Of a DNA stretch of 64,000 nt, positions 1-64,000 are shown piece by piece; the first letter of the stretch is position 1; each line of letters opens with the position of its first letter. Under the pieces are notes generated by a model, which was not told the DNA's origin, searched no databases, and saw nothing but the letters and a program-made list of their open reading frames with translations. Location of the stretch: NCBI RefSeq assembly GCF_009931115.1, contig NZ_CP047491.1, positions 496,001-560,000 of the forward strand. Direction: 5' to 3'. This stretch comes from Microbulbifer hydrolyticus. GTDB taxonomy: Bacteria; Pseudomonadota; Gammaproteobacteria; Pseudomonadales; Cellvibrionaceae. The translations under genes were made by a program, and so were the position numbers.

Positions 1-1194
1 AAAAACTGGCAGCGCTTCTGTGGCCTGGAAGCTCGCGGTGACCGCGATATGCGCAGTCTGTTGAAAGTGCTCAAGCGCTGGCAGCCGGAGACCATCCCTG
101 CAAGCTGGGGCGATGCGCTGGCCTGCCTTGGCAGCCTCGACAACCGCAGTATTCTCGCCAGCCTGGCTATTCCCTCTCTGCATATTTACGGTGCCGGTGA
201 TGCACTGGTGCCGCTGGCGGCGGCGGAAAAAATGCAGGCCCAGAATTACCCGGTAAATATCCTCCGGGATACCGGCCATTGCCCGCACCTCTCTCGCCCG
301 GAACAAGTGGCGGCGCTGATTCGCTCAGTGCTGACGGACAGTAATTCTGAGTCCATGGCCCCGCCTCTGGATAAAGCCGCAGTCGCGCGGGCATTTGGCC
401 GTGCGGCCGGCAGTTACGATGCCGCCGCCCATTTACAACGCGCGGTGTGCCGCGAACTGTTGGGGCGTGCGGAAAAAGACAGCTCGCCAAAGCGGATTTT
501 GGATCTCGGCAGCGGCACCGGCTACGGTAGCGAATTGTTGCGCCGGCGCTTCCCGGATGCGGAAATCGTCGCCCTCGATATCGCCCCGGCGATGCTGGCG
601 TATGCACGCAGCCATCGACCGGTGGCGGATGCGTATATCGCCGCGGATGCGGAGCAGTTGCCGTTGGCCGATGGGTCCATCGACCTGGTGTTTTCCAGCT
701 TTGCCCTGCAGTGGTGTTACCGCCTGCCGCAACTGTTCGCAGAAATCCGCCGTATTATGGCGCCGGGTGCCCGCGCGCTGGTTTCCACGCTGATACCGGG
801 AACCCTTGGCGAACTGGAAGACAGTTGGGCGGCGGTGGATAAGGCGGTACATGTGAACCGGTTCCTGCCCGCGGAAGCCTGGCAGCGGGCCTGCACGGCC
901 AATGCGCTGGATTGTACGCCGGGTACCGAGCAGCGGGTGTTGCATTTCGATAGCGTGAAGACGCTGATGCGGGAACTGAAAAGTATCGGCGCCCACAACG
1001 TCAATCACGCCGCGGGCAAGGGACTGTTGAGCCGCGAGCGCCTGCGCCGGCTGATAGCCGCCTATGAACAAAAGCGCACCGAAGCCGGTTTGCCGGCGAC
1101 CTACCAGGTGCTGTATCTCGACCTCGAAAACCGCGCGTCCGCTGCATCCGCTATGGCGCTGGAGACCCCTTCTGGCCAGTGTGAAAGCGGTTAG
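1..1194 (+). CDS. bioHC: BioH-BioC fusion, 3' part (pimeloyl-ACP methyl ester esterase / malonyl-ACP O-methyltransferase)
   Basis: The reading frame is open to the left edge, so the N-terminus is missing. Residues about 1-115 (counted from the window edge) are the C-terminal part of an alpha/beta hydrolase: GAGDALVP carries the likely catalytic Asp and TGHCPH the His, while the nucleophile Ser lies outside the window. Without a stop the protein continues into a SAM methyltransferase: AVARAFGRAAGSYD, typical of BioC N-termini, then the SAM-binding LDLGSGTGYG near residue 170. BioC methylates malonyl-ACP to start pimelate synthesis; BioH removes the methyl ester at the end. Fusion of the two is known in some marine gammaproteobacteria (family knowledge). 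An internal ATG at 355 falls near the BioC module start, but the frame is continuous through it. The 3' end overlaps the convergent next gene by 4 nt. Confidence 0.9.
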   Translation, partial: KNWQRFCGLEARGDRDMRSLLKVLKRWQPETIPASWGDALACLGSLDNRSILASLAIPSLHIYGAGDALVPLAAAEKMQAQNYPVNILRDTGHCPHLSRPEQVAALIRSVLTDSNSESMAPPLDKAAVARAFGRAAGSYDAAAHLQRAVCRELLGRAEKDSSPKRILDLGSGTGYGSELLRRRFPDAEIVALDIAPAMLAYARSHRPVADAYIAADAEQLPLADGSIDLVFSSFALQWCYRLPQLFAEIRRIMAPGARALVSTLIPGTLGELEDSWAAVDKAVHVNRFLPAEAWQRACTANALDCTPGTEQRVLHFDSVKTLMRELKSIGAHNVNHAAGKGLLSRERLRRLIAAYEQKRTEAGLPATYQVLYLDLENRASAASAMALETPSGQCESG

Positions 1195-1979
1195 TCCGGG
1201 ACCAGGGCCACAACCCGGGTTGGCCCGCCGCTCCCTCCGCGAATCTTCATCGGCAGGGCAATCACGGTAAAACCCTTGTCCGGTAATGCGCCCAGGTTGG
1301 CGACATTTTCCAGCGCCGGGACATTGTGCTCGAACAGGATGCGGTGGGTTTTGAACAGCTGCGACCCGCCAAAATCGATACTCGGGGTGTCCAGTCCCAC
1401 GGCCTTGATGCCGCGTTTTTCCGCCAGATAAAGGGCCGCATCTGGACCCAGCCCGGGGAAGTTCAGTTTTTCCACCGCGGCCTCACCGCGCTCGGCGGTC
1501 CCCATGTATTTCACCGGGTCCGGCCAGAAGCGCGCGCTACCGGTATCGAGCAGCACGATGCTGTTCTCCGGCACGGTCCCGTGTTTTTCTTCCCAGCGCT
1601 GGATATCCGCAACGGAAATCTTGTAATTGCGGTCCTTGCCAATGCGGTCCGCTACCCGGATCACCACCCCCTGACCGATCAACTGTTCCAGCGGAATCTT
1701 GTCCACAGACAGTTTGTTGCGGGCAAAGTGTACCGGTGCGTCCACATGGGTACCGCCGTGTTCGGCGGCTGCCAGATTGTAGGCGGAATAGTAATAGCCC
1801 TTGTCGGTTTCGCCGGCAAACACCGTGGACTTGGCAAATTTATCCGCGGTCGGCCAGTAAATTGTGTCTTCGGCAAAGTCATGGGAAAGGTCTACCCAGC
1901 GCCCCTCCGGCAGCGCGCCCGCCAATAGACTGGCGGGCAGGCAAGCGAATAGAAACAGAATGCAACGCCCTTGGCCCAT
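1191..1979 (-). CDS. Secreted cyclase-family protein (kynurenine formamidase-like fold)
   Basis: A protein of about 262 aa matching the cyclase family (PF04199), metal-dependent hydrolases that include bacterial kynurenine formamidase. Visible landmarks are WVDLSHDFAEDTIYWP near the N-terminus, the metal-binding EHGGTHVDAPVHF, and AVGLDTPSIDFG in the C-terminal half. I chose the ATG at 1979, 14 codons inside the longest frame, because AAGGAG lies about 8 nt upstream and the protein then opens with a clear signal peptide (basic start, hydrophobic ILFLFACLPASLLAGA), implying a periplasmic location. No kynurenine-pathway genes are nearby, so the substrate is unknown. It is convergent with bioHC. 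Confidence 0.85.
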   Translation of the reverse strand: MGQGRCILFLFACLPASLLAGALPEGRWVDLSHDFAEDTIYWPTADKFAKSTVFAGETDKGYYYSAYNLAAAEHGGTHVDAPVHFARNKLSVDKIPLEQLIGQGVVIRVADRIGKDRNYKISVADIQRWEEKHGTVPENSIVLLDTGSARFWPDPVKYMGTAERGEAAVEKLNFPGLGPDAALYLAEKRGIKAVGLDTPSIDFGGSQLFKTHRILFEHNVPALENVANLGALPDKGFTVIALPMKIRGGSGGPTRVVALVPD

Positions 1980-2048
1980 AACAAACTCCTTGTTTACTCT
2001 GTGCGGCTCTCGCGATCCCATGCCGAGCCCGACAGGGAAACCTGATCC

Positions 2049-2335
2049 TTGAAAGCCTATACCAAAGCGCTACCACTGCCAGCGGATCGCGCGCGGGCAC
2101 TGGTGCTGGCGCGCCAGCATGTCCATGCCCCTGGACCGATGGGGTGGCCAGGACGCGGAGGTGCCGGGACCGGTTTGATGGGGTTGTGGACCTGAAAGCG
2201 GACCGTGCGGAGGGCGCCTTGCGGGTCAAGGCTCTGCACTGGAGGGAAACAGCCAGCAGCGGATTGCTGGCGGGCTTTGACAAAGCGCTCGGCGACCCTG
2301 TCCGCTTTCACGGGCTGGGCGCCGAAGCGGCATAA
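2049..2335 (+). pseudogene. Remnant of a YcaQ-like winged-helix DNA glycosylase gene
   Basis: Two short stretches in different frames resemble the two ends of the YcaQ/AlkX family. From about 2049 (frame 3) the translation KALPLPADRARALVLARQ resembles the family's N-terminus. From about 2165 (frame 2) RDRFDGVVDLKADRAEGALR closely matches the conserved C-terminal motif around VDLKADR, and the frame then runs to a TAA at 2333-2335. A normal family member is about 390-410 aa; fewer than 90 codons survive, so roughly 900 nt of the centre are missing and the joint is out of frame. The C-terminal match is the stronger half. This is recognition from family memory, not a database search. Confidence 0.5.
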
Positions 2336-2337
2336 TC

Positions 2338-2988
2338 TCAGATCTGGACCACCACGTAGACTTCGCGGCCATCGCGCTGGGTGGGCATGAAGTAGTGTTC
2401 GCCGTAGCGGTAGTACTGCACGCCGTTGACCACTTCCGCGGTGTAGCCTGCCGGCAGGTTGTCCAAGACCTGGCCGGGGTTATAGGCGCTGGCGACAGGA
2501 CCGCCAGTGGTAGTCACCGTGGTGGTTGTGGTGGTCGTGACACCGGCCGGGGCAGGCACCACCACATAGCGATTCACTTGCGGCTGCCACTGATAGTAGG
2601 CGCCGCCGTACTGGTAGTAGCTGAAGCCACCGATCTGAACCTGCACTGCGCTGCTCGGCAATGTCAGCACGGATGCGCCCAGCGGCGCCGAAACCACCAC
2701 GTAGCCTGAGGGGGCCGGGCGGTAGAAATAACCGCCGCCGTAGTAATAGGGGCGTCCACCCACAGCCATATTGATGAAGCCACCCGGCAGCACGGGCACG
2801 GTAAAGCCGATGCCAATTCGCGGTCCGCGGCGGTAACGCGGGCCCCAGTAGTCGCGTCCGTGACCATAGCCGTGGCCATGGTGGTGGCCACGGTGCCCGC
2901 TGTGGGCGTCCGCCGGCGCGGCAAAGGCGAATGACAGCAGCGTTGCCAGTCCTGCACCGAAAACTAAAAATTTGACTGCGTTCTTCAT
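2338..2988 (-). CDS. Secreted DUF6515-like protein, His/Gly-rich N-terminus
   Basis: A 216-aa exported protein. Residues 1-28 form a signal peptide ending in AFAAPADA. A histidine/glycine-rich stretch follows (HSGHRGHHHGHGYGHG), then Tyr/Gly-rich beta-type repeats: GGRPYYYGGGYFYRPAPSGY, GYVVVSAPLGASV and FSYYQYGGAYYQW, a poly-Thr linker (about residues 155-165) and a second YYRYGEHYF unit. The GYVVVxAPxG signature is what I associate with DUF6515. Function is unknown; the His-rich segment could bind metal (inference). A second protein with the same tail lies at 8893-9633, on the other side of the polyamine cluster. Confidence 0.75.
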   Translation of the reverse strand: MKNAVKFLVFGAGLATLLSFAFAAPADAHSGHRGHHHGHGYGHGRDYWGPRYRRGPRIGIGFTVPVLPGGFINMAVGGRPYYYGGGYFYRPAPSGYVVVSAPLGASVLTLPSSAVQVQIGGFSYYQYGGAYYQWQPQVNRYVVVPAPAGVTTTTTTTVTTTGGPVASAYNPGQVLDNLPAGYTAEVVNGVQYYRYGEHYFMPTQRDGREVYVVVQI

Positions 2989-3160
2989 TAAATCTCCCGC
3001 GAAGCGAGTGCTTACTATTGTGCAAATAATAAACGTATCCGGGCGGCCGCGCTACATCTGACAGGAGCCTGACCGTTAAGAATTGTCACTTAGCCGTGGC
3101 GGGAGCGGGTGACCCGGCAGCCAACTACTGGCGCATGTTGGTGATGCCGGGCTCCCGGGG

Positions 3161-4033
3161 TCATTTGCGGTTGCGCTGAACAATCCCCATCAGTTTGTAC
3201 AGCAGCTGCGCAGCGCCGAACTCGTAGGCGTGGAAACCTTCGATGGGGGCAAATTCGAGCAGGTCGAAGCCGATGATCTCCCGCTGTTTCGCGACCGATT
3301 CGAACAGGTTCAGCGTCTGGTACCAGCCGAGTCCGCCTGGTACCGGGGTGCCGGTGGATGGGAAGACTGATGGGTCCATGCCGTCGATATCCAGGGTAAA
3401 GAACACCTGGCGGGGGAAGTCGTCCGGCAACTGGATAGACTGCACCTGGTTGGGCACCAGCTGGTGGGCGTCCATGTAGCGCACGTTGTACTCCCTGCGC
3501 GCGTCCATTTCCTCCTCGCAGTAGGCGCGGATACCCAACTGATAAAGCGGCACCCCGGCCTCACACACCAGCCGCATGACACTGGCGTGGCTGTGCCGCT
3601 GGCCCTCGTAGCGATCGCGCAGGTCGGCGTGGGCATCGATCTGTACCACCCCGAAGTCGGTGTATCCGGCGTCCAGGTAACCTTTGATGATGCCCCAGGT
3701 GACCGAGTGTTCGCCGCCGATACCCACAGGCATTTTGCCGAGGGTGAGAATCTCGCGGGTGGCGTTGGCGATGTTCTCCATGACCTGCTCGGCCGGGCCG
3801 CTGACGTCGACGGCGTCCCGGGTGTAAATACCAAGGTCGCAGGGTGAGGAGAAGTTATCGAAAGTCTCCAGCTGATGGGACGCTTCAATAATTGATGCCG
3901 GCCCTTTGCCGGTGCCGCCGCCATAGGAGACGGTCTCCTCATAGGGGATCGGCAGGATATGGAACAGCGCGTCTTCGGGCTTGGGTTGCTCGATTTCGGA
4001 GCCCAGAAAAATATTGGGGTCTTCTTGGTGCAT
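3161..4033 (-). CDS. speB: Agmatinase (ureohydrolase family)
   Basis: A 290-aa ureohydrolase with the two-manganese site motifs: GIGGEHSVTWG, IDAHADLRD followed by SHASVMR, and TLDIDGMDPSVFP. Agmatinase hydrolyses agmatine to putrescine and urea. Assignment to agmatinase rather than arginase or formimidoylglutamase rests on context: it is the last gene of a minus-strand cluster with arginine decarboxylase, carboxyspermidine dehydrogenase and a carboxy(nor)spermidine decarboxylase. It lies 45 bp after the decarboxylase gene and is probably co-transcribed with it. The formimidoylglutamase of this window (hutG, 38348-39301) is a different member of the same superfamily. Confidence 0.93.
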   Translation of the reverse strand: MHQEDPNIFLGSEIEQPKPEDALFHILPIPYEETVSYGGGTGKGPASIIEASHQLETFDNFSSPCDLGIYTRDAVDVSGPAEQVMENIANATREILTLGKMPVGIGGEHSVTWGIIKGYLDAGYTDFGVVQIDAHADLRDRYEGQRHSHASVMRLVCEAGVPLYQLGIRAYCEEEMDARREYNVRYMDAHQLVPNQVQSIQLPDDFPRQVFFTLDIDGMDPSVFPSTGTPVPGGLGWYQTLNLFESVAKQREIIGFDLLEFAPIEGFHAYEFGAAQLLYKLMGIVQRNRK

Positions 4034-4078
4034 GGGACTTCTTTAAACCTTTGGTGGTGGCAGAGCACCGGATCAAGC

Positions 4079-5272
4079 TCAGGACAGGCGACCTTTAAAG
4101 TCTTCGTATCCGAATGTTTTTACAATTTTCAGTTCATCAGTATCGGAATTCCACAGTGCGATCGAAGGCAGTGGAATGCCGTTGAATGTATTGGTCTTGA
4201 CCATGGTGTAGTAGGCCATTTCCTCGAACACGATGCGGTCGCCGATATGCAGTGGTTCGGCGAAACTGTACTCGCCGATTCTGTCACCGGCCAGGCAACT
4301 CTGCCCGCCTAACTGGTAGCTGTGCGGCAGTTCTTCCGGCAGCGAAGCGCCGGTGATTTCCGGGCGGTAGGGCATCTCGATCACATCCGGCATATGGCAG
4401 GTGGCGGAGACATCGAGAATGGCCTGGTTGCTGCCATTCCAGGTCAGGTCCACAACCTCGCCCACCAGTACACCACAGAACAGTGCCACCGCCTCACCCG
4501 GCTCCAGGTACACCTGTACGCCGTGTTTCTCGGAAAATGCCTTTACCGCGGCAACCAGCTCGTCCACCTGGTAGTCACAGCGCGTGATGTGGTGGCCGCC
4601 GCCGAAATTGATCCACTGCATCTGCGGGATCAGGTCGCCGAACTTTTCTTCCACCGCCTTGATCGTGCGCTCCAGGGGTTTGAAGTCCTGCTCACACAGG
4701 GTGTGGAAGTGCAGGCCGCTGATGCCAGTCAGGTCTTCTCCGTCAAACAGCGAGCGTACGATGCCCAGACGTGAACACGGGGCGCAGGGATCGTAAATCG
4801 GTGTGTGACCCTCGGAGTGCTCGGGGTTGATACGCAGGCCGAACTGCAGCTCGGGTCGTTGCTTTTGCGCCTCCAGGCACAGCTCGCGGTAGCGCTTCCA
4901 CTGGGAAAAGGAATTGAAAATCACGTGGTGGGCAAACCCCAGGATTTCTTTCAGCTCCGCTTCCTTGTAGCCGGCACTGAATACATGTACCTCTTTGCCC
5001 TGATCCTTGCCGCCGTACTCCTCAAAGCCCAGCTTTGCCTCATTGATACCACTGGCACAGGTTCCGGAAAGGTACTCGGCGACGATAGGCCCGATGCTGA
5101 ACATGGAGAACGCTTTCAGTGCGGCAAGCACTTTTGCGCCGCTGCGTTTCTGCACATCGGCGAGTACTTCCAGATTGTCGCGCAGGGCAATTTCATCCAC
5201 CACAAAACAGGGCGTGGGGACGCGGGTCGGGTCGAATTCACCGAAGTAGTCTTTGCGGGGAGTCAGATCCAT
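4079..5272 (-). CDS. nspC: Carboxynorspermidine/carboxyspermidine decarboxylase
   Basis: A 397-aa fold-III PLP decarboxylase related to DapC/SpeA-type enzymes. It has TPCFVVDEIALRDNLEVL at the N-terminus, the PLP-lysine region AKVLAALKAFSMFS, GLRINPEHSEG, the phosphate-binding WINFGGGHHITR and the C-terminal QSCLAGDRIGEY block. It decarboxylates carboxyspermidine (or carboxynorspermidine) to spermidine (or norspermidine). The neighbouring dehydrogenase supplies its substrate. Which triamine is made cannot be told from sequence alone; spermidine is the likelier product because the cluster also makes putrescine. A strong terminator-like hairpin lies just upstream, so this gene may have its own promoter or depend on read-through. 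Confidence 0.92.
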   Translation of the reverse strand: MDLTPRKDYFGEFDPTRVPTPCFVVDEIALRDNLEVLADVQKRSGAKVLAALKAFSMFSIGPIVAEYLSGTCASGINEAKLGFEEYGGKDQGKEVHVFSAGYKEAELKEILGFAHHVIFNSFSQWKRYRELCLEAQKQRPELQFGLRINPEHSEGHTPIYDPCAPCSRLGIVRSLFDGEDLTGISGLHFHTLCEQDFKPLERTIKAVEEKFGDLIPQMQWINFGGGHHITRCDYQVDELVAAVKAFSEKHGVQVYLEPGEAVALFCGVLVGEVVDLTWNGSNQAILDVSATCHMPDVIEMPYRPEITGASLPEELPHSYQLGGQSCLAGDRIGEYSFAEPLHIGDRIVFEEMAYYTMVKTNTFNGIPLPSIALWNSDTDELKIVKTFGYEDFKGRLS

Positions 5273-5295
5273 GGTGTTGTATAGGGGCCTCTTGA

Positions 5296-5325
5296 AAAAT
5301 CCCGGGCATTTTGGCCCGGGATTTT
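5296..5325 (-). terminator. Perfect 12-bp hairpin between the carboxyspermidine genes
   Basis: AAAATCCCGGGC at 5296-5307 pairs perfectly with its complement at 5314-5325 across a 6-nt loop. On the minus strand the stem ends in a run of five T, so it looks like a rho-independent terminator after the carboxyspermidine dehydrogenase gene, 16 bp beyond its stop. It may attenuate the downstream nspC-speB genes. Confidence 0.7.
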
Positions 5326-5341
5326 CTGCACATAAATAAAG

Positions 5342-6535
5342 TTATACGAACGGTTTGTCGAGCCAGGTTTCCTGCCAGGGCAGGCCGTACTTGTTCAGGT
5401 CTTCCATGAAGGGGTCCGGATCCAGCTGCTCCATATTCCATACGCCCGGCTTCATCCACTTGCCTTCCATCATCATCTTGGCACCGATCATGGCCGGTAC
5501 ACCGGTGGTGTAGGAAATCGCCTGGGACTGAACCTCTTTATAGGCTTCCTGGTGATCGCAGATGTTGTAGACGTAGTAGATCTTGTCTTCACCGCCTTTC
5601 ACACCCTTGATGATGTTGCCAATACAGGTTTTGCCCTTGGTCAGCGGGCCAAGACTTGCAGGATCCGGCAACAGTGCTTTCAGGAACTGTATCGGTACAA
5701 TTTGCTGCCCCTGGAATTCAATCGGCTCGATACTGGTCATGCCCACGTTCTGCAGTACCTCGAGGTGTTTGAGGTAGCTGGCTCCAAACGTCATCCAGAA
5801 GCGTGCGCGCTCGATTTCCGGGAAGTGCTTGGATAGAGATTCCAGCTCCTCATGGTACAGCAGGTACAGGTCTTTCTCGCCGATACCTTCCGGGAAGTCG
5901 AATACCCGCTTTTCTTCCATGGGCTTGGTGGTGACCCACTTGCCATCTTCCCAGTAGCGGCCGTTCGCGGTGATTTCGCGGATGTTGATTTCCGGGTTGA
6001 AGTTGGTGGCAAACGGCAGGCCGTGGTCGCCGGCGTTACAGTCGAGAATGTCCAGGGTCTTGATGCGGTCGAAGTGATGCTTCTTGGCATAGGCAGTAAA
6101 TACACTGGTAACGCCCGGATCAAAGCCACTGCCGAGCAGTGCCATCAAACCCGCTTTTTCAAATTTTTCCTGGTAGGCCCACTGCCACTTGTATTCGAAC
6201 TTGGCCTCTTCCGGCGGTTCGTAGTTGGCGGTATCCAGGTAATGCACGCCGGTCTCCAGGCACGCGTCCATGATATGCAGGTCCTGGTAGGGCAACGCCA
6301 CATTAATCACCATGTCCGGTTTGACCTTCTCGATCAGCGCGACCATTTCACTGACGTTATCGGCGTCCACTTCCGCGGTGTCGATCTTGCGCGACAGCAT
6401 ATCGGCGATCTTGTCACATTTGGATTTGGTGCGGCTGGCGAGGGTGATGTTCTCGAAGACTTCCTCTACTTGTGCACACTTGTGTGCAACCACCTGACCG
6501 ACGCCACCGGCGCCTACTATCAACACATTGGCCAT
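5342..6535 (-). CDS. Carboxy(nor)spermidine dehydrogenase / saccharopine dehydrogenase family
   Basis: A 397-aa protein starting with a Rossmann NAD(P)-binding motif, NVLIVGAGGVGQVVAHKCAQ, followed by NITLASRT and the catalytic-region sequence GSGFDPGVTSVFTAYA typical of the saccharopine dehydrogenase family. In polyamine clusters this enzyme reductively condenses putrescine (or diaminopropane) with aspartate beta-semialdehyde to carboxyspermidine (or carboxynorspermidine). The start at 6535 is backed by AAGGAGAT about 6 nt upstream. It sits between speA and nspC, which fixes its likely role. It replaces the SpeD/SpeE S-adenosylmethionine route; neither of those genes is in this window. Confidence 0.92.
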   Translation of the reverse strand: MANVLIVGAGGVGQVVAHKCAQVEEVFENITLASRTKSKCDKIADMLSRKIDTAEVDADNVSEMVALIEKVKPDMVINVALPYQDLHIMDACLETGVHYLDTANYEPPEEAKFEYKWQWAYQEKFEKAGLMALLGSGFDPGVTSVFTAYAKKHHFDRIKTLDILDCNAGDHGLPFATNFNPEINIREITANGRYWEDGKWVTTKPMEEKRVFDFPEGIGEKDLYLLYHEELESLSKHFPEIERARFWMTFGASYLKHLEVLQNVGMTSIEPIEFQGQQIVPIQFLKALLPDPASLGPLTKGKTCIGNIIKGVKGGEDKIYYVYNICDHQEAYKEVQSQAISYTTGVPAMIGAKMMMEGKWMKPGVWNMEQLDPDPFMEDLNKYGLPWQETWLDKPFV

Positions 6536-6640
6536 CTATGTATCTCCTTATTCTTGGGTGTTTCTTAACACGCAAAATTTTTAGTGCCCGGAGCTATGCC
6601 GCCACCTGTCCAGCGATAGAGCCTACCGCCGGGTCCTGAT

Positions 6641-8563
6641 CTATTTCTCGAAGTAGGTATATCCGCTCATGCTTGCAGTGTACGTGTGCAAAATATCCTT
6701 ACGCTGTTGCGCGGTAATCCGCTTTTCCTTTACTGCCCGCTCAGCCAGCTTGCGGAAACGCTCGAAAAGGTCCTGCGGTGAATACTCCACGTAGCTCAGC
6801 ACATCGGCAATGCTGTCGCCGTGAATCTCGCGGCTGTAATCCACCTGGCCGTCGTCGTCGATACGCACACTCACCACGTTCGTATCACCAAACAGGTTGT
6901 GCAGGTCACCCAGAGTTTCCTGATACGCACCAACCAGGAAAGTTCCGAGAATATACTCTTCGCCATCCTTCAGAGGGTGCAGCGGCAGCGTCTTGCGCAC
7001 ATCCTGTCGGTCGATAAAACGGTCGATCTTGCCGTCGCAATCGCAGGTGATATCCGCGATTATCGCCGAGCGGGTCGGCGCCTCATCCAGGCGGTGAACC
7101 GGCACCAGCGGGAACAGTTGATCGATCGCCCAGATATCCGGCAGCGACTGGAACACGCTCACATTCGCGTAATAAATATCGGACAGAACCTCCGGCAATG
7201 CCTGCAGGTCCACCGGCACCTGGTCCACCTCATTCAGGAGTTTGCGAATACGCTGCGCGCACTGCAAAAACAGGTTCTCCGCCAGTGCACGATCGCGCAG
7301 GCTCACCTGGCCGTGCAGGTAGAGCGCGCGGATTTCATCCCGATAGTAGAGGCCATCGTTGTAGCTCTCCTGCAGGTTTTTGGGCGTCACACTTTGCAGC
7401 GCATCCTGCAGGTTCTTCAACATCGGGTGTGTGTCCTCGCCGATGCTGTCTTCCTCCAGCTCGATGGGCTCGAAACTGGTGGTGTCCAGAATGTTGAACA
7501 GCAATACCGATGAATAGGCTACCGTGGCACGGCCCGACTCGGTGATGATCACCGGGTGCTCCACGCCCTCGCTGTCCAGCGTGCCCATAATGGCTTCCAC
7601 CACGTCGACACAGTATTCATCCAGCGAATAGTTCTTGGAGTGGGTGTAGTTGGTCTTGGAACCATCGTAGTCCACCGCCAGGCCACCACCGAGGTCGAGG
7701 TAACCCATGGCCGCGCCTTCCTCTACCAGGTCGGCATAGTAGCGGCAGGCCTCCAGCACGCCCGTGCGGATGTCGCGAATGTTCGGTACCTGCGAGCCCA
7801 GGTGGTAGTGCAGCAGCTTCAGGCAGTGCAACATGTTCTGGTCGCGCAGTTTATCGACCATCGCAATCAGGTCGTTACTGCCGAGGCCAAAAATACTGCG
7901 GTCGCCACTGGTGGCGTTCCAGTAGCCACCCACCTTGCTCGCCAGTTTTATCCGCACACCAATATTCGGCTCCACCTGTTCGCGCTGGGCGCAGTGGATG
8001 ATGGTGTCCACTTCCGAGGGTGTCTCCACCACGAAGAATACCTGCACGCCAAGGCGCTGCGCCTGCAGGCCGAGGTTGATGAACTCCTCGTCCTTGTAGC
8101 CGTTACAGACGATCAGCGCGTCGGTGTTGTCGAGGATCGACAGCGCCGCAATCAGTTCCGCTTTGCTGCCAGCCTCCAGCCCATGTCCAAACTGGCGTCC
8201 GGCACGGGCGATTTCCTCGATCACCTGGCATTGCTGGTTCACCTTGATGGGAAAAACACCGCGGAACACGTTGTTGTAACCACTGCTCTCGATGGCGCTG
8301 CGGAATGAATTGTTGATCCGCCCGATCTGGGCATCGAGCAGGTTTTCAAAGCGCACCAGCAACGGCATGCCCAGACCGCGTTCGGTGGCGCCGTGGGCGA
8401 TATCCAGCAGTGAAACGGCATGCAGTTCACCGGCGTCGTTTTTCACTTCAACCGTGATCTCGCCAGACTGATTCAAATTGAAATAGCCGGCGCCCCAGTT
8501 GCGGATGCCGTAAAGCTCTGCGGAGTCCTCGCAGGTCCAGTTTTCGATCTGTTCTTGTTTCAT
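6641..8563 (-). CDS. speA: Biosynthetic arginine decarboxylase
   Basis: A 640-aa PLP enzyme of the SpeA type, the usual family length. It shows YNNVFRGVFPIKVNQQCQVI with the PLP lysine, GLEAGSKAEL, LLHYHLGSQVPN, the phosphate-binding YLDLGGGLAVDYDGS and the C-terminal ADITCDCDGKIDRFID with the catalytic-site cysteine. It converts arginine to agmatine, the first step of the pathway completed by speB, the dehydrogenase and nspC downstream on the same strand. Transcription probably starts in the AT-rich leader above 8640. The gap to the dehydrogenase is 105 bp without a clear hairpin. Confidence 0.95.
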   Translation of the reverse strand: MKQEQIENWTCEDSAELYGIRNWGAGYFNLNQSGEITVEVKNDAGELHAVSLLDIAHGATERGLGMPLLVRFENLLDAQIGRINNSFRSAIESSGYNNVFRGVFPIKVNQQCQVIEEIARAGRQFGHGLEAGSKAELIAALSILDNTDALIVCNGYKDEEFINLGLQAQRLGVQVFFVVETPSEVDTIIHCAQREQVEPNIGVRIKLASKVGGYWNATSGDRSIFGLGSNDLIAMVDKLRDQNMLHCLKLLHYHLGSQVPNIRDIRTGVLEACRYYADLVEEGAAMGYLDLGGGLAVDYDGSKTNYTHSKNYSLDEYCVDVVEAIMGTLDSEGVEHPVIITESGRATVAYSSVLLFNILDTTSFEPIELEEDSIGEDTHPMLKNLQDALQSVTPKNLQESYNDGLYYRDEIRALYLHGQVSLRDRALAENLFLQCAQRIRKLLNEVDQVPVDLQALPEVLSDIYYANVSVFQSLPDIWAIDQLFPLVPVHRLDEAPTRSAIIADITCDCDGKIDRFIDRQDVRKTLPLHPLKDGEEYILGTFLVGAYQETLGDLHNLFGDTNVVSVRIDDDGQVDYSREIHGDSIADVLSYVEYSPQDLFERFRKLAERAVKEKRITAQQRKDILHTYTASMSGYTYFEK

Positions 8564-8724
8564 GGCGCCTCGTTATTGGTTGAGGAACGGTCGGTTTTCA
8601 GGGGCGCGAATCTTGGGGCCAGAGTTTGTGGAAAGCAATAACTATAGAAAAGAAAAATAGCCTTTTTTTAATGCTTAAAATTAAATTTTTGTTCGGTTTT
8701 TTAGCCGGCTCGTATATATAAACA

Positions 8725-8739
8725 TTGATGGCGCATCAA
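8725..8739. promoter_or_regulatory. Inverted repeat in the speA leader
   Basis: TTGATG-GCG-CATCAA is a 6-3-6 inverted repeat 162 bp upstream of the speA start. On the minus strand TTGATG could also serve as a -35 box, with TATA-rich sequence at 8713-8720 as the -10. The interval 8640-8720 is unusually AT-rich for this window, consistent with a promoter plus long untranslated leader. The regulator is unknown. Confidence 0.35.
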
Positions 8740-8781
8740 TTGCCACAATAGGCAGGTTAACAGAAATAAATTAGCAGAAAT

Positions 8782-8807
8782 AAAAAAGGCGACTCCGTGG
8801 AGTCGCC
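8782..8807 (-). terminator. Rho-independent terminator of the second DUF6515 gene
   Basis: GGCGACTCC and GGAGTCGCC (8788-8807) form a 9-bp GC-rich hairpin, followed on the minus strand by six T (8782-8787). It lies 86 bp beyond the stop of the minus-strand gene at 8893-9633. A second small hairpin, CCGAATT/AATTCGG at 8820-8835, lies in between. The rest of the 329-bp gap 8564-8892 holds the speA leader; I see no gene in it. Confidence 0.75.
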
Positions 8808-8892
8808 GAGGGGCAATAACCGAATTTTAATTCGGTTGTTGGGGTTGGGAGATACGTTGGTTACGTTGAGCGATTGGGCCCGCCGCCTGGCT

Positions 8893-9633
8893 TCAGAAGA
8901 AGCCGGGGTTGGAGACAACCAGGTAGCCGCGGCGGTGGTGATCCCAGCGGTAGTAGGTGTCGTAAGCGACGTAGTAGTTCAGGCCGTTGAAGCTCACGCT
9001 CATCGCGGTCCCGGGCAAGCTGTGTACAAAGGCGCCGATAGGGGCCTGGGCAACCACGTAGCCGGCACCATAGGGACGGTAGAAAATTCCGTCACTGAAA
9101 TAGTAGCCCAGGCCGCCAAATGTCAGGCTGATATAGCGCTTGGGCAGGCGGCTCCAGCGGTAGCCGTAACCGTAGTGCGCCGGGCGCCAGCGATGCTTGT
9201 GCGGACGGTGGTGTGGACGATGGGGGCGGTAGTGGCCCGGGTGGCGATCACCATGCCCGCCGCCGTGTCCGTGGTTCTTCCCGTGCTTCCTGTCGTGGCG
9301 GTTTTTGTCGTAACGACGGTCGTAGCCCACGTACTTGAGGTACTTGTGGTCGTCCCGGCGCTTGTCGCGACGCTGCTCCCGGTCGTTGCGGTACTGGCGG
9401 CGCTCTTCGCGGACGTGCTCACGGTCTTTGCGGTCATCAAGGGCTTCCCGGCGCCTGCTCTCAATATCCCGCACCTTGGTGTGGTGATCGCGCTGTTTGC
9501 GGTTGTCGCGCTGTTGCTGCACGAACTTACGGCTGTGATCATTCCGGTGGTGGCGGTCGTCCCGGTCCGCCAGTGCCGGACCGGTAACCAGCAGCAGGCT
9601 GGCGGTGGTGAGGGCTGTGATCAGTGTCTTCAT
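8893..9633 (-). CDS. Secreted DUF6515-like protein with long Arg/His/Asp-rich region
   Basis: I place the start at the ATG at 9633 (MKTLITALTTASLLLVTGPA), which gives a 246-aa protein with a clear signal peptide and GGAG about 8 nt upstream; the frame is open another 80 codons upstream but that part looks non-coding. After the signal comes about 130 residues extremely rich in Arg, His, Asp and Lys (for example RDDRHHRNDH, KHGKNHGHGGGHGDRH, HYRPHRPHHRPHKHRW), then a compact tail with YISLTFGGLGYYFSDGIFYR, GYVVAQAPIGAFVHSLPG and FNGLNYYVAYDTYYRW. The tail matches the protein at 2338-2988. Function unknown; the charged region is probably disordered and could bind metal or polyanions (inference). 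Confidence 0.75.
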   Translation of the reverse strand: MKTLITALTTASLLLVTGPALADRDDRHHRNDHSRKFVQQQRDNRKQRDHHTKVRDIESRRREALDDRKDREHVREERRQYRNDREQRRDKRRDDHKYLKYVGYDRRYDKNRHDRKHGKNHGHGGGHGDRHPGHYRPHRPHHRPHKHRWRPAHYGYGYRWSRLPKRYISLTFGGLGYYFSDGIFYRPYGAGYVVAQAPIGAFVHSLPGTAMSVSFNGLNYYVAYDTYYRWDHHRRGYLVVSNPGFF

Positions 9634-9872
9634 GGTCGTTCTCCGCGGCCACCGGGGTGACCTTTCAGGGCCCCTGTTTCGGGCTTTCTGTGAATATGGG
9701 AGCCAGTTTGCCCTGAGTACACTGAATCTTTCCTGAACCAGATCGATGATATTGTTAACCCGGTCGCGAAAACCGAACCTGACCACGGTTTTTGGTCGGG
9801 TCACGGTATTTGTTCCGACCGGCGCCGGGAGGTAATATGCCGCGCGTGTAAACCTCTGGCGGAACCCCGGCA

Positions 9873-10721
9873 ATGCAAGTCTTTCACCATGTGGCCAGCC
9901 TGCGCAAAGCGCTGGCAGAGGCCCGCCGCGATGGCAAGACCATCGGTTTCGTGCCCACCATGGGCAACCTCCACGCCGCGCATATCGAGCTGGTCAACCT
10001 GGCCCGGCAGCAGTGCGACGTGGTGGTGGTATCCATCTTCGTCAACCGGCTGCAATTCGGCCTGAACGAAGACTGGGACACCTATCCCCGCACCATGCAG
10101 GAAGACATGGCGAAGCTCCGCGCCGCGGACTGCGACTTCCTGTTCCATCCGGAAGAGGCGGAAATCTACCCGAACGGGATGGACCAGCAGACCAGGGTGA
10201 TCTGCCCGGCGATGACCGATGTGCTGTGCGGCGCCAGCCGCCCCGGGCACTTCGAGGGGGTTACCACCGTCGTCGCCAAGCTGTTCAATATCGTGCAGCC
10301 GGACAAGGCCGTGTTCGGCATCAAGGATTTCCAGCAGCTGGCGGTCATCCGCCGCATGGTTGAGGACCTGTGTATCCCGGTGGAGATCGTGGCTGCTCCG
10401 GTACATCGTGAGGATGACGGCCTGGCGATGAGCTCGCGCAACGGATATCTGACTGAAGAGGAGCGCCCGAAGGTGGCGGTGCTGAACCAGTCCCTGAACT
10501 GGGCGCGTAGCGAGATCGAGAACGGTCGCCGGGATTTCGCGGCACTGGAGGACGAAGCCAGGATGCGTATAGAGACTGCAGGTTTCAAGGTGGATTATTT
10601 CTCCATCTGCAACAGCAAGGATCTGCAGCCGGCGGCCCATGATGACCGCGAGATTACGCTGCTGGGCGCCATGTACACCAGCGGTGCCCGCCTGATCGAC
10701 AATGTTTCCTTGAGTATGTGA
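9873..10721 (+). CDS. panC: Pantothenate synthetase
   Basis: A 282-aa enzyme of normal length that joins pantoate and beta-alanine using ATP. Family landmarks are [54 protein letters not shown] and [11 protein letters not shown]. Two normally conserved positions differ: the HxGH nucleotide-binding signature reads HAAH (residues 33-36), and the usual NP in IFVNPxQF is NR. The DNA at these codons is unambiguous as given. panD follows after 16 nt, so the beta-alanine donor enzyme is co-transcribed. panB is not in the window. Confidence 0.93.
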
Positions 10722-10737
10722 CGGCAGGAGTCTGTTT

Positions 10738-11127
10738 ATGCAAATCGAGATGCTGAAAGGCAAGCTGCATATGGCGGCGGTCACCCAGGCGGAGCTCTGG
10801 TATGACGGCTCCTGTGCGATCGATGAGGATCTGGTGGAGCTCGCTGGACTGCGCGAGTTCGAGAAGATCGATATCTACAATGTTTCCAATGGTGAGCGTT
10901 TTCACACCTATGTGATTCTTGCCGAGCGGGGCTCGGGGATTATCTCCATGAACGGGGCTGCAGCCCGTCGGGTGCAGGTTGGCGATCGCATCATCATTGC
11001 GGCCTATGCACAGTTGTCGGAGTCCGAAGCGGATTCCTTCAAGCCGAAGCTGGTTTATCTGGATGAGAAAAACCGGGTAGAGCGGAGTACTAATACCATT
11101 CCTGTGCAGATGTCTGAGCCTGCCTGA
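10738..11127 (+). CDS. panD: Aspartate 1-decarboxylase (pyruvoyl enzyme)
   Basis: A 129-aa protein, the usual PanD size. It decarboxylates aspartate to beta-alanine for PanC. The self-cleavage Gly-Ser lies in [13 protein letters not shown], where Ser becomes the pyruvoyl group; [28 protein letters not shown] and KPKLVYLDE are family blocks. GGCAGGAG 7 nt before the ATG supports the start. An in-frame second Met (MLKGKLH, four codons in) matches the start of many homologues, so the true start could be there. Confidence 0.93.
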
Positions 11128-11244
11128 GTCGTACTTTTGCGGTTCCGTTTTTAGCGGGTTCGGTGGCGGCAGAGCGCCGGGGATTGTAGCTTTGTACTTA
11201 GTTAGCCTTGTTAAAACAGAGCACTGAACCTGACGTTAAGGCTG

Positions 11245-11346
11245 GGTGCCGGGTGCGGGTTTTCAGGAGCGTCGGCGACAGGGACGTCGCCGACGCAGCG
11301 TACATGGATGTATTCACAGCGGTCCTGAAAACCCGCACCCGGTGCC
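11245..11346 (+). repeat. Cloverleaf intergenic repeat, copy A
   Basis: Perfect 20-bp outer arms at 11249-11268 and 11323-11342 enclose two hairpins. Hairpin 1 has 11-bp perfect stems at 11269-11279 and 11286-11296, tip CAGGGACG. Hairpin 2 is TACATGGATGTA at 11301-11312, followed by the conserved TTCACAGCGG. Oriented on the plus strand, the direction of both flanking genes. It fills the centre of the 325-bp gap between panD and the CoA-transferase gene; the rest of the gap shows nothing recognisable. Copies B and C share the arms ending TTTTCAGGA/TCCTGAAAA or a close variant. Confidence 0.9.
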
Positions 11347-11452
11347 CGGCCGTCACCGAGCTACCTTAGACGGAACCACGAACCGAACTTGTGACCCGAA
11401 AGCCACCCGCCTACCATAAGCCCAAAACCAAGGTAGGAATCCTCCCAACCCA

Positions 11453-13333
11453 ATGTCATCCCTGGCAAACCCCAAAACCAATGAACCCATTAATTGGGAT
11501 CAATTGCTGAAAAGCGGCTGCCGCATTTTCCTCGGTTCTCACGCCGCGGTTCCCAATGAGTTGATGGCGGATCTGGTGGCGAACAGTCGCGGCCTCAATG
11601 ATATTGAGGTGACGCACGTATTTACCCTGTCCGACAATTTCTGGGCCGAGCGCAAATACGCCGAGCTGTTTACCGTCAACGCCCTGTACATTGGTGGCAC
11701 CGCGGTGCGCAATGCAGTGGCCGAAGGCCGCGCGGATTACACGCCCACGTTCCTCTCCGAAGTGCCAAAACTGTTCAGCGATCACGTGCTGCCACTGGAT
11801 GCCGCATTGATTATGGTCAGTCCGCCGGATGAGCTGGGCTACTGCTCACTCGGCGTGAGTGTGGATGTAGTTTCCTCTGCGGTGAAAAATGCCACCACCG
11901 TGATTGCCCAGATTAACCCGAGTATGCCCCGTACCAACGGCCATACCTTTATCCACCGCGACCAGATCCACGCCTGGATGACTGCCGAAGCGCCCATACC
12001 CGAGTCGCCGCCACCGGAAATGGATCAGGCAGTAGAGCAGATCGGGCAGTATGTTTCCCTGTTGGTGGAAAACGGCTCCACCCTGCAGATCGGTATGGGC
12101 AAAGTCCACGATGCAGTATTGCGCTACCTGGGGAACCACAAGGACCTGGGCGTACATTCCGAAATGATGTCCGACGGCATCGCCCGCCTGATGAAAAGCG
12201 GGGTGATCAACAACCGCAAGAAAACCTTCCACAGAAACAAGACCATCACCAGCTACTGTATGGGTTCAAAGATGCTGTACGACTTTGTCGACGGCAATCC
12301 CCATGTGGAGCTATACCCCGCAGAGCATGTCAGCTCGCCGGTAAAGATCGCCCGCAATGACAAGATGGTGGCCATCAACAGTGCCATCGAAGTCGACCTG
12401 ACCGGCCAGGTGGTTTCCGATTCCATTGGCCGACTGCTTTACAGTGGCATCGGTGGCCAGGTGGACTTTATTCGCGGTGCGGCTTTGAGCAAGGGCGGCA
12501 AGCCGATCATCGCGCTGCCATCCACCGCAAAGGATAAAGATGGCAAACTGATTTCCCGTATTGTCGCCTCGCTTACTCCCGGTAGCGGCGTGGTCACCTC
12601 GCGCGCGCATGTGCATTACGTCGTCACTGAATACGGTATCGCCTCCCTGCGTGGAAAGAGTGTACGTGAACGGACGCTGGAAATGATCCGCATCGCCCAT
12701 CCGGACTTTCGGCGTGAACTGTTGGAAAAAGTACGCGAGTTTTACTGGGTGCCGGAATATCAGGAGCAGGCTCCCACCTCGGTCCCAGAACTTGGGGCGG
12801 TGGAGCAGAAGCGCTACACCTTTGGCGGTATCGAGTATACATTGCGCCCCCTGCGTCCCGCCGACGAGCGCAGGCTGCAAGAATTTTTCTATACGCACAA
12901 CAAAGAAACCCTGATGATGCGTTACAACCACCATGTGACGCAGATGTCGCGGGAGAAATCCTGCAGCCTGGTGAGTGTCGATCAGCGCCGTGACCTGGCG
13001 CTGTGTTTTATCGATAACGACGGTGGGCGCGAAGTCATTCAGGGCGTCGGGCGTTACTATTTTTACGAGGCGAGCAACAGCTGTGAAGTGGCCTTCGTAA
13101 TCAAGGAAAGCCGCCGGGGAAAAGGGATCGCCACCACCCTGCTGAAAGAAATGGAAGCCATCGCACAGGCGCGCGGGATAGAAAAGATGTTTGCCTGCGT
13201 ACGCCGCGACAACAAACCCATGCTGGCAATTTTTGAAAACAATGGATTTACCGCGGAGCCCGGTGATTCAATGGATGAGCTGCACCTGGTGCTGGATCTC
13301 CAAAGCCCCAATTCTGCCAAGGAAAAGGACTGA
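11453..13333 (+). CDS. Acetyl-CoA hydrolase/CoA-transferase fused to a GNAT acetyltransferase
   Basis: A 626-aa two-domain protein. Residues about 10-440 are a family I CoA-transferase of the acetyl-CoA hydrolase / 4-hydroxybutyrate CoA-transferase type: GCRIFLGSHAAVPNELM, LHSEMMSDG-like VHSEMMSDGIARL, YSGIGGQVDFIRGA and VVTEYGIASLRGKSVRER. Residues about 465-615 are a GNAT domain with the acetyl-CoA loop ESRRGKGIATTLLKEM. The architecture recalls Pat-type lysine acetyltransferases, which also attach GNAT to a CoA-handling domain. The HDAC-type deacetylase gene starts 2 nt after the stop, so the two are translationally linked, and acs is 1.6 kb further on. Whether the first domain is catalytic or a sensor is unknown. 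Confidence 0.88.
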   Translation: MSSLANPKTNEPINWDQLLKSGCRIFLGSHAAVPNELMADLVANSRGLNDIEVTHVFTLSDNFWAERKYAELFTVNALYIGGTAVRNAVAEGRADYTPTFLSEVPKLFSDHVLPLDAALIMVSPPDELGYCSLGVSVDVVSSAVKNATTVIAQINPSMPRTNGHTFIHRDQIHAWMTAEAPIPESPPPEMDQAVEQIGQYVSLLVENGSTLQIGMGKVHDAVLRYLGNHKDLGVHSEMMSDGIARLMKSGVINNRKKTFHRNKTITSYCMGSKMLYDFVDGNPHVELYPAEHVSSPVKIARNDKMVAINSAIEVDLTGQVVSDSIGRLLYSGIGGQVDFIRGAALSKGGKPIIALPSTAKDKDGKLISRIVASLTPGSGVVTSRAHVHYVVTEYGIASLRGKSVRERTLEMIRIAHPDFRRELLEKVREFYWVPEYQEQAPTSVPELGAVEQKRYTFGGIEYTLRPLRPADERRLQEFFYTHNKETLMMRYNHHVTQMSREKSCSLVSVDQRRDLALCFIDNDGGREVIQGVGRYYFYEASNSCEVAFVIKESRRGKGIATTLLKEMEAIAQARGIEKMFACVRRDNKPMLAIFENNGFTAEPGDSMDELHLVLDLQSPNSAKEKD

Positions 13334-13335
13334 AC

Positions 13336-14262
13336 ATGCCCACTGTCGGATTTTTTACCAGCCCCGCCTGCGGCCTGCACGAAATGGGCGAAGAGCATCC
13401 GGAATGCCCGGCACGCTTGGATGCCATCCAGGACCAGCTGCTCAGCAGCGGCATGGAATACGTGCTGCGCTTTTTCGATGCCCCGAAGGCCACGCGTGAA
13501 CAGCTCGAGCGGGTGCACACACCCGAACATGTGGAGTCTATTTTTGCCCGCGCCCCGTCCGAGGGTGTTGAAGTGCTAGACGAAGACACCCGCATGAATC
13601 CCCACACACTCGACGCCGCGCTGCATGCCGCCGGTGCCGCGGTGGAGGCTGTGGATAAGGTCATCGCCGGCGAAATCGGTAGCGCCTTCTGCTCGGTGCG
13701 TCCCCCGGGCCATCACGCGGAACGGGACAAGGCCATGGGCTTTTGCCTGTTCAACAACATCGCCATTGCCGCCGCCCACGCCCGCGAACAGCACGGCCTT
13801 GAACGGGTCGCGATCCTCGACTTCGATGTCCACCACGGCAATGGCACCGAGGATTTTGTCGCCGGCCGTGAGGGCTACCTGTTGTGCTCCAGCTTTCAGT
13901 CACCCTATTACCCATTTTCCGGCACTGGCGAGTTGCCAGATAACGTCATCAACACCCCGCTGGAAGCGGGTGCCGAAGGCGTCGCGTTGAGGGAACTGGT
14001 GGAAAACCAGTGGCTGCCCGCCCTGCGGGACTTCCAGCCACAGATGCTGTTTATCTCCGCCGGCTTTGATGGGCATATTGAAGACGCCATGGCCCAGCTG
14101 CGCTTTCGCGAAGAGGACTACCAGTGGGTAACGGAAAAGCTGCGGGACTTCGCAGATAAACACTGTGATGGGCGGATTGTATCCGCGCTGGAAGGTGGCT
14201 ACGCACTGTCTGCGCTGGGGCGCAGTGTGGTGGCACACCTGAAGGGGTTACTCGGTAACTGA
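13336..14262 (+). CDS. HDAC-superfamily deacetylase (AcuC/class II-like)
   Basis: A 308-aa zinc deacetylase. It has HPECPARLDAI at the N-terminus, the active-site SVRPPGHHAERDKAMGFCLF with tandem histidines, ILDFDVHHGNGTED with Asp/His zinc ligands, and MLFISAGFDGH. Bacterial members act on acetylated small amines, on acetoin-related targets or on acetyl-lysine of acetyl-CoA synthetase (AcuC). Its position directly behind a GNAT fusion and near acs favours protein deacetylation (inference). ATG follows the previous stop by 2 nt with AAGGA inside the end of that gene. Confidence 0.88.
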   Translation: MPTVGFFTSPACGLHEMGEEHPECPARLDAIQDQLLSSGMEYVLRFFDAPKATREQLERVHTPEHVESIFARAPSEGVEVLDEDTRMNPHTLDAALHAAGAAVEAVDKVIAGEIGSAFCSVRPPGHHAERDKAMGFCLFNNIAIAAAHAREQHGLERVAILDFDVHHGNGTEDFVAGREGYLLCSSFQSPYYPFSGTGELPDNVINTPLEAGAEGVALRELVENQWLPALRDFQPQMLFISAGFDGHIEDAMAQLRFREEDYQWVTEKLRDFADKHCDGRIVSALEGGYALSALGRSVVAHLKGLLGN

Positions 14263-14271
14263 AGCCTCCGC

Positions 14272-14298
14272 TACCCGGTGCCATGACGGCACCGGGTA
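14272..14298. terminator. 11-bp hairpin between convergent genes
   Basis: TACCCGGTGCC (14272-14282) pairs perfectly with GGCACCGGGTA (14288-14298) over a 5-nt loop. It lies between the convergent deacetylase and cupin genes. There is no T-run on either side, so termination would be non-canonical or the hairpin may protect 3' ends. Confidence 0.55.
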
Positions 14299-14326
14299 AG
14301 CAACAGGTCATCGCCGGTGTCCGGGA

Positions 14327-14680
14327 TCACTCCTCGTAAATCGCGTAAAACTTCTTCACCGAGCCGATTGTTTCCCAGGTGCCTTCAAATCCCGCCGGAA
14401 TGCAGAACGCATCCCCCGCAGATACCTTTTCCGCGGTGCCATCGGCATCGGTGACAATCGCCTCACCCTCGATGATGTAGCAGAACTCGTCCTCACTGTA
14501 AGTAAGTGTCCACTTGCCTGAATCGGAAGACCAGATGCCGCAAAAGAAATTCTTCTTCGCATTGGTAAAGAAGTGTTCCGTCAGCTGCTGCGGCATACCT
14601 GCGAGCACCTTCTCCTTTGCCACCGGCCCCGCTTCCCGCTCTCCGTCACCCTCACGAACGCGCAACAACTTCACCGACAT
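14327..14680 (-). CDS. Cupin-domain protein (Cupin_3 type)
   Basis: A 117-aa single-domain cupin. FFCGIWSSDSGKWTLTYSED, EFCYIIEGEAIVTDADG and VSAGDAFCIPAGFEGTWE are the beta-barrel blocks of the Cupin_3 family (PF05899), which includes (S)-ureidoglycine aminohydrolase-like stand-alone proteins. The usual metal-binding histidines are largely replaced (EDEFCYIIEG), so a catalytic metal site is doubtful. It is on the opposite strand from the surrounding acetate genes and is transcribed alone. Substrate unknown. Confidence 0.8.
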   Translation of the reverse strand: MSVKLLRVREGDGEREAGPVAKEKVLAGMPQQLTEHFFTNAKKNFFCGIWSSDSGKWTLTYSEDEFCYIIEGEAIVTDADGTAEKVSAGDAFCIPAGFEGTWETIGSVKKFYAIYEE

Positions 14681-14808
14681 AAATTCACCCCTAAAATGTG
14701 ATCACTTTTATGGGTATTGTGCATCGCCCAGACAAAAATGGCACGGGATTCCAGCCGCAGAGTGGGAATCCGTAAAGAGGGCAGGCTAAGATGGTACGAC
14801 AGGACGCG

Positions 14809-14846
14809 TGACAGCGTTGTCATTTGGCGACTGCCAGTGGTATAAC
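14809..14846 (+). promoter_or_regulatory. Probable acs promoter with overlapping inverted repeat
   Basis: TTGTCA at 14817-14822 and TATAAC at 14841-14846 are separated by 18 bp and read as a sigma-70 promoter pointing to acs, 130 bp upstream of its start. TGACA-GCGT-TGTCA at 14809-14822 is an inverted repeat covering the -35 box, a plausible operator. The regulator is not identifiable. Confidence 0.45.
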
Positions 14847-14975
14847 TTATCGGGATAAATGCCCCGGTTACTCCGGAGGCGCCAGTGCCAAGAAGCGCAC
14901 GGCGATGGTCAGGCGCCGCAGAGCCCGCCCACGGGAAGGCGCAGCAGCCCGATAATTCTAATAAGGGAGAAAACA

Positions 14976-16913
14976 ATGTCTGAAGTGCACACCTACCCGG
15001 TGCCGGAAAAATTTGCCGCTAATACCCTCGTCCGCAACGAGGACTATGAGCGCATGTACCGCCAGTCGGTGGAAGACCCTCAAGCATTCTGGTCCCAGCA
15101 GGCCAATGACTTCCTGCAGTGGAGCAAGCCATTCACCAAGGTGATGGAGGAAGATCTCAAAAAAGGCCACGCGGCCTGGTTCGCCGACGGTGAACTCAAT
15201 GTCTCGGTCAATTGTATCGACCGCCATCTGCCCGCTCGCGCCAGTCAGACCGCCTTTATCTGGGAGGGCGATGACCCCGCCGACAGTAAAACCATTACCT
15301 ACGGTGAGCTGCATGAGCAGGTGTGCCGCCTCGGCAACTTGCTGAAAGAGCGCGGTGTTAAAAAGGGAGATCGGGTATGTATCTATATGCCGATGATTCC
15401 CGAAGCCGCCTATGCCATGCTCGCTTGTAGCCGCATCGGTGCCGTGCACTCTGTGGTTTTCGGCGGCTTTTCTCCCGACTCGCTAAAAGACCGGATTCTC
15501 GATTCCGACTGCCGCCTGGTGATCACCGCCGACGAAGGCGTGCGCGGTGGGCGCAAAGTGCCGCTGAAAGCCAATGTGGACAAGGCGCTCGCCAGCTGCC
15601 CCAACGTGCACACTGCCATCGTGGTGAAGCGTACCGGCGCCAATATCGATTGGGATAGCAAGCGCGACATCTGGTACGCCGAATCTGTTGCCGAGCAGGC
15701 CACTGACTGTGAACCGGAAGCGATGAACGCGGAAGACCCGCTGTTTATCCTGTATACCTCGGGTTCCACCGGCAAACCAAAAGGGGTTCTGCATACCACG
15801 GCAGGCTACCTGTTGATGTCCACCATGACCTTCAAATACGCCTTCGACTACAAGGAAGGCGATGTGTTCTGGTGTACTGCGGATGTGGGCTGGATTACCG
15901 GCCACAGCTACATCGTGTACGGCCCGCTGGCCGCCGGTGCCATCTCGCTGATGTTCGAAGGTGTGCCCACTTATCCCGACGCCTCCCGCTGCTGGCAGGT
16001 GGTGGAAAAGCACAAGGTGAATACCTTCTACACCGCGCCTACCGCGATCCGCGCATTGATGGGTGCCGGCGACGACTTCGTCACCAAATGCGATCGCAGT
16101 TCCCTGAAGCTGCTGGGTACCGTGGGTGAGCCGATCAACCCGGAAGCCTGGGAGTGGTACTACGATGTGGTGGGCGACAAGCGCTGCCCGATTGTGGACA
16201 CCTGGTGGCAGACCGAAACCGGCGCCCACCTGATCACCCCGCTGCCCGGCGCCACAATGCTCAAGCCCGGCTCCGCCACACGTCCGTTCTTCGGTGTTCA
16301 GCCGGCACTGCTGGATGACAAGGGGCATGAAATTGATGGCGAAGGCGAGGGCGCACTGGTGATGAAGGCCAGCTGGCCGAGCATGATCCGCAGCGTCTAT
16401 GGTGATCATCAGCGGATGATCGATACCTATTTCTCCACCTTCCCGGGCTATTACTTTACCGGTGACGGTGCTCGCCGCGACGCCGATGGTTACTACTGGA
16501 TTACCGGGCGTATCGATGACGTACTGAACGTATCCGGCCACCGCCTGGGCACAGCGGAAATCGAGAGTGCTATCGTGTTGCACGAGGACACCGCCGAGGC
16601 CGCTGTGGTTGGATATCCGCACGATATCAAGGGCCAGGGTATTTACTGCTATGTGACCCTGAAGAATGGTCGCGAGCCGTCTGAGGAATTGCGCAAGGAG
16701 CTGATCGACCTGTGTGTGCAGGAAATCGGCCCCATCGCCAAGCCCGACATCATCCAGTGGGCTCCGGGCCTGCCTAAAACCCGCTCCGGTAAAATCATGC
16801 GCCGTATTCTGCGCAAGATTGCCAGCAATGAGCTGGACACCCTGGGGGATACTTCCACGCTCGCCGACCCTTCTGTGGTCGAAGATCTGGTGGATCGTCG
16901 GGCTAACAAGTAA
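14976..16913 (+). CDS. acs: Acetyl-CoA synthetase (AMP-forming)
   Basis: A 645-aa enzyme that activates acetate through acetyl-AMP. Signature blocks are [19 protein letters not shown] (P-loop), [42 protein letters not shown] and the C-terminal [15 protein letters not shown], whose Lys is the residue acetylated in Acs of other bacteria. I chose ATG 14976 because AAGGGAG precedes it by 7 nt and the protein then starts as homologues do. A GNAT fusion and an HDAC deacetylase lie just upstream, suggesting acetylation control. Confidence 0.96.
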
Positions 16914-16924
16914 CGGCGGTCTAT

Positions 16925-16956
16925 GCCACCGGGTGCCGTCGATGGTGCCCGGTGGC
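16925..16956. terminator. Stem-loop after acs
   Basis: GCCACCGGG (16925-16933) pairs with CCCGGTGGC (16948-16956), 9 bp, with partial extra pairing in the loop. It starts 12 bp after the acs stop. No T-run follows on the plus strand, so it may act as a 3'-end stabiliser or a weak terminator. Confidence 0.5.
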
Positions 16957-17086
16957 AACCAAAAAATCCCCCATATCCTTCCTGACACAATCCACTCTCT
17001 TGATCAGGCGCAAAGACAAAACCCGGTTCTGGTGATTTAATTGCCTCAAAGGCATTGAATCAGATCCCAGCAGCACCGGAGGCCGC

Positions 17087-17938
17087 ATGCAGAGTATTCT
17101 CGTCATCCTCGATAAGCCCAAACACGAACAGATCGCCCTGCAGCGGGCACTCGAGCTGGCGGACAAAACGGGAGCGAAACTGCATCTTGTAAGTTTCGTG
17201 TACGAGCCCGTGGTAGCCATCCCGCTGCTGTCCGGCTCGATTCTGAACGTCAGCGATCAGATACAAAAAGAGCGGAGGCAGTGGCTGCAGGAACTGCAAA
17301 GTGAATACACACTCCCGCAGGGTTCATCTGCAGAAGTCGTCTGGCACCATGACATTCCCTCTTGGACGCTGGCATACCTCGACGCGAACCAGTGCGACCT
17401 TGTGGTGAAGACCGCCCAGAAACAGTTTGGCCGCGGTGGCTTTGGTTCCATTGACTGGCGCCTGATCGAACACCTTCCCACACCATTGTGGCTTGCCGTC
17501 AGCACCCACTGGATCAAGCGCGACCGTATAGTGGCGGCACTGGATCCTGCGGTAGAAAATAAACTGCACGTCGAGCTGAACCAGCGCGCCCTCAAACTTG
17601 GGGAGCGCTTCAGCCATGAACTGAACGCGGACCTGGAGGCAGTTGCCTGTGTGCCGGCGTCGGATGAAATCAAAGACCTGGAAAAATTTCGCGAGCAGGC
17701 TGGTGCATTGTTGCAAGCGGTGGACAAAGTGATCGCCGACAGTGGCGTGACCTGCAAGAAAACCCACTTCGTTACCGGCAAACCCGCCGCTGAAGTCAAT
17801 CGTGTGGTGGATCGCAATAAGGCGCGCATGATTCTGGTGGGACGCGGTGTGCGCAAGGGACCGAAAGGTTTTCTGCTGGGAAATACCGCCGAGCGAATTC
17901 TGGGGCGTGCCAACACCGATATATTGGTTGTTCCCTGA
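17087..17938 (+). CDS. Tandem universal stress protein (UspE-like)
   Basis: A 283-aa protein with two Usp domains (about 1-140 and 150-283). The first begins QSILVILDKPKHEQIALQRA; the second contains DRIVAALDPAVENKLHVELN and ends RMILVGRGVRKGPKGFLLGN followed by TAERILGRANTDILVVP. This keeps the Gly-rich nucleotide-binding loop, so the second domain may bind ATP while the first looks degenerate. Cytoplasmic. The gene stands alone between acs and a small membrane protein; its exact role is unknown. Confidence 0.88.
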   Translation: MQSILVILDKPKHEQIALQRALELADKTGAKLHLVSFVYEPVVAIPLLSGSILNVSDQIQKERRQWLQELQSEYTLPQGSSAEVVWHHDIPSWTLAYLDANQCDLVVKTAQKQFGRGGFGSIDWRLIEHLPTPLWLAVSTHWIKRDRIVAALDPAVENKLHVELNQRALKLGERFSHELNADLEAVACVPASDEIKDLEKFREQAGALLQAVDKVIADSGVTCKKTHFVTGKPAAEVNRVVDRNKARMILVGRGVRKGPKGFLLGNTAERILGRANTDILVVP

Positions 17939-18090
17939 GTAAGGGCTCAATGTTATGGGTGCTTCCGAGCATAAAAATAATTGTGAGAGATAATAGTGCA
18001 GTGGGGTTGCGGGATACTTCCGGCTCCACTCGCGCATTGTCAAACAGAAGCCGTGCCCGGGTGCGTCGCGGTTGTTAAAGGATTCCTGAA

Positions 18091-18507
18091 GTGAACGAAC
18101 AGCAGTACCTGTGTGAGCACTATCGCTTTAATGCAGAGCAGCGCCTCAAGGCATTCAATTTTTTTGTGGTGCTTTCGATGTTTGCCGATGGTGGTGTGTT
18201 CACCGCCGTGGAGAAGGGATTCCACCCGTTGATACTGGTCCTGCTGGGCGGGTTCGTGGTGATTGTTTCCTGTGTGTTCTGGGTAATGGATTTGCGTAGC
18301 CGCGAACTGCTGAATCTGGCGGTGCCCGGCTTGCGTGCTATTGAGCAGGACCTGCCGGAAGAGGCACGGGTATTCAGCCGGGACCTGCGCACCCAGCACC
18401 GGTTTATCCGGTATACGTTCGCCATTCGCGCCCTTATTCTGGGGCAGTTTCTCTGCGGCAGTGCCGTGGTTACCTACGGTACGCTCTCCGCTTTCGGAGT
18501 TCTCTGA
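18091..18507 (+). CDS. Small inner-membrane protein, unknown function
   Basis: A 138-aa protein starting at GTG with AAAGGA 8 nt upstream. Three hydrophobic stretches are likely membrane helices: about 24-40, HPLILVLLGGFVVIVSCVFW (45-64) and 110-135. A conserved-looking EHYRFNAEQRLKAFNFF precedes the first helix and a basic/acidic cytoplasmic loop (VMDLRSRELLN) follows the second. I recognise the pattern from unannotated bacterial proteins but not a named family. Confidence 0.7.
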   Translation: MNEQQYLCEHYRFNAEQRLKAFNFFVVLSMFADGGVFTAVEKGFHPLILVLLGGFVVIVSCVFWVMDLRSRELLNLAVPGLRAIEQDLPEEARVFSRDLRTQHRFIRYTFAIRALILGQFLCGSAVVTYGTLSAFGVL

Positions 18508-18600
18508 GTCACCTTCCCGCCGGCCCCTCCATCGCCCCGCCTTCTATACTGAATTCGCGTTAACCGGAATCAGAATTGGCAGTGCAACGGAGATGAATAC

Positions 18601-18975
18601 ATGCTGGATCATATTAGCCTGATGGTACACGACTACCAGCGCAGCAAGATGTTTTACCAGTTGGCGCTGGCGCCGCTGGGCTACGAGCTGGTTTCGGAAA
18701 TGGCCGGTTGGGCGGGCTTTGGCTGGGGTGGTAAACCCCAATTACTGATCAAGGGCGGCTCCAGCACCACTCCGGCGGTACATATCGCCTTCAGCGCCGA
18801 AGACCGGGAAACGGTACAGGCGTTCCATGATGCGGCTATGGAGGCCGGCGGGAAAGATAACGGCGCCCCAGGTTTGCGCCCGGAGTATCACGAACATTAT
18901 TACGCAGCCTATGTGCTGGACCCGGACGGAAACAATATCGAAGTGGTATGCCATATCCCCGCAGATGCTTTCTAG
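18601..18975 (+). CDS. VOC-superfamily protein (glyoxalase/bleomycin-resistance fold)
   Basis: A 124-aa protein with two beta-alpha-beta-beta-beta units: MLDHISLMVHDYQRSKMFYQ with a first metal-ligand His, VHIAFSAEDRETVQAFHDAA, and the C-terminal YYAAYVLDPDGNNIEVVCH with a Glu ligand. These are the normal metal positions of VOC enzymes. Substrate cannot be predicted. Confidence 0.85.
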   Translation: MLDHISLMVHDYQRSKMFYQLALAPLGYELVSEMAGWAGFGWGGKPQLLIKGGSSTTPAVHIAFSAEDRETVQAFHDAAMEAGGKDNGAPGLRPEYHEHYYAAYVLDPDGNNIEVVCHIPADAF

Positions 18976-19144
18976 GCTGAGAGCGACTTCAAGTATTTCC
19001 CACGAGCTGCGTCAATTGACCCGAGAATGACTCTTCCTGTCCTTGCAGAGTCGCCGGCCTCGATTACCGTGATAGTTTGACCGGGCGTCCCCCTGGCATA
19101 TCTATATCTGCCCGCGCGGGATAACACATAAAGAAACCGAGGTA

Positions 19145-19687
19145 TCAGTGGCTGGTGTCATCCAGCCTCTCCAGCAGCTGTTCCGCCCAGCGGATCCAGG
19201 TCTTCTCGGTCTCGATGCCGAGGAGCAAAGGCTGGTGGGCGAGCCAAAGGCGCTCCTGTTGTTCGACGGGGCGGTTGTAGAAGCGCTGGTTCTGGGCTTC
19301 GTAGGTGGCGAGCATGTCACGGTGTTCCTGTAAATGGCGCTCCACCTCCGCGCGCAGTTGCGCATCGCTCAGATGGTGGCCGGCAAACAACTGGATCAGG
19401 AAGGGCTCACGGATCTTCTGCGCGGCAGCGGGTTTTGCGGCCCATTCCGCGAGTGCGCGGCGGCCGGAATCCGTCAGGCTGTACACCTTTTTGTCGGGGC
19501 GGCCTTCCTGAGCCTCTTCCATGCAGTCCAGTAGACCCTCCGCGTGCAGTTTGTGCAGCTCGCGGTACATCTGTTGGTGACTGGCGCTCCAGAAGTAGCT
19601 GACGCTGCGCTCAAAGCGGCGCTTCAGGTCGTAACCACTGCCGGGTTCGATATCCAACAGGGTCAGTACGGCAAATCTCAGTGACAT
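19145..19687 (-). CDS. PadR-family transcriptional regulator
   Basis: A 180-aa protein. The N-terminal winged helix (about 1-85) shows LRFAVLTLLDIEPGSGYDLKRRF, MYRELHKLHAEGLLDCMEE and RPDKKVYSLTDSGRRALAEW, the PadR signature. A helical C-terminal dimerisation domain with a coiled region follows (LRAEVERHLQEHRDMLATYE). PadR proteins repress detoxification or metabolic genes until a small ligand binds. An operator-like site lies 26 bp upstream of the start, so it is probably autoregulated; a near-copy lies before the oxidoreductase gene at 42379. Confidence 0.88.
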   Translation of the reverse strand: MSLRFAVLTLLDIEPGSGYDLKRRFERSVSYFWSASHQQMYRELHKLHAEGLLDCMEEAQEGRPDKKVYSLTDSGRRALAEWAAKPAAAQKIREPFLIQLFAGHHLSDAQLRAEVERHLQEHRDMLATYEAQNQRFYNRPVEQQERLWLAHQPLLLGIETEKTWIRWAEQLLERLDDTSH

Positions 19688-19712
19688 GGTGCGGGTGCTG
19701 GCTCAATCGTAA

Positions 19713-19730
19713 TATGCAGCAAGTTGCATA
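19713..19730. promoter_or_regulatory. Probable PadR autoregulatory operator
   Basis: TATGCAGCAAGTTGCATA has 6-bp inverted arms (TATGCA/TGCATA), the ATGCA...TGCAT form typical of PadR operators, and lies 26 bp upstream of padR. Its reverse complement recurs with 16 of 18 matches at 42294-42311. The rest of the 337-bp gap 19688-20024 holds a 12-bp palindrome CCATTTAAATGG at 19815-19826 and a perfect TATAAT at 19932-19937 that could serve the exporter gene; no gene is visible. Confidence 0.6.
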
Positions 19731-20024
19731 GGAATTAGCATGGTTTGGCGCAGTGTACTGTCTGAATGGCCCCCGGGCACGGATTACGTGGATACCTGGT
19801 AGGCGGCGCGAGGACCATTTAAATGGACGAAACCGGTATGCCCGTTTCCGTAAGCGTTGATATTTAGGATGGTTGTACGGGAAATAATAGATATATAACT
19901 TGGTGGGCCTAGTATTTGCGTTTTTTGTGGATATAATCGCCGGCGCCACCAAAAGTGGTTGAATAGTGTCCAATAGCAATTTCGACGGGTTACCCTCCTG
20001 TCGTATATCGGGTCAATTGTCGCC

Positions 20025-20597
20025 ATGTCACCGCAGTCCCTGTCCCAGGCTACCGAAGCCATCCCTGTTTCCCCGCCAGTGCTGGTGCTGGAGGATGAGC
20101 AGCCGGTAGAAACCAGCCAGTCCACCAATACCCAGCTGAATGAGCGACACAATCGCCGCACCCGCCGCGATGAATGGCTGCTGGACATCTTTGCCATGAA
20201 CAGCTTTTCGTGGGTGATTGCAATTCCTATCGAGCTGCTGCTGGCGGGGATGAGCTGGCGTGAGCATATTCAGGTGCGCTTGCTGGCGGTGGTGTTCAAC
20301 ACCGTGATTGCACGCCCGTTCAGTATCTATCGCAACTGGGTGGTGGAGCGCTTTGGTCGCGGCGGCAGTTTGCACAACTATGCGGTGGACACCTTCGTGT
20401 TCCTCAGCTTCCAGCTGCCGCTGTACACCCTGAACATGATCCTCGGGGGGGCTTCCGCCGGCGAGATCGCGACGGCGTGTATCACCTTTGTAATGATTGC
20501 CGGTGCGCTTGGCCGCCCCTATGGGGTTTACCTCGACTGCTTGCGCCGCTTGTGGCTGAATAGGCGCCCGGCGGCGGATACGGCGTCTGCCAGCTGA
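20025..20597 (+). CDS. alaE: L-alanine exporter AlaE family
   Basis: A 190-aa inner-membrane protein with four likely helices. It matches E. coli AlaE over most of its length: DIFAMNSFSWVIAIPIELLL, GMSWREHIQVRLLAVVFN, NTVIARPFSIYRNWVV and the C-terminal GRPYGVYLDCLRRLW. It carries an N-terminal extension of about 50 hydrophilic residues compared with E. coli (149 aa). AlaE exports alanine to avoid toxic accumulation. The gene is followed after 42 nt by an amino-acid racemase-like gene, which may be co-transcribed. Confidence 0.85.
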   Translation: MSPQSLSQATEAIPVSPPVLVLEDEQPVETSQSTNTQLNERHNRRTRRDEWLLDIFAMNSFSWVIAIPIELLLAGMSWREHIQVRLLAVVFNTVIARPFSIYRNWVVERFGRGGSLHNYAVDTFVFLSFQLPLYTLNMILGGASAGEIATACITFVMIAGALGRPYGVYLDCLRRLWLNRRPAADTASAS

Positions 20598-20639
20598 TTC
20601 GCCTTCAACACCAATCGCGTAGCGCGGAGTAACCCGGGT

Positions 20640-21347
20640 ATGCACACTAAACCTATCGAAAACAACGGCATACAGGGCGGTGCTCCGGCGATCGGTATTA
20701 TTGCCGGCACCGCAACCGATACGCGCTTCGGACTCGATTTCCTCGCCGCCCGACAGGTGCCGGGGATCGGCCTTGCCATTTCCGCCTCACCACAGGCCCA
20801 GACCCAGCTACAGGCACTGGGGCGGGACGAGTTGACTCGCCAGCTGATCGATGCGATTGCGCGCCTGGAGAACGCCGGTGCCAGCGCGGCGATGATCTAC
20901 TGCAACTCGCTTTCCGGCGCGGTGGATATGACCGCGGTGCGCGCGGCAGTGCCCATTCCTGTGATTTCGCCACTGGACGTGTATGCGGAGCTGACCCAGC
21001 GCTACCGCAACTTTGGCCTGCTGGCAGCCAACTGCCAGAGCTGTGCCAATATCGAGCGCGAGATTCTGGCCGGCAACCCCTCTGCCAAGGTGATCGGTAT
21101 CGGCAATCTGCAGATTGTGGAAGATATCGAGGACGGCATGCCGGCGAGCATGATTGTGCAGCAGCACGCGCTGGACGACCTGGCTGCGGCGCTGGTGAAG
21201 AGCGGCGTGCAAATTCTTATCCTCGGATGCACCCATTTCGACTACTTTTATGAAGAGCTGCTTTTGCACTGTGACGGGATTCGGCTATTTCTGCCTTCGG
21301 AGCGGATGCTCGCAATCCTGCAGGAAAGAGTCGTTCAGGCAGCCTGA
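20640..21347 (+). CDS. Aspartate/glutamate racemase family protein
   Basis: A 235-aa cofactor-independent racemase-like protein. The two catalytic cysteines are visible in MIYCNSLSGAVDM and ILGCTHFDYF. The N-terminal GIIAGTATDTRFGLDF replaces the more usual GG(M/T)S loop, so it belongs to an outlying subgroup of the Asp/Glu racemase superfamily (YgeA-like). Linked to the alanine exporter, it may racemise an amino acid for export or catabolism (inference). Confidence 0.82.
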   Translation: MHTKPIENNGIQGGAPAIGIIAGTATDTRFGLDFLAARQVPGIGLAISASPQAQTQLQALGRDELTRQLIDAIARLENAGASAAMIYCNSLSGAVDMTAVRAAVPIPVISPLDVYAELTQRYRNFGLLAANCQSCANIEREILAGNPSAKVIGIGNLQIVEDIEDGMPASMIVQQHALDDLAAALVKSGVQILILGCTHFDYFYEELLLHCDGIRLFLPSERMLAILQERVVQAA

Positions 21348-21617
21348 ATTTTGTGCGATCCAGTTGGTACGGGTGTTTATTTGCGCCGTGTGCCACATTT
21401 TTACACTGTATTTTCTGCCAAATGGCGTAAAATAGTCTTGTTCGCACCCTGAGGTTGGGGTATTAATCGCGCGAACAAGCGTGCATTCACGCTCGAATAA
21501 TATCGGAATGGCCGCCCGGCGTTATACGCCGGTGCCTGTAGTATGCAGGCGAAGCCATCCGACCGGGTCGCAGGAATGACCTGGCACATAAATTGGTTTT
21601 CAAGGATGAATACAGCC

Positions 21618-23012
21618 ATGACCTTTCACGGCTCCGTCGGTCGTTCCCTGTTCCGTTTCCCCGCTATAGGTGTGTCAGTGCCTTCGTTGAAGGCTCCTGC
21701 AGTGCTTGTTGTGCTGGCCGGATTCTCATTACCTGCATCCGCATTCCCGGGCGAGTCATTGCTTGTGGACACCCAGGTTCCCTTTTTCTGGGTACTCCTT
21801 CTGGTAGTGTCCACGGCGGTATGCGCCTTTGGCTGGACCGTAGCGCGCGCCAAGACCCGCGCAGCGTTAGACGCCGGAGCGGCTCAGGCCACTGACCTGC
21901 AGGCGGAAAACGCCAAGCTGTTCCGGCAGGTACAGTCCCGGGTGCACGAGCTGATGACTCGGGACAAGTTGCTCGAAGAGGCCAAAGCAGAGGCGGAGCA
22001 GATGCGCGAGGAGCACTGCGACTTTCTCTCGATCACCGGCCACCGCATGCGCAAGCCACTGGAAACCCTCGTGAGCACGGTGAACCTGCTCGCGCGCGGG
22101 ACCGATGGCGAAGTTCGCCAGCTGGCGGAAGCGGCAATGGGGCAGTGTCGGGAATTGCGCGGCAGCATTGAAGATATCCAGCGCGCGGGGCAGATTGCCG
22201 CTCAGGGCATGCCCGCCGCCACGGCGCGGGAAACAGTGCAGCGAGAGCTGGAAATCCTGCTGATCGAAAACGACACCCATCCGTCACTGCGCAGCCGCCT
22301 GGAAGCGCGCGGTCACCGGGTGCGCCGGGAAACGAATGGTGTGGATGGCGCCGATGCGGCCTTGCGCGGTAAGTTCGACCTGGTACTGGTCGATGTACGG
22401 CTACCGTTGATCGACGGAGTGGAAACGGCGCGCAAGATTCGGGGTGACTTCGGCAATACGGACTTGCTGATCTTCGGCATGCTGCCAGATCTGCGCAAGG
22501 GCGACCGGGAACGCTATATGGAGCGCGGCCTGACTGGAATACTGCCGCTTCCGGCCAGTGATCCCCAGTTGTTGCAGTTGCTGAGCTGGGTAGAGCAGAA
22601 AACCCGCGACTCGGCACCGGCCAGCAAGCCCGCGCGTGCGGCAAAGGTGCTGAACCCCAGTACCCTGGAGCGCCAGCGCGATACGCTCGGCCACCTGGCT
22701 TTTGCGGAACTTCTGGGTGATCGCCTCGCCAATATGCCGAAGAAGATTACCGCCTTCACCAGCTCACTGACTGGCCGCCACTGGCTCGATGCCCAGCACC
22801 AGGCCCAGGCCATTGCTGCAGAGGCGGAGAGCGTTGGCCTTGAGGTCGTGGCCAGCCGGCTCAAAGCGCTGTCGGCGCGCCTGTCCATCGACGGTGAGCG
22901 GGATTACTGTCGGCACCAGCGCACCGAGATCCTGGGGTTGATGCGCACCTCTATCCAGCAGTTGAAGTCCTGGCGGGAGAAAAATGTTCACACGGAGTGG
23001 GCCCTGAGATAA
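21618..23012 (+). CDS. Degenerate hybrid histidine-kinase-like protein (HisKA - pseudo-REC - pseudo-Hpt)
   Basis: From ATG 21618 (AAGGA 11 nt upstream; the frame is open to 21543, so the start is uncertain) the protein is about 464 aa. Order: two hydrophobic segments (about 27-45 and 55-75), a coiled coil (85-135), a HisKA-like helix pair with LSITGHRMRKPLETLV (His about 142), then directly a receiver-like domain (212-325) with LVDVRLPLIDG (Asp about 259), and an Hpt-like helical bundle at the end. No HATPase_c N or G box is present. The receiver lacks the usual Thr and the KP lysine (ILPLPAS instead), and the Hpt position that should read HxLKG reads AQAIAAEAE. It therefore cannot autophosphorylate by itself and probably works as a scaffold or accepts signals non-covalently. 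Confidence 0.75.
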   Translation: MTFHGSVGRSLFRFPAIGVSVPSLKAPAVLVVLAGFSLPASAFPGESLLVDTQVPFFWVLLLVVSTAVCAFGWTVARAKTRAALDAGAAQATDLQAENAKLFRQVQSRVHELMTRDKLLEEAKAEAEQMREEHCDFLSITGHRMRKPLETLVSTVNLLARGTDGEVRQLAEAAMGQCRELRGSIEDIQRAGQIAAQGMPAATARETVQRELEILLIENDTHPSLRSRLEARGHRVRRETNGVDGADAALRGKFDLVLVDVRLPLIDGVETARKIRGDFGNTDLLIFGMLPDLRKGDRERYMERGLTGILPLPASDPQLLQLLSWVEQKTRDSAPASKPARAAKVLNPSTLERQRDTLGHLAFAELLGDRLANMPKKITAFTSSLTGRHWLDAQHQAQAIAAEAESVGLEVVASRLKALSARLSIDGERDYCRHQRTEILGLMRTSIQQLKSWREKNVHTEWALR

Positions 23013-23112
23013 ACACCGTAGTTGCCGCGGCAGGGGGAGGCAGCACAGCGTTATCTTTCCTGCGGTTTGCGCATACACTAACGGCTGAATTTTAGAACGG
23101 AACCTTTAGCCC

Positions 23113-23466
23113 ATGTCTGAGCAGTATCCCGCCCCACAACAGGTTGAGCGCGAGCGCTCGGCCCGCGATATCGCCACTCTGGTGTACCTGATCCAGGCGA
23201 TCAGCCTGTTTACCGCCGTACCATTTTTTGTCGGTGTGCTGATCAATTATGTAAAGCGCGGGGATGTGCGCGGCACGCTGGCGGAATCCCACTTCCGCTG
23301 GCAAATCCGTACCTTCTGGTACAGCCTGCTGTGGTTTGTGGTGGGCTGGGCCACGGTGTGGATTCTTGTGGGTTTCGTGGTCTGGGGCATCAGCTGGGTA
23401 TGGATGGTCTACCGCGTGATTCGCGGCTGGCTGGCCCTTTCGGACAACCGCCCGGCCTATGCCTAG
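23113..23466 (+). CDS. Small membrane protein, DUF4870-like
   Basis: A 117-aa protein with a polar N-terminus (residues 1-20) and three likely membrane helices: LVYLIQAISLFTAVPFFVGV, the Trp-rich TFWYSLLWFVVGWATVWILV and GFVVWGISWVWMVYRVIRGW. VYLIQ...GVLINYVKR...ESHFRWQIRTFWY is the DUF4870/YyaS-like pattern of small bacterial membrane proteins. A strong terminator follows at 23557. Confidence 0.78.
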   Translation: MSEQYPAPQQVERERSARDIATLVYLIQAISLFTAVPFFVGVLINYVKRGDVRGTLAESHFRWQIRTFWYSLLWFVVGWATVWILVGFVVWGISWVWMVYRVIRGWLALSDNRPAYA

Positions 23467-23556
23467 GCCTGGCCGGGCAATGCAGGAATCAGGAAATTGA
23501 GGTAAAGCCGGTAAACGGTGAGAGGAAGGTAGGCGAAAAATTGATGAGAGAAATGT

Positions 23557-23583
23557 GAGCGGCCATGTGGCCGCTCTTTTTTT
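23557..23583 (+). terminator. Rho-independent terminator
   Basis: GAGCGGCC (23557-23564) and GGCCGCTC (23569-23576) form an 8-bp stem over ATGT, followed by seven T. It terminates the plus-strand small membrane protein gene and lies just before the convergent DUF945 gene. Confidence 0.85.
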
Positions 23584-23610
23584 GCCTGTCGAAGGCCGGT
23601 TCCACAGGGC

Positions 23611-24870
23611 TCAGAAACCACCCATCAGGGCCAGTACAAACAGGTCGGCCGGTAGCTGCTGGCCATTGACCTCCAGGTTACCGCGGTCCAGCTGCAAGTG
23701 CATGCTGAGCAGTCCGTTATTTTCCTTGAGGAAACCGTACTGCTTGAGCGCGCTCGCCTGCATGATCAGCGGTGACTGCATCAGCGCCTGCTCGGCGGCG
23801 GTGATATTGGCGGTACCATTCAGGTTGTCGAGCCAGAACAGCTTGTCATTCTTGACCTGCCGGCTTCCCGGCATCCCCTTCCAGTCCACATCCATCTGCA
23901 GCTGCATCGGGCCGTTGGCACTTTCGATATCCAATTGCTGTTGCATTTTCAGCGGGCGATGGAATACCTGCGGCCAGCTGCGCTCGGCCGCCGGGGTGAG
24001 CAGGGCGGTGTACAGGTAGTGGTGCAGGTCGTCGTAGCTGATTGCGGGCAGGTTGATCTGCTGGGTCAGTGTGCGCGCGGGCGTCGAGGACTGGATCTCT
24101 GGCAGTTTGATGGAGGTCTTTACGTTCAGGGTGCGAGCGGCCACCAGCTCGCCGGTGTAGTCGACCTCCACATCACGCAGCTCCAGCGGGCCAGAATCGT
24201 TGTTGGCACGCACCAGTGGCAGTTTCGCGTGCAGGGTGCCGGCGCCGCTGGGCGCGAGCTGGAAGTCGCCCTTGGCGGACTGCAGGTACAGGGATTCGCG
24301 GTGGCCGTCCATGCGCACGAATTCGCCCAGCTCGAATTGGCTGCCCTGTTGTTGTCCCTGGTAGTCGGTCACCAGCTGGATACGCGCGCCGTCAAACTGG
24401 ATCTGCTGGTCTGCCTCGTTGCGGTCGATGGGGAGCAGGTGCAGGGTGTTGGTCACACGATCGTTGGTGCCGACGAGAGTCTCCACGATCACGGGGCTGT
24501 CTTCCAGCTCCGTGCCAATGGGACCGTAGAAGGCTTCCAGCTGGCGTCGCAGAGCCGGCTCCAGCTCTTTACCGGTGAGGCGGGTTTCACCGTAGATCAC
24601 GCCGACACGGGGGCCGCTGCGGGTGAACAGCACCGGGCCATGCTGGATGTCGGTGTAGGTCTCGGAGGCGCCATCCTTACCCTTGAGGCGGGTCAGGGCC
24701 TCGGCGCCGAACCAGCCGCGCTGGTAACCGGTGAGCTCGATATTGGGCTGGTTGGCCAGCTGTTGCTGTAACACTTCCTCGACCTTGGGGCCGATCAGGC
24801 GCGGGGCAATGAGGGCCACCAGCAGCAACAGGGTGGAGAAGGCGATCAGGATAAAACGTAAGGCTTTCAT
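23611..24870 (-). CDS. DUF945 family protein (YdgA-like)
   Basis: A 419-aa protein with an N-terminal membrane anchor (residues 5-24, FILIAFSTLLLLVALIAPRL) followed by a large periplasmic part. VEEVLQQQLANQPNIELTGY and RGWFGAEALT match the start of the DUF945/YdgA family, and the remaining beta-rich sequence with GMPGSRQVKNDKLFWLDNLN fits the same family length. Function is not established. It is followed on the same strand upstream by the liu operon, 78 bp away. Confidence 0.82.
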   Translation of the reverse strand: MKALRFILIAFSTLLLLVALIAPRLIGPKVEEVLQQQLANQPNIELTGYQRGWFGAEALTRLKGKDGASETYTDIQHGPVLFTRSGPRVGVIYGETRLTGKELEPALRRQLEAFYGPIGTELEDSPVIVETLVGTNDRVTNTLHLLPIDRNEADQQIQFDGARIQLVTDYQGQQQGSQFELGEFVRMDGHRESLYLQSAKGDFQLAPSGAGTLHAKLPLVRANNDSGPLELRDVEVDYTGELVAARTLNVKTSIKLPEIQSSTPARTLTQQINLPAISYDDLHHYLYTALLTPAAERSWPQVFHRPLKMQQQLDIESANGPMQLQMDVDWKGMPGSRQVKNDKLFWLDNLNGTANITAAEQALMQSPLIMQASALKQYGFLKENNGLLSMHLQLDRGNLEVNGQQLPADLFVLALMGGF

Positions 24871-24947
24871 GCGGTCAAATTTCAGACGTTTGAATCGAAG
24901 CGCCCGATGGTAGCAGATCGGGCTGCGAGCCGTGACCGCAATTCATC

Positions 24948-25868
24948 TCAATCCCCTTCGATGACCCCGCATTCACCAGCAATCGCGCGGGCGACCTTGG
25001 AGCCACTTTCACGACCAAGCGCCCGGGAGATAAAGTTTCCGGCCTTGGCCAGGCGGGCGAGGTCGATACCGGTGTGGATGCCGAGCCCATCCAGCATATA
25101 CAGCACGTCTTCACTGGCCACATTGCCGGAGGCGCCCCGGGCATAGGGGCAGCCGCCGAGCCCGGCAACCGCGGAATCCACCACCTTGATTCCGGCCTGC
25201 AGGGCCGCGTAAATGTTCGCCAGGGCCTGCCCATAGGTATCGTGGAAGTGTACCGCGAGTTTTTCCATGGGTACCTGCTGTGCCACCGTCTCGATCATAT
25301 AGCGGGCTTTTTCCGGAGTGCCGACACCGATGGTGTCGCCAAGGCTGATTTCATAGCAGCCCATATCCAGCAGTGCTCTGCTCACTTCGGCGACTTTCTG
25401 TGGCTTGATCTCTCCCTCGTAGGGGCAGCCAAGTACGCAGGAAACGTAACCGCGCACCGGAATGCCGTCGGCCCGGGCCTGCTCCGCCAGCGGGCGGAAG
25501 CGTTCCAGGCTCTCTTCAATGGAGCAGTTGATGTTTTTGCGGGTGAAGCTTTCCGACGCCGCTCCGAACACCGCCACCTCGTCGGCCCCGGCGTCGCGGG
25601 CGCGTTCGTAGCCGAACATATTGGGGGTGAGTGCACTGTAAACAACGCCGGGTGCGCGCTGGATGCCGGCGAGTACTTCTTCGCTGGACGCCATCTGCGG
25701 CACCCATTTGGGGCTGACGAAGCTGCCGGCCTCAATCACTTGCAGGCCGCTTTCACTGAGCAGGTCGATCAGCTGGACCCGCGTAGCCACGGAGATGGGC
25801 TGCTTTTCATTTTGCAGGCCATCGCGCGGGCCCACTTCGACAATTTTCACGCGATCTGGCAGGGACAT
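24948..25868 (-). CDS. liuE: Hydroxymethylglutaryl-CoA lyase
   Basis: A 306-aa TIM-barrel lyase: [61 protein letters not shown] and the active-site loop [19 protein letters not shown]. It splits HMG-CoA into acetoacetate and acetyl-CoA, the last liu step of leucine degradation. Its ATG is 2 nt after the liuD stop, so the two are translationally linked. Last gene of the minus-strand liu cluster. Confidence 0.95.
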
Positions 25869-25870
25869 GC

Positions 25871-27883
25871 TCAGGCCTCTTTTGTTTCTGCGGCTTCGGC
25901 GGTGAAGTCGATCAGCAGGCTGCCACCATCCACCAGTTCACCGGTGGCGCAGAAGAACTGGTCGACGATACCGTCTGCGGGTGCGCGCAAGGTGTGCTCC
26001 ATTTTCATGGCTTCCATCACCAGCAGTGGCTGATCCCGTTTCACCCTGGTACCGGGCTCGGCGAGCAGGGTCACAATGGTGCCGTTCATGGGCGCTTCCA
26101 GTCCGTGGCCGGCTTCACTGGCTTCGCCGGTGTCCGGTGGCAGGATCCTGAAATCCACCTGTTCGCCGCTGATGAATACTGAGCCTTCATCGCCGCGGGA
26201 GACGCTGGTGTAATTCACCCGGCGGCCGTCGAGGATCGCCACGCTCTGCCCGTGGGGGCAATTGATCGTTCCGCTCTGGGCGTCGATGGCGGCGTCGCAG
26301 CGCCACTGCAGGCTGTCGCTATCGCCGGAAAAATGAATTTCGATTTCGCGACCGTGTACTTCCACCCTGCGGCTACGCCACAGGGTCAATCCATTGCGCC
26401 AGTTGTTGCCGCTGTGCCACGGCGAGAAGGGGTCGGCCCTCGGGGCGCTGCGATGCTGCGCGCGGGTTTCGCCGTGATGCAGGAACGCGGCAATACCGGC
26501 ACATTGCTGTGAGCGCAGTTGCTGTTCCTGCTGCAGAATTTCCTGTTCGTGGTCTTCGATAAAGTGAGTGGTCACACGGCCATTCACAAATGCGGTGTGA
26601 TTGACCACCCGGCGAAGGAATTCGATATTGTGGCGCAGGCCGGCGATCTGGTACTTCTGCAGCGCGCGGTCGAGCTTGCCGAGCGCTTCGCGGCGGTTGC
26701 GGCCATGCACGATCAATTTCGAAATCATCGGGTCGTAGTGCACGCTGATCTCGTCGCCGGTCTGTACGCCGGTGTCCACACGCACGGACTTGTCTTCGCG
26801 CGGGGGCTGGTGACGCAACAGTTTCCCGGTCGCGGGCAGGAAGTCGTTGTCCGGATCTTCCGCATAAATACGCACTTCAAATGCGTGGCCGATAATGTGC
26901 AGGTCGTCTTGCTCCAGTGGCAGCGGTTCACCGGCGCCCACGGCCAGCTGCCACGCCACCAGGTCCTGGCCGGTGATCATTTCAGTCACCGGGTGCTCCA
27001 CCTGCAGCCGGGTGTTCATTTCCATAAAGTAGAAGGCACCGCTGGCATCCAGCAGAAATTCCACGGTGCCGGCGCCCACATAGCCGATGGCGTGCGCGGC
27101 GCGCAGGGCCGCCTCGCCCATTTTCTTGCGGGTCTCAGTGGAGAGCCCGGGCGCTGGTGCCTCTTCCACCACTTTCTGGTGACGGCGCTGTACCGAGCAG
27201 TCGCGCTCGAACAGGTAAACGCCGTTGCCCTGTTTGTCACAGAACACCTGGATTTCCACGTGACGGGGATTGACCACGTAGCGTTCGATCAGCATCACAT
27301 CGTCGCTGAACGCGTTCTGCGATTCGCGTTTGGCGGCATCCAGAGCTGCGTGGAAGTCTTCCGGCTTGTCGACGCGGCGCATGCCTTTACCGCCACCACC
27401 GGCGGCGGCTTTGAGCAGTACGGGGTAGCCGATGCGGTTGGCGTGCCCTTCGAGAATGCCGGGATCCTGGTTGGTGCCATGGTAACCGGGTACCAGCGGA
27501 ACTTTGGCTTCTTCCATGATGCGCTTGGCGGCGGACTTGGAGCCCATGGCCTCGATAGCGCCAGCGGGTGGGCCGACGAAGATGATGCCGGCTTCTTCAC
27601 AGGCGCGGCAGAAGTGGGCGTTTTCCGATAGGAATCCATAGCCGGGGTGAATGGCGTCGGCGCCGGTCTGCTTGGCAGCGGCGAGGACCTTGTCGATGTC
27701 CAGGTAGGATTCTTTGGCCGGCGCAGGGCCGAGGCGGACGGCTTCGTCGGCCTGCTGGACGTGCAGGGCGTTGGCGTCTGCGTCTGAATAGACCGCAACG
27801 GTGGCGACGCCGAGACGGCGCGCAGTGCGGATAATACGGCAGGCAATTTCGCCGCGGTTGGCGATCAGCAGTTTGCGAATCAT
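25871..27883 (-). CDS. liuD: Methylcrotonyl-CoA carboxylase, biotin-carrying subunit
   Basis: A 670-aa protein with biotin carboxylase N-terminus ([58 protein letters not shown]) and a C-terminal biotinyl domain with [14 protein letters not shown], the Lys carrying biotin. With LiuB it carboxylates 3-methylcrotonyl-CoA to 3-methylglutaconyl-CoA. It is separated from liuC by a 196-bp gap that holds repeat copy B. Confidence 0.95.
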
Positions 27884-27930
27884 AGCTGGCTCTGTGTTTC
27901 GTGCTCTGATTTGAGTCTGTGGCGGCCGAT

Positions 27931-28030
27931 CACCGGGCGGAAGTTTTCAGGACCGCTGTGAATACATCCCTGTACGCTTCGTCGGCAACATCCCTGTTGC
28001 CGACGATCCTGAAAACTCCCACCCGGCGCC
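27931..28030 (-). repeat. Cloverleaf intergenic repeat, copy B (liuC-liuD junction)
   Basis: Outer arms about 27931-27952 and 28007-28030 match imperfectly over their full length, perfectly over the inner ten bases (GTTTTCAGGA/TCCTGAAAAC). Hairpin 1 has 12-bp perfect stems at 27979-27990 and 27995-28006; hairpin 2 is TACA/TGTA at 27963-27974. Read on the minus strand, the direction of the liu transcript, both tips are CAGGGATG, and hairpin 2 is followed by TATTCACAGCGG as in copies A and C. Confidence 0.9.
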
Positions 28031-28079
28031 CGGCCTTCGGATTAAATTTCAGTTCTTCGTAAGCTTCGCTTTGGCTTAA

Positions 28080-28877
28080 TTAATCTTCGCTGGTATTCAT
28101 CCAGCTCGGAGCGCGCTTCTCCAGAAACGCGCTCAACCCTTCCTGCCCTTCCGGGGAAACCCGAACTGCGGCAATCAATGCGCTGGTCTGTCCCTGCAGT
28201 TCCTCATTAATCACACGGTTGGACATGGACATCGCCAATTGCTTGGCCATGGTGACGGCGTTGGGGCCGTTGTCGACAATACTGTTCACCAGTTTCTGTA
28301 CCGTCAGATCCAGTTCACCTTCCGGAACCACCTCCGAGACCAGACCGATTTGCTGCGCGCACTCGGCGGAGAAGCGCTCGGCGGTGACGAAGTAGCGGCG
28401 CGCCTGGCGTGTGCCGATGGCATTGATCACGTAAGGGCTGATGGTGGCGGGTAACAGGCCGATTTTTACTTCGCTCAGGCAAAAGCTTGCGCGCTCGGAG
28501 GCGACCGCGATGTCGCAGCAGCTGACCAGACCTACGGCGCCGCCAAATGCGGCACCCTGCACCCGCGCGATGGTGGGCGCAGGAAACTGGTCGAGCTTGT
28601 GCAGCATGGCTGCGAGGGCGGCGGCGTCTTGACGATTCTGCTCTTCGCTGTAGTCCGCCATGCGCTTCATCCAGTTGAGATCGGCACCGGCGGAGAAGTT
28701 TTTTCCGTTGGAGGCAAGAATCAGCGCACGCACACCGCCACTGCGGGCGAGGTTGTCGAAGGTCTCGCCGAGCTGGCGAATCAGGTCGTCGTCGAAGGCG
28801 TTGTGAATTTCCGGACGGTTCAGGGTAACCGTCGCGACGCCTTCGCTATCGATTTCGCACAGCATTTTTTCGGTCAT
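28080..28877 (-). CDS. liuC: Methylglutaconyl-CoA hydratase
   Basis: A 265-aa crotonase-fold enzyme: VATVTLNRPEIHNAFDDDLI, GKNFSAGADLNWMKRMADYS, GAAFGGAVGLVSCCDIAVAS (oxyanion hole) and SEVKIGLLPATISPYVI. The DLNWMKRM run after the active-site Asp is characteristic of the leucine-pathway hydratase. It hydrates 3-methylglutaconyl-CoA to HMG-CoA. Cloverleaf repeats flank it on both sides. Confidence 0.92.
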   Translation of the reverse strand: MTEKMLCEIDSEGVATVTLNRPEIHNAFDDDLIRQLGETFDNLARSGGVRALILASNGKNFSAGADLNWMKRMADYSEEQNRQDAAALAAMLHKLDQFPAPTIARVQGAAFGGAVGLVSCCDIAVASERASFCLSEVKIGLLPATISPYVINAIGTRQARRYFVTAERFSAECAQQIGLVSEVVPEGELDLTVQKLVNSIVDNGPNAVTMAKQLAMSMSNRVINEELQGQTSALIAAVRVSPEGQEGLSAFLEKRAPSWMNTSED

Positions 28878-28926
28878 GGTGATTCCTTAAATTTGGCAAT
28901 AGCTACGAAGTCGGAAAGGTTCTGGT

Positions 28927-29022
28927 GCCGGTATTTGTTTGCTGGACCTTCAAAAACATGGATGTTTTTGCAGAGCCCCCAGGGATGGGTTTACGGCGTG
29001 TCCAGCAAACAAATACCGGCAG
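28927..29022 (+). repeat. Cloverleaf intergenic repeat, copy D1 (liuB-liuC junction)
   Basis: Perfect 21-bp outer arms at 28927-28947 and 29002-29022. Hairpin 1: CAAAAACA/TGTTTTTG at 28952-28971 around TGGA. Hairpin 2: CCCA/TGGG at 28979-28990 around GGGA, then TTTACGGCGTG. The GGA-bearing strand is plus, opposite to liu transcription. Arm sequence differs from copies A-C, but the layout and conserved tips are the same as D2. Confidence 0.9.
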
Positions 29023-29056
29023 CAGGACCCGCACCATACTATCCCCGTGCACAGAA

Positions 29057-30664
29057 CTACATTCGGAAGACCCCGAACTTGGTCTCCTCCGGCTCCTTGT
29101 GCGTCGCAGCCGCAAGGCATAATCCCAGCACGGTACGGGTGTCTTTCGGATCGATCACCCCGTCGTCCCACAGGCGCGCAGAGGCGTAATAGGGGTGTCC
29201 CTGGTGTTCGTAGTCGTCGATGATCGGCTGCTTGAACTTTGCGATTTCTTCTTCGCTCCAGTCCTCGCCGTTGGCCGTCATCTGGTCTTTCTTCACCTGC
29301 GCCAGCACGCCCGCCGCCTGCTCGCCGCCCATCACGGAGATGCGCGCGTTGGGCCACATAAACAGGAAGTTGGGATCGTAGGCGCGGCCGCACATACCGT
29401 AGTTGCCGGCACCGAAAGAACCGCCGATCAGAATGGTGATCTTCGGTACCTTGGCGGTGGCAACCGCAGTCACCATCTTCGCGCCGTGCTTGGCAATGCC
29501 GCCGGCTTCGTACTGCTTGCCCACCATAAAGCCGGTGATGTTCTGCAGGAACACCAGCGGGATATTGCGCTGCGCGCACAGCTCGATAAAGTGCGCGCCT
29601 TTCTGCGCACTCTCGGCAAACAGGATGCCGTTGTTGGCCACGATGCCCACCGGGTAGCCATGAATCCGCGCGAAACCGGTCACCAGGGTGGTGCCATACA
29701 TCGCCTTGAATTCATCGAACTCAGAGCCATCCACAACACGTGCAATAATCTCGCGCACGTCGAACGGCTGGCGGGCATCCTTCGGCACCACGCCGTAAAT
29801 GTCTTCCGGCGGGTAAATCGGCTCGATCGGCTTTTGTATATCCAGTCCCGGGTTCTTGACCCGGTTCAGGCGCGCAACGGAGTTGCGGGCAATCTCCAGC
29901 GCGTGGGTATCGTTATTGGCAAAGTGGTCCGAGACCCCGGACGTCTTGCAGTGCACCTCCGCACCGCCCAGCTCCTCTGCGGAAACCTCTTCACCAGTCG
30001 CCGCCTTCACCAGTGGCGGACCGGCAAGGAAAATCGTCGCCTGCTCCTTCACCATGATGGACTCATCCGCCATCGCCGGCACATACGCACCGCCGGCAGT
30101 ACAGCTGCCCATCACCACCGCAATCTGCGGAATATTTTTCGCAGACAGGTTGGCCTGGTTGAAGAAGATACGGCCGAAGTGTTCACGATCCGGGAACACA
30201 TCGTCCTGGCGCGGCAGGTTGGCACCGCCGGAATCCACCAGATAAATACACGGCAGATTGTTCTGCTCGGCAATTGCCTGCGCGCGCAGGTGCTTCTTCA
30301 CCGTCAGCGGATAGTAGGTGCCACCCTTCACCGTCGCATCGTTCGCCACAATCACACAGGGCTGTCCGGCCACGGTGCCGATACCGGTAAGAATACCGGC
30401 CGCCGGTACATCTTCGCCGTACACGTCGTGCGCCGCCAGCTGGGAGAACTCCAGGAAGGGACTGCCCGGATCGAGCAGGGTGTCGATGCGGTCGCGGGGC
30501 AGCAGTTTGCCGCGGGAAACATGCTTCTCCCGTGCGCGCTCGCTGCCGCCTTTGGCGATGGTTTCCAGCTTGTCCCGCAGGTCGTCGACGATCTTCTGCA
30601 TCTGTTCGCGGTTTTCCGCAAAGGCGGGATCGCGGGGATTAATCTTGCTTTGAATCTGATTCAT
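29057..30664 (-). CDS. liuB: Methylcrotonyl-CoA carboxylase, carboxyltransferase subunit
   Basis: A 535-aa carboxyltransferase: [76 protein letters not shown] and [20 protein letters not shown]. The split CoA-binding and biotin-binding crotonase folds of acyl-CoA carboxylases are both complete. Partner of LiuD. Flanked by repeats D1 and D2. Confidence 0.95.
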
Positions 30665-30715
30665 AAAATCTTACGAAGTTGATTCGCGCTCAGCGCTCAA
30701 AAGTGAAGGCGCTGA

Positions 30716-30811
30716 TGCCGGTATTGGTTTGCAGGACCTTCTAAAACAGGGATGTTTTAGAAGAGCCCCCATGGATGGGTTCACGGCGTGTCCTGCAAAC
30801 CAATACCGGCA
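30716..30811 (+). repeat. Cloverleaf intergenic repeat, copy D2 (liuA-liuB junction)
   Basis: Perfect 21-bp outer arms at 30716-30736 and 30791-30811, near-identical to D1. Hairpin 1: TTCTAAAACA/TGTTTTAGAA at 30739-30762 around GGGA. Hairpin 2: CCCA/TGGG at 30768-30779 around TGGA, then TTCACGGCGTG. Oriented like D1, opposite to liu transcription. Between D1 and D2 stem bases co-vary, so pairing rather than sequence is conserved. Confidence 0.9.
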
Positions 30812-30863
30812 GCAGGGCCGCCACGGAACTTGCAGCGAAGCTCACGCGGACCCACATCTGAAC

Positions 30864-32033
30864 TTAGCGAGTCTCGTTAAACAGCTCGCGCCCGATCAGC
30901 ATACGACGGATCTCGGAAGTGCCTGCGCCAATTTCATACAGCTTGGCATCGCGCAGCAGGCGGCCGGTGGCGTACTCGTTGATATAACCATTGCCGCCGA
31001 GGGTCTGGATCGCCTGCAGCGCCATCTGCGTTGCGCGCTCCGCAGTAAACAGGATTACCGCCGCAGAATCCTTGCGTGAATCCTCACCGCGGTCACAGGC
31101 GCGGGCCACCGCATACAGATACGCACGGCTCGCATTCAGATCCGCATACATATCTGCAATCTTGCCCTGCATCAGCTGGAACTCGCCGATTGCCTTGCCG
31201 AACTGCTTGCGGTCGTGGATATACGGCACGACGACATCCAGGCATGCCTGCATAATGCCCACCGGGCCTCCAGACAAGATCGTGCGCTCGTAATCCAGGC
31301 CGCTCATCAGCACGCGCACGCCGCCATTCAGCTGGCCCAGAATATTTTCTTCCGGCACCTCGCAGTCCTCGAACACCAGCTCACAGGTGTTGGAGCCGCG
31401 CATGCCCAGCTTGTCCAGCTTCTGCGCCTGGGAGAAACCTTTGAAACCACGCTCGACAATAAACGCGGTAATACCGCCAGAGCTGACACCCGGCTCGGTG
31501 CGCGCATAGATCACATAAGTGTCCGCATCCGGACCGTTGGTGATCCACATCTTGTTGCCGTTCAGAATAAAACGGTCGCCTTTTTTCTCCGCCTTAAGCT
31601 GCAGGCTCACTACATCGGATCCGGAGTTCGGCTCGCTCATCGCCAGCGCACCCACATGCTCACCGGAGCACAGCTTTGGCAGATACTTCATCTTTTGCTC
31701 ATGGGTGCCATTCTTGTGGATCTGGTTTACACACAGGTTCGAGTGCGCGCCATAGGAAAGGCCGACAGAGGCGGAGGCACGAGAGATTTCCTCCATCGCC
31801 ACCGCGTGAGCCAGGTAGCCCATATTCGTGCCGCCGTACTCCTCATCCACGGTCATACCCAGCAGGCCCAGCTCGCCGAACTTTTTCCACATATCGGCGG
31901 GGAACAGGTTTTCTTCATCAATCTGCGCCGCGCGCGGGGCCAGTTCTGCCTGACAGAACTTGTAGACCATATCGCGCAGCATATCGATGTCTTCACCGAG
32001 GCCGAAGTTGAGAGTGGGGTAAGGAGTATTCAT
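30864..32033 (-). CDS. liuA: Isovaleryl-CoA dehydrogenase
   Basis: A 389-aa acyl-CoA dehydrogenase: [56 protein letters not shown], the isovaleryl-type [20 protein letters not shown] where Glu is the catalytic base, and [20 protein letters not shown]. It oxidises isovaleryl-CoA to 3-methylcrotonyl-CoA using FAD. First enzyme gene of the cluster, 59 bp after liuR. Confidence 0.95.
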
Positions 32034-32092
32034 GGCGTGCTCCGCTTTGAATCAGTCAGAGAGTTTGAAATTGTGGATGTTCAAGCTGTTGG

Positions 32093-32485
32093 TTAATCGG
32101 TCTGTTGTTTCAGCGCCGCCCGGGTGCGGGCGGTGGCCTCGTCCAGCTGGGACAGGACCTTCTCGATATCCCGCTGCTGTTGCAGCAATTGCTGGCGCTT
32201 GGAATCGATGCGTTCGAGGAGGCGGTTGAGCTGCTCGACATTGCCGTGGGCCGGGTCGTACATGTCGATGATTTCGCGGCTCTCGTCCAGCGAGAAGCCG
32301 AGACGCTTGCCGCGCAGGATCAGTTTCAGACGCACCCGGTCTTCCGGGGTATATACCCTTGTCTGGCCACGACGCTCGGGGCTCATCAGTCCCTTGTCTT
32401 CGTAAAAGCGGATAGTCCGGGTAGTAATCCCGAATTCCTGGGCCAGCTCGGAGATGCTGTAACTGTCGGCGGTGGTGCTGCTCAT
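32093..32485 (-). CDS. liuR: MerR-family regulator of the liu operon
   Basis: A 130-aa MerR protein: SYSISELAQEFGITTRTIRF then YEDKGLMSPERRGQTRVYT, GKRLGFSLDESREIIDMYD, and a C-terminal coiled coil with QLNRLLERIDSKRQQLLQQQ. LiuR controls branched-chain amino-acid and fatty-acid degradation genes in gammaproteobacteria. It opens the liu cluster and has a perfect palindrome 33 bp upstream, so autoregulation is likely. Confidence 0.92.
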   Translation of the reverse strand: MSSTTADSYSISELAQEFGITTRTIRFYEDKGLMSPERRGQTRVYTPEDRVRLKLILRGKRLGFSLDESREIIDMYDPAHGNVEQLNRLLERIDSKRQQLLQQQRDIEKVLSQLDEATARTRAALKQQTD

Positions 32486-32517
32486 GGGGCCATTCCTCAG
32501 ATCTGCCCGAAGTCTAG

Positions 32518-32545
32518 TTGACGTTTACGTTAACGTAAACGTCAA
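32518..32545. promoter_or_regulatory. 28-bp perfect palindrome, probable LiuR operator
   Basis: The half-site TTGACGTTTACGTT (32518-32531) is followed directly by its exact reverse complement (32532-32545). It sits 33 bp upstream of liuR and resembles the ACGT-rich LiuR motifs described in gammaproteobacteria. The outer TTGACG could also be the -35 box of the liu promoter. Confidence 0.8.
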
Positions 32546-32603
32546 TCTGGGCCGAATTGTGACCAAAACCTGAGAAATGGTTCTTCTATGATGGCGGAGA
32601 GGC

Positions 32604-32630
32604 CCTGTCCGGCGCTGATCGCCGGACAGG
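32604..32630 (-). terminator. 11-bp hairpin after hutH
   Basis: CCTGTCCGGCG (32604-32614) pairs perfectly with CGCCGGACAGG (32620-32630) over 5 nt. It lies 19 bp beyond the hutH stop. No T-run follows, so it may be a factor-dependent terminator or a 3' stabiliser. Confidence 0.55.
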
Positions 32631-32648
32631 AGAGGCGGTGGAGGGGGG

Positions 32649-34199
32649 TTACTGATTGCTCGGTAGCATTTCTGTGGCCAGATACTTACGGTAGTAAGCG
32701 CTCGCCAGCAGCTGCTTTGCTTCCTCGATATCCGGCGCGAAGTAGCGGTCCTTGTCGTAGAAAGGGACGCGCTCACGCAGCGCAGCCTTCGCGCTTTCCA
32801 GTTTCTCTGTGGTTTTCAGTGGGGCGCGGAAGTCCAGGCCCTGGCAGGCGGCCAGCAATTCCACCGCGAGAATGCCACAGGTATTGTCGGCCATGTCGCG
32901 CAGGCGGCGTCCCGCGAAGGTGGCCATAGAAACATGGTCTTCCTGGTTGGCGGACGTCGGCAGGGAATCCACGCTGGCCGGGTGCGCCAGGGATTTGTTC
33001 TCACTGGCCAGGGCCGCGCCGGTGACCTGGGCGATCATGAAGCCGGAGTTGACCCCGCCATTGTCCACCAGGAAGGGCGGCAGGCCGGACAGGTTGGAGT
33101 CGATCAGCAGGGCCATGCGGCGCTCGGACAGGGAGCCGATTTCCGCGATCGCCAGTGCCAGGTTGTCGGCCACCATCGCCACCGGTTCCGCGTGGAAGTT
33201 ACCGCCGGAAATAATGTCGGAATTTTCCGGGTTTTCAGTGTCGGTAAACACCAACGGGTTGTCGGACACGCCGTTGGCTTCCGCCAGCAACACTTCAGAG
33301 GCAAAGCGGATCTGTTGCAGGCAGGCACCCATGACCTGGGGCTGGCAGCGTAGTGAATAGGGATCCTGTACTTTTTCGCAGTCTTCGTGGGACGCGCCAA
33401 TTTCGCTGTGATCACCGAGCAGGTTGCGGTAGCTTCCGGCTACATCCCGCTGGGCCTGCTGGCCGCGGGCGGCGTGGATGCGATCGTCGAACGGGCGGCG
33501 CGAGCCCTTGGCGGCTTCCAGGGTTAGGGAGCCGGTCACTACCGCACCGGCGAACAGGTCTTCGGCGGAGAACAGGCCCTGTAGCGCAAAGGCGGTGGAT
33601 GCCTGGGTGCCGTTCAGCAGTGCCAGACCTTCCTTTGGCGCCAGTACCAGCGGGCGCATTTCCGCAAAGCGCAGGCCTTCGGCAGCGGACTTGCGCTCGC
33701 CATTGATAAAGCATTCGCCCTCACCCAGCAGTACCACGCTCATGTGCGCCAGCGGCGCCAGGTCGCCGGACGCGCCCACGGAACCTTTCTCCGGGATCGC
33801 CGGGTAGACACCGGCGTTGACCAGTTTGATCAGCGCTTCGATCACTTCCAGGCGGATGCCGGAAAACCCGCGGGCCAGGGAGTTGATCTTCAGCACCATT
33901 AGCAGGCGCACGGTGTCTTCACTCATGAAGTTGCCGGTGCCGGCGGCGTGCGACAGTACGATGGCGCGCTGCAGGGTTTCCAGGTCTTTCTTTTCGATAC
34001 GGGTGTTCGCCAGCAGGCCGAATCCGGTATTGATGCCATACACGGTGCGGCCCTGTTCCAGCACATCGGCCACGGTTTTGGCGGATGCTTCGATCGCCGC
34101 GTGTGCGTCACTGTTGAGGCTCAGTCGCACCGGTTCGCGGGCGACGCGGCGCAGTTGTTCCAGGCTCAGTTGCCCGGGAGTAATGTCCAGTTGGTACAT
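32649..34199 (-). CDS. hutH: Histidine ammonia-lyase
   Basis: A 516-aa enzyme of normal size. The MIO cofactor triad Ala-Ser-Gly is in [52 protein letters not shown] and [10 protein letters not shown] are family blocks. It deaminates histidine to urocanate. I chose ATG 34199 ([11 protein letters not shown]), 16 codons inside the longest frame, to match homologues. Located 82 bp after hutU on the same strand. Confidence 0.95.
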
Positions 34200-34281
34200 A
34201 ATTTTTTCACCGAAATGAGGTTTACATCCGCCATGCCGGTTGTGCACGGCATGGCGGGAAGGAATTTGGAACCGTTGCGAA

Positions 34282-35955
34282 TCAGTCTTTCAGCATGGGC
34301 AGGTCGAGGCCCTGCTCGCGCGCACAGTTTTTGGCAATGTCGTAGCCCGCATCCGCGTGGCGCATGACGCCGGTGGCAGGGTCGTTCCACAGTACGCGAC
34401 CGATGCGCTTGGCGGCGGCCTCGGTACCGTCGCACACAATGACCACGCCGGAGTGCTGGGAGAAGCCCATGCCGACGCCGCCGCCGTGGTGCAGGGAAAC
34501 CCATGTGGCGCCGCTGGCGGTATTCAGCAGCGCGTTCAGCAGTGGCCAGTCGGAGACGGCATCACTGCCGTCGAGCATGGATTCGGTTTCGCGGTTGGGG
34601 CTGGCGACGGAGCCTGAGTCGAGGTGGTCGCGGCCGATCACCACCGGGGCTTCCAGTTCGCCGTTGGCGACCATCTCATTGAAGGCCTGTGCCAGGCGCG
34701 CGCGGTCTTTCAGGCCAACCCAGCAGATACGCGCGGGCAGGCCCTGGAACTGGATGCGCTCGCGCGCCATGTCCAGCCAGTTGTGCAGCTGCGGGTTGTC
34801 CGGGATCAGTTCCTTTACCTTGGCGTCGGTCTTGTAGATGTCTTCCGGGTTGCCGGACAGCGCCGCCCAGCGGAAGGGACCGATGCCTTCGCAGAACAGC
34901 GGGCGGATGTACGCCGGTACGAAGCCGGGGAAGTCGAAGGCGTTTTCCACGCCCACTTCGAACGCCATCTGACGGATGTTGTTGCCGTAGTCGAGGGTGG
35001 CGGCGCCGCGCTCTTGCAGTGCCAGCATGGCCTGTACCTGGATACCCATGGACTTCTTGGCCTCACGCACTACAAGTGCCTCATCCTGTTTGCGCATTTC
35101 GGCGGCCTGGGCCATGGTCCAGCCTTTCGGCAGGTAACCGTTCAGCGGATCGTGGGCGGAGGTCTGGTCGGTAACACAGTCCGGCAGGATGCCGCGCTCG
35201 ACGATTTCCGGGAACACGTCGGCGGCGTTGCCCAGCAGGCCGACGGAGATGGCTTCACCTTTTTCCATCGCTTCGTTGATCATTGCCAGCGCTTCGTCGA
35301 GGCTGGTGGCTTTCTTGTCTACGTAGCCGGTGCGCAGGCGGAAGTCGATGCGGGTTTCGTCGCACTCGACGGCGATCATGCAGAAACCGGCCATGGTGGC
35401 GGCCAGTGGCTGGGCGCCGCCCATGCCGCCGAGGCCACCGGTGAGTACCCATTTGCCTTTGGCTTCGCCGTCGAAGTGTTTACGCGCGACTGCGGCGAAG
35501 GTTTCGTAGGTGCCCTGGACGATGCCCTGGGAGCCGATGTAGATCCAGGAGCCGGCGGTCATCTGGCCGTACATGGCCAGGCCTTTTTTATCCAGCTCGT
35601 TGAAGTGTTCCCAGTTGGCCCAGTGGGGGACGAGGTTGGAGTTGGCGATAAGGACGCGGGGGGCGTCGGCGTGGGTTTTGAACACGCCCACCGGTTTGCC
35701 GGACTGGACCAATAAAGTTTCGTCGTCCTCTAAACGTTTCAGCACTTCGACGATTTTGTCGTAGCACTCCCAGTCGCGCGCGGCGCGGCCGATGCCGCCG
35801 TAGACAACCAGGTCTTCCGGGCGCTCGGCGACGTCCGGGTGCAGGTTGTTCATGAGCATGCGCAGGGGTGCTTCGGTAAGCCAGCTTTTGGCGTTCAGTT
35901 TGGTGCCGGTGGGTGCGGCAATCTTTCGGCTGGGGTCGTGGCGTTTATCGGTCAT
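34282..35955 (-). CDS. hutU: Urocanate hydratase
   Basis: A 557-aa NAD-dependent urocanase: [71 protein letters not shown] and [20 protein letters not shown]. It converts urocanate to imidazolonepropionate. ATG 35955 has GAGG about 6 nt upstream. Probably transcribed from the hutC side; the gap to hutC contains repeat copy C. Confidence 0.95.
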
Positions 35956-36052
35956 GGTTGCCTCGTCTATTTCCAAATTCTGTGGGTAACTTTGAATCGG
36001 ATTTTTTGGTTGGGCTTTTGGCCCAGAGTTTTAAATCAAATTTGTGGCGGCG

Positions 36053-36158
36053 GGTTACCGGGTGAAAGTTTTTGAAACCGCTGTGAATACATCCCTGTAC
36101 GCTGCGTCAGCGGCGTCCATGCCGCTGACGCTTTCAAAAACTTTCACCCGGCACCCCG
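36053..36158 (-). repeat. Cloverleaf intergenic repeat, copy C (hutC-hutU junction)
   Basis: Perfect 20-bp outer arms at 36058-36077 and 36132-36151. Hairpin 1 has 11-bp perfect stems at 36104-36114 and 36121-36131; on the minus strand its tip is CATGGACG. Hairpin 2 at 36088-36099 has tip CAGGGATG and is followed by TATTCACAGCGG. Oriented with hut transcription on the minus strand. It occupies most of the 259-bp gap between hutC and hutU. Confidence 0.9.
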
Positions 36159-36214
36159 CCTTCAATTCATACTTCTGTGCTTCGAATCCCGTCATCCCGG
36201 TAGCGGAGACGGGG

Positions 36215-36955
36215 CTAAAACCTAAGTTGCGCGCCCAGCCGGTATCGGTTTCCCGGGTGCACCAGTCGCGCAAAGCTGACTGTGCCGGTGCGGCTTTTGG
36301 TGCGGCGCCAGATCTGTAGGCAGGCAGAGCCTGTTTTGACTTCCAATGCCTTGCCTACCGACTCGTCCGCAGCAATCGCTTCGACCGTGGTGTCCACTTC
36401 CGTGAGCGGTGCCACGCGGGTCAGGTATTCGTTGGGCGTGGTCGCGCTGAAGTCCTGGCGCAGGTATTCCGGCACCAGTGTGGGGTTGGTATAGCGTTCC
36501 TCGAACTGGATCGGCAGGCCGTTATCCAGGTGCACGATAATGGAGTGGTACACCGAGGCCCCTTCGGCCAGGCCGAGGGCGACGGCGACTTCGGTGCTGG
36601 CGGTGGTTTGCTCGAGTTTGAGGATGCGGTTGGCGTAACTGTGACCACGGGCTGCTACTTCGTCGGCTATGTTGCGTACTTCCAGCAGGGAGCCCGCGGG
36701 GACCGGTTCGGCGACGAAGGTACCCAGGCCCTGGGAGCGGACAAGGACGCCTTCATCGGTGAGTTCCGAGAGCGCCCGGCGGGCGGTCATGCGGCTGACG
36801 TTGAAGTCCTGGGCGAGCTGGTTTTCCGAAGGCACGCGGAAATGCGCCGGCCATTGGCCGGATTCGATCTGGGCGCGGATATGGGCCTTGATCGCGGCGT
36901 AGCGGGGCTGGCTGCCGGTCTCCGGGGGCGCTGTGTTTGAAACCTGACTACTCAT
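36215..36955 (-). CDS. hutC: GntR-family repressor of histidine utilisation
   Basis: A 246-aa regulator. The winged helix (about 15-85) shows FRVPSENQLAQDFNVSRMTA and ALSELTDEGVLVRSQGLGTF; the C-terminal UTRA ligand domain ends with QIWRRTKSRTGTVSFARLVH and PGNRYRLGA. HutC represses hut genes until urocanate binds. It lies between the minus-strand hutUH and the plus-strand hutIG and has a palindromic operator 51 bp upstream of its start. Confidence 0.92.
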   Translation of the reverse strand: MSSQVSNTAPPETGSQPRYAAIKAHIRAQIESGQWPAHFRVPSENQLAQDFNVSRMTARRALSELTDEGVLVRSQGLGTFVAEPVPAGSLLEVRNIADEVAARGHSYANRILKLEQTTASTEVAVALGLAEGASVYHSIIVHLDNGLPIQFEERYTNPTLVPEYLRQDFSATTPNEYLTRVAPLTEVDTTVEAIAADESVGKALEVKTGSACLQIWRRTKSRTGTVSFARLVHPGNRYRLGAQLRF

Positions 36956-37006
36956 ACTTGTGTGGTCTTCGCCTGCTCGGGTAAAGTGCCTTTCCAGTTG
37001 TACATT

Positions 37007-37020
37007 CTTGTATATACAAG
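37007..37020. promoter_or_regulatory. HutC operator
   Basis: CTTGTATATACAAG is a perfect 14-bp palindrome matching the TGTATATACA-type HutC site known from Pseudomonas. It lies in the 179-bp divergent region between hutC and hutI and could repress both directions. A degenerate half-site, TTGTACAT, is just upstream at 36999-37006. Confidence 0.8.
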
Positions 37021-37134
37021 CTGGTCGATTGCGAAACTATGGATTCGAGACGGATTTCTGTCAAGAGTGAGAATCCGCGCCAAAACGTCCCAACAGGGCT
37101 ATCGTTACAAATAACGCCAATTCAGTGAGCGACT

Positions 37135-38364
37135 ATGACCGAACGCTGTGATCTGCTGATTACCAATGTCCACGCGGCCACCATGGATCCATCGCTGCCC
37201 GGTGCCTATGGCGCGGTGGAAGATGCTGCGGTGGCGGTGACGGGCAACAAGATTGTATGGATAGGCCCGCGCCAGGAGCTGCCCGAATGTACCGCCGATC
37301 AGGTTGTCGACGGCGAGGGCCAGTGGCTGACCCCCGGGCTGATCGATTGCCACACCCATCTGGTCTACGGTGGTCACCGTGCCGGCGAGTTCGCGCGTCG
37401 TCTCGGCGGCGAAAGTTATGAAGAAGTCGCCCGCGCCGGCGGCGGTATCCTCTCCACTGTGCGCTCCACGCGCGCCGCCAGTGCCGAAGATCTCTATCGC
37501 AAGGCGGAACCGCGCCTCAAGGCCCTGATGAGCGAGGGTGTCACCACCGTCGAGATCAAATCCGGCTATGGCCTGGAGCTGGACACCGAGCTGAAACAGC
37601 TGCGGGTCGCGCGCCGGCTCGCGCAGCACTATCCGGTGAACATCATTACCACTTGCCTGGCCGCCCACGCGCTGCCGCCGGAATACGATGGCCGCGCCGA
37701 TGAATATATTGATCTGGTGTGCAATGAAATCCTGCCGGCCGTGGCCAGGGAGCAACTGGCCGATGCGGTAGATATGTTCTGTGAAACGATCGCTTTCTCG
37801 GTAGAGCAGTGCCGCAAGGTGATCGCAGCGGCACAGAAGCTTGACCTGCCGGTTAAGGTTCACGCCGAGCAGCTGGCTTCCACTGGTGCCACCCGCATGG
37901 CTGCCAATGCCGGTGCCCTGTCTGTGGAGCACATTGAATACATTACTGACGAAGACATTGCCGCCATGGCGGAAAACGGCACTGCCGCGGTACTCCTCCC
38001 GGGGGCTTTCTACACCTTGAAAGAAACCCGCGTGCCTCCTGTGGAAAAGCTCCGTGCAGCCGGCGTTCCCATCGCACTGTCCACTGATCTGAATCCCGGT
38101 AGCTGTCCGATTGCCTCACTGCGGCTGATGATGAATATGGGTTGTAACCTGTTTGGTCTCACCCCGGCGGAGGCCCTCGCAGGTGTCACGCGCTCCGCGG
38201 CGCGTGCCCTCGGCGTGTGCTGTTCGCGCGGGGTGCTGCACGCGGGCTTGCGCGCAGATATGGCCCTCTGGCCCATGGAAACACCGGACCAGCTCGCCTA
38301 TGAAGTGGGCGCGCTGAAACCCGCAGATATCTTTGTTGGGGGACTACATGTTACAGCTGGCTGA
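37135..38364 (+). CDS. hutI: Imidazolonepropionase
   Basis: A 409-aa amidohydrolase: DCHTHLVYGGHRAGEFARRL, GGGILSTVRSTR, TVEIKSGYGLELDTELKQLR, KVHAEQLASTGATRMAA and STDLNPGSCPIASLRLMMNM carry the metal ligands and substrate contacts. It opens the imidazolone ring to N-formimidoylglutamate. Its last 17 nt overlap hutG, so the two are translated from one message. Confidence 0.95.
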   Translation: MTERCDLLITNVHAATMDPSLPGAYGAVEDAAVAVTGNKIVWIGPRQELPECTADQVVDGEGQWLTPGLIDCHTHLVYGGHRAGEFARRLGGESYEEVARAGGGILSTVRSTRAASAEDLYRKAEPRLKALMSEGVTTVEIKSGYGLELDTELKQLRVARRLAQHYPVNIITTCLAAHALPPEYDGRADEYIDLVCNEILPAVAREQLADAVDMFCETIAFSVEQCRKVIAAAQKLDLPVKVHAEQLASTGATRMAANAGALSVEHIEYITDEDIAAMAENGTAAVLLPGAFYTLKETRVPPVEKLRAAGVPIALSTDLNPGSCPIASLRLMMNMGCNLFGLTPAEALAGVTRSAARALGVCCSRGVLHAGLRADMALWPMETPDQLAYEVGALKPADIFVGGLHVTAG

Positions 38365-39301
38365 TATGCGTCTTTGGAGCGGACGCGTCGATAGTGAGGA
38401 TGGCAAGGCCGGCAAGCGCTGGCACCAGGATATCGTACCGCTGCACCTCGACAGCCCCCCGGGGCTGGCGATTCTCGGCTTCGCGTCCGACGAGGGCGTG
38501 CGTCGCAACAAAGGGCGCATCGGCGCAGCGAAGGGGCCGCGCATTCTACGCCTGGCACTGGCGAACCTGCCCAAAACCTTCGGTGCACCGCTGTATGACG
38601 CGGGCAATGTACGGGTGGAAAAAGACGACCTGGAGTCCGGCCAGTCTATGCTGGGGGCACGTATTACCGACCTGATGACCGCCGGGCATTTTCCGCTGGT
38701 TCTCGGCGGTGGTCATGAGATCGCCTTCGGTAGTTATCAGGGAATTGCCCGCTGGATGCGCGAGCAGCAACGGGAAAAGACGCTCGGCATCATCAATTTC
38801 GATGCGCATCTCGACCTGCGCCTGCCGGCACCGAAAGGCTCATCGGGCACGCCGTTTTTTCAGATCGCCGAGCAGTGCGATGTTAATGGCCGCCCATTCA
38901 ATTATCTGTGCGTGGGTGCCGCCGCCACCGCCAATACCCCGGCGCTGTACCACCGCGCCGAGGAGTTGGGGGCGCAGGTGATTTCCGACCGCGAAATCGT
39001 GCCCTGGCGGATCGAGCTGGTACAGAAACAGATCGCGGACTTTATCGAGCGGGTGGACTTCGTCTATCTCACCATCGACCTGGATGTGTTCCCGGCGGCG
39101 GTAATGCCTGCGGTTAGTGCCCCCGCAGGGCGTGGCGTGGCGTTTGAGCTGTTTGAGCCGCTGTTGGATACGGTCCTGGAGTCGAAAAAAGTGTGTCTGG
39201 CAGACATAGCTGAGTTCAATCCCTACTTTGATATCGAAGATCACGCCGCGCGCACTGCGGCGCGAGTGGTGTTTCAGATTGCCAACGGTATTAAAGGCTA
39301 G
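38348..39301 (+). CDS. hutG: Formimidoylglutamase
   Basis: A 317-aa ureohydrolase-family enzyme: LGFASDEGVRRNKGRIGAAK, VLGGGHEIAFGSYQG, NFDAHLDLR, SSGTPFFQI and YLTIDLDVFPAAVMP hold the manganese ligands. It hydrolyses formimidoylglutamate to glutamate and formamide, completing the four-step hut route. ATG 38348 is used because GGGGGA lies about 6 nt upstream; the frame also opens at a TTG 15 nt earlier. It overlaps the end of hutI. Confidence 0.94.
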   Translation: MLQLADMRLWSGRVDSEDGKAGKRWHQDIVPLHLDSPPGLAILGFASDEGVRRNKGRIGAAKGPRILRLALANLPKTFGAPLYDAGNVRVEKDDLESGQSMLGARITDLMTAGHFPLVLGGGHEIAFGSYQGIARWMREQQREKTLGIINFDAHLDLRLPAPKGSSGTPFFQIAEQCDVNGRPFNYLCVGAAATANTPALYHRAEELGAQVISDREIVPWRIELVQKQIADFIERVDFVYLTIDLDVFPAAVMPAVSAPAGRGVAFELFEPLLDTVLESKKVCLADIAEFNPYFDIEDHAARTAARVVFQIANGIKG

Positions 39302-39314
39302 GGTTGTTCGGGGC

Positions 39315-39905
39315 TCAGGGAGACTGTCGTTCCGGCGGTGTCGACGGGGCCGGCTCTTCCGGCGGTAACTGACGAGGCGGTCGGCGGGCCTCCAGATAAC
39401 GCTTGATATACGGCTTGTGGGTGTAAATCACATCATCCGGCAGGTGGTGCAGGTCGAAGAAGCGGTAGCCGTAGATTTCCCCGTCGCGGATGGTGACATG
39501 CTTTTCCTTCAGGCGCCCGCGGATGGCAATATTGATGATCCCCGAGCGCGGCACCTTGTTCACCTCCAGCACCTCAAAATCATCAATCTTGATATTCAGT
39601 TCCTCGTCCAGCTCCCGTCGCGCAGACTCCTCAAACGATTCATTCCGTTCCACCCAGCCCCCGGGCAGTGCCCACTTGTCCTGGTACGTATGGCGCACCA
39701 GTAACAGCTGGTTGTTGCGCTCCACGAAGTACACCATACCGACCACGAACTTGTCGGTAAGGGCATAGGAAATGTTCCAGCGCATTTTGGGCGGCAGTTT
39801 GCGATAGATCTCATACTTGAGGCCCGGGAATGCCACGAACGTCACAGCTACCAGCACAGCGAGGGCCAGTAGCAGAAGAACGGCTTTTTTCAAAAATGAT
39901 CGCAT
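39315..39905 (-). CDS. Membrane-anchored Nudix hydrolase
   Basis: A 196-aa protein. Residues 7-28 are a single hydrophobic helix (AVLLLLALAVLVAVTFVAF), then a Nudix domain whose box reads GGWVERNESFEESARRELDE followed by ELNI; the usual Gly near the box end is Asn. A Pro-rich tail (about 175-196) follows. Nudix enzymes hydrolyse nucleoside diphosphates linked to other groups; the substrate here is unknown. The anchor could place the domain on either face of the membrane. Convergent with hutG, 13 bp away. Confidence 0.85.
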   Translation of the reverse strand: MRSFLKKAVLLLLALAVLVAVTFVAFPGLKYEIYRKLPPKMRWNISYALTDKFVVGMVYFVERNNQLLLVRHTYQDKWALPGGWVERNESFEESARRELDEELNIKIDDFEVLEVNKVPRSGIINIAIRGRLKEKHVTIRDGEIYGYRFFDLHHLPDDVIYTHKPYIKRYLEARRPPRQLPPEEPAPSTPPERQSP

Positions 39906-40091
39906 GGGCCCGGAACTGCTTTCACTGCAAATAGGGAATCCGAATATCTAAGGTTAAAGTGTATCCGAGGCACGGCTGGGCTTTCGAGTACTCTGTCACC
40001 AAGGCGAGGTTTATCGCTAACAAGAGTGCACTAATTGGCACGCCGATAGTCAGACACAGACAATAACCAACAGTTTCACAGGGAAGTCTCC

Positions 40092-41303
40092 ATGCCGCCA
40101 TCAATCACCGTATTTAACTTGCACCAGAAGGTGCCGCTATTGATTGTCCTGGTTTTCGGGGCGTATATGTCGATAACTGCGCCAGCTATCGCGAACGCGG
40201 AGTCGATAACTCCGGAGCGACTGGAAGAGGCTGTCATCGATGCCGTCCAGCCGTTGGTGGAGAAACACCGGGTGCCAGGCATGGCTCTCGCCCTGACAAT
40301 CGAGGGTGAGCCCTATTTTTTCAATCTGGGCGAGACGGCATTGGAGGGCGGTGAGCCGATCACGGAGCACACGCTGTTCGAAATAGGCTCGGTCAGCAAA
40401 ACCTTCACCGCAACACTCGCGGCCTATGCCGAGGTAAAAGGGGCGCTGGACTTCAACGAGCCGGTGAGTGGCTACTTGCCCGCACTGCGGGGCACCGCGA
40501 TGGACTCGGTCGCGGTGCTGAACCTGGCCACCCACACCGCCGGACATTTCCCGCTACAGGTGCCGGCGGAGGTGCGCAGTGAAGATGCGTTGCTCGAGTA
40601 TCTCCGCAACTGGGACCCTCAATATGCGCCCGGCAGCAAGCGCACCTACGCCAACCCCGGCAGTGGCCTGTTGGGGGTGGTCGCCGCACGCAGTCTCAAC
40701 CAGCCGTTCGCCAAAGCCATGCACGAATCCGTGTTTCGCGGGCTCGGACTCTCGCAGACCTTCGTGAAGGTTCCTGAGGATCAGATGGCCCATTATGCCG
40801 AGGGACACAACAGCAAGCACCAGCCGGTGCGGGTGAACATCGGCCTGCTGGGAGAGGAGGCCTATGGGGTGCGCTCCAGCGCCGCGGATCTTACCCGCTA
40901 TCTCGCCGCGCAGATGGAGCTGGTCAAGGTTGCCCCGGCACTGCAGCAGGCGCTACAGACTACCCGCCAGGGCTTTTTCCGCACCGATTACTATGTGCAG
41001 GATATGGTGTGGGAGCAGTACGCGCTGCCATTGAAAAAGGACACCCTGCTCGCGGGCAATTCCCGTAACATGATCAGTGGCGATCGTCCGGTAACCGCAA
41101 TCTCGCCACCGCTGCCGCCGCAGCGCAACGTGCTGATCAACAAAACCGGCTCCACCGGCGGTTTCTCCACCTACGTGGCATTTATCCCGGAAAAACAGTT
41201 TGCCTTTGTGCTGCTCGCCAACAAGTACTTCCCCAACGATGAGCGAGTAGCCATGCTCTACGGAATTCTTGAGGACATTTTGCCCGGTGTTGTTGCAAAG
41301 TAA
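40092..41303 (+). CDS. Class C beta-lactamase
   Basis: A 403-aa serine beta-lactamase of the AmpC class. The N-terminus (about 1-36) has a hydrophobic export segment. SVSK at 100-103 holds the active-site Ser, YAN at 185-187 is the class C Tyr-x-Asn, and NKTGSTGGF near 349-357 is the KTG box. Overall length and blocks (TLFEIGSVSKTFTATL, ATHTAG, PGSKRTYANPGSGLLG) fit the family. No ampR lies next to it, so it may be expressed at a constant level. Antibiotic profile cannot be predicted from sequence alone; a D-Ala-D-Ala-type esterase role is possible but the three boxes favour a true lactamase. Confidence 0.88.
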   Translation: MPPSITVFNLHQKVPLLIVLVFGAYMSITAPAIANAESITPERLEEAVIDAVQPLVEKHRVPGMALALTIEGEPYFFNLGETALEGGEPITEHTLFEIGSVSKTFTATLAAYAEVKGALDFNEPVSGYLPALRGTAMDSVAVLNLATHTAGHFPLQVPAEVRSEDALLEYLRNWDPQYAPGSKRTYANPGSGLLGVVAARSLNQPFAKAMHESVFRGLGLSQTFVKVPEDQMAHYAEGHNSKHQPVRVNIGLLGEEAYGVRSSAADLTRYLAAQMELVKVAPALQQALQTTRQGFFRTDYYVQDMVWEQYALPLKKDTLLAGNSRNMISGDRPVTAISPPLPPQRNVLINKTGSTGGFSTYVAFIPEKQFAFVLLANKYFPNDERVAMLYGILEDILPGVVAK

Positions 41304-41447
41304 TGGGGTACTCGTAGTTAAATCGGCGGACGAGGTGTAGTCAGGGAATGGTTATGTTGATGATTATTGGCACGATGTGTGCGTCCGGTAGAAACATGCT
41401 TGCCGTAAAAGGCGGGAATGACTTAGGTAGTGCCGGGGAAAAGCCAC

Positions 41448-42221
41448 ATGCAAGAAGCAGCCGCAAAGATTATGCCGCGGGTTGATCGCCAGTTTATTGG
41501 CAAGGTTCACTCGGAAGTGCATGCAGGCACAGGCGTGTGCCTGGTCACTTGTGAATTCGATTTGGCCAGTTACCAGCCGGAGCTATTTGTCGAACTGGGT
41601 GTCGCCATGCCCGAGTCCATTGCGCGCTCGGTGCCCAAGCGGCAGGCGGAATTTCTCGCCGGGCGCTACGCCGCGGCGCTGGCACTGCAGCATCTCGCGC
41701 CGGTGCGACACCAGGATGTGCAGGTGGGTATCGGCGAAAAGCGCAATCCGCTGTGGCCCACAGGCGTGGTCGGCTCTATCTCCCATGTGGATGGCATGGC
41801 GGTATGTGCGGTAAGCCACACCGCGGACAAAGACTACCTGGGAATTGATGTGGAAGTGGTGATGTCCACCCGGGTCTGTCGAGAGGTGGCGAGAATCGTC
41901 TCTACCCGGCAGGAGCGGGAACTTCTCTGCGGCCTGGGACTGTCGGAACGGGTGGCGCTCACCCTGATCTTCTCTGCCAAGGAGAGCCTGTTCAAGGCGT
42001 TATACCCCTCCGTGCGCGATTACTTTGGCTTCGAGGTGGCCGAGGTTACTGAATTGCATCTTGAGGAGCAGACGCTGGTACTGACGCTGACCGAGCGCTT
42101 TGCCGCCGGGCACAAGTTGCCGCAGGATTACCAATGCCAGTTCACCCAAGGGGAGCACTGGATACAGTCGGTTACCTGTGGAAAATTCCATGGGCGCGCC
42201 AACCTGAAAGCGGTTCCCTGA
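41448..42221 (+). CDS. 4'-phosphopantetheinyl transferase (EntD/Sfp superfamily)
   Basis: A 257-aa protein: VGSISHVDGMAVCAVS, DYLGIDVEVV with the Mg ligands, and FSAKESLFKALYPSV, the three hallmark motifs of the EntD-like group. It transfers phosphopantetheine to carrier proteins of fatty-acid, NRPS or PKS systems. No carrier-protein gene is in the window, so its target is elsewhere. ATG 41448 is preferred (GGGGA about 9 nt upstream); a GTG lies 18 nt earlier. Confidence 0.88.
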   Translation: MQEAAAKIMPRVDRQFIGKVHSEVHAGTGVCLVTCEFDLASYQPELFVELGVAMPESIARSVPKRQAEFLAGRYAAALALQHLAPVRHQDVQVGIGEKRNPLWPTGVVGSISHVDGMAVCAVSHTADKDYLGIDVEVVMSTRVCREVARIVSTRQERELLCGLGLSERVALTLIFSAKESLFKALYPSVRDYFGFEVAEVTELHLEEQTLVLTLTERFAAGHKLPQDYQCQFTQGEHWIQSVTCGKFHGRANLKAVP

Positions 42222-42293
42222 TCCATTTTCGTTCCTTGCTCTAATCAAATTTTCAATACCGCTGCCGTCACCCGTCGTGGGTGGCTGCAGTAC

Positions 42294-42311
42294 TGTGCAA
42301 CTTGTTGCATA
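42294..42311. promoter_or_regulatory. Second PadR-type operator, before the oxidoreductase
   Basis: The reverse complement, TATGCAACAAGTTGCACA, matches the padR upstream site (19713-19730) at 16 of 18 positions. It lies 68 bp upstream of the oxidoreductase start at 42379, a normal operator distance. No third copy was noticed by eye. Confidence 0.55.
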
Positions 42312-42378
42312 CACCCTGATGGGCGGCTAATGTGGGAAAGTAACCACATAATAAACAGAGCACAGCTCAAGGCGCCCC

Positions 42379-44112
42379 ATGTCCACGTCAGAATCTTCAG
42401 TCTCTGCCAACCGTTCCGCTCCACAAGCGAGTCGTTTGCGTATAGGCCGCCGCTACCGCGCGGGCCGGCTCGACGGCCCCTACGATGCCATCGTTATCGG
42501 CTCCGGTATCGGCGGGCTCACGACTGCGGCACTGCTGAGCGCCGCAGGCAAAAAAGTGCTGGTGCTGGAGCAGCACTACACCGCCGGTGGCTTTACCCAC
42601 GCATACGATCGCAACGGCTACGAATGGGATGTGGGTGTTCACTACATTGGCGATGTGGGTGGCCACCCCACCATGACCCGCAAGCTGTTCGATTTTATCT
42701 CCGGCGGTCAGCTGCAGTGGGCGCCGATGGACAGCACCTACGACCGTATCTGCCTGGGCCACCAGCAGTACGACCTGGTGGCGGGGCGCGATGCGTTTGT
42801 GGCGGAGCTCGCCCGTCGCTTTCCCGGTGAGAGGCCGGTCATTGAAGCCTATCTGGAGCGGGTGATGGCGGTGGCAAAGGCGATGCCGGTGATCACGCTC
42901 GAAAAGCTGTTTCCCGGCTGGTGCGAACCGCTATTCCGGCTGTACAAAAAACTGCGCTGGCCGGACTACCTCAACAAGACTACCTACCAGGCACTGCGAG
43001 AGCTCACCGACAATGAGGAGCTGATCGCCGTACTCACCGGGCAGTGGGGCGACAACGGTATGACGCCCAAAACCGGCAGCTTTATCATTCACGCTTTGAT
43101 CGCCAAGCACTACCTGTACGGGGGGTATTACCCGGTGGGTGGGGCCAGCAGGATGGCGGAGACCATTATTCCGCAGATCCAGAAGTCCGGCGGTGAGGTG
43201 TTTACCTATGCCCGTGTAGATACTTTGTTACTGGATGGTGCGCGGGTTACCGGTGTGCGCATGGCGGACGGTACTGAAATCACCGCTCCGGCGGTTATTT
43301 CCAATGCGGGCGTATTCAATACGTTCGAAAAACTGTTGCCGCAAAGCGCCGCGAGTGCGGCCGGTTATCATCGCGCGCTGAAGGCGGTGAAGCCCTCCAT
43401 GAGCCACCTCTGCCTTTACATCGGGTTGCGCAGCACCGCCGCGGAACTCAGGCTGCCGAAGACCAACTACTGGCTGTACCCGAGTGCAGACTACGAAGCG
43501 GACACCGCGGCGTTTTTGGGTGACCAGAATGCGGAGATCCCGCTGGTTTATATTTCGTTCCCGTCTGCCAAGGATCCGGATTTCGAGCGACGCTATCCGG
43601 GGCGTGCGACCATCGAGATTGTCGCACCGGCCAAATACGAATGGTTTGAACACTGGCAGCAGGAAACCTGGGGCAAGCGTGGGGAGGAGTACGAAGCGCT
43701 CAAGCAGCAGTTCAGTGAGCGCCTGCTGGAGCACCTCTTCAAGCACTTCCCCCAACTGCGTGGTCAGGTCGATTACTGTGAACTCTCCACGCCCCTTTCC
43801 ACCCGGCATTTCTGCGAATACCGCCGCGGCGAAATCTACGGGCTGGATCACGATCCCGACCGGTTTGCCCAGACCTGGCTGCGGCCCAAGACCCGGATTC
43901 CCGGGCTTTACCTGACCGGTCAGGACATCATGAGCTGCGGCGTCGCGGGTGCCATGTTCGGCGGACTGGTGACCGCGCAAAGCCTGCTGGGGTGGCGAAA
44001 GGGTGGCGCGTTGATCGGGCGGGTTTTCAGTGCAACTTCCGCAGAAAGTGCGGGGAGCAAAGTGGCGCAACGGTTGTCTGATGATACCGGCGATCGACTT
44101 CAGGGCTCCTGA
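42379..44112 (+). CDS. FAD-dependent oxidoreductase (retinol saturase / carotenoid isomerase-like)
   Basis: A 577-aa protein with an N-terminal dinucleotide-binding motif YDAIVIGSGIGGLTTAALLS, then VLVLEQHYTAGGFTHAYDRN and WDVGVHYIGDVGG, and a C-terminal PGLYLTGQDIMSCGVAGAMF. This is the phytoene-desaturase-like family that includes all-trans-retinol 13,14-reductase and CrtISO. The true substrate in a bacterium like this is unknown; an isoprenoid or fatty acyl chain is likely. Probable PadR operator upstream; a TetR gene follows 190 bp downstream. Confidence 0.85.
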   Translation: MSTSESSVSANRSAPQASRLRIGRRYRAGRLDGPYDAIVIGSGIGGLTTAALLSAAGKKVLVLEQHYTAGGFTHAYDRNGYEWDVGVHYIGDVGGHPTMTRKLFDFISGGQLQWAPMDSTYDRICLGHQQYDLVAGRDAFVAELARRFPGERPVIEAYLERVMAVAKAMPVITLEKLFPGWCEPLFRLYKKLRWPDYLNKTTYQALRELTDNEELIAVLTGQWGDNGMTPKTGSFIIHALIAKHYLYGGYYPVGGASRMAETIIPQIQKSGGEVFTYARVDTLLLDGARVTGVRMADGTEITAPAVISNAGVFNTFEKLLPQSAASAAGYHRALKAVKPSMSHLCLYIGLRSTAAELRLPKTNYWLYPSADYEADTAAFLGDQNAEIPLVYISFPSAKDPDFERRYPGRATIEIVAPAKYEWFEHWQQETWGKRGEEYEALKQQFSERLLEHLFKHFPQLRGQVDYCELSTPLSTRHFCEYRRGEIYGLDHDPDRFAQTWLRPKTRIPGLYLTGQDIMSCGVAGAMFGGLVTAQSLLGWRKGGALIGRVFSATSAESAGSKVAQRLSDDTGDRLQGS

Positions 44113-44302
44113 CTGGCAGGTCCGGTTGACGCAGGGAGGCACTGTTCTTCGCGGGCGTTACTTCAGCGGCGAAACACGAGGCACAGAAAATAGTTAGGAC
44201 GACAATTCGGGCTGTTATTGGCGCTCTACTTGTACGATTGACCAATAATTAACCGTTGTATAGGGTGCGCCATTGGCGTCCCTTAACACCCGTACCTAAT
44301 TT

Positions 44303-45010
44303 ATGTCTGAGGCAGTCAACATGGTTTCCAGCAGCGACGCTGGCGAGATCAATTCCGGGGATCCTTCCCGTAAGACTTCTGTGGCCAACAGGAAGGCCGA
44401 GAAGCGTGAGATTGCCAAGGCCAAAATCCTCAAAGCCACTCTGGATATCATTGCCAGCAAGGGGCTGGCAGCGCTGTCCCATCGCTCAATCGCCAGTGCT
44501 GCCGGGGTTCAGCTGGCGATGACTACCTACTATTTCGGGACCATGGATAATATTCTGGTCACGGCGTTCCGTGAATTCTGCAACTCCATGGAGCCGATCA
44601 ACGCGGATCTGGTCCGCGATAGCGACGCGCTGCTGGCCGAGCTGCAGGGCGCCGATGGCGAGTTGAAAGACTGCGACCGGTACATTGAGGGTGTGGCAGA
44701 TATCTTCGGTAACCTGATTGATACCGGACCGACTTGCCGGGTGTGGCAGCTGAGCATCGAGTGCGCGTACTTGTTTGAGCAACATCCTTCCGAGGCGCTG
44801 GCGAAAGAGATCCAGGAGTACAACGATGGGCTCGCGGAAATTGCGCTGCGCTTTATACGGCCTATCGGCGGCAAGAATCCGGAGCTGGATGCGCAGCTGT
44901 TTCTGTGGACGGTGCAGTGCCTGGAGTTCTCCGCCGTAAGTAGCGTGGCGATCAAGGGGGCTTCCAACCGCGAGGCCCTTTTGCGCCTGCTGCGGGGCTT
45001 CTGTAGCTGA
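44303..45010 (+). CDS. TetR-family regulator
   Basis: A 235-aa regulator. After a 30-residue polar extension, the DNA-binding domain is KILKATLDIIASKGLAALSH then RSIASAAGVQLAMTTYYFG, with a tail of helices (RYIEGVADIFGNLI, RVWQLSIECAYLF). Ligand unknown. It lies 124 bp before the alcohol dehydrogenase gene on the same strand and may control it, the upstream oxidoreductase, or both (inference from position only). Confidence 0.88.
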   Translation: MSEAVNMVSSSDAGEINSGDPSRKTSVANRKAEKREIAKAKILKATLDIIASKGLAALSHRSIASAAGVQLAMTTYYFGTMDNILVTAFREFCNSMEPINADLVRDSDALLAELQGADGELKDCDRYIEGVADIFGNLIDTGPTCRVWQLSIECAYLFEQHPSEALAKEIQEYNDGLAEIALRFIRPIGGKNPELDAQLFLWTVQCLEFSAVSSVAIKGASNREALLRLLRGFCS

Positions 45011-45133
45011 CTCTGGGCCCGGGCTGATCGCGCTCCCCGTTCCGTCGCAAACCGCTTTCGCCAGAAGTCCGAGGTAATGGCCAATCCCTGCTTTGGGCCG
45101 TTCAATGGATTCCCTGTGTTTAACGGGGGTCCC

Positions 45134-46366
45134 ATGCAAGATTTCACCTTTTCCACCACCAGAACCATCGTCTGTGAGGCTGGAGCCGCCGCAAAATTGG
45201 CGGAGCACTGCCGTGCCGCCGGCGCTGGCCGGGTGCTGTTGGTGACCGACAATGGCATTGTCAACGCCGGCCTGCTGGACGAAGTGTTGCCCGGGTTTGA
45301 TTGCACCGACCTGCGCCTCGGGATCTTCGACCGGGTCGAGGCCGATCCGAGGAATGCCACCGTCGAGGCCGCCGCACACGCCGCGCGCGCGCTGGGGGCG
45401 GAAATGATTGTGGGCTTCGGCGGCGGTAGCTCCATGGATGTCGCCAAGGTAGTAGCGGTGCTCGCGCACCCGGATTGCCGTCAGTCCCTGGACGAGCTGT
45501 ACGGTGTCGGCAAGGTGCGAGGGCCGCGCCTGCCGCTGCTACAGGTGCCGACGACTGCGGGCACCGGTTCCGAGGTAACCCCCATCGCCATCGTCACTAC
45601 TGGCGAGACCACCAAGGCCGGGATCGTGTCCCCGCACCTGCAGCCGGATACCGCACTGCTCGATGCCAAACTCACACTCGGCCTGCCAGCAAAAGTGACC
45701 GCGGCTACCGGCATTGATGCCATGGTGCACGCGATCGAGGCCTACACGTCCGTTCACAAAAAGAATCCGGTATCGGATATGCTTGCCCGCGAGGCGTTGC
45801 GACTGCTCGCGTCGAATATTGCCAGTGCGACCCATCGCGGAACGGACCTGAAGGCACGCGGCAACATGCTTTTGGGCGCCCTCTATGCGGGCCAGGCTTT
45901 TGCCAACGCGCCGGTGGCAGCGGTGCACGCACTGGCGTATCCCCTCGGTGGCCACTTTCATATTCCCCACGGCCTGAGCAACTCTCTGGTATTGCCCCAT
46001 GTGCTGCGCTTCAATGCGCCCGCCGCAGCCGCGCTCTATGCGGAGCTCGCGGAGGTTCTAGACGGTATTGGTGGCATCGAAGGTATTGAAGGTATTGAAG
46101 GTATCGATGCGGGTATGCTGGCGCAAAAGCCGGGCAGCGGTGCCGAGGCTGAAGGCGACGAGGCAAAAACCGAAGCGCTGATCTGCTGGCTGGAAAACCT
46201 GATCACCGGGCTGGGACTGCCGGTGCGCCTGCGGGATTGTGGGGTTACCGAAGAGAGTCTGCCGCAACTGGCTGCCGATGCCATGGAGCAACAGCGCCTG
46301 CTGGTGAATAATCCCCGCGAAGTCTCTGAGCAGGATGCTTTGGCAATATACCGCGCCGCGTTCTGA
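45134..46366 (+). CDS. Iron-containing alcohol dehydrogenase
   Basis: A 410-aa group III alcohol dehydrogenase: MIVGFGGGSSMDVAKVVAVL, VPTTAGTGSEVTPIAIV, ATGIDAMVHAIEAYTS and HALAYPLGGHFHIPHGLSNS, which hold NAD(P) and iron ligands (Asp and three His). I chose ATG 45134 (MQDFTFSTT), backed by GGGGG about 6 nt upstream, over 45077. Between about residues 310 and 345 there is a low-complexity insert (GIEGIEGIEGID) encoded by a 9-bp tandem repeat that is absent from typical relatives. Substrate not predictable. Confidence 0.9.
   Translation: MQDFTFSTTRTIVCEAGAAAKLAEHCRAAGAGRVLLVTDNGIVNAGLLDEVLPGFDCTDLRLGIFDRVEADPRNATVEAAAHAARALGAEMIVGFGGGSSMDVAKVVAVLAHPDCRQSLDELYGVGKVRGPRLPLLQVPTTAGTGSEVTPIAIVTTGETTKAGIVSPHLQPDTALLDAKLTLGLPAKVTAATGIDAMVHAIEAYTSVHKKNPVSDMLAREALRLLASNIASATHRGTDLKARGNMLLGALYAGQAFANAPVAAVHALAYPLGGHFHIPHGLSNSLVLPHVLRFNAPAAAALYAELAEVLDGIGGIEGIEGIEGIDAGMLAQKPGSGAEAEGDEAKTEALICWLENLITGLGLPVRLRDCGVTEESLPQLAADAMEQQRLLVNNPREVSEQDALAIYRAAF
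46079..46105 (+). repeat. Three tandem 9-bp units inside the alcohol dehydrogenase gene
   Basis: GAAGGTATT is repeated at 46079, 46088 and (as GAAGGTATC) 46097, preceded by degenerate copies from 46064. In-frame, encoding GIE repeats in a loop region. Confidence 0.9.
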
Positions 46367-46424
46367 TCAATGGATATGACCCGGTCACTACAAAGCCCAG
46401 CTCCGCAAATACAGAAGAGAGCCG

Positions 46425-46865
46425 ATGTCACAGCCATCTCAACCCGATAATTTCACCCGGGAACATTACCGGGTGTTCTACCCGATCACCACCCGCTGGC
46501 ACGACAACGATATTTACGGGCACGTAAATAACGTGACCTATTACAGCTACTTCGACAGCGCGGTAAACCGCTACCTGATCGAGGAGGGCGGGCTGGATAT
46601 CCACAACAGCGATGTCGTTGGCTTTGTGGTCAACTCCAGTTGCGACTACCGCGCACCACTGGCGTATCCACAGCAACTGGAGGCGGGTATCCGCGTGGAA
46701 AAACTCGGTAACAGCTCGGTGGTCTACCGGGTGGGCATTTTCCGCGTTGGTGCAAACCAGGCTGCAGCGAGCGGCAGCTTTACCCATGTGTTTGTCGCGC
46801 GCGCCGAAAATCACTCTGTTCCCATTCCGGAAGCGATCAGGCAGGCACTATCCCGGATCGGCTAG
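46425..46865 (+). CDS. Acyl-CoA thioesterase (hot-dog, YbgC/FadM-like)
   Basis: A 146-aa single hot-dog domain: TTRWHDNDIYGHVNNVTYYS with the catalytic Asp/His-Asn region, then YFDSAVNRYLI, CDYRAPLAYPQQLEAG and AASGSFTHVFV. It hydrolyses acyl-CoA thioesters. It follows the alcohol dehydrogenase gene by 58 bp on the same strand and may share a transcript. Confidence 0.88.
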   Translation: MSQPSQPDNFTREHYRVFYPITTRWHDNDIYGHVNNVTYYSYFDSAVNRYLIEEGGLDIHNSDVVGFVVNSSCDYRAPLAYPQQLEAGIRVEKLGNSSVVYRVGIFRVGANQAAASGSFTHVFVARAENHSVPIPEAIRQALSRIG

Positions 46866-47021
46866 TTGGTTAGAAGGGGCTACGGTATTCGCCGGCACCC
46901 GCAAACGTTTCTGGTCTGCGGATTTTCTCTGTGAAACCCTTCCCCGGGGTTATGTCCACATTGCTGGAAATTGCGTAAGCTTCGCCCCCCAGCTTGCAGC
47001 CCCGATACCAGAGCCGACGTT

Positions 47022-47684
47022 TTGCGACCCTATAGCCCGCCCACCGATCCCTATCTTGATGTCGTCTATCGCGACGCCCACCTGCTCGTGCTCGACAAGC
47101 CAAGTGGCCTGCTCACCGTGCCCGGTCGCGACCCGGCGCACAGAGACAGTCTCGCCAGTCGCGCCCAGGAGGGCTATCCAGGCGCGCTGATCGTGCACCG
47201 TCTGGATATGGATACGTCGGGACTGGTGGTGATGGCGCTGGGAGCGGAGGTGCATCGCCAGCTGAGCGGGCTATTCCAGAATCGCCAGGTGGAAAAGTCC
47301 TATCTGGCGCGCGTTTGGGGCGAGCCCGAGGAGGACGAGGGTGAGGTCGATCTACCGCTGATCTGTGACTGGCCCAACCGGCCGAAACAGAAGGTTTGCT
47401 TTGAATCTGGCAAGCCTTCCCTGACCCGCTGGCAGAAGCTAGACAGGGATGGGGAAACCAGCCTCTTGAGACTGATCCCGGTCACCGGCCGTTCGCACCA
47501 GTTACGGGTGCATATGCAGGCCATGGGCTACCCGATTCTCGGCGATCCTTTCTATGCGCACGAGCTGGCGCTAGCCGCGGCGCCGCGGTTATTGCTGCAT
47601 GCGCAGGAATTGGGGTTTGAGCACCCCATACTCGGGAAGCCGATGAACTTTCTATGTAATCCGGGAGCCGAATTCCCGGTATAG
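47022..47684 (+). CDS. RluA-family pseudouridine synthase
   Basis: About 220 aa. HLLVLDKPSGLLTVPGRD, ALIVHRLDMDTSGLVVMALG with the catalytic Asp in HRLD, RNRQVEK-like FQNRQVEKSYLARVWG and LIPVTGRSHQLRVHMQAMGY then PILGDPFYA are the family blocks; the sequence most resembles RluA itself, which acts on 23S rRNA U746 and some tRNA U32. There is no in-frame ATG near the N-terminus. TTG at 47022 aligns best with RluA starts; another TTG at 46971 is possible. Confidence 0.88.
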   Translation: MRPYSPPTDPYLDVVYRDAHLLVLDKPSGLLTVPGRDPAHRDSLASRAQEGYPGALIVHRLDMDTSGLVVMALGAEVHRQLSGLFQNRQVEKSYLARVWGEPEEDEGEVDLPLICDWPNRPKQKVCFESGKPSLTRWQKLDRDGETSLLRLIPVTGRSHQLRVHMQAMGYPILGDPFYAHELALAAAPRLLLHAQELGFEHPILGKPMNFLCNPGAEFPV

Positions 47685-47846
47685 CGGATTCTTCTAGTTC
47701 GATTCTTCACCCGAGCCGGCCTGTAACTCACAGGGTGGCGCTGCGCCATTTCTTCCTGTCCTCGATACTTGTCTCCAGCGGGGGCCATCGCCGCACTGTC
47801 TGTATGACCAAGGTATGACTTACGCGCGTGCGTGCCTGGCATAACA

Positions 47847-47860
47847 TGAATACCGATTCA
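47847..47860. promoter_or_regulatory. Inverted repeat upstream of the acyl-CoA operon
   Basis: TGAAT-ACCG-ATTCA lies 37 bp before the TetR start and could be its autoregulatory operator. Short, so weak evidence. Confidence 0.3.
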
Positions 47861-47897
47861 GGTTTCATATAAAGCCAGCGAGTAACGTGCCTTGCCC

Positions 47898-48542
47898 ATG
47901 AGTTCTACTGCCAACGCCACCCGTACCGACGGCTCCGCGCCGGGCTCCCCCAAGACCGCCCGTGGCGCGCGCACCCGCGCGCGCATTCTCAAGGCCGCGG
48001 AAGAGGCGTTCGGCACCACCGGCTTTCACGGCACCGGTATCGCGGACATCACCCGCGCGGCCGGGGTAGCGCTGGGTTCCTTCTACACCTATTTCGGCGG
48101 CAAGGAAGACGTCCTGCGCGAGCTGGTACAACACATGGGGCGCCAGTTGCGCGCACACCTCGAGGCGGAAACGGCAGGTGCCGGCGATCGTCTACAGGCC
48201 GAGGAGCTGGGACTGCGCGCTTTCCTGCAGTACCTGTGCGCCAATCCGGCGCTCTACCGGGTATTGCAGCAGGCCCAGTTTGTGGACGAAACCATTTACC
48301 GCGATTACTACCAGGCCTTCGGCGAGCGGTACTTGGAGATGCTCGCCAGTGCCGCCGGCAACGGCGAGATTTCCCCGGGCAACAACGAAGTGCGGGTATG
48401 GGCGCTGATGGGCATGTCGAACTTCCTGGGTATTCGCTATGCACTGTGGAACCGGGATGTACCGGTGGACGAAATTGTGGCGACGGTTTCCAGCCTGCTG
48501 CGCAGCGGGCTGAGTCCGCAGGCCAGTGGGGGGGAAGCATGA
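47898..48542 (+). CDS. TetR-family regulator of an acyl-CoA operon
   Basis: A 214-aa regulator: ARILKAAEEAFGTTGFHGTG then IADITRAAGVALGSFYTYF is the helix-turn-helix, with GGKEDVLRELV following. ATG 47898 is used; a TTG lies two codons earlier. The stop overlaps the next start (ATGA), so it is the first gene of a five-gene operon for an acyl-CoA pathway and probably responds to an acyl-CoA. Confidence 0.9.
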   Translation: MSSTANATRTDGSAPGSPKTARGARTRARILKAAEEAFGTTGFHGTGIADITRAAGVALGSFYTYFGGKEDVLRELVQHMGRQLRAHLEAETAGAGDRLQAEELGLRAFLQYLCANPALYRVLQQAQFVDETIYRDYYQAFGERYLEMLASAAGNGEISPGNNEVRVWALMGMSNFLGIRYALWNRDVPVDEIVATVSSLLRSGLSPQASGGEA

Positions 48543-49324
48543 ATACAGCATCGGTGAAATACCAGCTAGCCGAAGGGGTGGCTACCCTGACCCTGAACCG
48601 CCCACAGCGTCACAACGCACTGGTGCAGGAGATGCTCGATGGCCTGCGCGATGCACTGGCGCGCTGCCGGGAAGACAGGCCCGCGGCACTGCGACTGCGT
48701 GCCGAGGGACGCTCCTTTTCCAGTGGCGGCGACATCGCCGCTTTCTATCAGGTGCCGCGCCCTGCGCGGGCCGATTATGCCCGGCGCCTGGTCGGCACGC
48801 TCAACGACGTGATACTGGACCTGCTGCACCTGCCGGTACCTACGGTGGCGGAGGTGCACGGCATGGTCACCGGCGGCTCCCTGGGGTTGGTACTGGCCTG
48901 CGATATCGTGGTGGCCGGGCCCCGCGCGCATTTCGCGCCCTGGTATACCGCTGTGGGCTTCAGCCCGGACGGAGGCTGGACCGCACTGATGCCTGAGCGT
49001 ATCGGTCGCGGTCGTGCACTGGAAGTACAGCTGACCAATCGCCGCATCGAGGCGAAAGAGGCCCTTGCCTGGGGACTGGTGAATTATCTGGCGGAAGATG
49101 GATGCGTGGCCGAAATGACCGACGAAGTCGTCGCGCGCCTGCGCACCGCCAAAACCGCCAGTGTGCGCAATACCCTGGCGTTGACGCGCCCGTACCCGGA
49201 GCGTGTGGCGCGCGGACTTCAGATGGAGCTCGAGCAGTTTGTGGCACGGATTGATAGCGACGAGGCAGAACTGGGTATGGCCGCCTTCCTCGAGCGTACT
49301 GGAACCCGGAAAACCAACCGATAA
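48539..49324 (+). CDS. Enoyl-CoA hydratase/isomerase family protein, PaaG-like active site
   Basis: A 261-aa crotonase: VATLTLNRPQRHNALVQEML, GRSFSSGGDIAAF, GMVTGGSLGLVLACDIVVAG and YTAVGFSPDGGWTALMPERI. The oxyanion-hole glycines are present, but both hydratase glutamates are replaced: GGSLGLVLACD stands for GGGCELxxxCD, and FAPWYTAVG for FGQPEIKLG. FSPDGGWT instead resembles the PDSGGTW of PaaG-type isomerases, where Asp is catalytic. An isomerase is therefore likelier than a hydratase. Start overlaps the TetR stop; GGGGGGAAG lies upstream. Confidence 0.87.
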   Translation: MNTASVKYQLAEGVATLTLNRPQRHNALVQEMLDGLRDALARCREDRPAALRLRAEGRSFSSGGDIAAFYQVPRPARADYARRLVGTLNDVILDLLHLPVPTVAEVHGMVTGGSLGLVLACDIVVAGPRAHFAPWYTAVGFSPDGGWTALMPERIGRGRALEVQLTNRRIEAKEALAWGLVNYLAEDGCVAEMTDEVVARLRTAKTASVRNTLALTRPYPERVARGLQMELEQFVARIDSDEAELGMAAFLERTGTRKTNR

Positions 49325-49381
49325 CAAACCCGGTGACGGCACTGAGCCTCACAGGAGAACAATAACGATACGGAGGTAAGC

Positions 49382-50905
49382 ATGGAGATGTTTGACCTGC
49401 TGGCGCAACGGGCGCGGGTAACACCGGAACGGCCGGCGCTGGAAGATCTGGAGAGCGGCGAGCACTACAACTATCGCGAATTCAATGAGCGCGCCGCGCG
49501 CCTGGCGGCAGCCGCGCGCGAGCACTGGGGCCTGCGCGAGGGAGACCGCCTCGCCTACCTTGGCCACAGCCGCGCGGAGTTTTTTGCGATGCTGTTTGGC
49601 TGCGCCAAGGCGGGGCTGATCCTGGTGCCGATGAACTGGCGCCTGGCGGTGCCGGAGCTGGAGGTGCTGATGGATGACTGCACCCCCGCCGCGCTGGTGT
49701 TCGGTGGCGAGTTTGCCGATGAGGCTGCAGCACTGGGCGCGCGCTCGTCTTCCCTCGCCCTGGTTGCGCTCGATAGCGCGGGCGCGGGGCAGCGCGATTA
49801 TCACGGTGACCTGGCAGCGACCGAACCGGATCTGTCTCCGCATCCGGAAAAATGCCCGGACACGCCCTGGTATCTGTTGTATACCTCCGGCACCACCGGG
49901 CGGCCCAAAGGGGTGATCCAGACCTTCCGTATGATGCTGGCGAATCATTTCAACGTCGGCCTGGCGGTGAACCTCACCGCGGACGATGTGCTGCTGAACG
50001 TGTTGCCGCTGTTCCACACCGCCGGCATCAACCTGTATTCGTCCGCGGTCTTCCTGGTTGGCGGCTGCGTGCTGGTGGCGCGCAATTTCGACCCGACCCG
50101 GGCACTGCAGGAACTGGAAAACCGCGCCACCGTCTTTTTTGGCGTGCCGGCAGTGTATCAGGCGCTGCTGGATCATCCGGCGTTCGATGGCAAACGCCTT
50201 GGCGGCGTGCGCTCCTGGGGCTGCGGCGGTGCGCCGCTGTCGCTGCCGGTGGCGCAGCGCTACGTGGACCAGGGCATCCGTATCCGCACCGGCATGGGTA
50301 TGACGGAAACCGGCCCCACGGTGTTTCTCCTCGACGAGGAGCTGGTGATCGACAAGGTGGGCTCCGTGGGCCGTCCGCAGCTGCTGACCGAGGTGCGTAT
50401 CGTCGACCGCGACGGGCGCGACCTGCCCGCTGGCGAGGCCGGCGAACTGCTGGTGCGCGGCCCCAATGTCACCCCGGGCTACTGGAACCGCCCGGACGCC
50501 ACCCGCGATGCGATCCGCGACGGCTGGCTGCACAGTGGAGACGTGGCGCGCTGCGATGAAGACGGCTGTTACTACATCGTCGACCGCTGGAAGGATATGT
50601 ATATCTCCGGCGGCGAGAATGTGTACCCGGCGGAAGTGGAAAAGGTGCTCGAGCAGCACCCGGCGATTGCCGAGGTGGCCGTGGTGGGCATGCCCGACGA
50701 CCGCTGGGGCGAAGTGGGCAAGGCCTATTTCGGCGTGCGCACCGGAGCCGTCGCGCCCGACGAAGACGCGTTGCGGGACTTCTGTCGCGAACGGCTGGCG
50801 GGCTACAAGGTGCCAAAAGCGTTCCAGCTTATGGACGCACTGCCGCGCAATGCGCTGGGCAAAGTAGTGAAACAGACGCTGCGCGACGACGCGGCAAAAC
50901 GTTGA
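49382..50905 (+). CDS. Acyl-CoA ligase (AMP-forming)
   Basis: A 507-aa ANL-superfamily enzyme: WYLLYTSGTTGRPKGVIQTF, LPLFHTAGINLYS, RSWGCGGAPLSLPVAQRY, GMTETGPTVFLLD, RWKDMYISGGENVYPAEVEK and PRNALGKVVKQTLR with the C-terminal catalytic Lys. Substrate is an uncharacterised carboxylic acid, aromatic or medium-chain. GGAGG 5 nt before the ATG is the best ribosome site in the operon. Confidence 0.92.
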   Translation: MEMFDLLAQRARVTPERPALEDLESGEHYNYREFNERAARLAAAAREHWGLREGDRLAYLGHSRAEFFAMLFGCAKAGLILVPMNWRLAVPELEVLMDDCTPAALVFGGEFADEAAALGARSSSLALVALDSAGAGQRDYHGDLAATEPDLSPHPEKCPDTPWYLLYTSGTTGRPKGVIQTFRMMLANHFNVGLAVNLTADDVLLNVLPLFHTAGINLYSSAVFLVGGCVLVARNFDPTRALQELENRATVFFGVPAVYQALLDHPAFDGKRLGGVRSWGCGGAPLSLPVAQRYVDQGIRIRTGMGMTETGPTVFLLDEELVIDKVGSVGRPQLLTEVRIVDRDGRDLPAGEAGELLVRGPNVTPGYWNRPDATRDAIRDGWLHSGDVARCDEDGCYYIVDRWKDMYISGGENVYPAEVEKVLEQHPAIAEVAVVGMPDDRWGEVGKAYFGVRTGAVAPDEDALRDFCRERLAGYKVPKAFQLMDALPRNALGKVVKQTLRDDAAKR

Positions 50906-50931
50906 ACCTTATTCACAGGACCACGCACGCA

Positions 50932-51333
50932 ATGCAAGAAAATAGCTTACGGGCGATTACTCGAGACTTTGCCCTTACCCAGGACGACTTCAACCGCTTC
51001 GCAGACCTGAGTGGCGATCTCAATCCGATCCATGTGGACCCGGATTATTCCGCCGCGACCCGCTTTGGCGCCACCGTATCCCACGGCATGTTGCTGTTCA
51101 CCGTACTGCGCGGACTGGTTCACATCCATTACCCCGGCGCGCGGCTGGAAGCCCAGGACCTGATGTTCCCGGCCCCGGCCTATGCCGACGAGCAACTCAC
51201 CGCCACTCTCGTGCCCGCAGAAAAGTCCGCCGATGGACACATCGAGCTGGTGACACGGATTACCCGGGGCGAGGAAAAAGTCTGCCTGGAAGGGCGTTGC
51301 CGATTGGTGTTGGATGAAAAGGTACAGCCATGA
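50932..51333 (+). CDS. MaoC-family (R)-specific enoyl-CoA hydratase
   Basis: A 133-aa hot-dog hydratase: DDFNRFADLSGDLNPIHVDP holds the catalytic Asp/His dyad, followed by AATRFGATVSHGMLLFTVLR. It hydrates an enoyl-CoA. ATG 50932 is used; an in-frame TTG overlaps the end of the ligase gene. Its stop overlaps the start of the next gene. Confidence 0.9.
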   Translation: MQENSLRAITRDFALTQDDFNRFADLSGDLNPIHVDPDYSAATRFGATVSHGMLLFTVLRGLVHIHYPGARLEAQDLMFPAPAYADEQLTATLVPAEKSADGHIELVTRITRGEEKVCLEGRCRLVLDEKVQP

Positions 51334-51761
51334 GCGGGAATGAAACAGCCATGAGCGAAGGGGCAAAAGCCATGAGCGAAAAACTGCCGCGCTTTCATGC
51401 GCTGACCGTTGGCGACAGCGTCTCCGTAGGTCGCAGCTTTGACCAGCCAGCGCTGGCGGAATGGTGCCGGCTGGCGAAGGTGGGGGAGGCGGAGGGAGAC
51501 TGGCGCGAAGTGCCCGAGCCGTTGATCGCGGCGCTGTTTTCGTACCTGCTTGGCGAGGAACTGCCGGGACACGGCACCAATTACCTGAAGCAGCACATGC
51601 AATTCCACACACTCGCGCGCGCCGGTGAGTCTCTCACCGCAACGGTCACCGTCACCCGCTTGCGCGCGGACAAGGCGCTGGTGAACCTGGAGACCCGCTG
51701 CACCGGGGAGGGGGGGCGACTGATTTGTAGCGGCGATGCACTGGTGCTGTTCCAGTGCTGA
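51330..51761 (+). CDS. Second hot-dog protein, MaoC-like without the catalytic dyad
   Basis: A 143-aa protein: FHALTVGDSVSVGRSFDQPA, VPEPLIAALFSYLLGEELPG, GTNYLKQHMQFHTLARAGES and LVNLETRCTGEGGRLICSGD form a hot-dog fold resembling the MaoC family. The SGDxNPIH catalytic motif is absent (AEWCRLAKVGEAEGDWREV). It may pair with the preceding MaoC protein as the non-catalytic half of a two-domain hydratase. Three ATGA-type starts (51330, 51351, 51372) lie in a near-tandem repeat; the third has the best upstream AAGGGG. Confidence 0.72.
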   Translation: MSGNETAMSEGAKAMSEKLPRFHALTVGDSVSVGRSFDQPALAEWCRLAKVGEAEGDWREVPEPLIAALFSYLLGEELPGHGTNYLKQHMQFHTLARAGESLTATVTVTRLRADKALVNLETRCTGEGGRLICSGDALVLFQC

Positions 51762-51853
51762 TGCCGTACCCGGTCTCCCCGGGCCGCGGTACCCTGGATT
51801 TTTCTGCAGTGGCCCGGCATCGGTGGCGATGTTTTCCGACGTTGTTCTCAGTT

Positions 51854-52588
51854 TTACTGGTCGGGGGTATGACCCGGCGGGTAGACCGCGTCGGTTTCCC
51901 CACTGGTAACAAATAGCGAGCCGCTGGAAGCGATCCATCCGGCATCGTCGTGGGCCTGCAGCTGGTAGTTGCCGGAGGGGGTGTCGATGCCGCCAACGGT
52001 GAGGGTCTCGCCGCGGGTGAAACTGACCTGGTAGCGCTGCCCGTCGTTGCCGTCGATATGGCCATACCAGCTCACACTGTGGTAATCGTGCTTTTCGACA
52101 CGGTCGATTACCACCTCGTAGGCGGTATTGGCCTCGGTGATATCCACCTTCACCGTGTCACCCGGTTGCAGGCTCTCCAGTTTTACCGGGCTGAACTGAA
52201 CAAGCTGGCGGCCATCGTGTAGCTGCTCGTCCGCGAGCGGAATTTTGCTGGTGGCAACCTCCCCGGTTGACGACCACATATCCTCGCGCGCCATAGCCTG
52301 CTCCACTTCGGATGCGGTGTAGTTTCTCCCCGGCCGCCGCGCTCTCATGATTTCTACGCGCTCCTGCACTTCTTGCGATACCGCCCTGGCTTCCGTCTCG
52401 GATTTAGTTTTCCGGCGCTCTTCAGCACCTTTCGGGTCGGTGTCGGTTTCATTTTCTGGGGGGGCTGAAACCGCCACTTCAGTCTGTCTGGGAGCTGGTG
52501 TGCCAGCATCGGAAGTTCTTTCCAGCGACCACCAGATAGTGCCGATTACTGCGACCGCGAGGCACGCCGAATACACAATTTTTTTCAT
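51854..52588 (-). CDS. Exported protein resembling a metalloprotease propeptide
   Basis: A 244-aa protein with an N-terminal hydrophobic segment (residues 4-20), a charged low-complexity region (about 25-85) and a beta-rich domain: VQFSPVKLESLQPGDTVKVD, HSVSWYGHIDGNDGQRYQVS and FTRGETLTVGGIDTPSGNYQ. The latter resembles the N-terminal propeptides that precede secreted reprolysin-like zinc proteases. It lies 61 bp downstream of such a protease gene on the same strand, and that protease itself lacks a propeptide. I infer a stand-alone chaperone or inhibitor; not a recognised named family. Confidence 0.65.
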   Translation of the reverse strand: MKKIVYSACLAVAVIGTIWWSLERTSDAGTPAPRQTEVAVSAPPENETDTDPKGAEERRKTKSETEARAVSQEVQERVEIMRARRPGRNYTASEVEQAMAREDMWSSTGEVATSKIPLADEQLHDGRQLVQFSPVKLESLQPGDTVKVDITEANTAYEVVIDRVEKHDYHSVSWYGHIDGNDGQRYQVSFTRGETLTVGGIDTPSGNYQLQAHDDAGWIASSGSLFVTSGETDAVYPPGHTPDQ

Positions 52589-52649
52589 GTTGATATTTGC
52601 CTGAAGATAAATTGCCCGGCAAATGCCGGGCGCGAGGGGGCAACAAGTG

Positions 52650-54044
52650 TTACCGGCTGATGCGAATCCAGTTCAGGTTCCAGCCGCCGGCTTGTGCGTA
52701 GACACCAAAGTTGTAGGTGCCGGCCGGGATATACACGCTGTGCCTTACGGTTACCCAGTTCTGCCATCCGCCGGTGGCGGGCAGGCTCAGCTCGCCGAGG
52801 ATGGTCGTGCCCCCATTCAGGTCCAGGGAAAGGCGACCGCCGCCGTTCAGGCTGGCCACACGATATTCCACCGTAAAGTTGCCGGCTTGCGGAATGGTAA
52901 TACTGTTGTAGGCCATCCAGTCCCCGGTATCGATCCAGCCCACATTCTGGCCGCCGCCGGTGTCCGCGGTGTTTTCCAGCTGCACGCCGGCAGCGGACGA
53001 GTAGTTCTCAGCTTGCAGTGTCTGGTTGAAGCCACCAGTTGTGGAAATGATCAGGGAACTGGTGAGGTCGTTCATGCCGTCGTTGACCAGGCAATTATCG
53101 TCACCGGTTTTACTGACGACGTTGCCGGAAAAATTATTGTCGGTAAACAGGTCGGCTTTGTAACCGCTCTGTACACGGATCGAAGAAATGTCGTCATTCA
53201 GTATGCCGCGCCGGTTGAGTTCGGCCAGGTCGTAATTGCCTGCAGGCAGGCCCACGCTGTAGCCGCCGAAGTTGCAGTGCTGGGATACCACCACAGGACC
53301 GCTGGTGCCGGCGGTGGGTCGGAACGCGGCAATCTCGTCGCGCACGTTGTGAATGGCGAGCGCGCCGTAGGCTTCCTGCGGATTGCCTACCGGTATGCCG
53401 CAGGGGTAGCCGCGACAGGTGAGGTTGGGATTGGAGAAACGATTTACGCGGGTGGTATTAAATACGCCCTCGTAGGCCATGATATCCACGAACACGTTAT
53501 CCACGCCGTAGCCGACGCCGTAACCGAAGCGCGCGCCGCTGGTATCACCCTGGCGGCGGGAGTGGTTCAGGCCCATGTTGTGGCCCAGTTCGTGCGCCAT
53601 CACCATGGGGCCGCAACCCGGGTGTACAACGTTCCAGGTCCAGTTGCGGTCCACGGCCACATAGCCCACACCGCAGGCGCCAGTAGTATGCATCTGCGAG
53701 ACGAAGTCGGCCCCGAGCTGGTCGCGCAGGGACTGCACGGCGCCATTCTGGCGCAGGTTGTTCAGCACGGCACCCTGGTCCGCGCCAACCTCTTCATTGT
53801 GGCGCACGCCGACCAAGCGCAATTGCAGGTCTATCTGGCTGTCGGCGTAGGCGGCGTTCATCTGGTTCACCCAGTTCGCCATGGCTGTCTGCGGATCGCC
53901 GGAGAAGTAGTTGGAAGAGTACTGGTCATAGAGCACCAGCAGGTCCACGGTTGCCGCCTGTGTGGAGCCGGCGGCGGTGGCAAGACAGGCTGCGGACAGG
54001 TAACGGGCTATACGTTTGATCGATATCCATCGTGGAAGAGCCAT
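52650..54044 (-). CDS. Secreted zinc metalloprotease with crystallin-like and CBM6-like modules
   Basis: A 464-aa protein. Signal peptide 1-31. Metalloprotease about 32-245 with zinc motif HELGHNMGLNH (His 151, Glu 152, His 155, His 161) and Met-turn DIMAYE, a metzincin of the M12-like kind. About 255-330: CNFGGYSVGLPAGNYDLAEL and ADLFTDNNFSG resemble a beta-gamma-crystallin domain. About 345-464: QAENYSSAAGVQLENTADTG then NVGWIDTGDWMAYN, closing with NLNWIRISR, resembling CBM6. The mature enzyme starts almost directly after the signal peptide, with no propeptide. The neighbour at 51854 may supply that function. Confidence 0.85.
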   Translation of the reverse strand: MALPRWISIKRIARYLSAACLATAAGSTQAATVDLLVLYDQYSSNYFSGDPQTAMANWVNQMNAAYADSQIDLQLRLVGVRHNEEVGADQGAVLNNLRQNGAVQSLRDQLGADFVSQMHTTGACGVGYVAVDRNWTWNVVHPGCGPMVMAHELGHNMGLNHSRRQGDTSGARFGYGVGYGVDNVFVDIMAYEGVFNTTRVNRFSNPNLTCRGYPCGIPVGNPQEAYGALAIHNVRDEIAAFRPTAGTSGPVVVSQHCNFGGYSVGLPAGNYDLAELNRRGILNDDISSIRVQSGYKADLFTDNNFSGNVVSKTGDDNCLVNDGMNDLTSSLIISTTGGFNQTLQAENYSSAAGVQLENTADTGGGQNVGWIDTGDWMAYNSITIPQAGNFTVEYRVASLNGGGRLSLDLNGGTTILGELSLPATGGWQNWVTVRHSVYIPAGTYNFGVYAQAGGWNLNWIRISR

Positions 54045-54172
54045 AAGATTTCCTTTTTCTTATTGTCGTTTTGTTTTCGTTGAATGCACCTGTTAAGCGT
54101 TCGGGAAGGGAGCGCGAAAATAAAGCTAGCACCGAAAAATGAAGGCTGTATACGCAGAACCGGTTCGGCTGA

Positions 54173-54192
54173 ATCCCACTTTAAAGTGGGAT
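54173..54192. promoter_or_regulatory. 20-bp perfect palindrome upstream of the metalloprotease
   Basis: ATCCCACTTTAAAGTGGGAT is fully self-complementary and lies 129 bp upstream of the metalloprotease start. It looks like a regulator-binding site or a small cruciform. The surrounding 249-bp gap 54045-54293 is AT-rich, holds a small CTGAC/GTCAG hairpin at about 54217-54232, and no other gene. Confidence 0.55.
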
Positions 54193-54244
54193 AGGGGAAA
54201 GTGTGATCTATCTGACGGGAGTGTCAGCAATAAAAAAATCGGGT

Positions 54245-54265
54245 CAGAGTCGAATAATTAAGATT
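54245..54265. repeat. Lone half of a REP-like end (GGGTCAGAGTCGAATAATT)
   Basis: The string GGGTCAGAGTCGAATAATT resembles the ends of repetitive elements associated with REP-type transposases in gammaproteobacteria, where an inverted partner normally follows. No inverted partner is visible within 300 bp here. Recognition is from memory. Confidence 0.35.
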
Positions 54266-54293
54266 AAAAATAATCGGGATTAAAAAACACTAA

Positions 54294-54512
54294 ATGGGCG
54301 CGGGGAAAATAAAAGAATCATTTGGGTTGGTCGGATATTTTGAAGATCTTCCCGAATTATCAAGCTGGAAGACAGGGGCGCCCTTTTTTATTACTGCAGT
54401 GTTCATTCTGGCGCAATTGCCATGGTTTGACGTGAAATACCTTTTTTGGGTTGGGGTCGCGTGCACTTGCGCGCCTAACTGGTATTACCACTTGACAGTC
54501 AGGCTGTTTTAG
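54294..54512 (+). CDS. Small predicted membrane protein
   Basis: A 72-aa reading frame with two hydrophobic stretches (about residues 30-46, FFITAVFILAQLPWF, and 50-66). It has no clear ribosome site, and base composition is AT-rich relative to neighbours. No family recognised; may be a remnant or recent arrival beside the REP-like sequence. Confidence 0.4.
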   Translation: MGAGKIKESFGLVGYFEDLPELSSWKTGAPFFITAVFILAQLPWFDVKYLFWVGVACTCAPNWYYHLTVRLF

Positions 54513-54577
54513 CGGGACAGTATGGCAGCCGACATAGAAATAAATGCGGTTTGCAAATAATAAACAGATGGTGATTT

Positions 54578-56761
54578 ATGACCCTGCTCAAACAATTAAC
54601 CCTGGCGCTTCTGTCAGGGTTGCTTGTCGCCTGTGGTAACGATATCTCACGCGACACGCCCGAAGTGGGCGACGGCTTGATCCCGATGAGCTCTTCCGGT
54701 GGCGCCTCCAGCTCCAGTAGTTCCAGCAGCTCCGGCGGCTCCAGTAGCTCCAGCAGTTCCAGTAGCTCCAGCAGTTCCAGCAGCTCCGGCGGTTCCAGTA
54801 GCTCCAGCAGTTCTGGTAGTTCCAGCAGTTCTGGAGGTACCGATGGCAGCGATGTCCAAGAGGCACGCCAGGGCTTTTTCGTCGACAGCGCGGTTGCTAA
54901 TCTGGATTTCCAAACCAATTCTGTGGCCGGTGCTACTGCCGATGACGGTAGCTACCAGTATTTTTCCGGTGAAACGGTCACCTTCTCAATCGGTGATTTG
55001 GCGTTCCCCACCATTTCCACCGGACCGACTCTGACCCCGCTCAATCTTTTTGATACCACCGATGCCAACAGTAACGCGGTGCTTAACACAGTCCGTCTGA
55101 TGCTGTCGTTAGACGTTGATGGCGATGCGAGTAACGGTATTACTATCCATGAGATGGCCAAAGGCGCGGCTACGGCCATAAATTTTGAGCAAGAGCCCGA
55201 TGCCTTTACCGACGATATGGCCGTTATTAATTTATTGGCCAATTCCGGCTCAAGCAGCATGGCCCTGGTGTCGGTTGACGAGGCGCGCAGTCACTTCCAA
55301 GACACGTTGGAGTATGAGGTCAACGATCGTGTGGTCGTTTCCGCCGATGGTCCGGGCAATACCTATGAGCTGTTCAACAATAGTTTTGGCGGTGCGGCAG
55401 TCGAATCTCCGGTGTGCCCCGAAGACGCCACCGAAGACAATCGCCGCATTACCGAGGTGATGGATGAGGAGTTGGGTAAGCCGGTGTTTGAGTTCTTTAT
55501 CGACACCGATGTCGATGGAGACCGGTGTCTGGATAGCATCACCGACCGTCAGCGTATCGAGGTAAAAACGTATAGTCCATCACCGTCTGGTGTCAAAGGC
55601 GACGAGGGTGAAATAACCACATATTCATGGAAGTTCCGCTTGCCCGAGGGCTTTCAGCCGTCGAGCTCGTTTACCCATATCTTCCAGATTAAAGCTAGCG
55701 GTGGCGATGATGGCCCACCCATTTTGACCTTTACCCCGCGCGCCGATTCACCCAATCGTTTGCAAGTGTTGCATCAGGCGAGCAGCCTGGTGAGTGTCGA
55801 TGAGATTACAGCGGCCGAGTTGGATGCGTTTTTGGGTGAGTGGATTGAAGTATTCGTTCGCACACGTTACCAGGACGCAGGCCGTCTAGAAGTGCATATG
55901 AAGCGTATCAGCGACAATGAGACCTTGATCGATTACAGCAATAATGACATCGATATGTGGCGCGATAATGCGGAGTTTAATCGTCCCAAGTGGGGTATAT
56001 ATCGCAGCCTGAACAACGTCGAGATGCTGCGCGATGAGTATGTTCGCTTTAACGATTTTTGTATTGCCGAGGGCACTAACACGTGTGGCTCTGACGTCGA
56101 CGTCGATGTTACGCCGCCGGACGGTGGTAATGGCGGAGACGGCGGTGATGGTGGCGACAGCAGTGTCCCCGACTTCGGCTTTGAGATGGATACCCTGGGC
56201 ACCGCGCCCACGGGCTTTGACATCGACAGCGAGGGTGGAGAGGTAGTCGTCTCTGACGAAAACGCCGCCGAGGGCATTCAGTCTGTTAAATTCACCCACA
56301 CCGGCGAAGGTCAGGTGCGTATGCGTCACGAGTTTGCCCTGGGTGCGATTAACACCGGCTCTGTCAGCGCGTCTGTGTTTATTCCCGAGGGCATCGATGT
56401 GGACACACTGGTGACCGTTTACGGTGATGAGTACAACTCGGCTAACCGCGTGATCGACAACTTGTTCAAAGACGGTGAAGAGTTTCGCGCGCGTACCGCG
56501 ACCGATGGGCAAATAGCAGTGGCAATGTACAACGCCGGCCAATGGAACCGGTTAACCGTTAGCTGGGAGTCTGTCGATACCAGCAACGAGTACACCCTGG
56601 AACTTAATGGCCAGGTGATTGGCGTTTATGAAGTCGCGACACCGGGTGTAGTACCCGCACGGGTTGAATTTAAATTCGGTGGCAACAGTAGTGCCATTAC
56701 GGATTATTCCGTCTTTGTCGATGCCATCTCTGTGGGCGATGCTTCTTCCGGCTCACCCTGA
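54578..56761 (+). CDS. Polyserine-linker lipoprotein with a polysaccharide-lyase-like module
   Basis: A 727-aa protein. Residues 1-19 form a lipoprotein signal ending at Cys 19 (lipobox LVAC). Residues about 39-87 are a Ser/Gly linker. About 95-230 (GFFVDSAVANLDFQTNSVAG, FSIGDLAFPTIS) is a domain common at the N-terminus of surface lipoproteins in this group. About 300-510 holds DRQRIEVKTYSPSPSGVKGD, FTHIFQIKASGGDDGPPILT and NRPKWGIYRSLNNVEMLRDE, a concanavalin-like jelly roll resembling polysaccharide lyases. After an Asp/Gly linker, about 535-727 is a second beta-sandwich, probably carbohydrate-binding (FGFEMDTLGTAPTGFDIDSE). I infer a surface-attached polysaccharide-binding or lyase protein; the exact lyase family is not certain. 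Confidence 0.75.
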   Translation: MTLLKQLTLALLSGLLVACGNDISRDTPEVGDGLIPMSSSGGASSSSSSSSSGGSSSSSSSSSSSSSSSSGGSSSSSSSGSSSSSGGTDGSDVQEARQGFFVDSAVANLDFQTNSVAGATADDGSYQYFSGETVTFSIGDLAFPTISTGPTLTPLNLFDTTDANSNAVLNTVRLMLSLDVDGDASNGITIHEMAKGAATAINFEQEPDAFTDDMAVINLLANSGSSSMALVSVDEARSHFQDTLEYEVNDRVVVSADGPGNTYELFNNSFGGAAVESPVCPEDATEDNRRITEVMDEELGKPVFEFFIDTDVDGDRCLDSITDRQRIEVKTYSPSPSGVKGDEGEITTYSWKFRLPEGFQPSSSFTHIFQIKASGGDDGPPILTFTPRADSPNRLQVLHQASSLVSVDEITAAELDAFLGEWIEVFVRTRYQDAGRLEVHMKRISDNETLIDYSNNDIDMWRDNAEFNRPKWGIYRSLNNVEMLRDEYVRFNDFCIAEGTNTCGSDVDVDVTPPDGGNGGDGGDGGDSSVPDFGFEMDTLGTAPTGFDIDSEGGEVVVSDENAAEGIQSVKFTHTGEGQVRMRHEFALGAINTGSVSASVFIPEGIDVDTLVTVYGDEYNSANRVIDNLFKDGEEFRARTATDGQIAVAMYNAGQWNRLTVSWESVDTSNEYTLELNGQVIGVYEVATPGVVPARVEFKFGGNSSAITDYSVFVDAISVGDASSGSP
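54697..54837 (+). repeat. Serine-codon minisatellite
   Basis: Imperfect tandem units of about 9-27 bp built on TCCAGTAGC/TCCAGCAGT encode the Ser/Gly linker. The reverse strand reads as a Leu/Glu/Pro repeat, which is a shadow. Such tracts vary in length between strains. Confidence 0.9.
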
Positions 56762-56844
56762 ATACGCATTCCGATTTCTTCCCTGGCGCTGAATTTCAGT
56801 CCTGAAGTTATCGAGCGGTGGACGCATTGCGTCTATCACCCAAT

Positions 56845-56873
56845 AAAAAGGGCGGCCAGTGGCCGCCCTTTTT
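56845..56873. terminator. Bidirectional rho-independent terminator
   Basis: AAAAAGGGCGGCC (56845-56857) pairs perfectly with GGCCGCCCTTTTT (56861-56873) over a 3-nt loop. It has T-runs on both strands and lies between the convergent lipoprotein and tex genes. Confidence 0.92.
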
Positions 56874-56890
56874 ATTGCTGCAGTGAGGGG

Positions 56891-59242
56891 TTACTTCTTG
56901 CCCTTCATCGCCGCCGCCAGCAGGTCGCCCATACTGCCGCGGCCGCCAGCGTTGCCACCGCCTTGTTGCTGGCGGCTGCGGTTGTTGTGTCGTTGCGCCT
57001 GGCGACTCTCGCGGTGGTCGCCTTTCTTGACGCCGCCGCTGCCCTGTTCACCGGGTTCGTCAGACATACGCATGGACAGGCCGATACGCTTGCGCGCCAC
57101 GTCCACTTCCATCACCTTCACCTTGACGATGTCGTTCGCCTTGACCACTTCGTGCGGGTCTTTGACGAACTTCTCTGACAGCGCAGAGATGTGTACCAGA
57201 CCGTCCTGGTGCACGCCGATGTCTACAAACGCACCAAAGTTGGTGACGTTGGTGACGGTACCTTCCAGCACCATGCCCGGGCGCAGATCCTTGATCTCTT
57301 CCACGCCGTCTTCGAACTTGGCGGTACGGAATTCCGGGCGCGGGTCGCGGCCAGGTTTTTCCAGTTCACTGATAATGTCTTTTACCGTGGGCAGGCCGAA
57401 TTTTTCGTCGGTGTAGTCCATCGGGTTCAGCTTGCGCAGGAAGCCGGAGTCGCCAATCAGGCTGTTGATCTCGCGACCGTTCTTCTCGGCGATACGTTTA
57501 ACCACGATATAGGCTTCCGGGTGCACACCGGACTTGTCCAGCGGGTCTTCGCCATTGTTTATGCGCAGGAAGCCGGCGGCCTGTTCAAACGCCTTGGGGC
57601 CGAGACGCGGGACGTCTTTGAGCTGGGCGCGATTCTTGAACGCGCCGTTCTGGTCGCGGTAGGTAACGATGTTGTTGGCGATGGACGCACTCAGGCCGGA
57701 TACGCGGGACAGCAGCGGCGCGGAAGCGGAGTTCAGCTCGGCGCCGACACCGTTCACACAGTCTTCCACCACGGCATCGAGTGAGCGGGCCAGCTGGGTC
57801 TGGGACACGTCGTGCTGGTACTGGCCCACACCAATGGATTTGGGGTCAATTTTCACCAGCTCTGCGAGCGGGTCCTGCAGGCGGCGCGCGATGGAGATGG
57901 CGCCGCGAATGGTGACGTCCAGGTCCGGGAATTCACGCGCGGCAAACTCGGAAGCGGAGTACACGGAGGCCCCGGCCTCGTTCACCATCACTTTCTGTGC
58001 GGTGAGCTTGTACTGCTTGATGGTGTCGCCGACAAATTTGTCGGTCTCGCGGCTGGCGGTGCCGTTACCGATGGCGATCAGGCCCACATCGTATTTGTTA
58101 CAGAAGGCGGCAATGACTGCGGCAGATTCCTGAATGCGGTTCTGCGGCGGGGTGGGGTAGATGGCGGTGTGATCCAGCACCTTGCCGGTGGCGTCGACCA
58201 CTGCGACTTTTACCCCGGTGCGCAGGCCGGGGTCGAGGCCGATGGTGGCCTTCTGGCCCGCCGGCGCTGCCAACAGCAGGTCTTTCAGGTTGCGGGAGAA
58301 CACCTTGATGGCTTCCTCTTCTGCCATTTCCCGCAGCTGGCCCAGCAGGTCGGTTTCCAGGCTGGTGAGCAGTTTGATGCGCCAGGTCCAGCGCACCACT
58401 TCGCCCAGCCACTTGTCGGCGGCACGGCCGTGGTCTTCGATCTCTACATGGCGGGCGATCATCACTTCGCAGGGGTGTGCCTGGGTGGCGGTGCGCTCTT
58501 CGTCGCCCTCCAGCCCCAGGTTGATCGCCAGAATACCTTCGTTGCGGCCGCGGAAAATCGCCAGCGCGCGATGGCTGGGCACCTTGGAGAAGGGCTCGGC
58601 GTACTCGAAGTAGTCGCGGAACTTGGCCCCGGCCTCTTCCTTGCCGTCCAGCAGCTTGGATTTGACCTGACCTTCGCGTTGCAAATAGTCACGCAATTTG
58701 CCCAGCAGCTCCGCATCCTCGGCAAAGCGCTCCATCAGGATGAACTTGGCACCGTCGAGGGCGCCCTTGATGTCTTTGACATGCAGGGCGGCATCTTCGT
58801 TATCGGTGTTGAGGTATTTCTGCGCCTCTTCTTCAGGGTTCAGGCTGGGGTCGGCGTAGAGTGCGTCGGCGAGGGGTTCCAGGCCGGCCTCGATAGCAAT
58901 CTGGCCCTTGGTGCGGCGCTTGGGTTTGTAGGGCAGGTAGAGGTCTTCGAGGCGGTTTTTGGTGTCGGCGGCGTTGATCTGCTGGGTCAGCTCAGGGGTA
59001 AGCTTGCCCTGCTCGTCGATACTTTTGAGGATGGCGGCGCGGCGTTCTTCCATCTCGCGCAGGTAGCGCAGGCGATCTTCCAGGGTACGTAGCTGGGTGT
59101 CATCCAGCTCGCCGGTCACCTCTTTCCGGTAGCGGGAGATGAACGGTACGGTGGCACCCTCGTCCAGCAGGCCTACCGCGGCTGCGACCTGTTGCGGGCG
59201 TACATTGAGCTCTTCGGCAATACGGGCGTTGATATCCAACAT
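56891..59242 (-). CDS. tex: Tex (YhgF) RNA-binding transcription accessory protein
   Basis: A 783-aa protein of normal Tex length. Blocks: [20 protein letters not shown] (N-terminal helix bundle), [40 protein letters not shown] (YqgF-like RNase H fold), [20 protein letters not shown], helix-hairpin-helix region [15 protein letters not shown], and an S1 domain [20 protein letters not shown]. The C-terminal tail is Gly/Arg/Gln-rich. ATG 59242 is chosen over a GTG 36 nt upstream because [12 protein letters not shown] matches homologues. Tex assists transcription and RNA turnover. Confidence 0.95.
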
Positions 59243-59526
59243 CTTGTTATTTACATCCTCAGATGGTGCGCTGGCCACTGGCCATCAATCGAAAATCGGG
59301 CGCGCGCTTCAGCTTGATGGAGCAGCAAACTGTGGCGCGTAACGGTCAAAAAGAGGGCGGCCATTATGGGGCATGCGGCGGCGCGTACCAAGGCTGAATC
59401 TTCGGCGGAAATTGCACCCGATGCCAGTTTGCGGTCAGGCGCATTTTGATGCGACGGCTTGCATCTACAAGGCGTTCATTTGTCGTCGAACTCCAGTAGA
59501 ATGCGCAACTAGTTAAATTTTGACCA

Positions 59527-60783
59527 ATGGAAGCGTCTGTGAAGCCTTCAAGTAAAAACAAAGTTTTAGGGATCGTAATTGTCGCCGGTATCGCTGCAAT
59601 AGCCGCTGTTATCCTGCTGGCACCAAAACCGGAGGAAAAAGTTGCGGATGCCGCGGTTCCGCCGGTTGCCGATATCCTCTACGCCGAGCCCGGACAGCAC
59701 ACTCTGCTGGTGCCCAGCCAGGGCTCTGTGCATGCCCGTCACGAGATCGAAGTGGTGGCGCGTGTGGGCGGTGTTATTGAAAGCGTCAATGACGCCTTTG
59801 TCCCCGGTGGCTTTTTCAATCAGGGCGATTCGCTCGTCCAGATCGAGCCCGCCGATTACCGCCACGCCCTCACCCGTGCCGAATCGAAGGTAGCCAGCGC
59901 AGCCGCGACCCTGGCCCAGGAGCAGGGTATGGCCAAGCAGGCCAAGCGCGAGTGGCGCGATCTCGGCGCGAAAACCGCCAATGACCTGTTCCTGCGCAAA
60001 CCACAGCTGGCCGCCGCCGAAGCCGGGCTGGCCGCAGCTAAAGCGGATCGCGACCAGGCCAAGCTGGACCTGGCGCGCACCGCGGTACAGGCACCGTTTG
60101 CCGGCCGTGTGGTGGAAACCCTGGTGGATATCGGCCAATACGTAACCCCGGGCACCAAGCTTGCGCGTATTCACAGTGTGGGTGTGGCGGAAGTGCGTCT
60201 TCCTCTGACCGACCACCAGTTGTCCCTGCTGGAGCTGCCCCTTGGGCGCGCCCTGGATAACGGGCCAGCGGTACGCTTGTCAGCAAGCCTTGCCGGCAAG
60301 CAGCGCGAGTGGCGCGGCCAGATCGTACGCACCGAGGCGGCCATTGACCCCAACAGCCGCTTCGTTTACGCGGTAGCCCAGGTACAGAACCCCTATCAGG
60401 GCGAGGCGCCGCTGATCAACGGACTGTTTGTGGAAGCACACATCGCTGGCAAAACCTATGACGACATTTCCCTGCTGCCGCGCCAGGCGCTGCACGAGGG
60501 CGACCACATCCTGGTGCTGAATGAAGAAAACCAGCTCGGGTTCAAGGATGTGGAGCTGCTGCAGGCGGTGGGCGACAAGGTCTGGCTGCGGGGCGATATC
60601 GCCACCGGTGAAAAGGTGGTGATTTCCAGCCTTGGCTATTCCCGCGAGGGCATGGTTTTGAGTCCCAATCCCCTGAATGAAAAACCCTCCGGCCTGATCC
60701 TCGGCGAAAAGGCCGGCGAGGACAAAGAGGCCGAAGCAGAAAACTCCGGCAGTAGCACTGCCTCCGCCCAGGGAGCGATCTGA
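59527..60783 (+). CDS. RND efflux periplasmic adaptor (membrane fusion protein)
   Basis: A 418-aa HlyD/AcrA-type adaptor. One N-terminal membrane helix (about 13-31), then the barrel-sandwich and hairpin: ARHEIEVVARVGGVIESVND, coiled-coil residues about 110-185, DLARTAVQAPFAGRVVETLV, and the beta-barrel PLINGLFVEAHIAGKTYDDI. It links the pump below to an outer-membrane channel, which is not in this window. Its stop is 2 nt before the permease start. Confidence 0.92.
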   Translation: MEASVKPSSKNKVLGIVIVAGIAAIAAVILLAPKPEEKVADAAVPPVADILYAEPGQHTLLVPSQGSVHARHEIEVVARVGGVIESVNDAFVPGGFFNQGDSLVQIEPADYRHALTRAESKVASAAATLAQEQGMAKQAKREWRDLGAKTANDLFLRKPQLAAAEAGLAAAKADRDQAKLDLARTAVQAPFAGRVVETLVDIGQYVTPGTKLARIHSVGVAEVRLPLTDHQLSLLELPLGRALDNGPAVRLSASLAGKQREWRGQIVRTEAAIDPNSRFVYAVAQVQNPYQGEAPLINGLFVEAHIAGKTYDDISLLPRQALHEGDHILVLNEENQLGFKDVELLQAVGDKVWLRGDIATGEKVVISSLGYSREGMVLSPNPLNEKPSGLILGEKAGEDKEAEAENSGSSTASAQGAI

Positions 60784-60785
60784 TC

Positions 60786-63700
60786 ATGCAGGGCATCATT
60801 GGATGGTTCGTCCGTAACAGTAAGGCCGCCAACCTGCTGATGATCATGATCATCATTGGCGGTCTTTATGGTGTCTTCAAAGTTGGGCGGGAAGTATTCC
60901 CGGCCATCAACCCGGGTATCGTGCGGATAGACATCAGCTACCCGGGTGCCGGCCCCGCCGAAGTGGAGCAGCAGGTTACCCAGCGGGTGGAGCAGGCCAT
61001 TTCCGAAGTGAAGGGCATCAAGGAGATCAATTCCAGGTCTAGCCGCAGCCACAGCACCGTGGAAGTCAAGGCAACAGACGGCTACGACCAGCTGCGGCTG
61101 CTGAATGACATTAAGGTCCGGGTGGACTCGGTCAACACCTTCCCCAGTGATATCGAGCGCCCGGTTGTTGCCCTGCAAGAGTGGGAGCAGCAGATGATGA
61201 TGATCGCCATCGGCGGTCCCGTCTCGCCGCGCCAGCTCAAAGACACGGCTCTGGACCTGCGCGACAAGCTGATGCTGTTACCGGGTGTTCGCCGTGTGGA
61301 CGTGTGGGGTGATCGCGACGATGAGGTTTCCATCGAGGTTTCCGAAATCGACCTGCGTCGCTACAACCTCTCGTTCGACGATGTGGCCAATGCGGTACGC
61401 CGCTCTTCACTGGACCTGCCCGCCGGTATGGTGCGTTCCGACCGCGGGGATATCCAGGTGCAGACCCGCGGCCAGGCCTACAAGGGTGCCGACTTCGAAC
61501 GCATCCCGCTTGTGAGTCGCAAGGACGGAACCCAGTTGCTGCTCGGCGATGTGGCCAAAGTGCACGACGGTTTCGAGGAAGAGGGGTCGGTGATCCGCTT
61601 CAACGGCAAGCCGGCGATGAACCTGCGGGTGATGCAAGGTGAGCCGCTGGACGTGGTGGCTACGGCAGAAGCCATCCGCGAGTTCATGACCGAAGCGCGC
61701 GAAACGCTGCCCCCAGGCATGCAGTTCGAGAGCTGGTTCGATTTCTCCGAAGCCTACGAAAGCCGCATGAGCATGTTGTTCTGGAATGCGGTAACCGGCC
61801 TGGCACTGGTGTTCGTGTTGCTGATGCTGTTCCTGCGCCCGGCGCTGTCAGTATGGGTGACCATTGGTATTTTCACCGCCTTTATGGGCGCCTTCTGGCT
61901 GCTGCCCATGACCGGCGTCACCCTGAACATGCTGTCGCTGTTTGCTTTCCTGATGATCCTGGGGATCGTGGTGGATGATGCAATCATCGTGGGGGAAGCG
62001 GTGCATGCCGCCCACGATCGCGGTGAAACCGGCCTTCAGGCCGCAGAGGCCGGTGTGAAAACCGTCTCCGCGCCGGTGATTTTCGCCGTGGTTTCCACCA
62101 TGGTGTTCTTTGTGCCGATGCTCTTCCTGCCCGGCTATACCTCGCAGATGATGATGCCGCTGCCGGTAGTGGTACTGCTGTGCCTGTCTTTCTCTCTGGT
62201 GGAATCGCTGCTGATTCTGCCGGCGCACCTGGTGAAGCTGAAGCCGGAGCAGCCGGCGACCTCCGGAATCGGGCGCAAGCTGCAGGATGTGCGCGGCAAA
62301 TTTGCCGGTGCCATGAAGACGGCTGGCGAGAAGTATTACCTGCCGTTGCTGGAAAAGTCCCTGAGCAATAGCCGTGCCACGGTGATGATCTTCTTCATGG
62401 CGCTGATCCTGTCGCTTGCGGTATTCAAAGGTGGCTACATCGGTTCTTCCTTCTCACCGGAAGTGCCTTCCGACCTGCTGGAACTGCGTACCACCATGGC
62501 CCAGGGCGAGTCTTTCGAAGAAACCAAGCGCGTGATGCAGCAGTTTGAGCGCGCCGGTGAGCAGCTGGCGAAAGATCCCGAAATGCTGGCGTTGAATGGC
62601 GGTAAAGACTTCGTGCGCAACACCATGGTGTTCTTGTGGCGGGGCAATGTCACCGTGTTGTTGCAGCTATACGACGGTGAGCAGCGAGATGTGACATCCG
62701 AGCAGCTGGCGCTCAAGTGGCGTGAGTACATCGGCAAGCTGCCGGCCAGTGTGGAAGAGATGAATATCCAGCACACCATCAACGATGGTGGCAAGGGCAT
62801 GTCCCTGAACCTGAGCACGGCTTCCGGCGATATGAGCGAAATGCGCCGCGCCGCGGATGCGATCAAGAAAGAGCTGAATGCGTTTGCCGGTGTCTACGAT
62901 GTGCGCGACAACCTGATCAGTGCGCGCCAGGATATCGAAATCCAGCTGAAGCCCCATGCCACCAATCTGGGCATTGGCCTCGCGGACGTGGCCAAGCAGG
63001 TGCGTCAGGGCTTCTACGGTGAAGAAGTCCAGCGTATTCCTCGCGGCCGCGAAGATGTGCGTGTGATGGTGCGCTACCCGAAAGAGGAGCGCGCGAATGA
63101 GGAGCAGATCGACCGTATCCGCATTCGCACCAATGAAGGGGAGATTCCTTTCAGTGCCGTGGCCGAGGCCTTGTACGTTCCGGGCTATACCACCATCCGC
63201 CGCAACGACCGTGAACGCACCGTGCAGATTACAGCAGAGCTGGTCCCGGGTACGGCCCCAGCGCACGAAATCCTGAAGGAGCTGCGCGACAAGAACCTGA
63301 AAAAATGGGAACGCCAGTTCCCGGGCTTCACCTTGAGAACTGCCGGTGAGATGCAGGAGGAGAACGATTTCGTGATCGCGCTCATTGCGTACTTCTTATT
63401 CTCCGTGTTTGTGATTTACGCCTTGCTGGCCATTGCCTTCCGCTCCTACTCGCAACCGCTGCTGATTCTCACCGCGGTACCTTTCGGGTTCTTTGGTGCA
63501 ATCGTCGGCCATCTGCTGATGGGGTACAACATCAGCATCATGTCCATGCTTGGCTTCCTGGCCGCCGCGGGTGTGGTGGTGAACGACAATCTGGTATTGA
63601 TGGACCGTATCAACCAGCTGCGTGCCGAGGGCATGGCCGTGATGGATGCGGTGGTGCAGGCGGGCCGGGATCGCTTCCGTCCGATTATCCTGACATCCAT

Positions 63701-63920
63701 CACCACCTTTATCGGCTTGATGCCGATCATGTTCGAGCGCTCGATCCAGGCCCAGTTCCTGATCCCGATGGTGGTCAGCCTTGCGTTCGGCGTACTTTGC
63801 GCCACCTTCGTGACCCTGTTGCTGGTGCCAAACCTGTACAAGGTAATCGAGACACTTCGCCCCAAGCTGAAAGGTGACAAGTCCTCTGAACAAGTGCACG
63901 TCAGCGTTGAGAATGCCTGA
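60786..63920 (+). CDS. RND efflux permease
   Basis: A 1044-aa complete RND transporter with twelve predicted helices and two large periplasmic loops. VEQQVTQRVEQAISEVKGIK, IMGIVVDDAI-like LGIVVDDAIIVGEAVHAAHD (helix 4 proton-relay Asp pair), AAAGVVVNDNLVLMDRINQL and ITTFIGLMPIMFERSIQAQF are characteristic. It is closest to the poorly characterised CusA/AcrB-like multidrug group rather than a metal pump, since the methionine ladder is not evident. Works with the adaptor upstream. Confidence 0.93.
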   Translation: MQGIIGWFVRNSKAANLLMIMIIIGGLYGVFKVGREVFPAINPGIVRIDISYPGAGPAEVEQQVTQRVEQAISEVKGIKEINSRSSRSHSTVEVKATDGYDQLRLLNDIKVRVDSVNTFPSDIERPVVALQEWEQQMMMIAIGGPVSPRQLKDTALDLRDKLMLLPGVRRVDVWGDRDDEVSIEVSEIDLRRYNLSFDDVANAVRRSSLDLPAGMVRSDRGDIQVQTRGQAYKGADFERIPLVSRKDGTQLLLGDVAKVHDGFEEEGSVIRFNGKPAMNLRVMQGEPLDVVATAEAIREFMTEARETLPPGMQFESWFDFSEAYESRMSMLFWNAVTGLALVFVLLMLFLRPALSVWVTIGIFTAFMGAFWLLPMTGVTLNMLSLFAFLMILGIVVDDAIIVGEAVHAAHDRGETGLQAAEAGVKTVSAPVIFAVVSTMVFFVPMLFLPGYTSQMMMPLPVVVLLCLSFSLVESLLILPAHLVKLKPEQPATSGIGRKLQDVRGKFAGAMKTAGEKYYLPLLEKSLSNSRATVMIFFMALILSLAVFKGGYIGSSFSPEVPSDLLELRTTMAQGESFEETKRVMQQFERAGEQLAKDPEMLALNGGKDFVRNTMVFLWRGNVTVLLQLYDGEQRDVTSEQLALKWREYIGKLPASVEEMNIQHTINDGGKGMSLNLSTASGDMSEMRRAADAIKKELNAFAGVYDVRDNLISARQDIEIQLKPHATNLGIGLADVAKQVRQGFYGEEVQRIPRGREDVRVMVRYPKEERANEEQIDRIRIRTNEGEIPFSAVAEALYVPGYTTIRRNDRERTVQITAELVPGTAPAHEILKELRDKNLKKWERQFPGFTLRTAGEMQEENDFVIALIAYFLFSVFVIYALLAIAFRSYSQPLLILTAVPFGFFGAIVGHLLMGYNISIMSMLGFLAAAGVVVNDNLVLMDRINQLRAEGMAVMDAVVQAGRDRFRPIILTSITTFIGLMPIMFERSIQAQFLIPMVVSLAFGVLCATFVTLLLVPNLYKVIETLRPKLKGDKSSEQVHVSVENA

Positions 63921-64000
63921 ATGAGGTTGTGCCGCCGGACTACTCTGGGGTTCGGTGGCACTCCCTGGTCGGGGCGGGGTAATCCGACACTCCACAACCT

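Follow-up and report, generated by a model that had tools for sequence, protein, structure and literature searches.

The gene at 21618-23012 on the forward strand of the window, i.e. of the whole 64,000-nucleotide stretch of Microbulbifer hydrolyticus DNA analysed here, appears to code for a pseudo-hybrid kinase: with a probability of roughly two in three, the protein was once an active 7TMR-DISM sensor kinase and now serves, anchored in the membrane, as a binding protein without enzymatic activity, in which a pseudo-Hpt domain is the working end. This reading is supported by the anatomy of the protein, by losses that are ancestral to the genus, by strong purifying selection, by the pairing with a DUF4870 gene and by a later loss of the receiver, all of them computed. 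This one protein has lost the ATPase domain and has both its receiver and its Hpt site disabled, yet it is kept genus-wide. The textbook role of an Hpt domain is to pass on phosphate; despite this role, the greatest constraint appears to fall on the Hpt-derived domain.

The gene was found in 47 of 48 Microbulbifer genomes, as a full-length form in 44 and without the receiver (REC) in three; it was not found in G033, a Microbulbifer genome that is 80% complete. The other 43 full-length forms have 40-87% identity to the window protein; among named loci, nine at 69-87% identity are all from Microbulbifer, and four weaker ones, from other bacteria, match part of the protein at 25-39%. Beyond the genus, only G054, from a sister genus, stands out among 144 genomes of the family (E 1.5e-48), followed by G086 at 3e-16. 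When 390 genomes of the order were searched with a profile of the C-terminal domain, 11 matched at E 0.001; nine of these belong to the genus and the other two matches are marginal (E about 6e-4 and 9e-4). Candidate intact orthologues in genera g11 (G086) and g14 (G090, G092, G093, G094, G095) share no flanking genes with the locus and were set aside.

The G054 protein (977 aa; L051 7546-10479, minus strand) is encoded at a locus syntenic with the window, with AlaE upstream and DUF4870 downstream. It contains 7TMR-DISM_7TM (E 8.4e-7), HisKA, HATPase_c, Response_reg and Hpt domains, the last scoring 25.1 bits when scanned alone (cut-off 24.6) and 19.3 bits in the whole protein; it retains the His-Glu...Thr of HisKA, the Glu-Asp, Asp, Thr and Lys of REC and the Hpt His, and is apparently an intact hybrid kinase. 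The window protein is 37% identical to it over REC-Hpt and 26% over the segment from the transmembrane helix through the coil to HisKA. According to the available text of PMC12632262, a pseudo-histidine kinase is a histidine kinase homologue that has lost one or more kinase functions; judged from its sequence, the Microbulbifer protein would belong here, as it has kinase homology, lacks HATPase and shares the synteny of the G054 gene. The catalytic losses are common to all 44 full-length homologues and are thus not due to chance, and the alignment of homologues that the initial annotation had proposed as a check places them before the diversification of Microbulbifer. The ancestor would have been a sensor-HisKA-HATPase-REC-Hpt kinase, from which the pseudo-kinase derived through deletion and substitution; in the simplest history, the seven-helix sensor and the ATPase domain were lost before the genus radiated, while a signal-like segment and one transmembrane helix were kept.

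The frame is open over 464 codons, according to the list of reading frames and the translation. A further in-frame ATG lies upstream at 21543; the four nearest relatives conserve both the ATG at 21606 and that at 21618, and thus the start may be four codons upstream. The domain order is signal peptide/transmembrane helix-coiled coil-HisKA-REC-Hpt, with no ATPase domain; from the coiled coil onwards this order had already been proposed in the initial annotation, and Pfam, the AlphaFold2 folds and the G054 alignment agree with it. Residues 1-42 (21618-21743) form a signal peptide-like segment, as judged from hydropathy and conservation, that ends in an A-x-A motif; A40-x-A42 is found in 40 of 47 sequences and residue 42 is Ala or Gly in all of them. 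Two hydrophobic peaks, one signal-like and one transmembrane, are also seen in 40/47, and the N-terminus is probably a signal peptide. A single transmembrane helix follows at about residues 55-78 (21780-21851), supported by hydropathy, conservation and a helix in the AlphaFold2 model; its W58 is invariant in the 44 full-length forms. The model and dN/dS values (0.03 among close relatives) support a coiled-coil or signalling helix at residues 79-131 (21852-22010), and a single long helix is predicted to span residues 56-161. The full-length AlphaFold2 model, built from a 48-row alignment (mean pLDDT 79.6, pTM 0.33, so that the arrangement of domains is not reliable), shows a HisKA-type hairpin on a long helix, a receiver of the (beta-alpha)5 type and, at the C-terminus, a bundle of helices. 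The best NCBIfam match is ArcB over residues 195-453, corresponding to REC and Hpt (E 6.5e-18), far below the equivalog cut-off (64 vs 838 bits). Pfam found no 7TMR-DISM sensor in the window protein.

The DHp-like HisKA hairpin occupies residues 132-195 (22011-22202), on the basis of conservation and of a sub-threshold Pfam match at residues 135-188 (E 8.5e-4). Its histidine, H142 (22041-22043), is kept in 45 of 47 sequences, i.e. in 42/44 full-length and 3/3 short forms, and is replaced by Gln in two full-length members, L044 and L061; the Glu at +1 (0/47) and the Thr at +4 are lost in all, the window protein having R143 and K146. A 15-residue linker (22203-22247) stands in place of the ATPase domain, as indicated by the alignment with the G054 kinase, which stops at residue 195 and restarts at residue 208 of the window protein; in the gap, G054 has about 190 residues, including HATPase_c (E 8.9e-28). 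Conversely, Pfam gave no HATPase_c match in the window protein up to E 1. A hidden ATPase domain was rejected, there being neither such a fold nor room for it in the model; indeed, HisKA and REC are joined by a low-confidence linker alone (about residues 197-210), which leaves no place for one between them. The absence of HATPase claimed in the initial annotation is thereby confirmed, and the structure prediction it had called for returned REC and Hpt folds and no ATPase. Since no ATP-binding domain is present, autophosphorylation is not to be expected.

The receiver-derived domain spans residues 211-330 (22248-22607), as supported by Pfam Response_reg (residues 222-321, E 1.6e-8), by residue counts and by the predicted fold, which is backed by solved structures, e.g. 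6is3 with a TM-score of 0.85 by target length. The phospho-acceptor D259 (22392-22394) and the first acidic residue, E217, are kept in 44/44 full-length forms; Asp at the second acidic position is kept in none, being Asn in 39 (N218 in the window protein). The Thr/Ser is also missing from all 44 (Leu in 29, Val in 14, Ile in one), and so is the Lys; the window protein has Leu at both positions (Thr289->Leu, Lys311->Leu), as the initial annotation had noticed. Its statement that the HisKA His and the REC Asp were the only catalytic elements left holds insofar as both are present, but E217 is kept too, and it had missed the losses at N218, R143 and K146. The available text of PMC12632262 defines a pseudo-receiver as a receiver fold without one or more of the five active-site residues, and the domain, with its fold and phospho-Asp, is one by this definition. 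Compared with the pseudo-receivers described in that text, this one has its Asp but not the Thr, the Lys and one of the acidic residues, and three species do without it. In these (G004, G012 and G013), frames of 335-344 codons retain the N-terminus, HisKA and the C-terminal domain; the short forms (L052 6412-7377, L053 6447-7418, L054 6668-7633) lie in the same gene context and have no receiver domain. In the tree they form one clade (100/100) nested among the full-length forms, and thus REC was lost later and is dispensable.

No Pfam Hpt model matched the C-terminal domain, residues 344-464 (22647-23009), up to E 1, and its assignment as pseudo-Hpt is based on the predicted fold and on the alignment with G054. 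When folded alone, it gives a confident Hpt bundle (pLDDT 91.9, pTM 0.84), which superposes on Pseudomonas aeruginosa HptB (7c1i) with Z 15.3 and an rmsd of 2.0 A over 115 residues, and on the ArcB Hpt domain with Z 13.9; the best 24 structural matches are all Hpt domains or proteins. These Z-scores come from re-alignment of Foldseek's own candidates, and in Foldseek alone the Hpt rows have E 0.08 or worse; a PDB sequence search with the profile of the domain returned chance-level rows and no Hpt domains. The Hpt identity rests on homology with G054 together with the modelled fold. The phospho-His motif of Hpt domains is of the H-x-x-K-G type. The position aligned with the phospho-His of G054 is Q397 (22806-22808) in the window protein (His397->Gln), and none of the 44 full-length forms has His there (Gln 38, Arg 4, Pro 1, Leu 1; Leu in 3/3 short forms), in agreement with the loss proposed in the initial annotation. 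A shifted phospho-His was considered and is unsupported: H394 is present in 20/44, and H388 (42/44) is at the start of the helix and not in its middle. The domain ends in a tail, HTEWAL(R/K) (22989-23009), that is conserved in the alignment (W461 in 40/44 and 3/3 short forms, A462 and L463 each in 42/44) and absent from G054; it is possibly a docking or localisation signal. As the receiver is a pseudo-receiver and the Hpt histidine is absent, no His-Asp-His relay is expected. According to the available text of PMC12632262, in which 90 of the 10,312 sampled Hpt domains from bacteria lack the histidine, a missing Hpt histidine cannot be bypassed for phosphotransfer; the pseudo-Hpt must therefore do something else.

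Mean pairwise identity among the 44 full-length forms is 0.74 for the C-terminal domain, 0.59 for REC, 0.49 for HisKA, 0.41 for the coil, 0.29 for the transmembrane helix and 0.24 for the N-terminus, and 14 hand-picked clade representatives give similar values (0.71, 0.58 and 0.45 for the first three). Column entropy of the C-terminal domain is lower than that of REC (p 4e-5) and HisKA (p 8e-9), with columns treated as independent; even in the three species without REC this domain is 57-58% identical to the window's. In it, 37 positions are fixed in 46 or all of the 47 sequences, and of these 20 are common to G054 and 17 differ; REC has 25 near-fixed positions, 20 common to G054 and five different. 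This is suggestive of a C-terminal domain that was remodelled and then frozen, as for an acquired function, and of a REC that was merely inherited, in a comparison with one distant outgroup. The sole intact outgroup is the single genome G054, whose branch is long (4.0 changes per column), and for this reason some of the apparently acquired residues may be differences of the G054 lineage.

Nei-Gojobori pairwise estimates of dN/dS over residues 51-464 range from 0.06 to 0.22 across the eight groups tested and are about 0.06 in two groups of close relatives, with dS saturated (>1) over these residues in the close6, short-form and L048/50/56/62 groups. The pseudo-kinase is under purifying selection, and the view that its intact frame reflects a maintained protein is well founded. 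The C-terminal domain has values of 0.020 to 0.148 across groups, while the transmembrane helix and N-terminus are much laxer; the REC value of the short-form group is meaningless, as the domain is absent there. In three relatives with an unsaturated dS of 0.36 (L037/39/40), dN/dS is 0.063 over residues 51-464, 0.033 for the C-terminal domain and 0.008 for REC. REC is as constrained as the C-terminal domain, or more, in some close groups; across the genus alignment, the strongest constraint seems to be on the Hpt-derived domain and not on HisKA or REC. RNA-level constraint at the 3' end is unsupported, dS of the C-terminal domain in two close groups being 0.48 and 0.37, similar to or above the 0.36 and 0.46 over residues 51-464.

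In the mechanism that we favour, the signal peptide/transmembrane segment and the coiled coil-DHp hairpin would hold a membrane-anchored dimer, which would present the remodelled four-helix Hpt bundle as a phosphorylation-independent protein-binding surface; candidate partners are a receiver domain, another kinase, as in a BarA/GacS-type relay, or the DUF4870 protein. This is close to the suggestion of the initial annotation that the protein inhibits another phosphorelay or is a structural partner in it, which is plausible; taken as a whole, that interpretation is partly supported. More specifically, a kinase may have been dismantled in one genus so that its His-less Hpt, tethered to the membrane and independent of phosphorylation, became the main module for output or scaffolding, with DUF4870 as its partner; we offer this version tentatively, at somewhat less than even odds. 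If true, the pseudo-HPt idea from plants would have a bacterial counterpart here, with extant stages that are intact (G054), without ATPase, and without both ATPase and REC, and this series makes the residual function of a dead phosphorelay protein testable by domain swaps in marine bacteria that are not pathogenic.

A decaying, functionless remnant would agree with the stepwise loss of sensor, HATPase and, in one clade, REC; it is hardly credible, as frames are open in 47 species, C-domain dN/dS is low in every group tested, and invariant residues persist across orthologues of 40-57% identity. The 47 genomes and the dN/dS values also led to rejection of a pseudogene or an assembly error. The conservation of H142, D259 and E217 would suit a relay element phosphorylated in trans, or a phosphate sink in which another kinase phosphorylates H142, the phosphate passes to D259 and is then lost; since the Glu after the HisKA His and the second acid, Thr and Lys of REC are lost in 44/44, two members have Gln for H142 and three species lack REC, this is a very doubtful role. 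Nevertheless, the HisKA His and the REC Asp are conserved beyond the need of a purely structural role, which counts against the favoured reading, and it is conceivable that either residue is phosphorylated in trans.

Two narrower readings concern the partner, and both seem unlikely. The protein could modulate a BarA/GacS-type relay, its DHp domain heterodimerising or its pseudo-Hpt competing at BarA/UvrY, in the manner of RetS. The PF01627 Hpt model finds just two frames in the window's genome, a BarA-like one of 1064 codons and a ChpA/CheA-like one of 2184 codons; the BarA-like relay is thus the only other kinase-receiver-Hpt relay seen, in a scan that misses divergent Hpt domains, the pseudo-kinase's own included. 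The best NCBIfam match of the BarA-like kinase is PRK11107 BarA (577 bits, below the cut-off of 890). RetS and LadS have a 7TMR-DISM sensor, and so does the ancestor-like G054 kinase. G033, without the pseudo-kinase, also lacks a BarA orthologue (best 25% identity), which G000, G012 and G054 have; this co-absence is a single weak case in a genome of the completeness given above. No response regulator gene adjoins the pseudo-kinase. Alternatively, and no more probably, the protein could associate with the DUF4870 protein in a membrane complex and be no longer involved in any phosphorelay. The DUF4870 gene is directly downstream on the same strand in 47/47 loci and in G054, and no terminator-like site separates the two genes; it is the only gene that adjoins the pseudo-kinase at every locus, and the initial annotation had not brought it up. 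However, adjacency may reflect shared transcription only, and the pairing is older than the losses and therefore does not explain them; moreover, G033 keeps DUF4870 (69% identity) without the pseudo-kinase, after an unrelated HATPase-bearing kinase, and no open-licence paper combining DUF4870 and a histidine kinase was found. The preferred reading of a non-enzymatic binding protein accommodates either partner.

To our knowledge, the pseudo-enzymes described for two-component systems are mostly single dead domains. DivL and RocA retain a degenerate ATPase region, and in RetS and LadS the kinase core is preserved. Unlike DivL and RocA, the Microbulbifer protein has no ATPase domain and carries a fused pseudo-receiver and pseudo-Hpt; unlike RetS and LadS, of the 7TMR-DISM hybrid-kinase type shared with the syntenic G054 kinase, it lost both sensor and ATPase. 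AHP6, a plant pseudo-HPt with an Hpt fold without phospho-histidine, is a soluble, stand-alone protein kept as a regulator, whereas here the pseudo-Hpt sits in a membrane-anchored bacterial fusion. ArcB/BarA-type tripartite hybrid kinases have a similar HisKA-REC-Hpt order, but HATPase is missing from the Microbulbifer protein. As described in the accessible parts of the respective papers, DivL of Caulobacter (PMC4211667) and RocA of group A Streptococcus (PMC7028121) are likewise membrane signalling proteins that derive from kinases but have no kinase activity, RocA acting via another kinase and not needing its predicted phospho-His (PMC7028121), and RetS and LadS of Pseudomonas act on GacS (PMC5992135, PMC4866733). 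Pseudo-histidine kinases, pseudo-receivers and pseudo-Hpt proteins have each been described already, as stated in the available text of PMC12632262; in the open-licence literature we found neither a description of this pseudo-kinase nor any report of a protein that lacks the ATPase and has both receiver and Hpt disabled.

The window's genome has 27 HATPase_c matches, and its BarA-like kinase (L106 1327-4518; genome positions 2619326-2622517) has complete HisKA, HATPase, REC and Hpt domains. The DUF4870 gene, for a small membrane protein, is located at 23113-23466 on the forward strand (Pfam E 4.6e-4, sub-threshold). A pattern scan found no terminator-like hairpin between 23012 and 23113; at 23557-23576 (forward strand; matched on both), DUF4870 and the convergent DUF945 gene are separated by a hairpin of 8 perfect pairs with a T run, which is likely their shared terminator, in a region with four terminator-like sites against 5.1 expected, which makes the scan weak by itself. 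At the G033 locus (L139 5071-8237), DUF4870 stands behind genes for an NtrC-like regulator and the kinase mentioned above, and further partial DUF4870 copies are present in that genome; distant DUF4870 genes in three more genera (G103, G129, G132) had no comparable kinase neighbour that could be recognised. AlaE is upstream of the pseudo-kinase in 42 of 47 loci and was not found within the flank fetched in the other five. Finally, an Asp/Glu racemase-family gene lies between AlaE and the pseudo-kinase in the window (20640-21347) and is present in part of the genus only, the gene order around it being otherwise kept across the genus.
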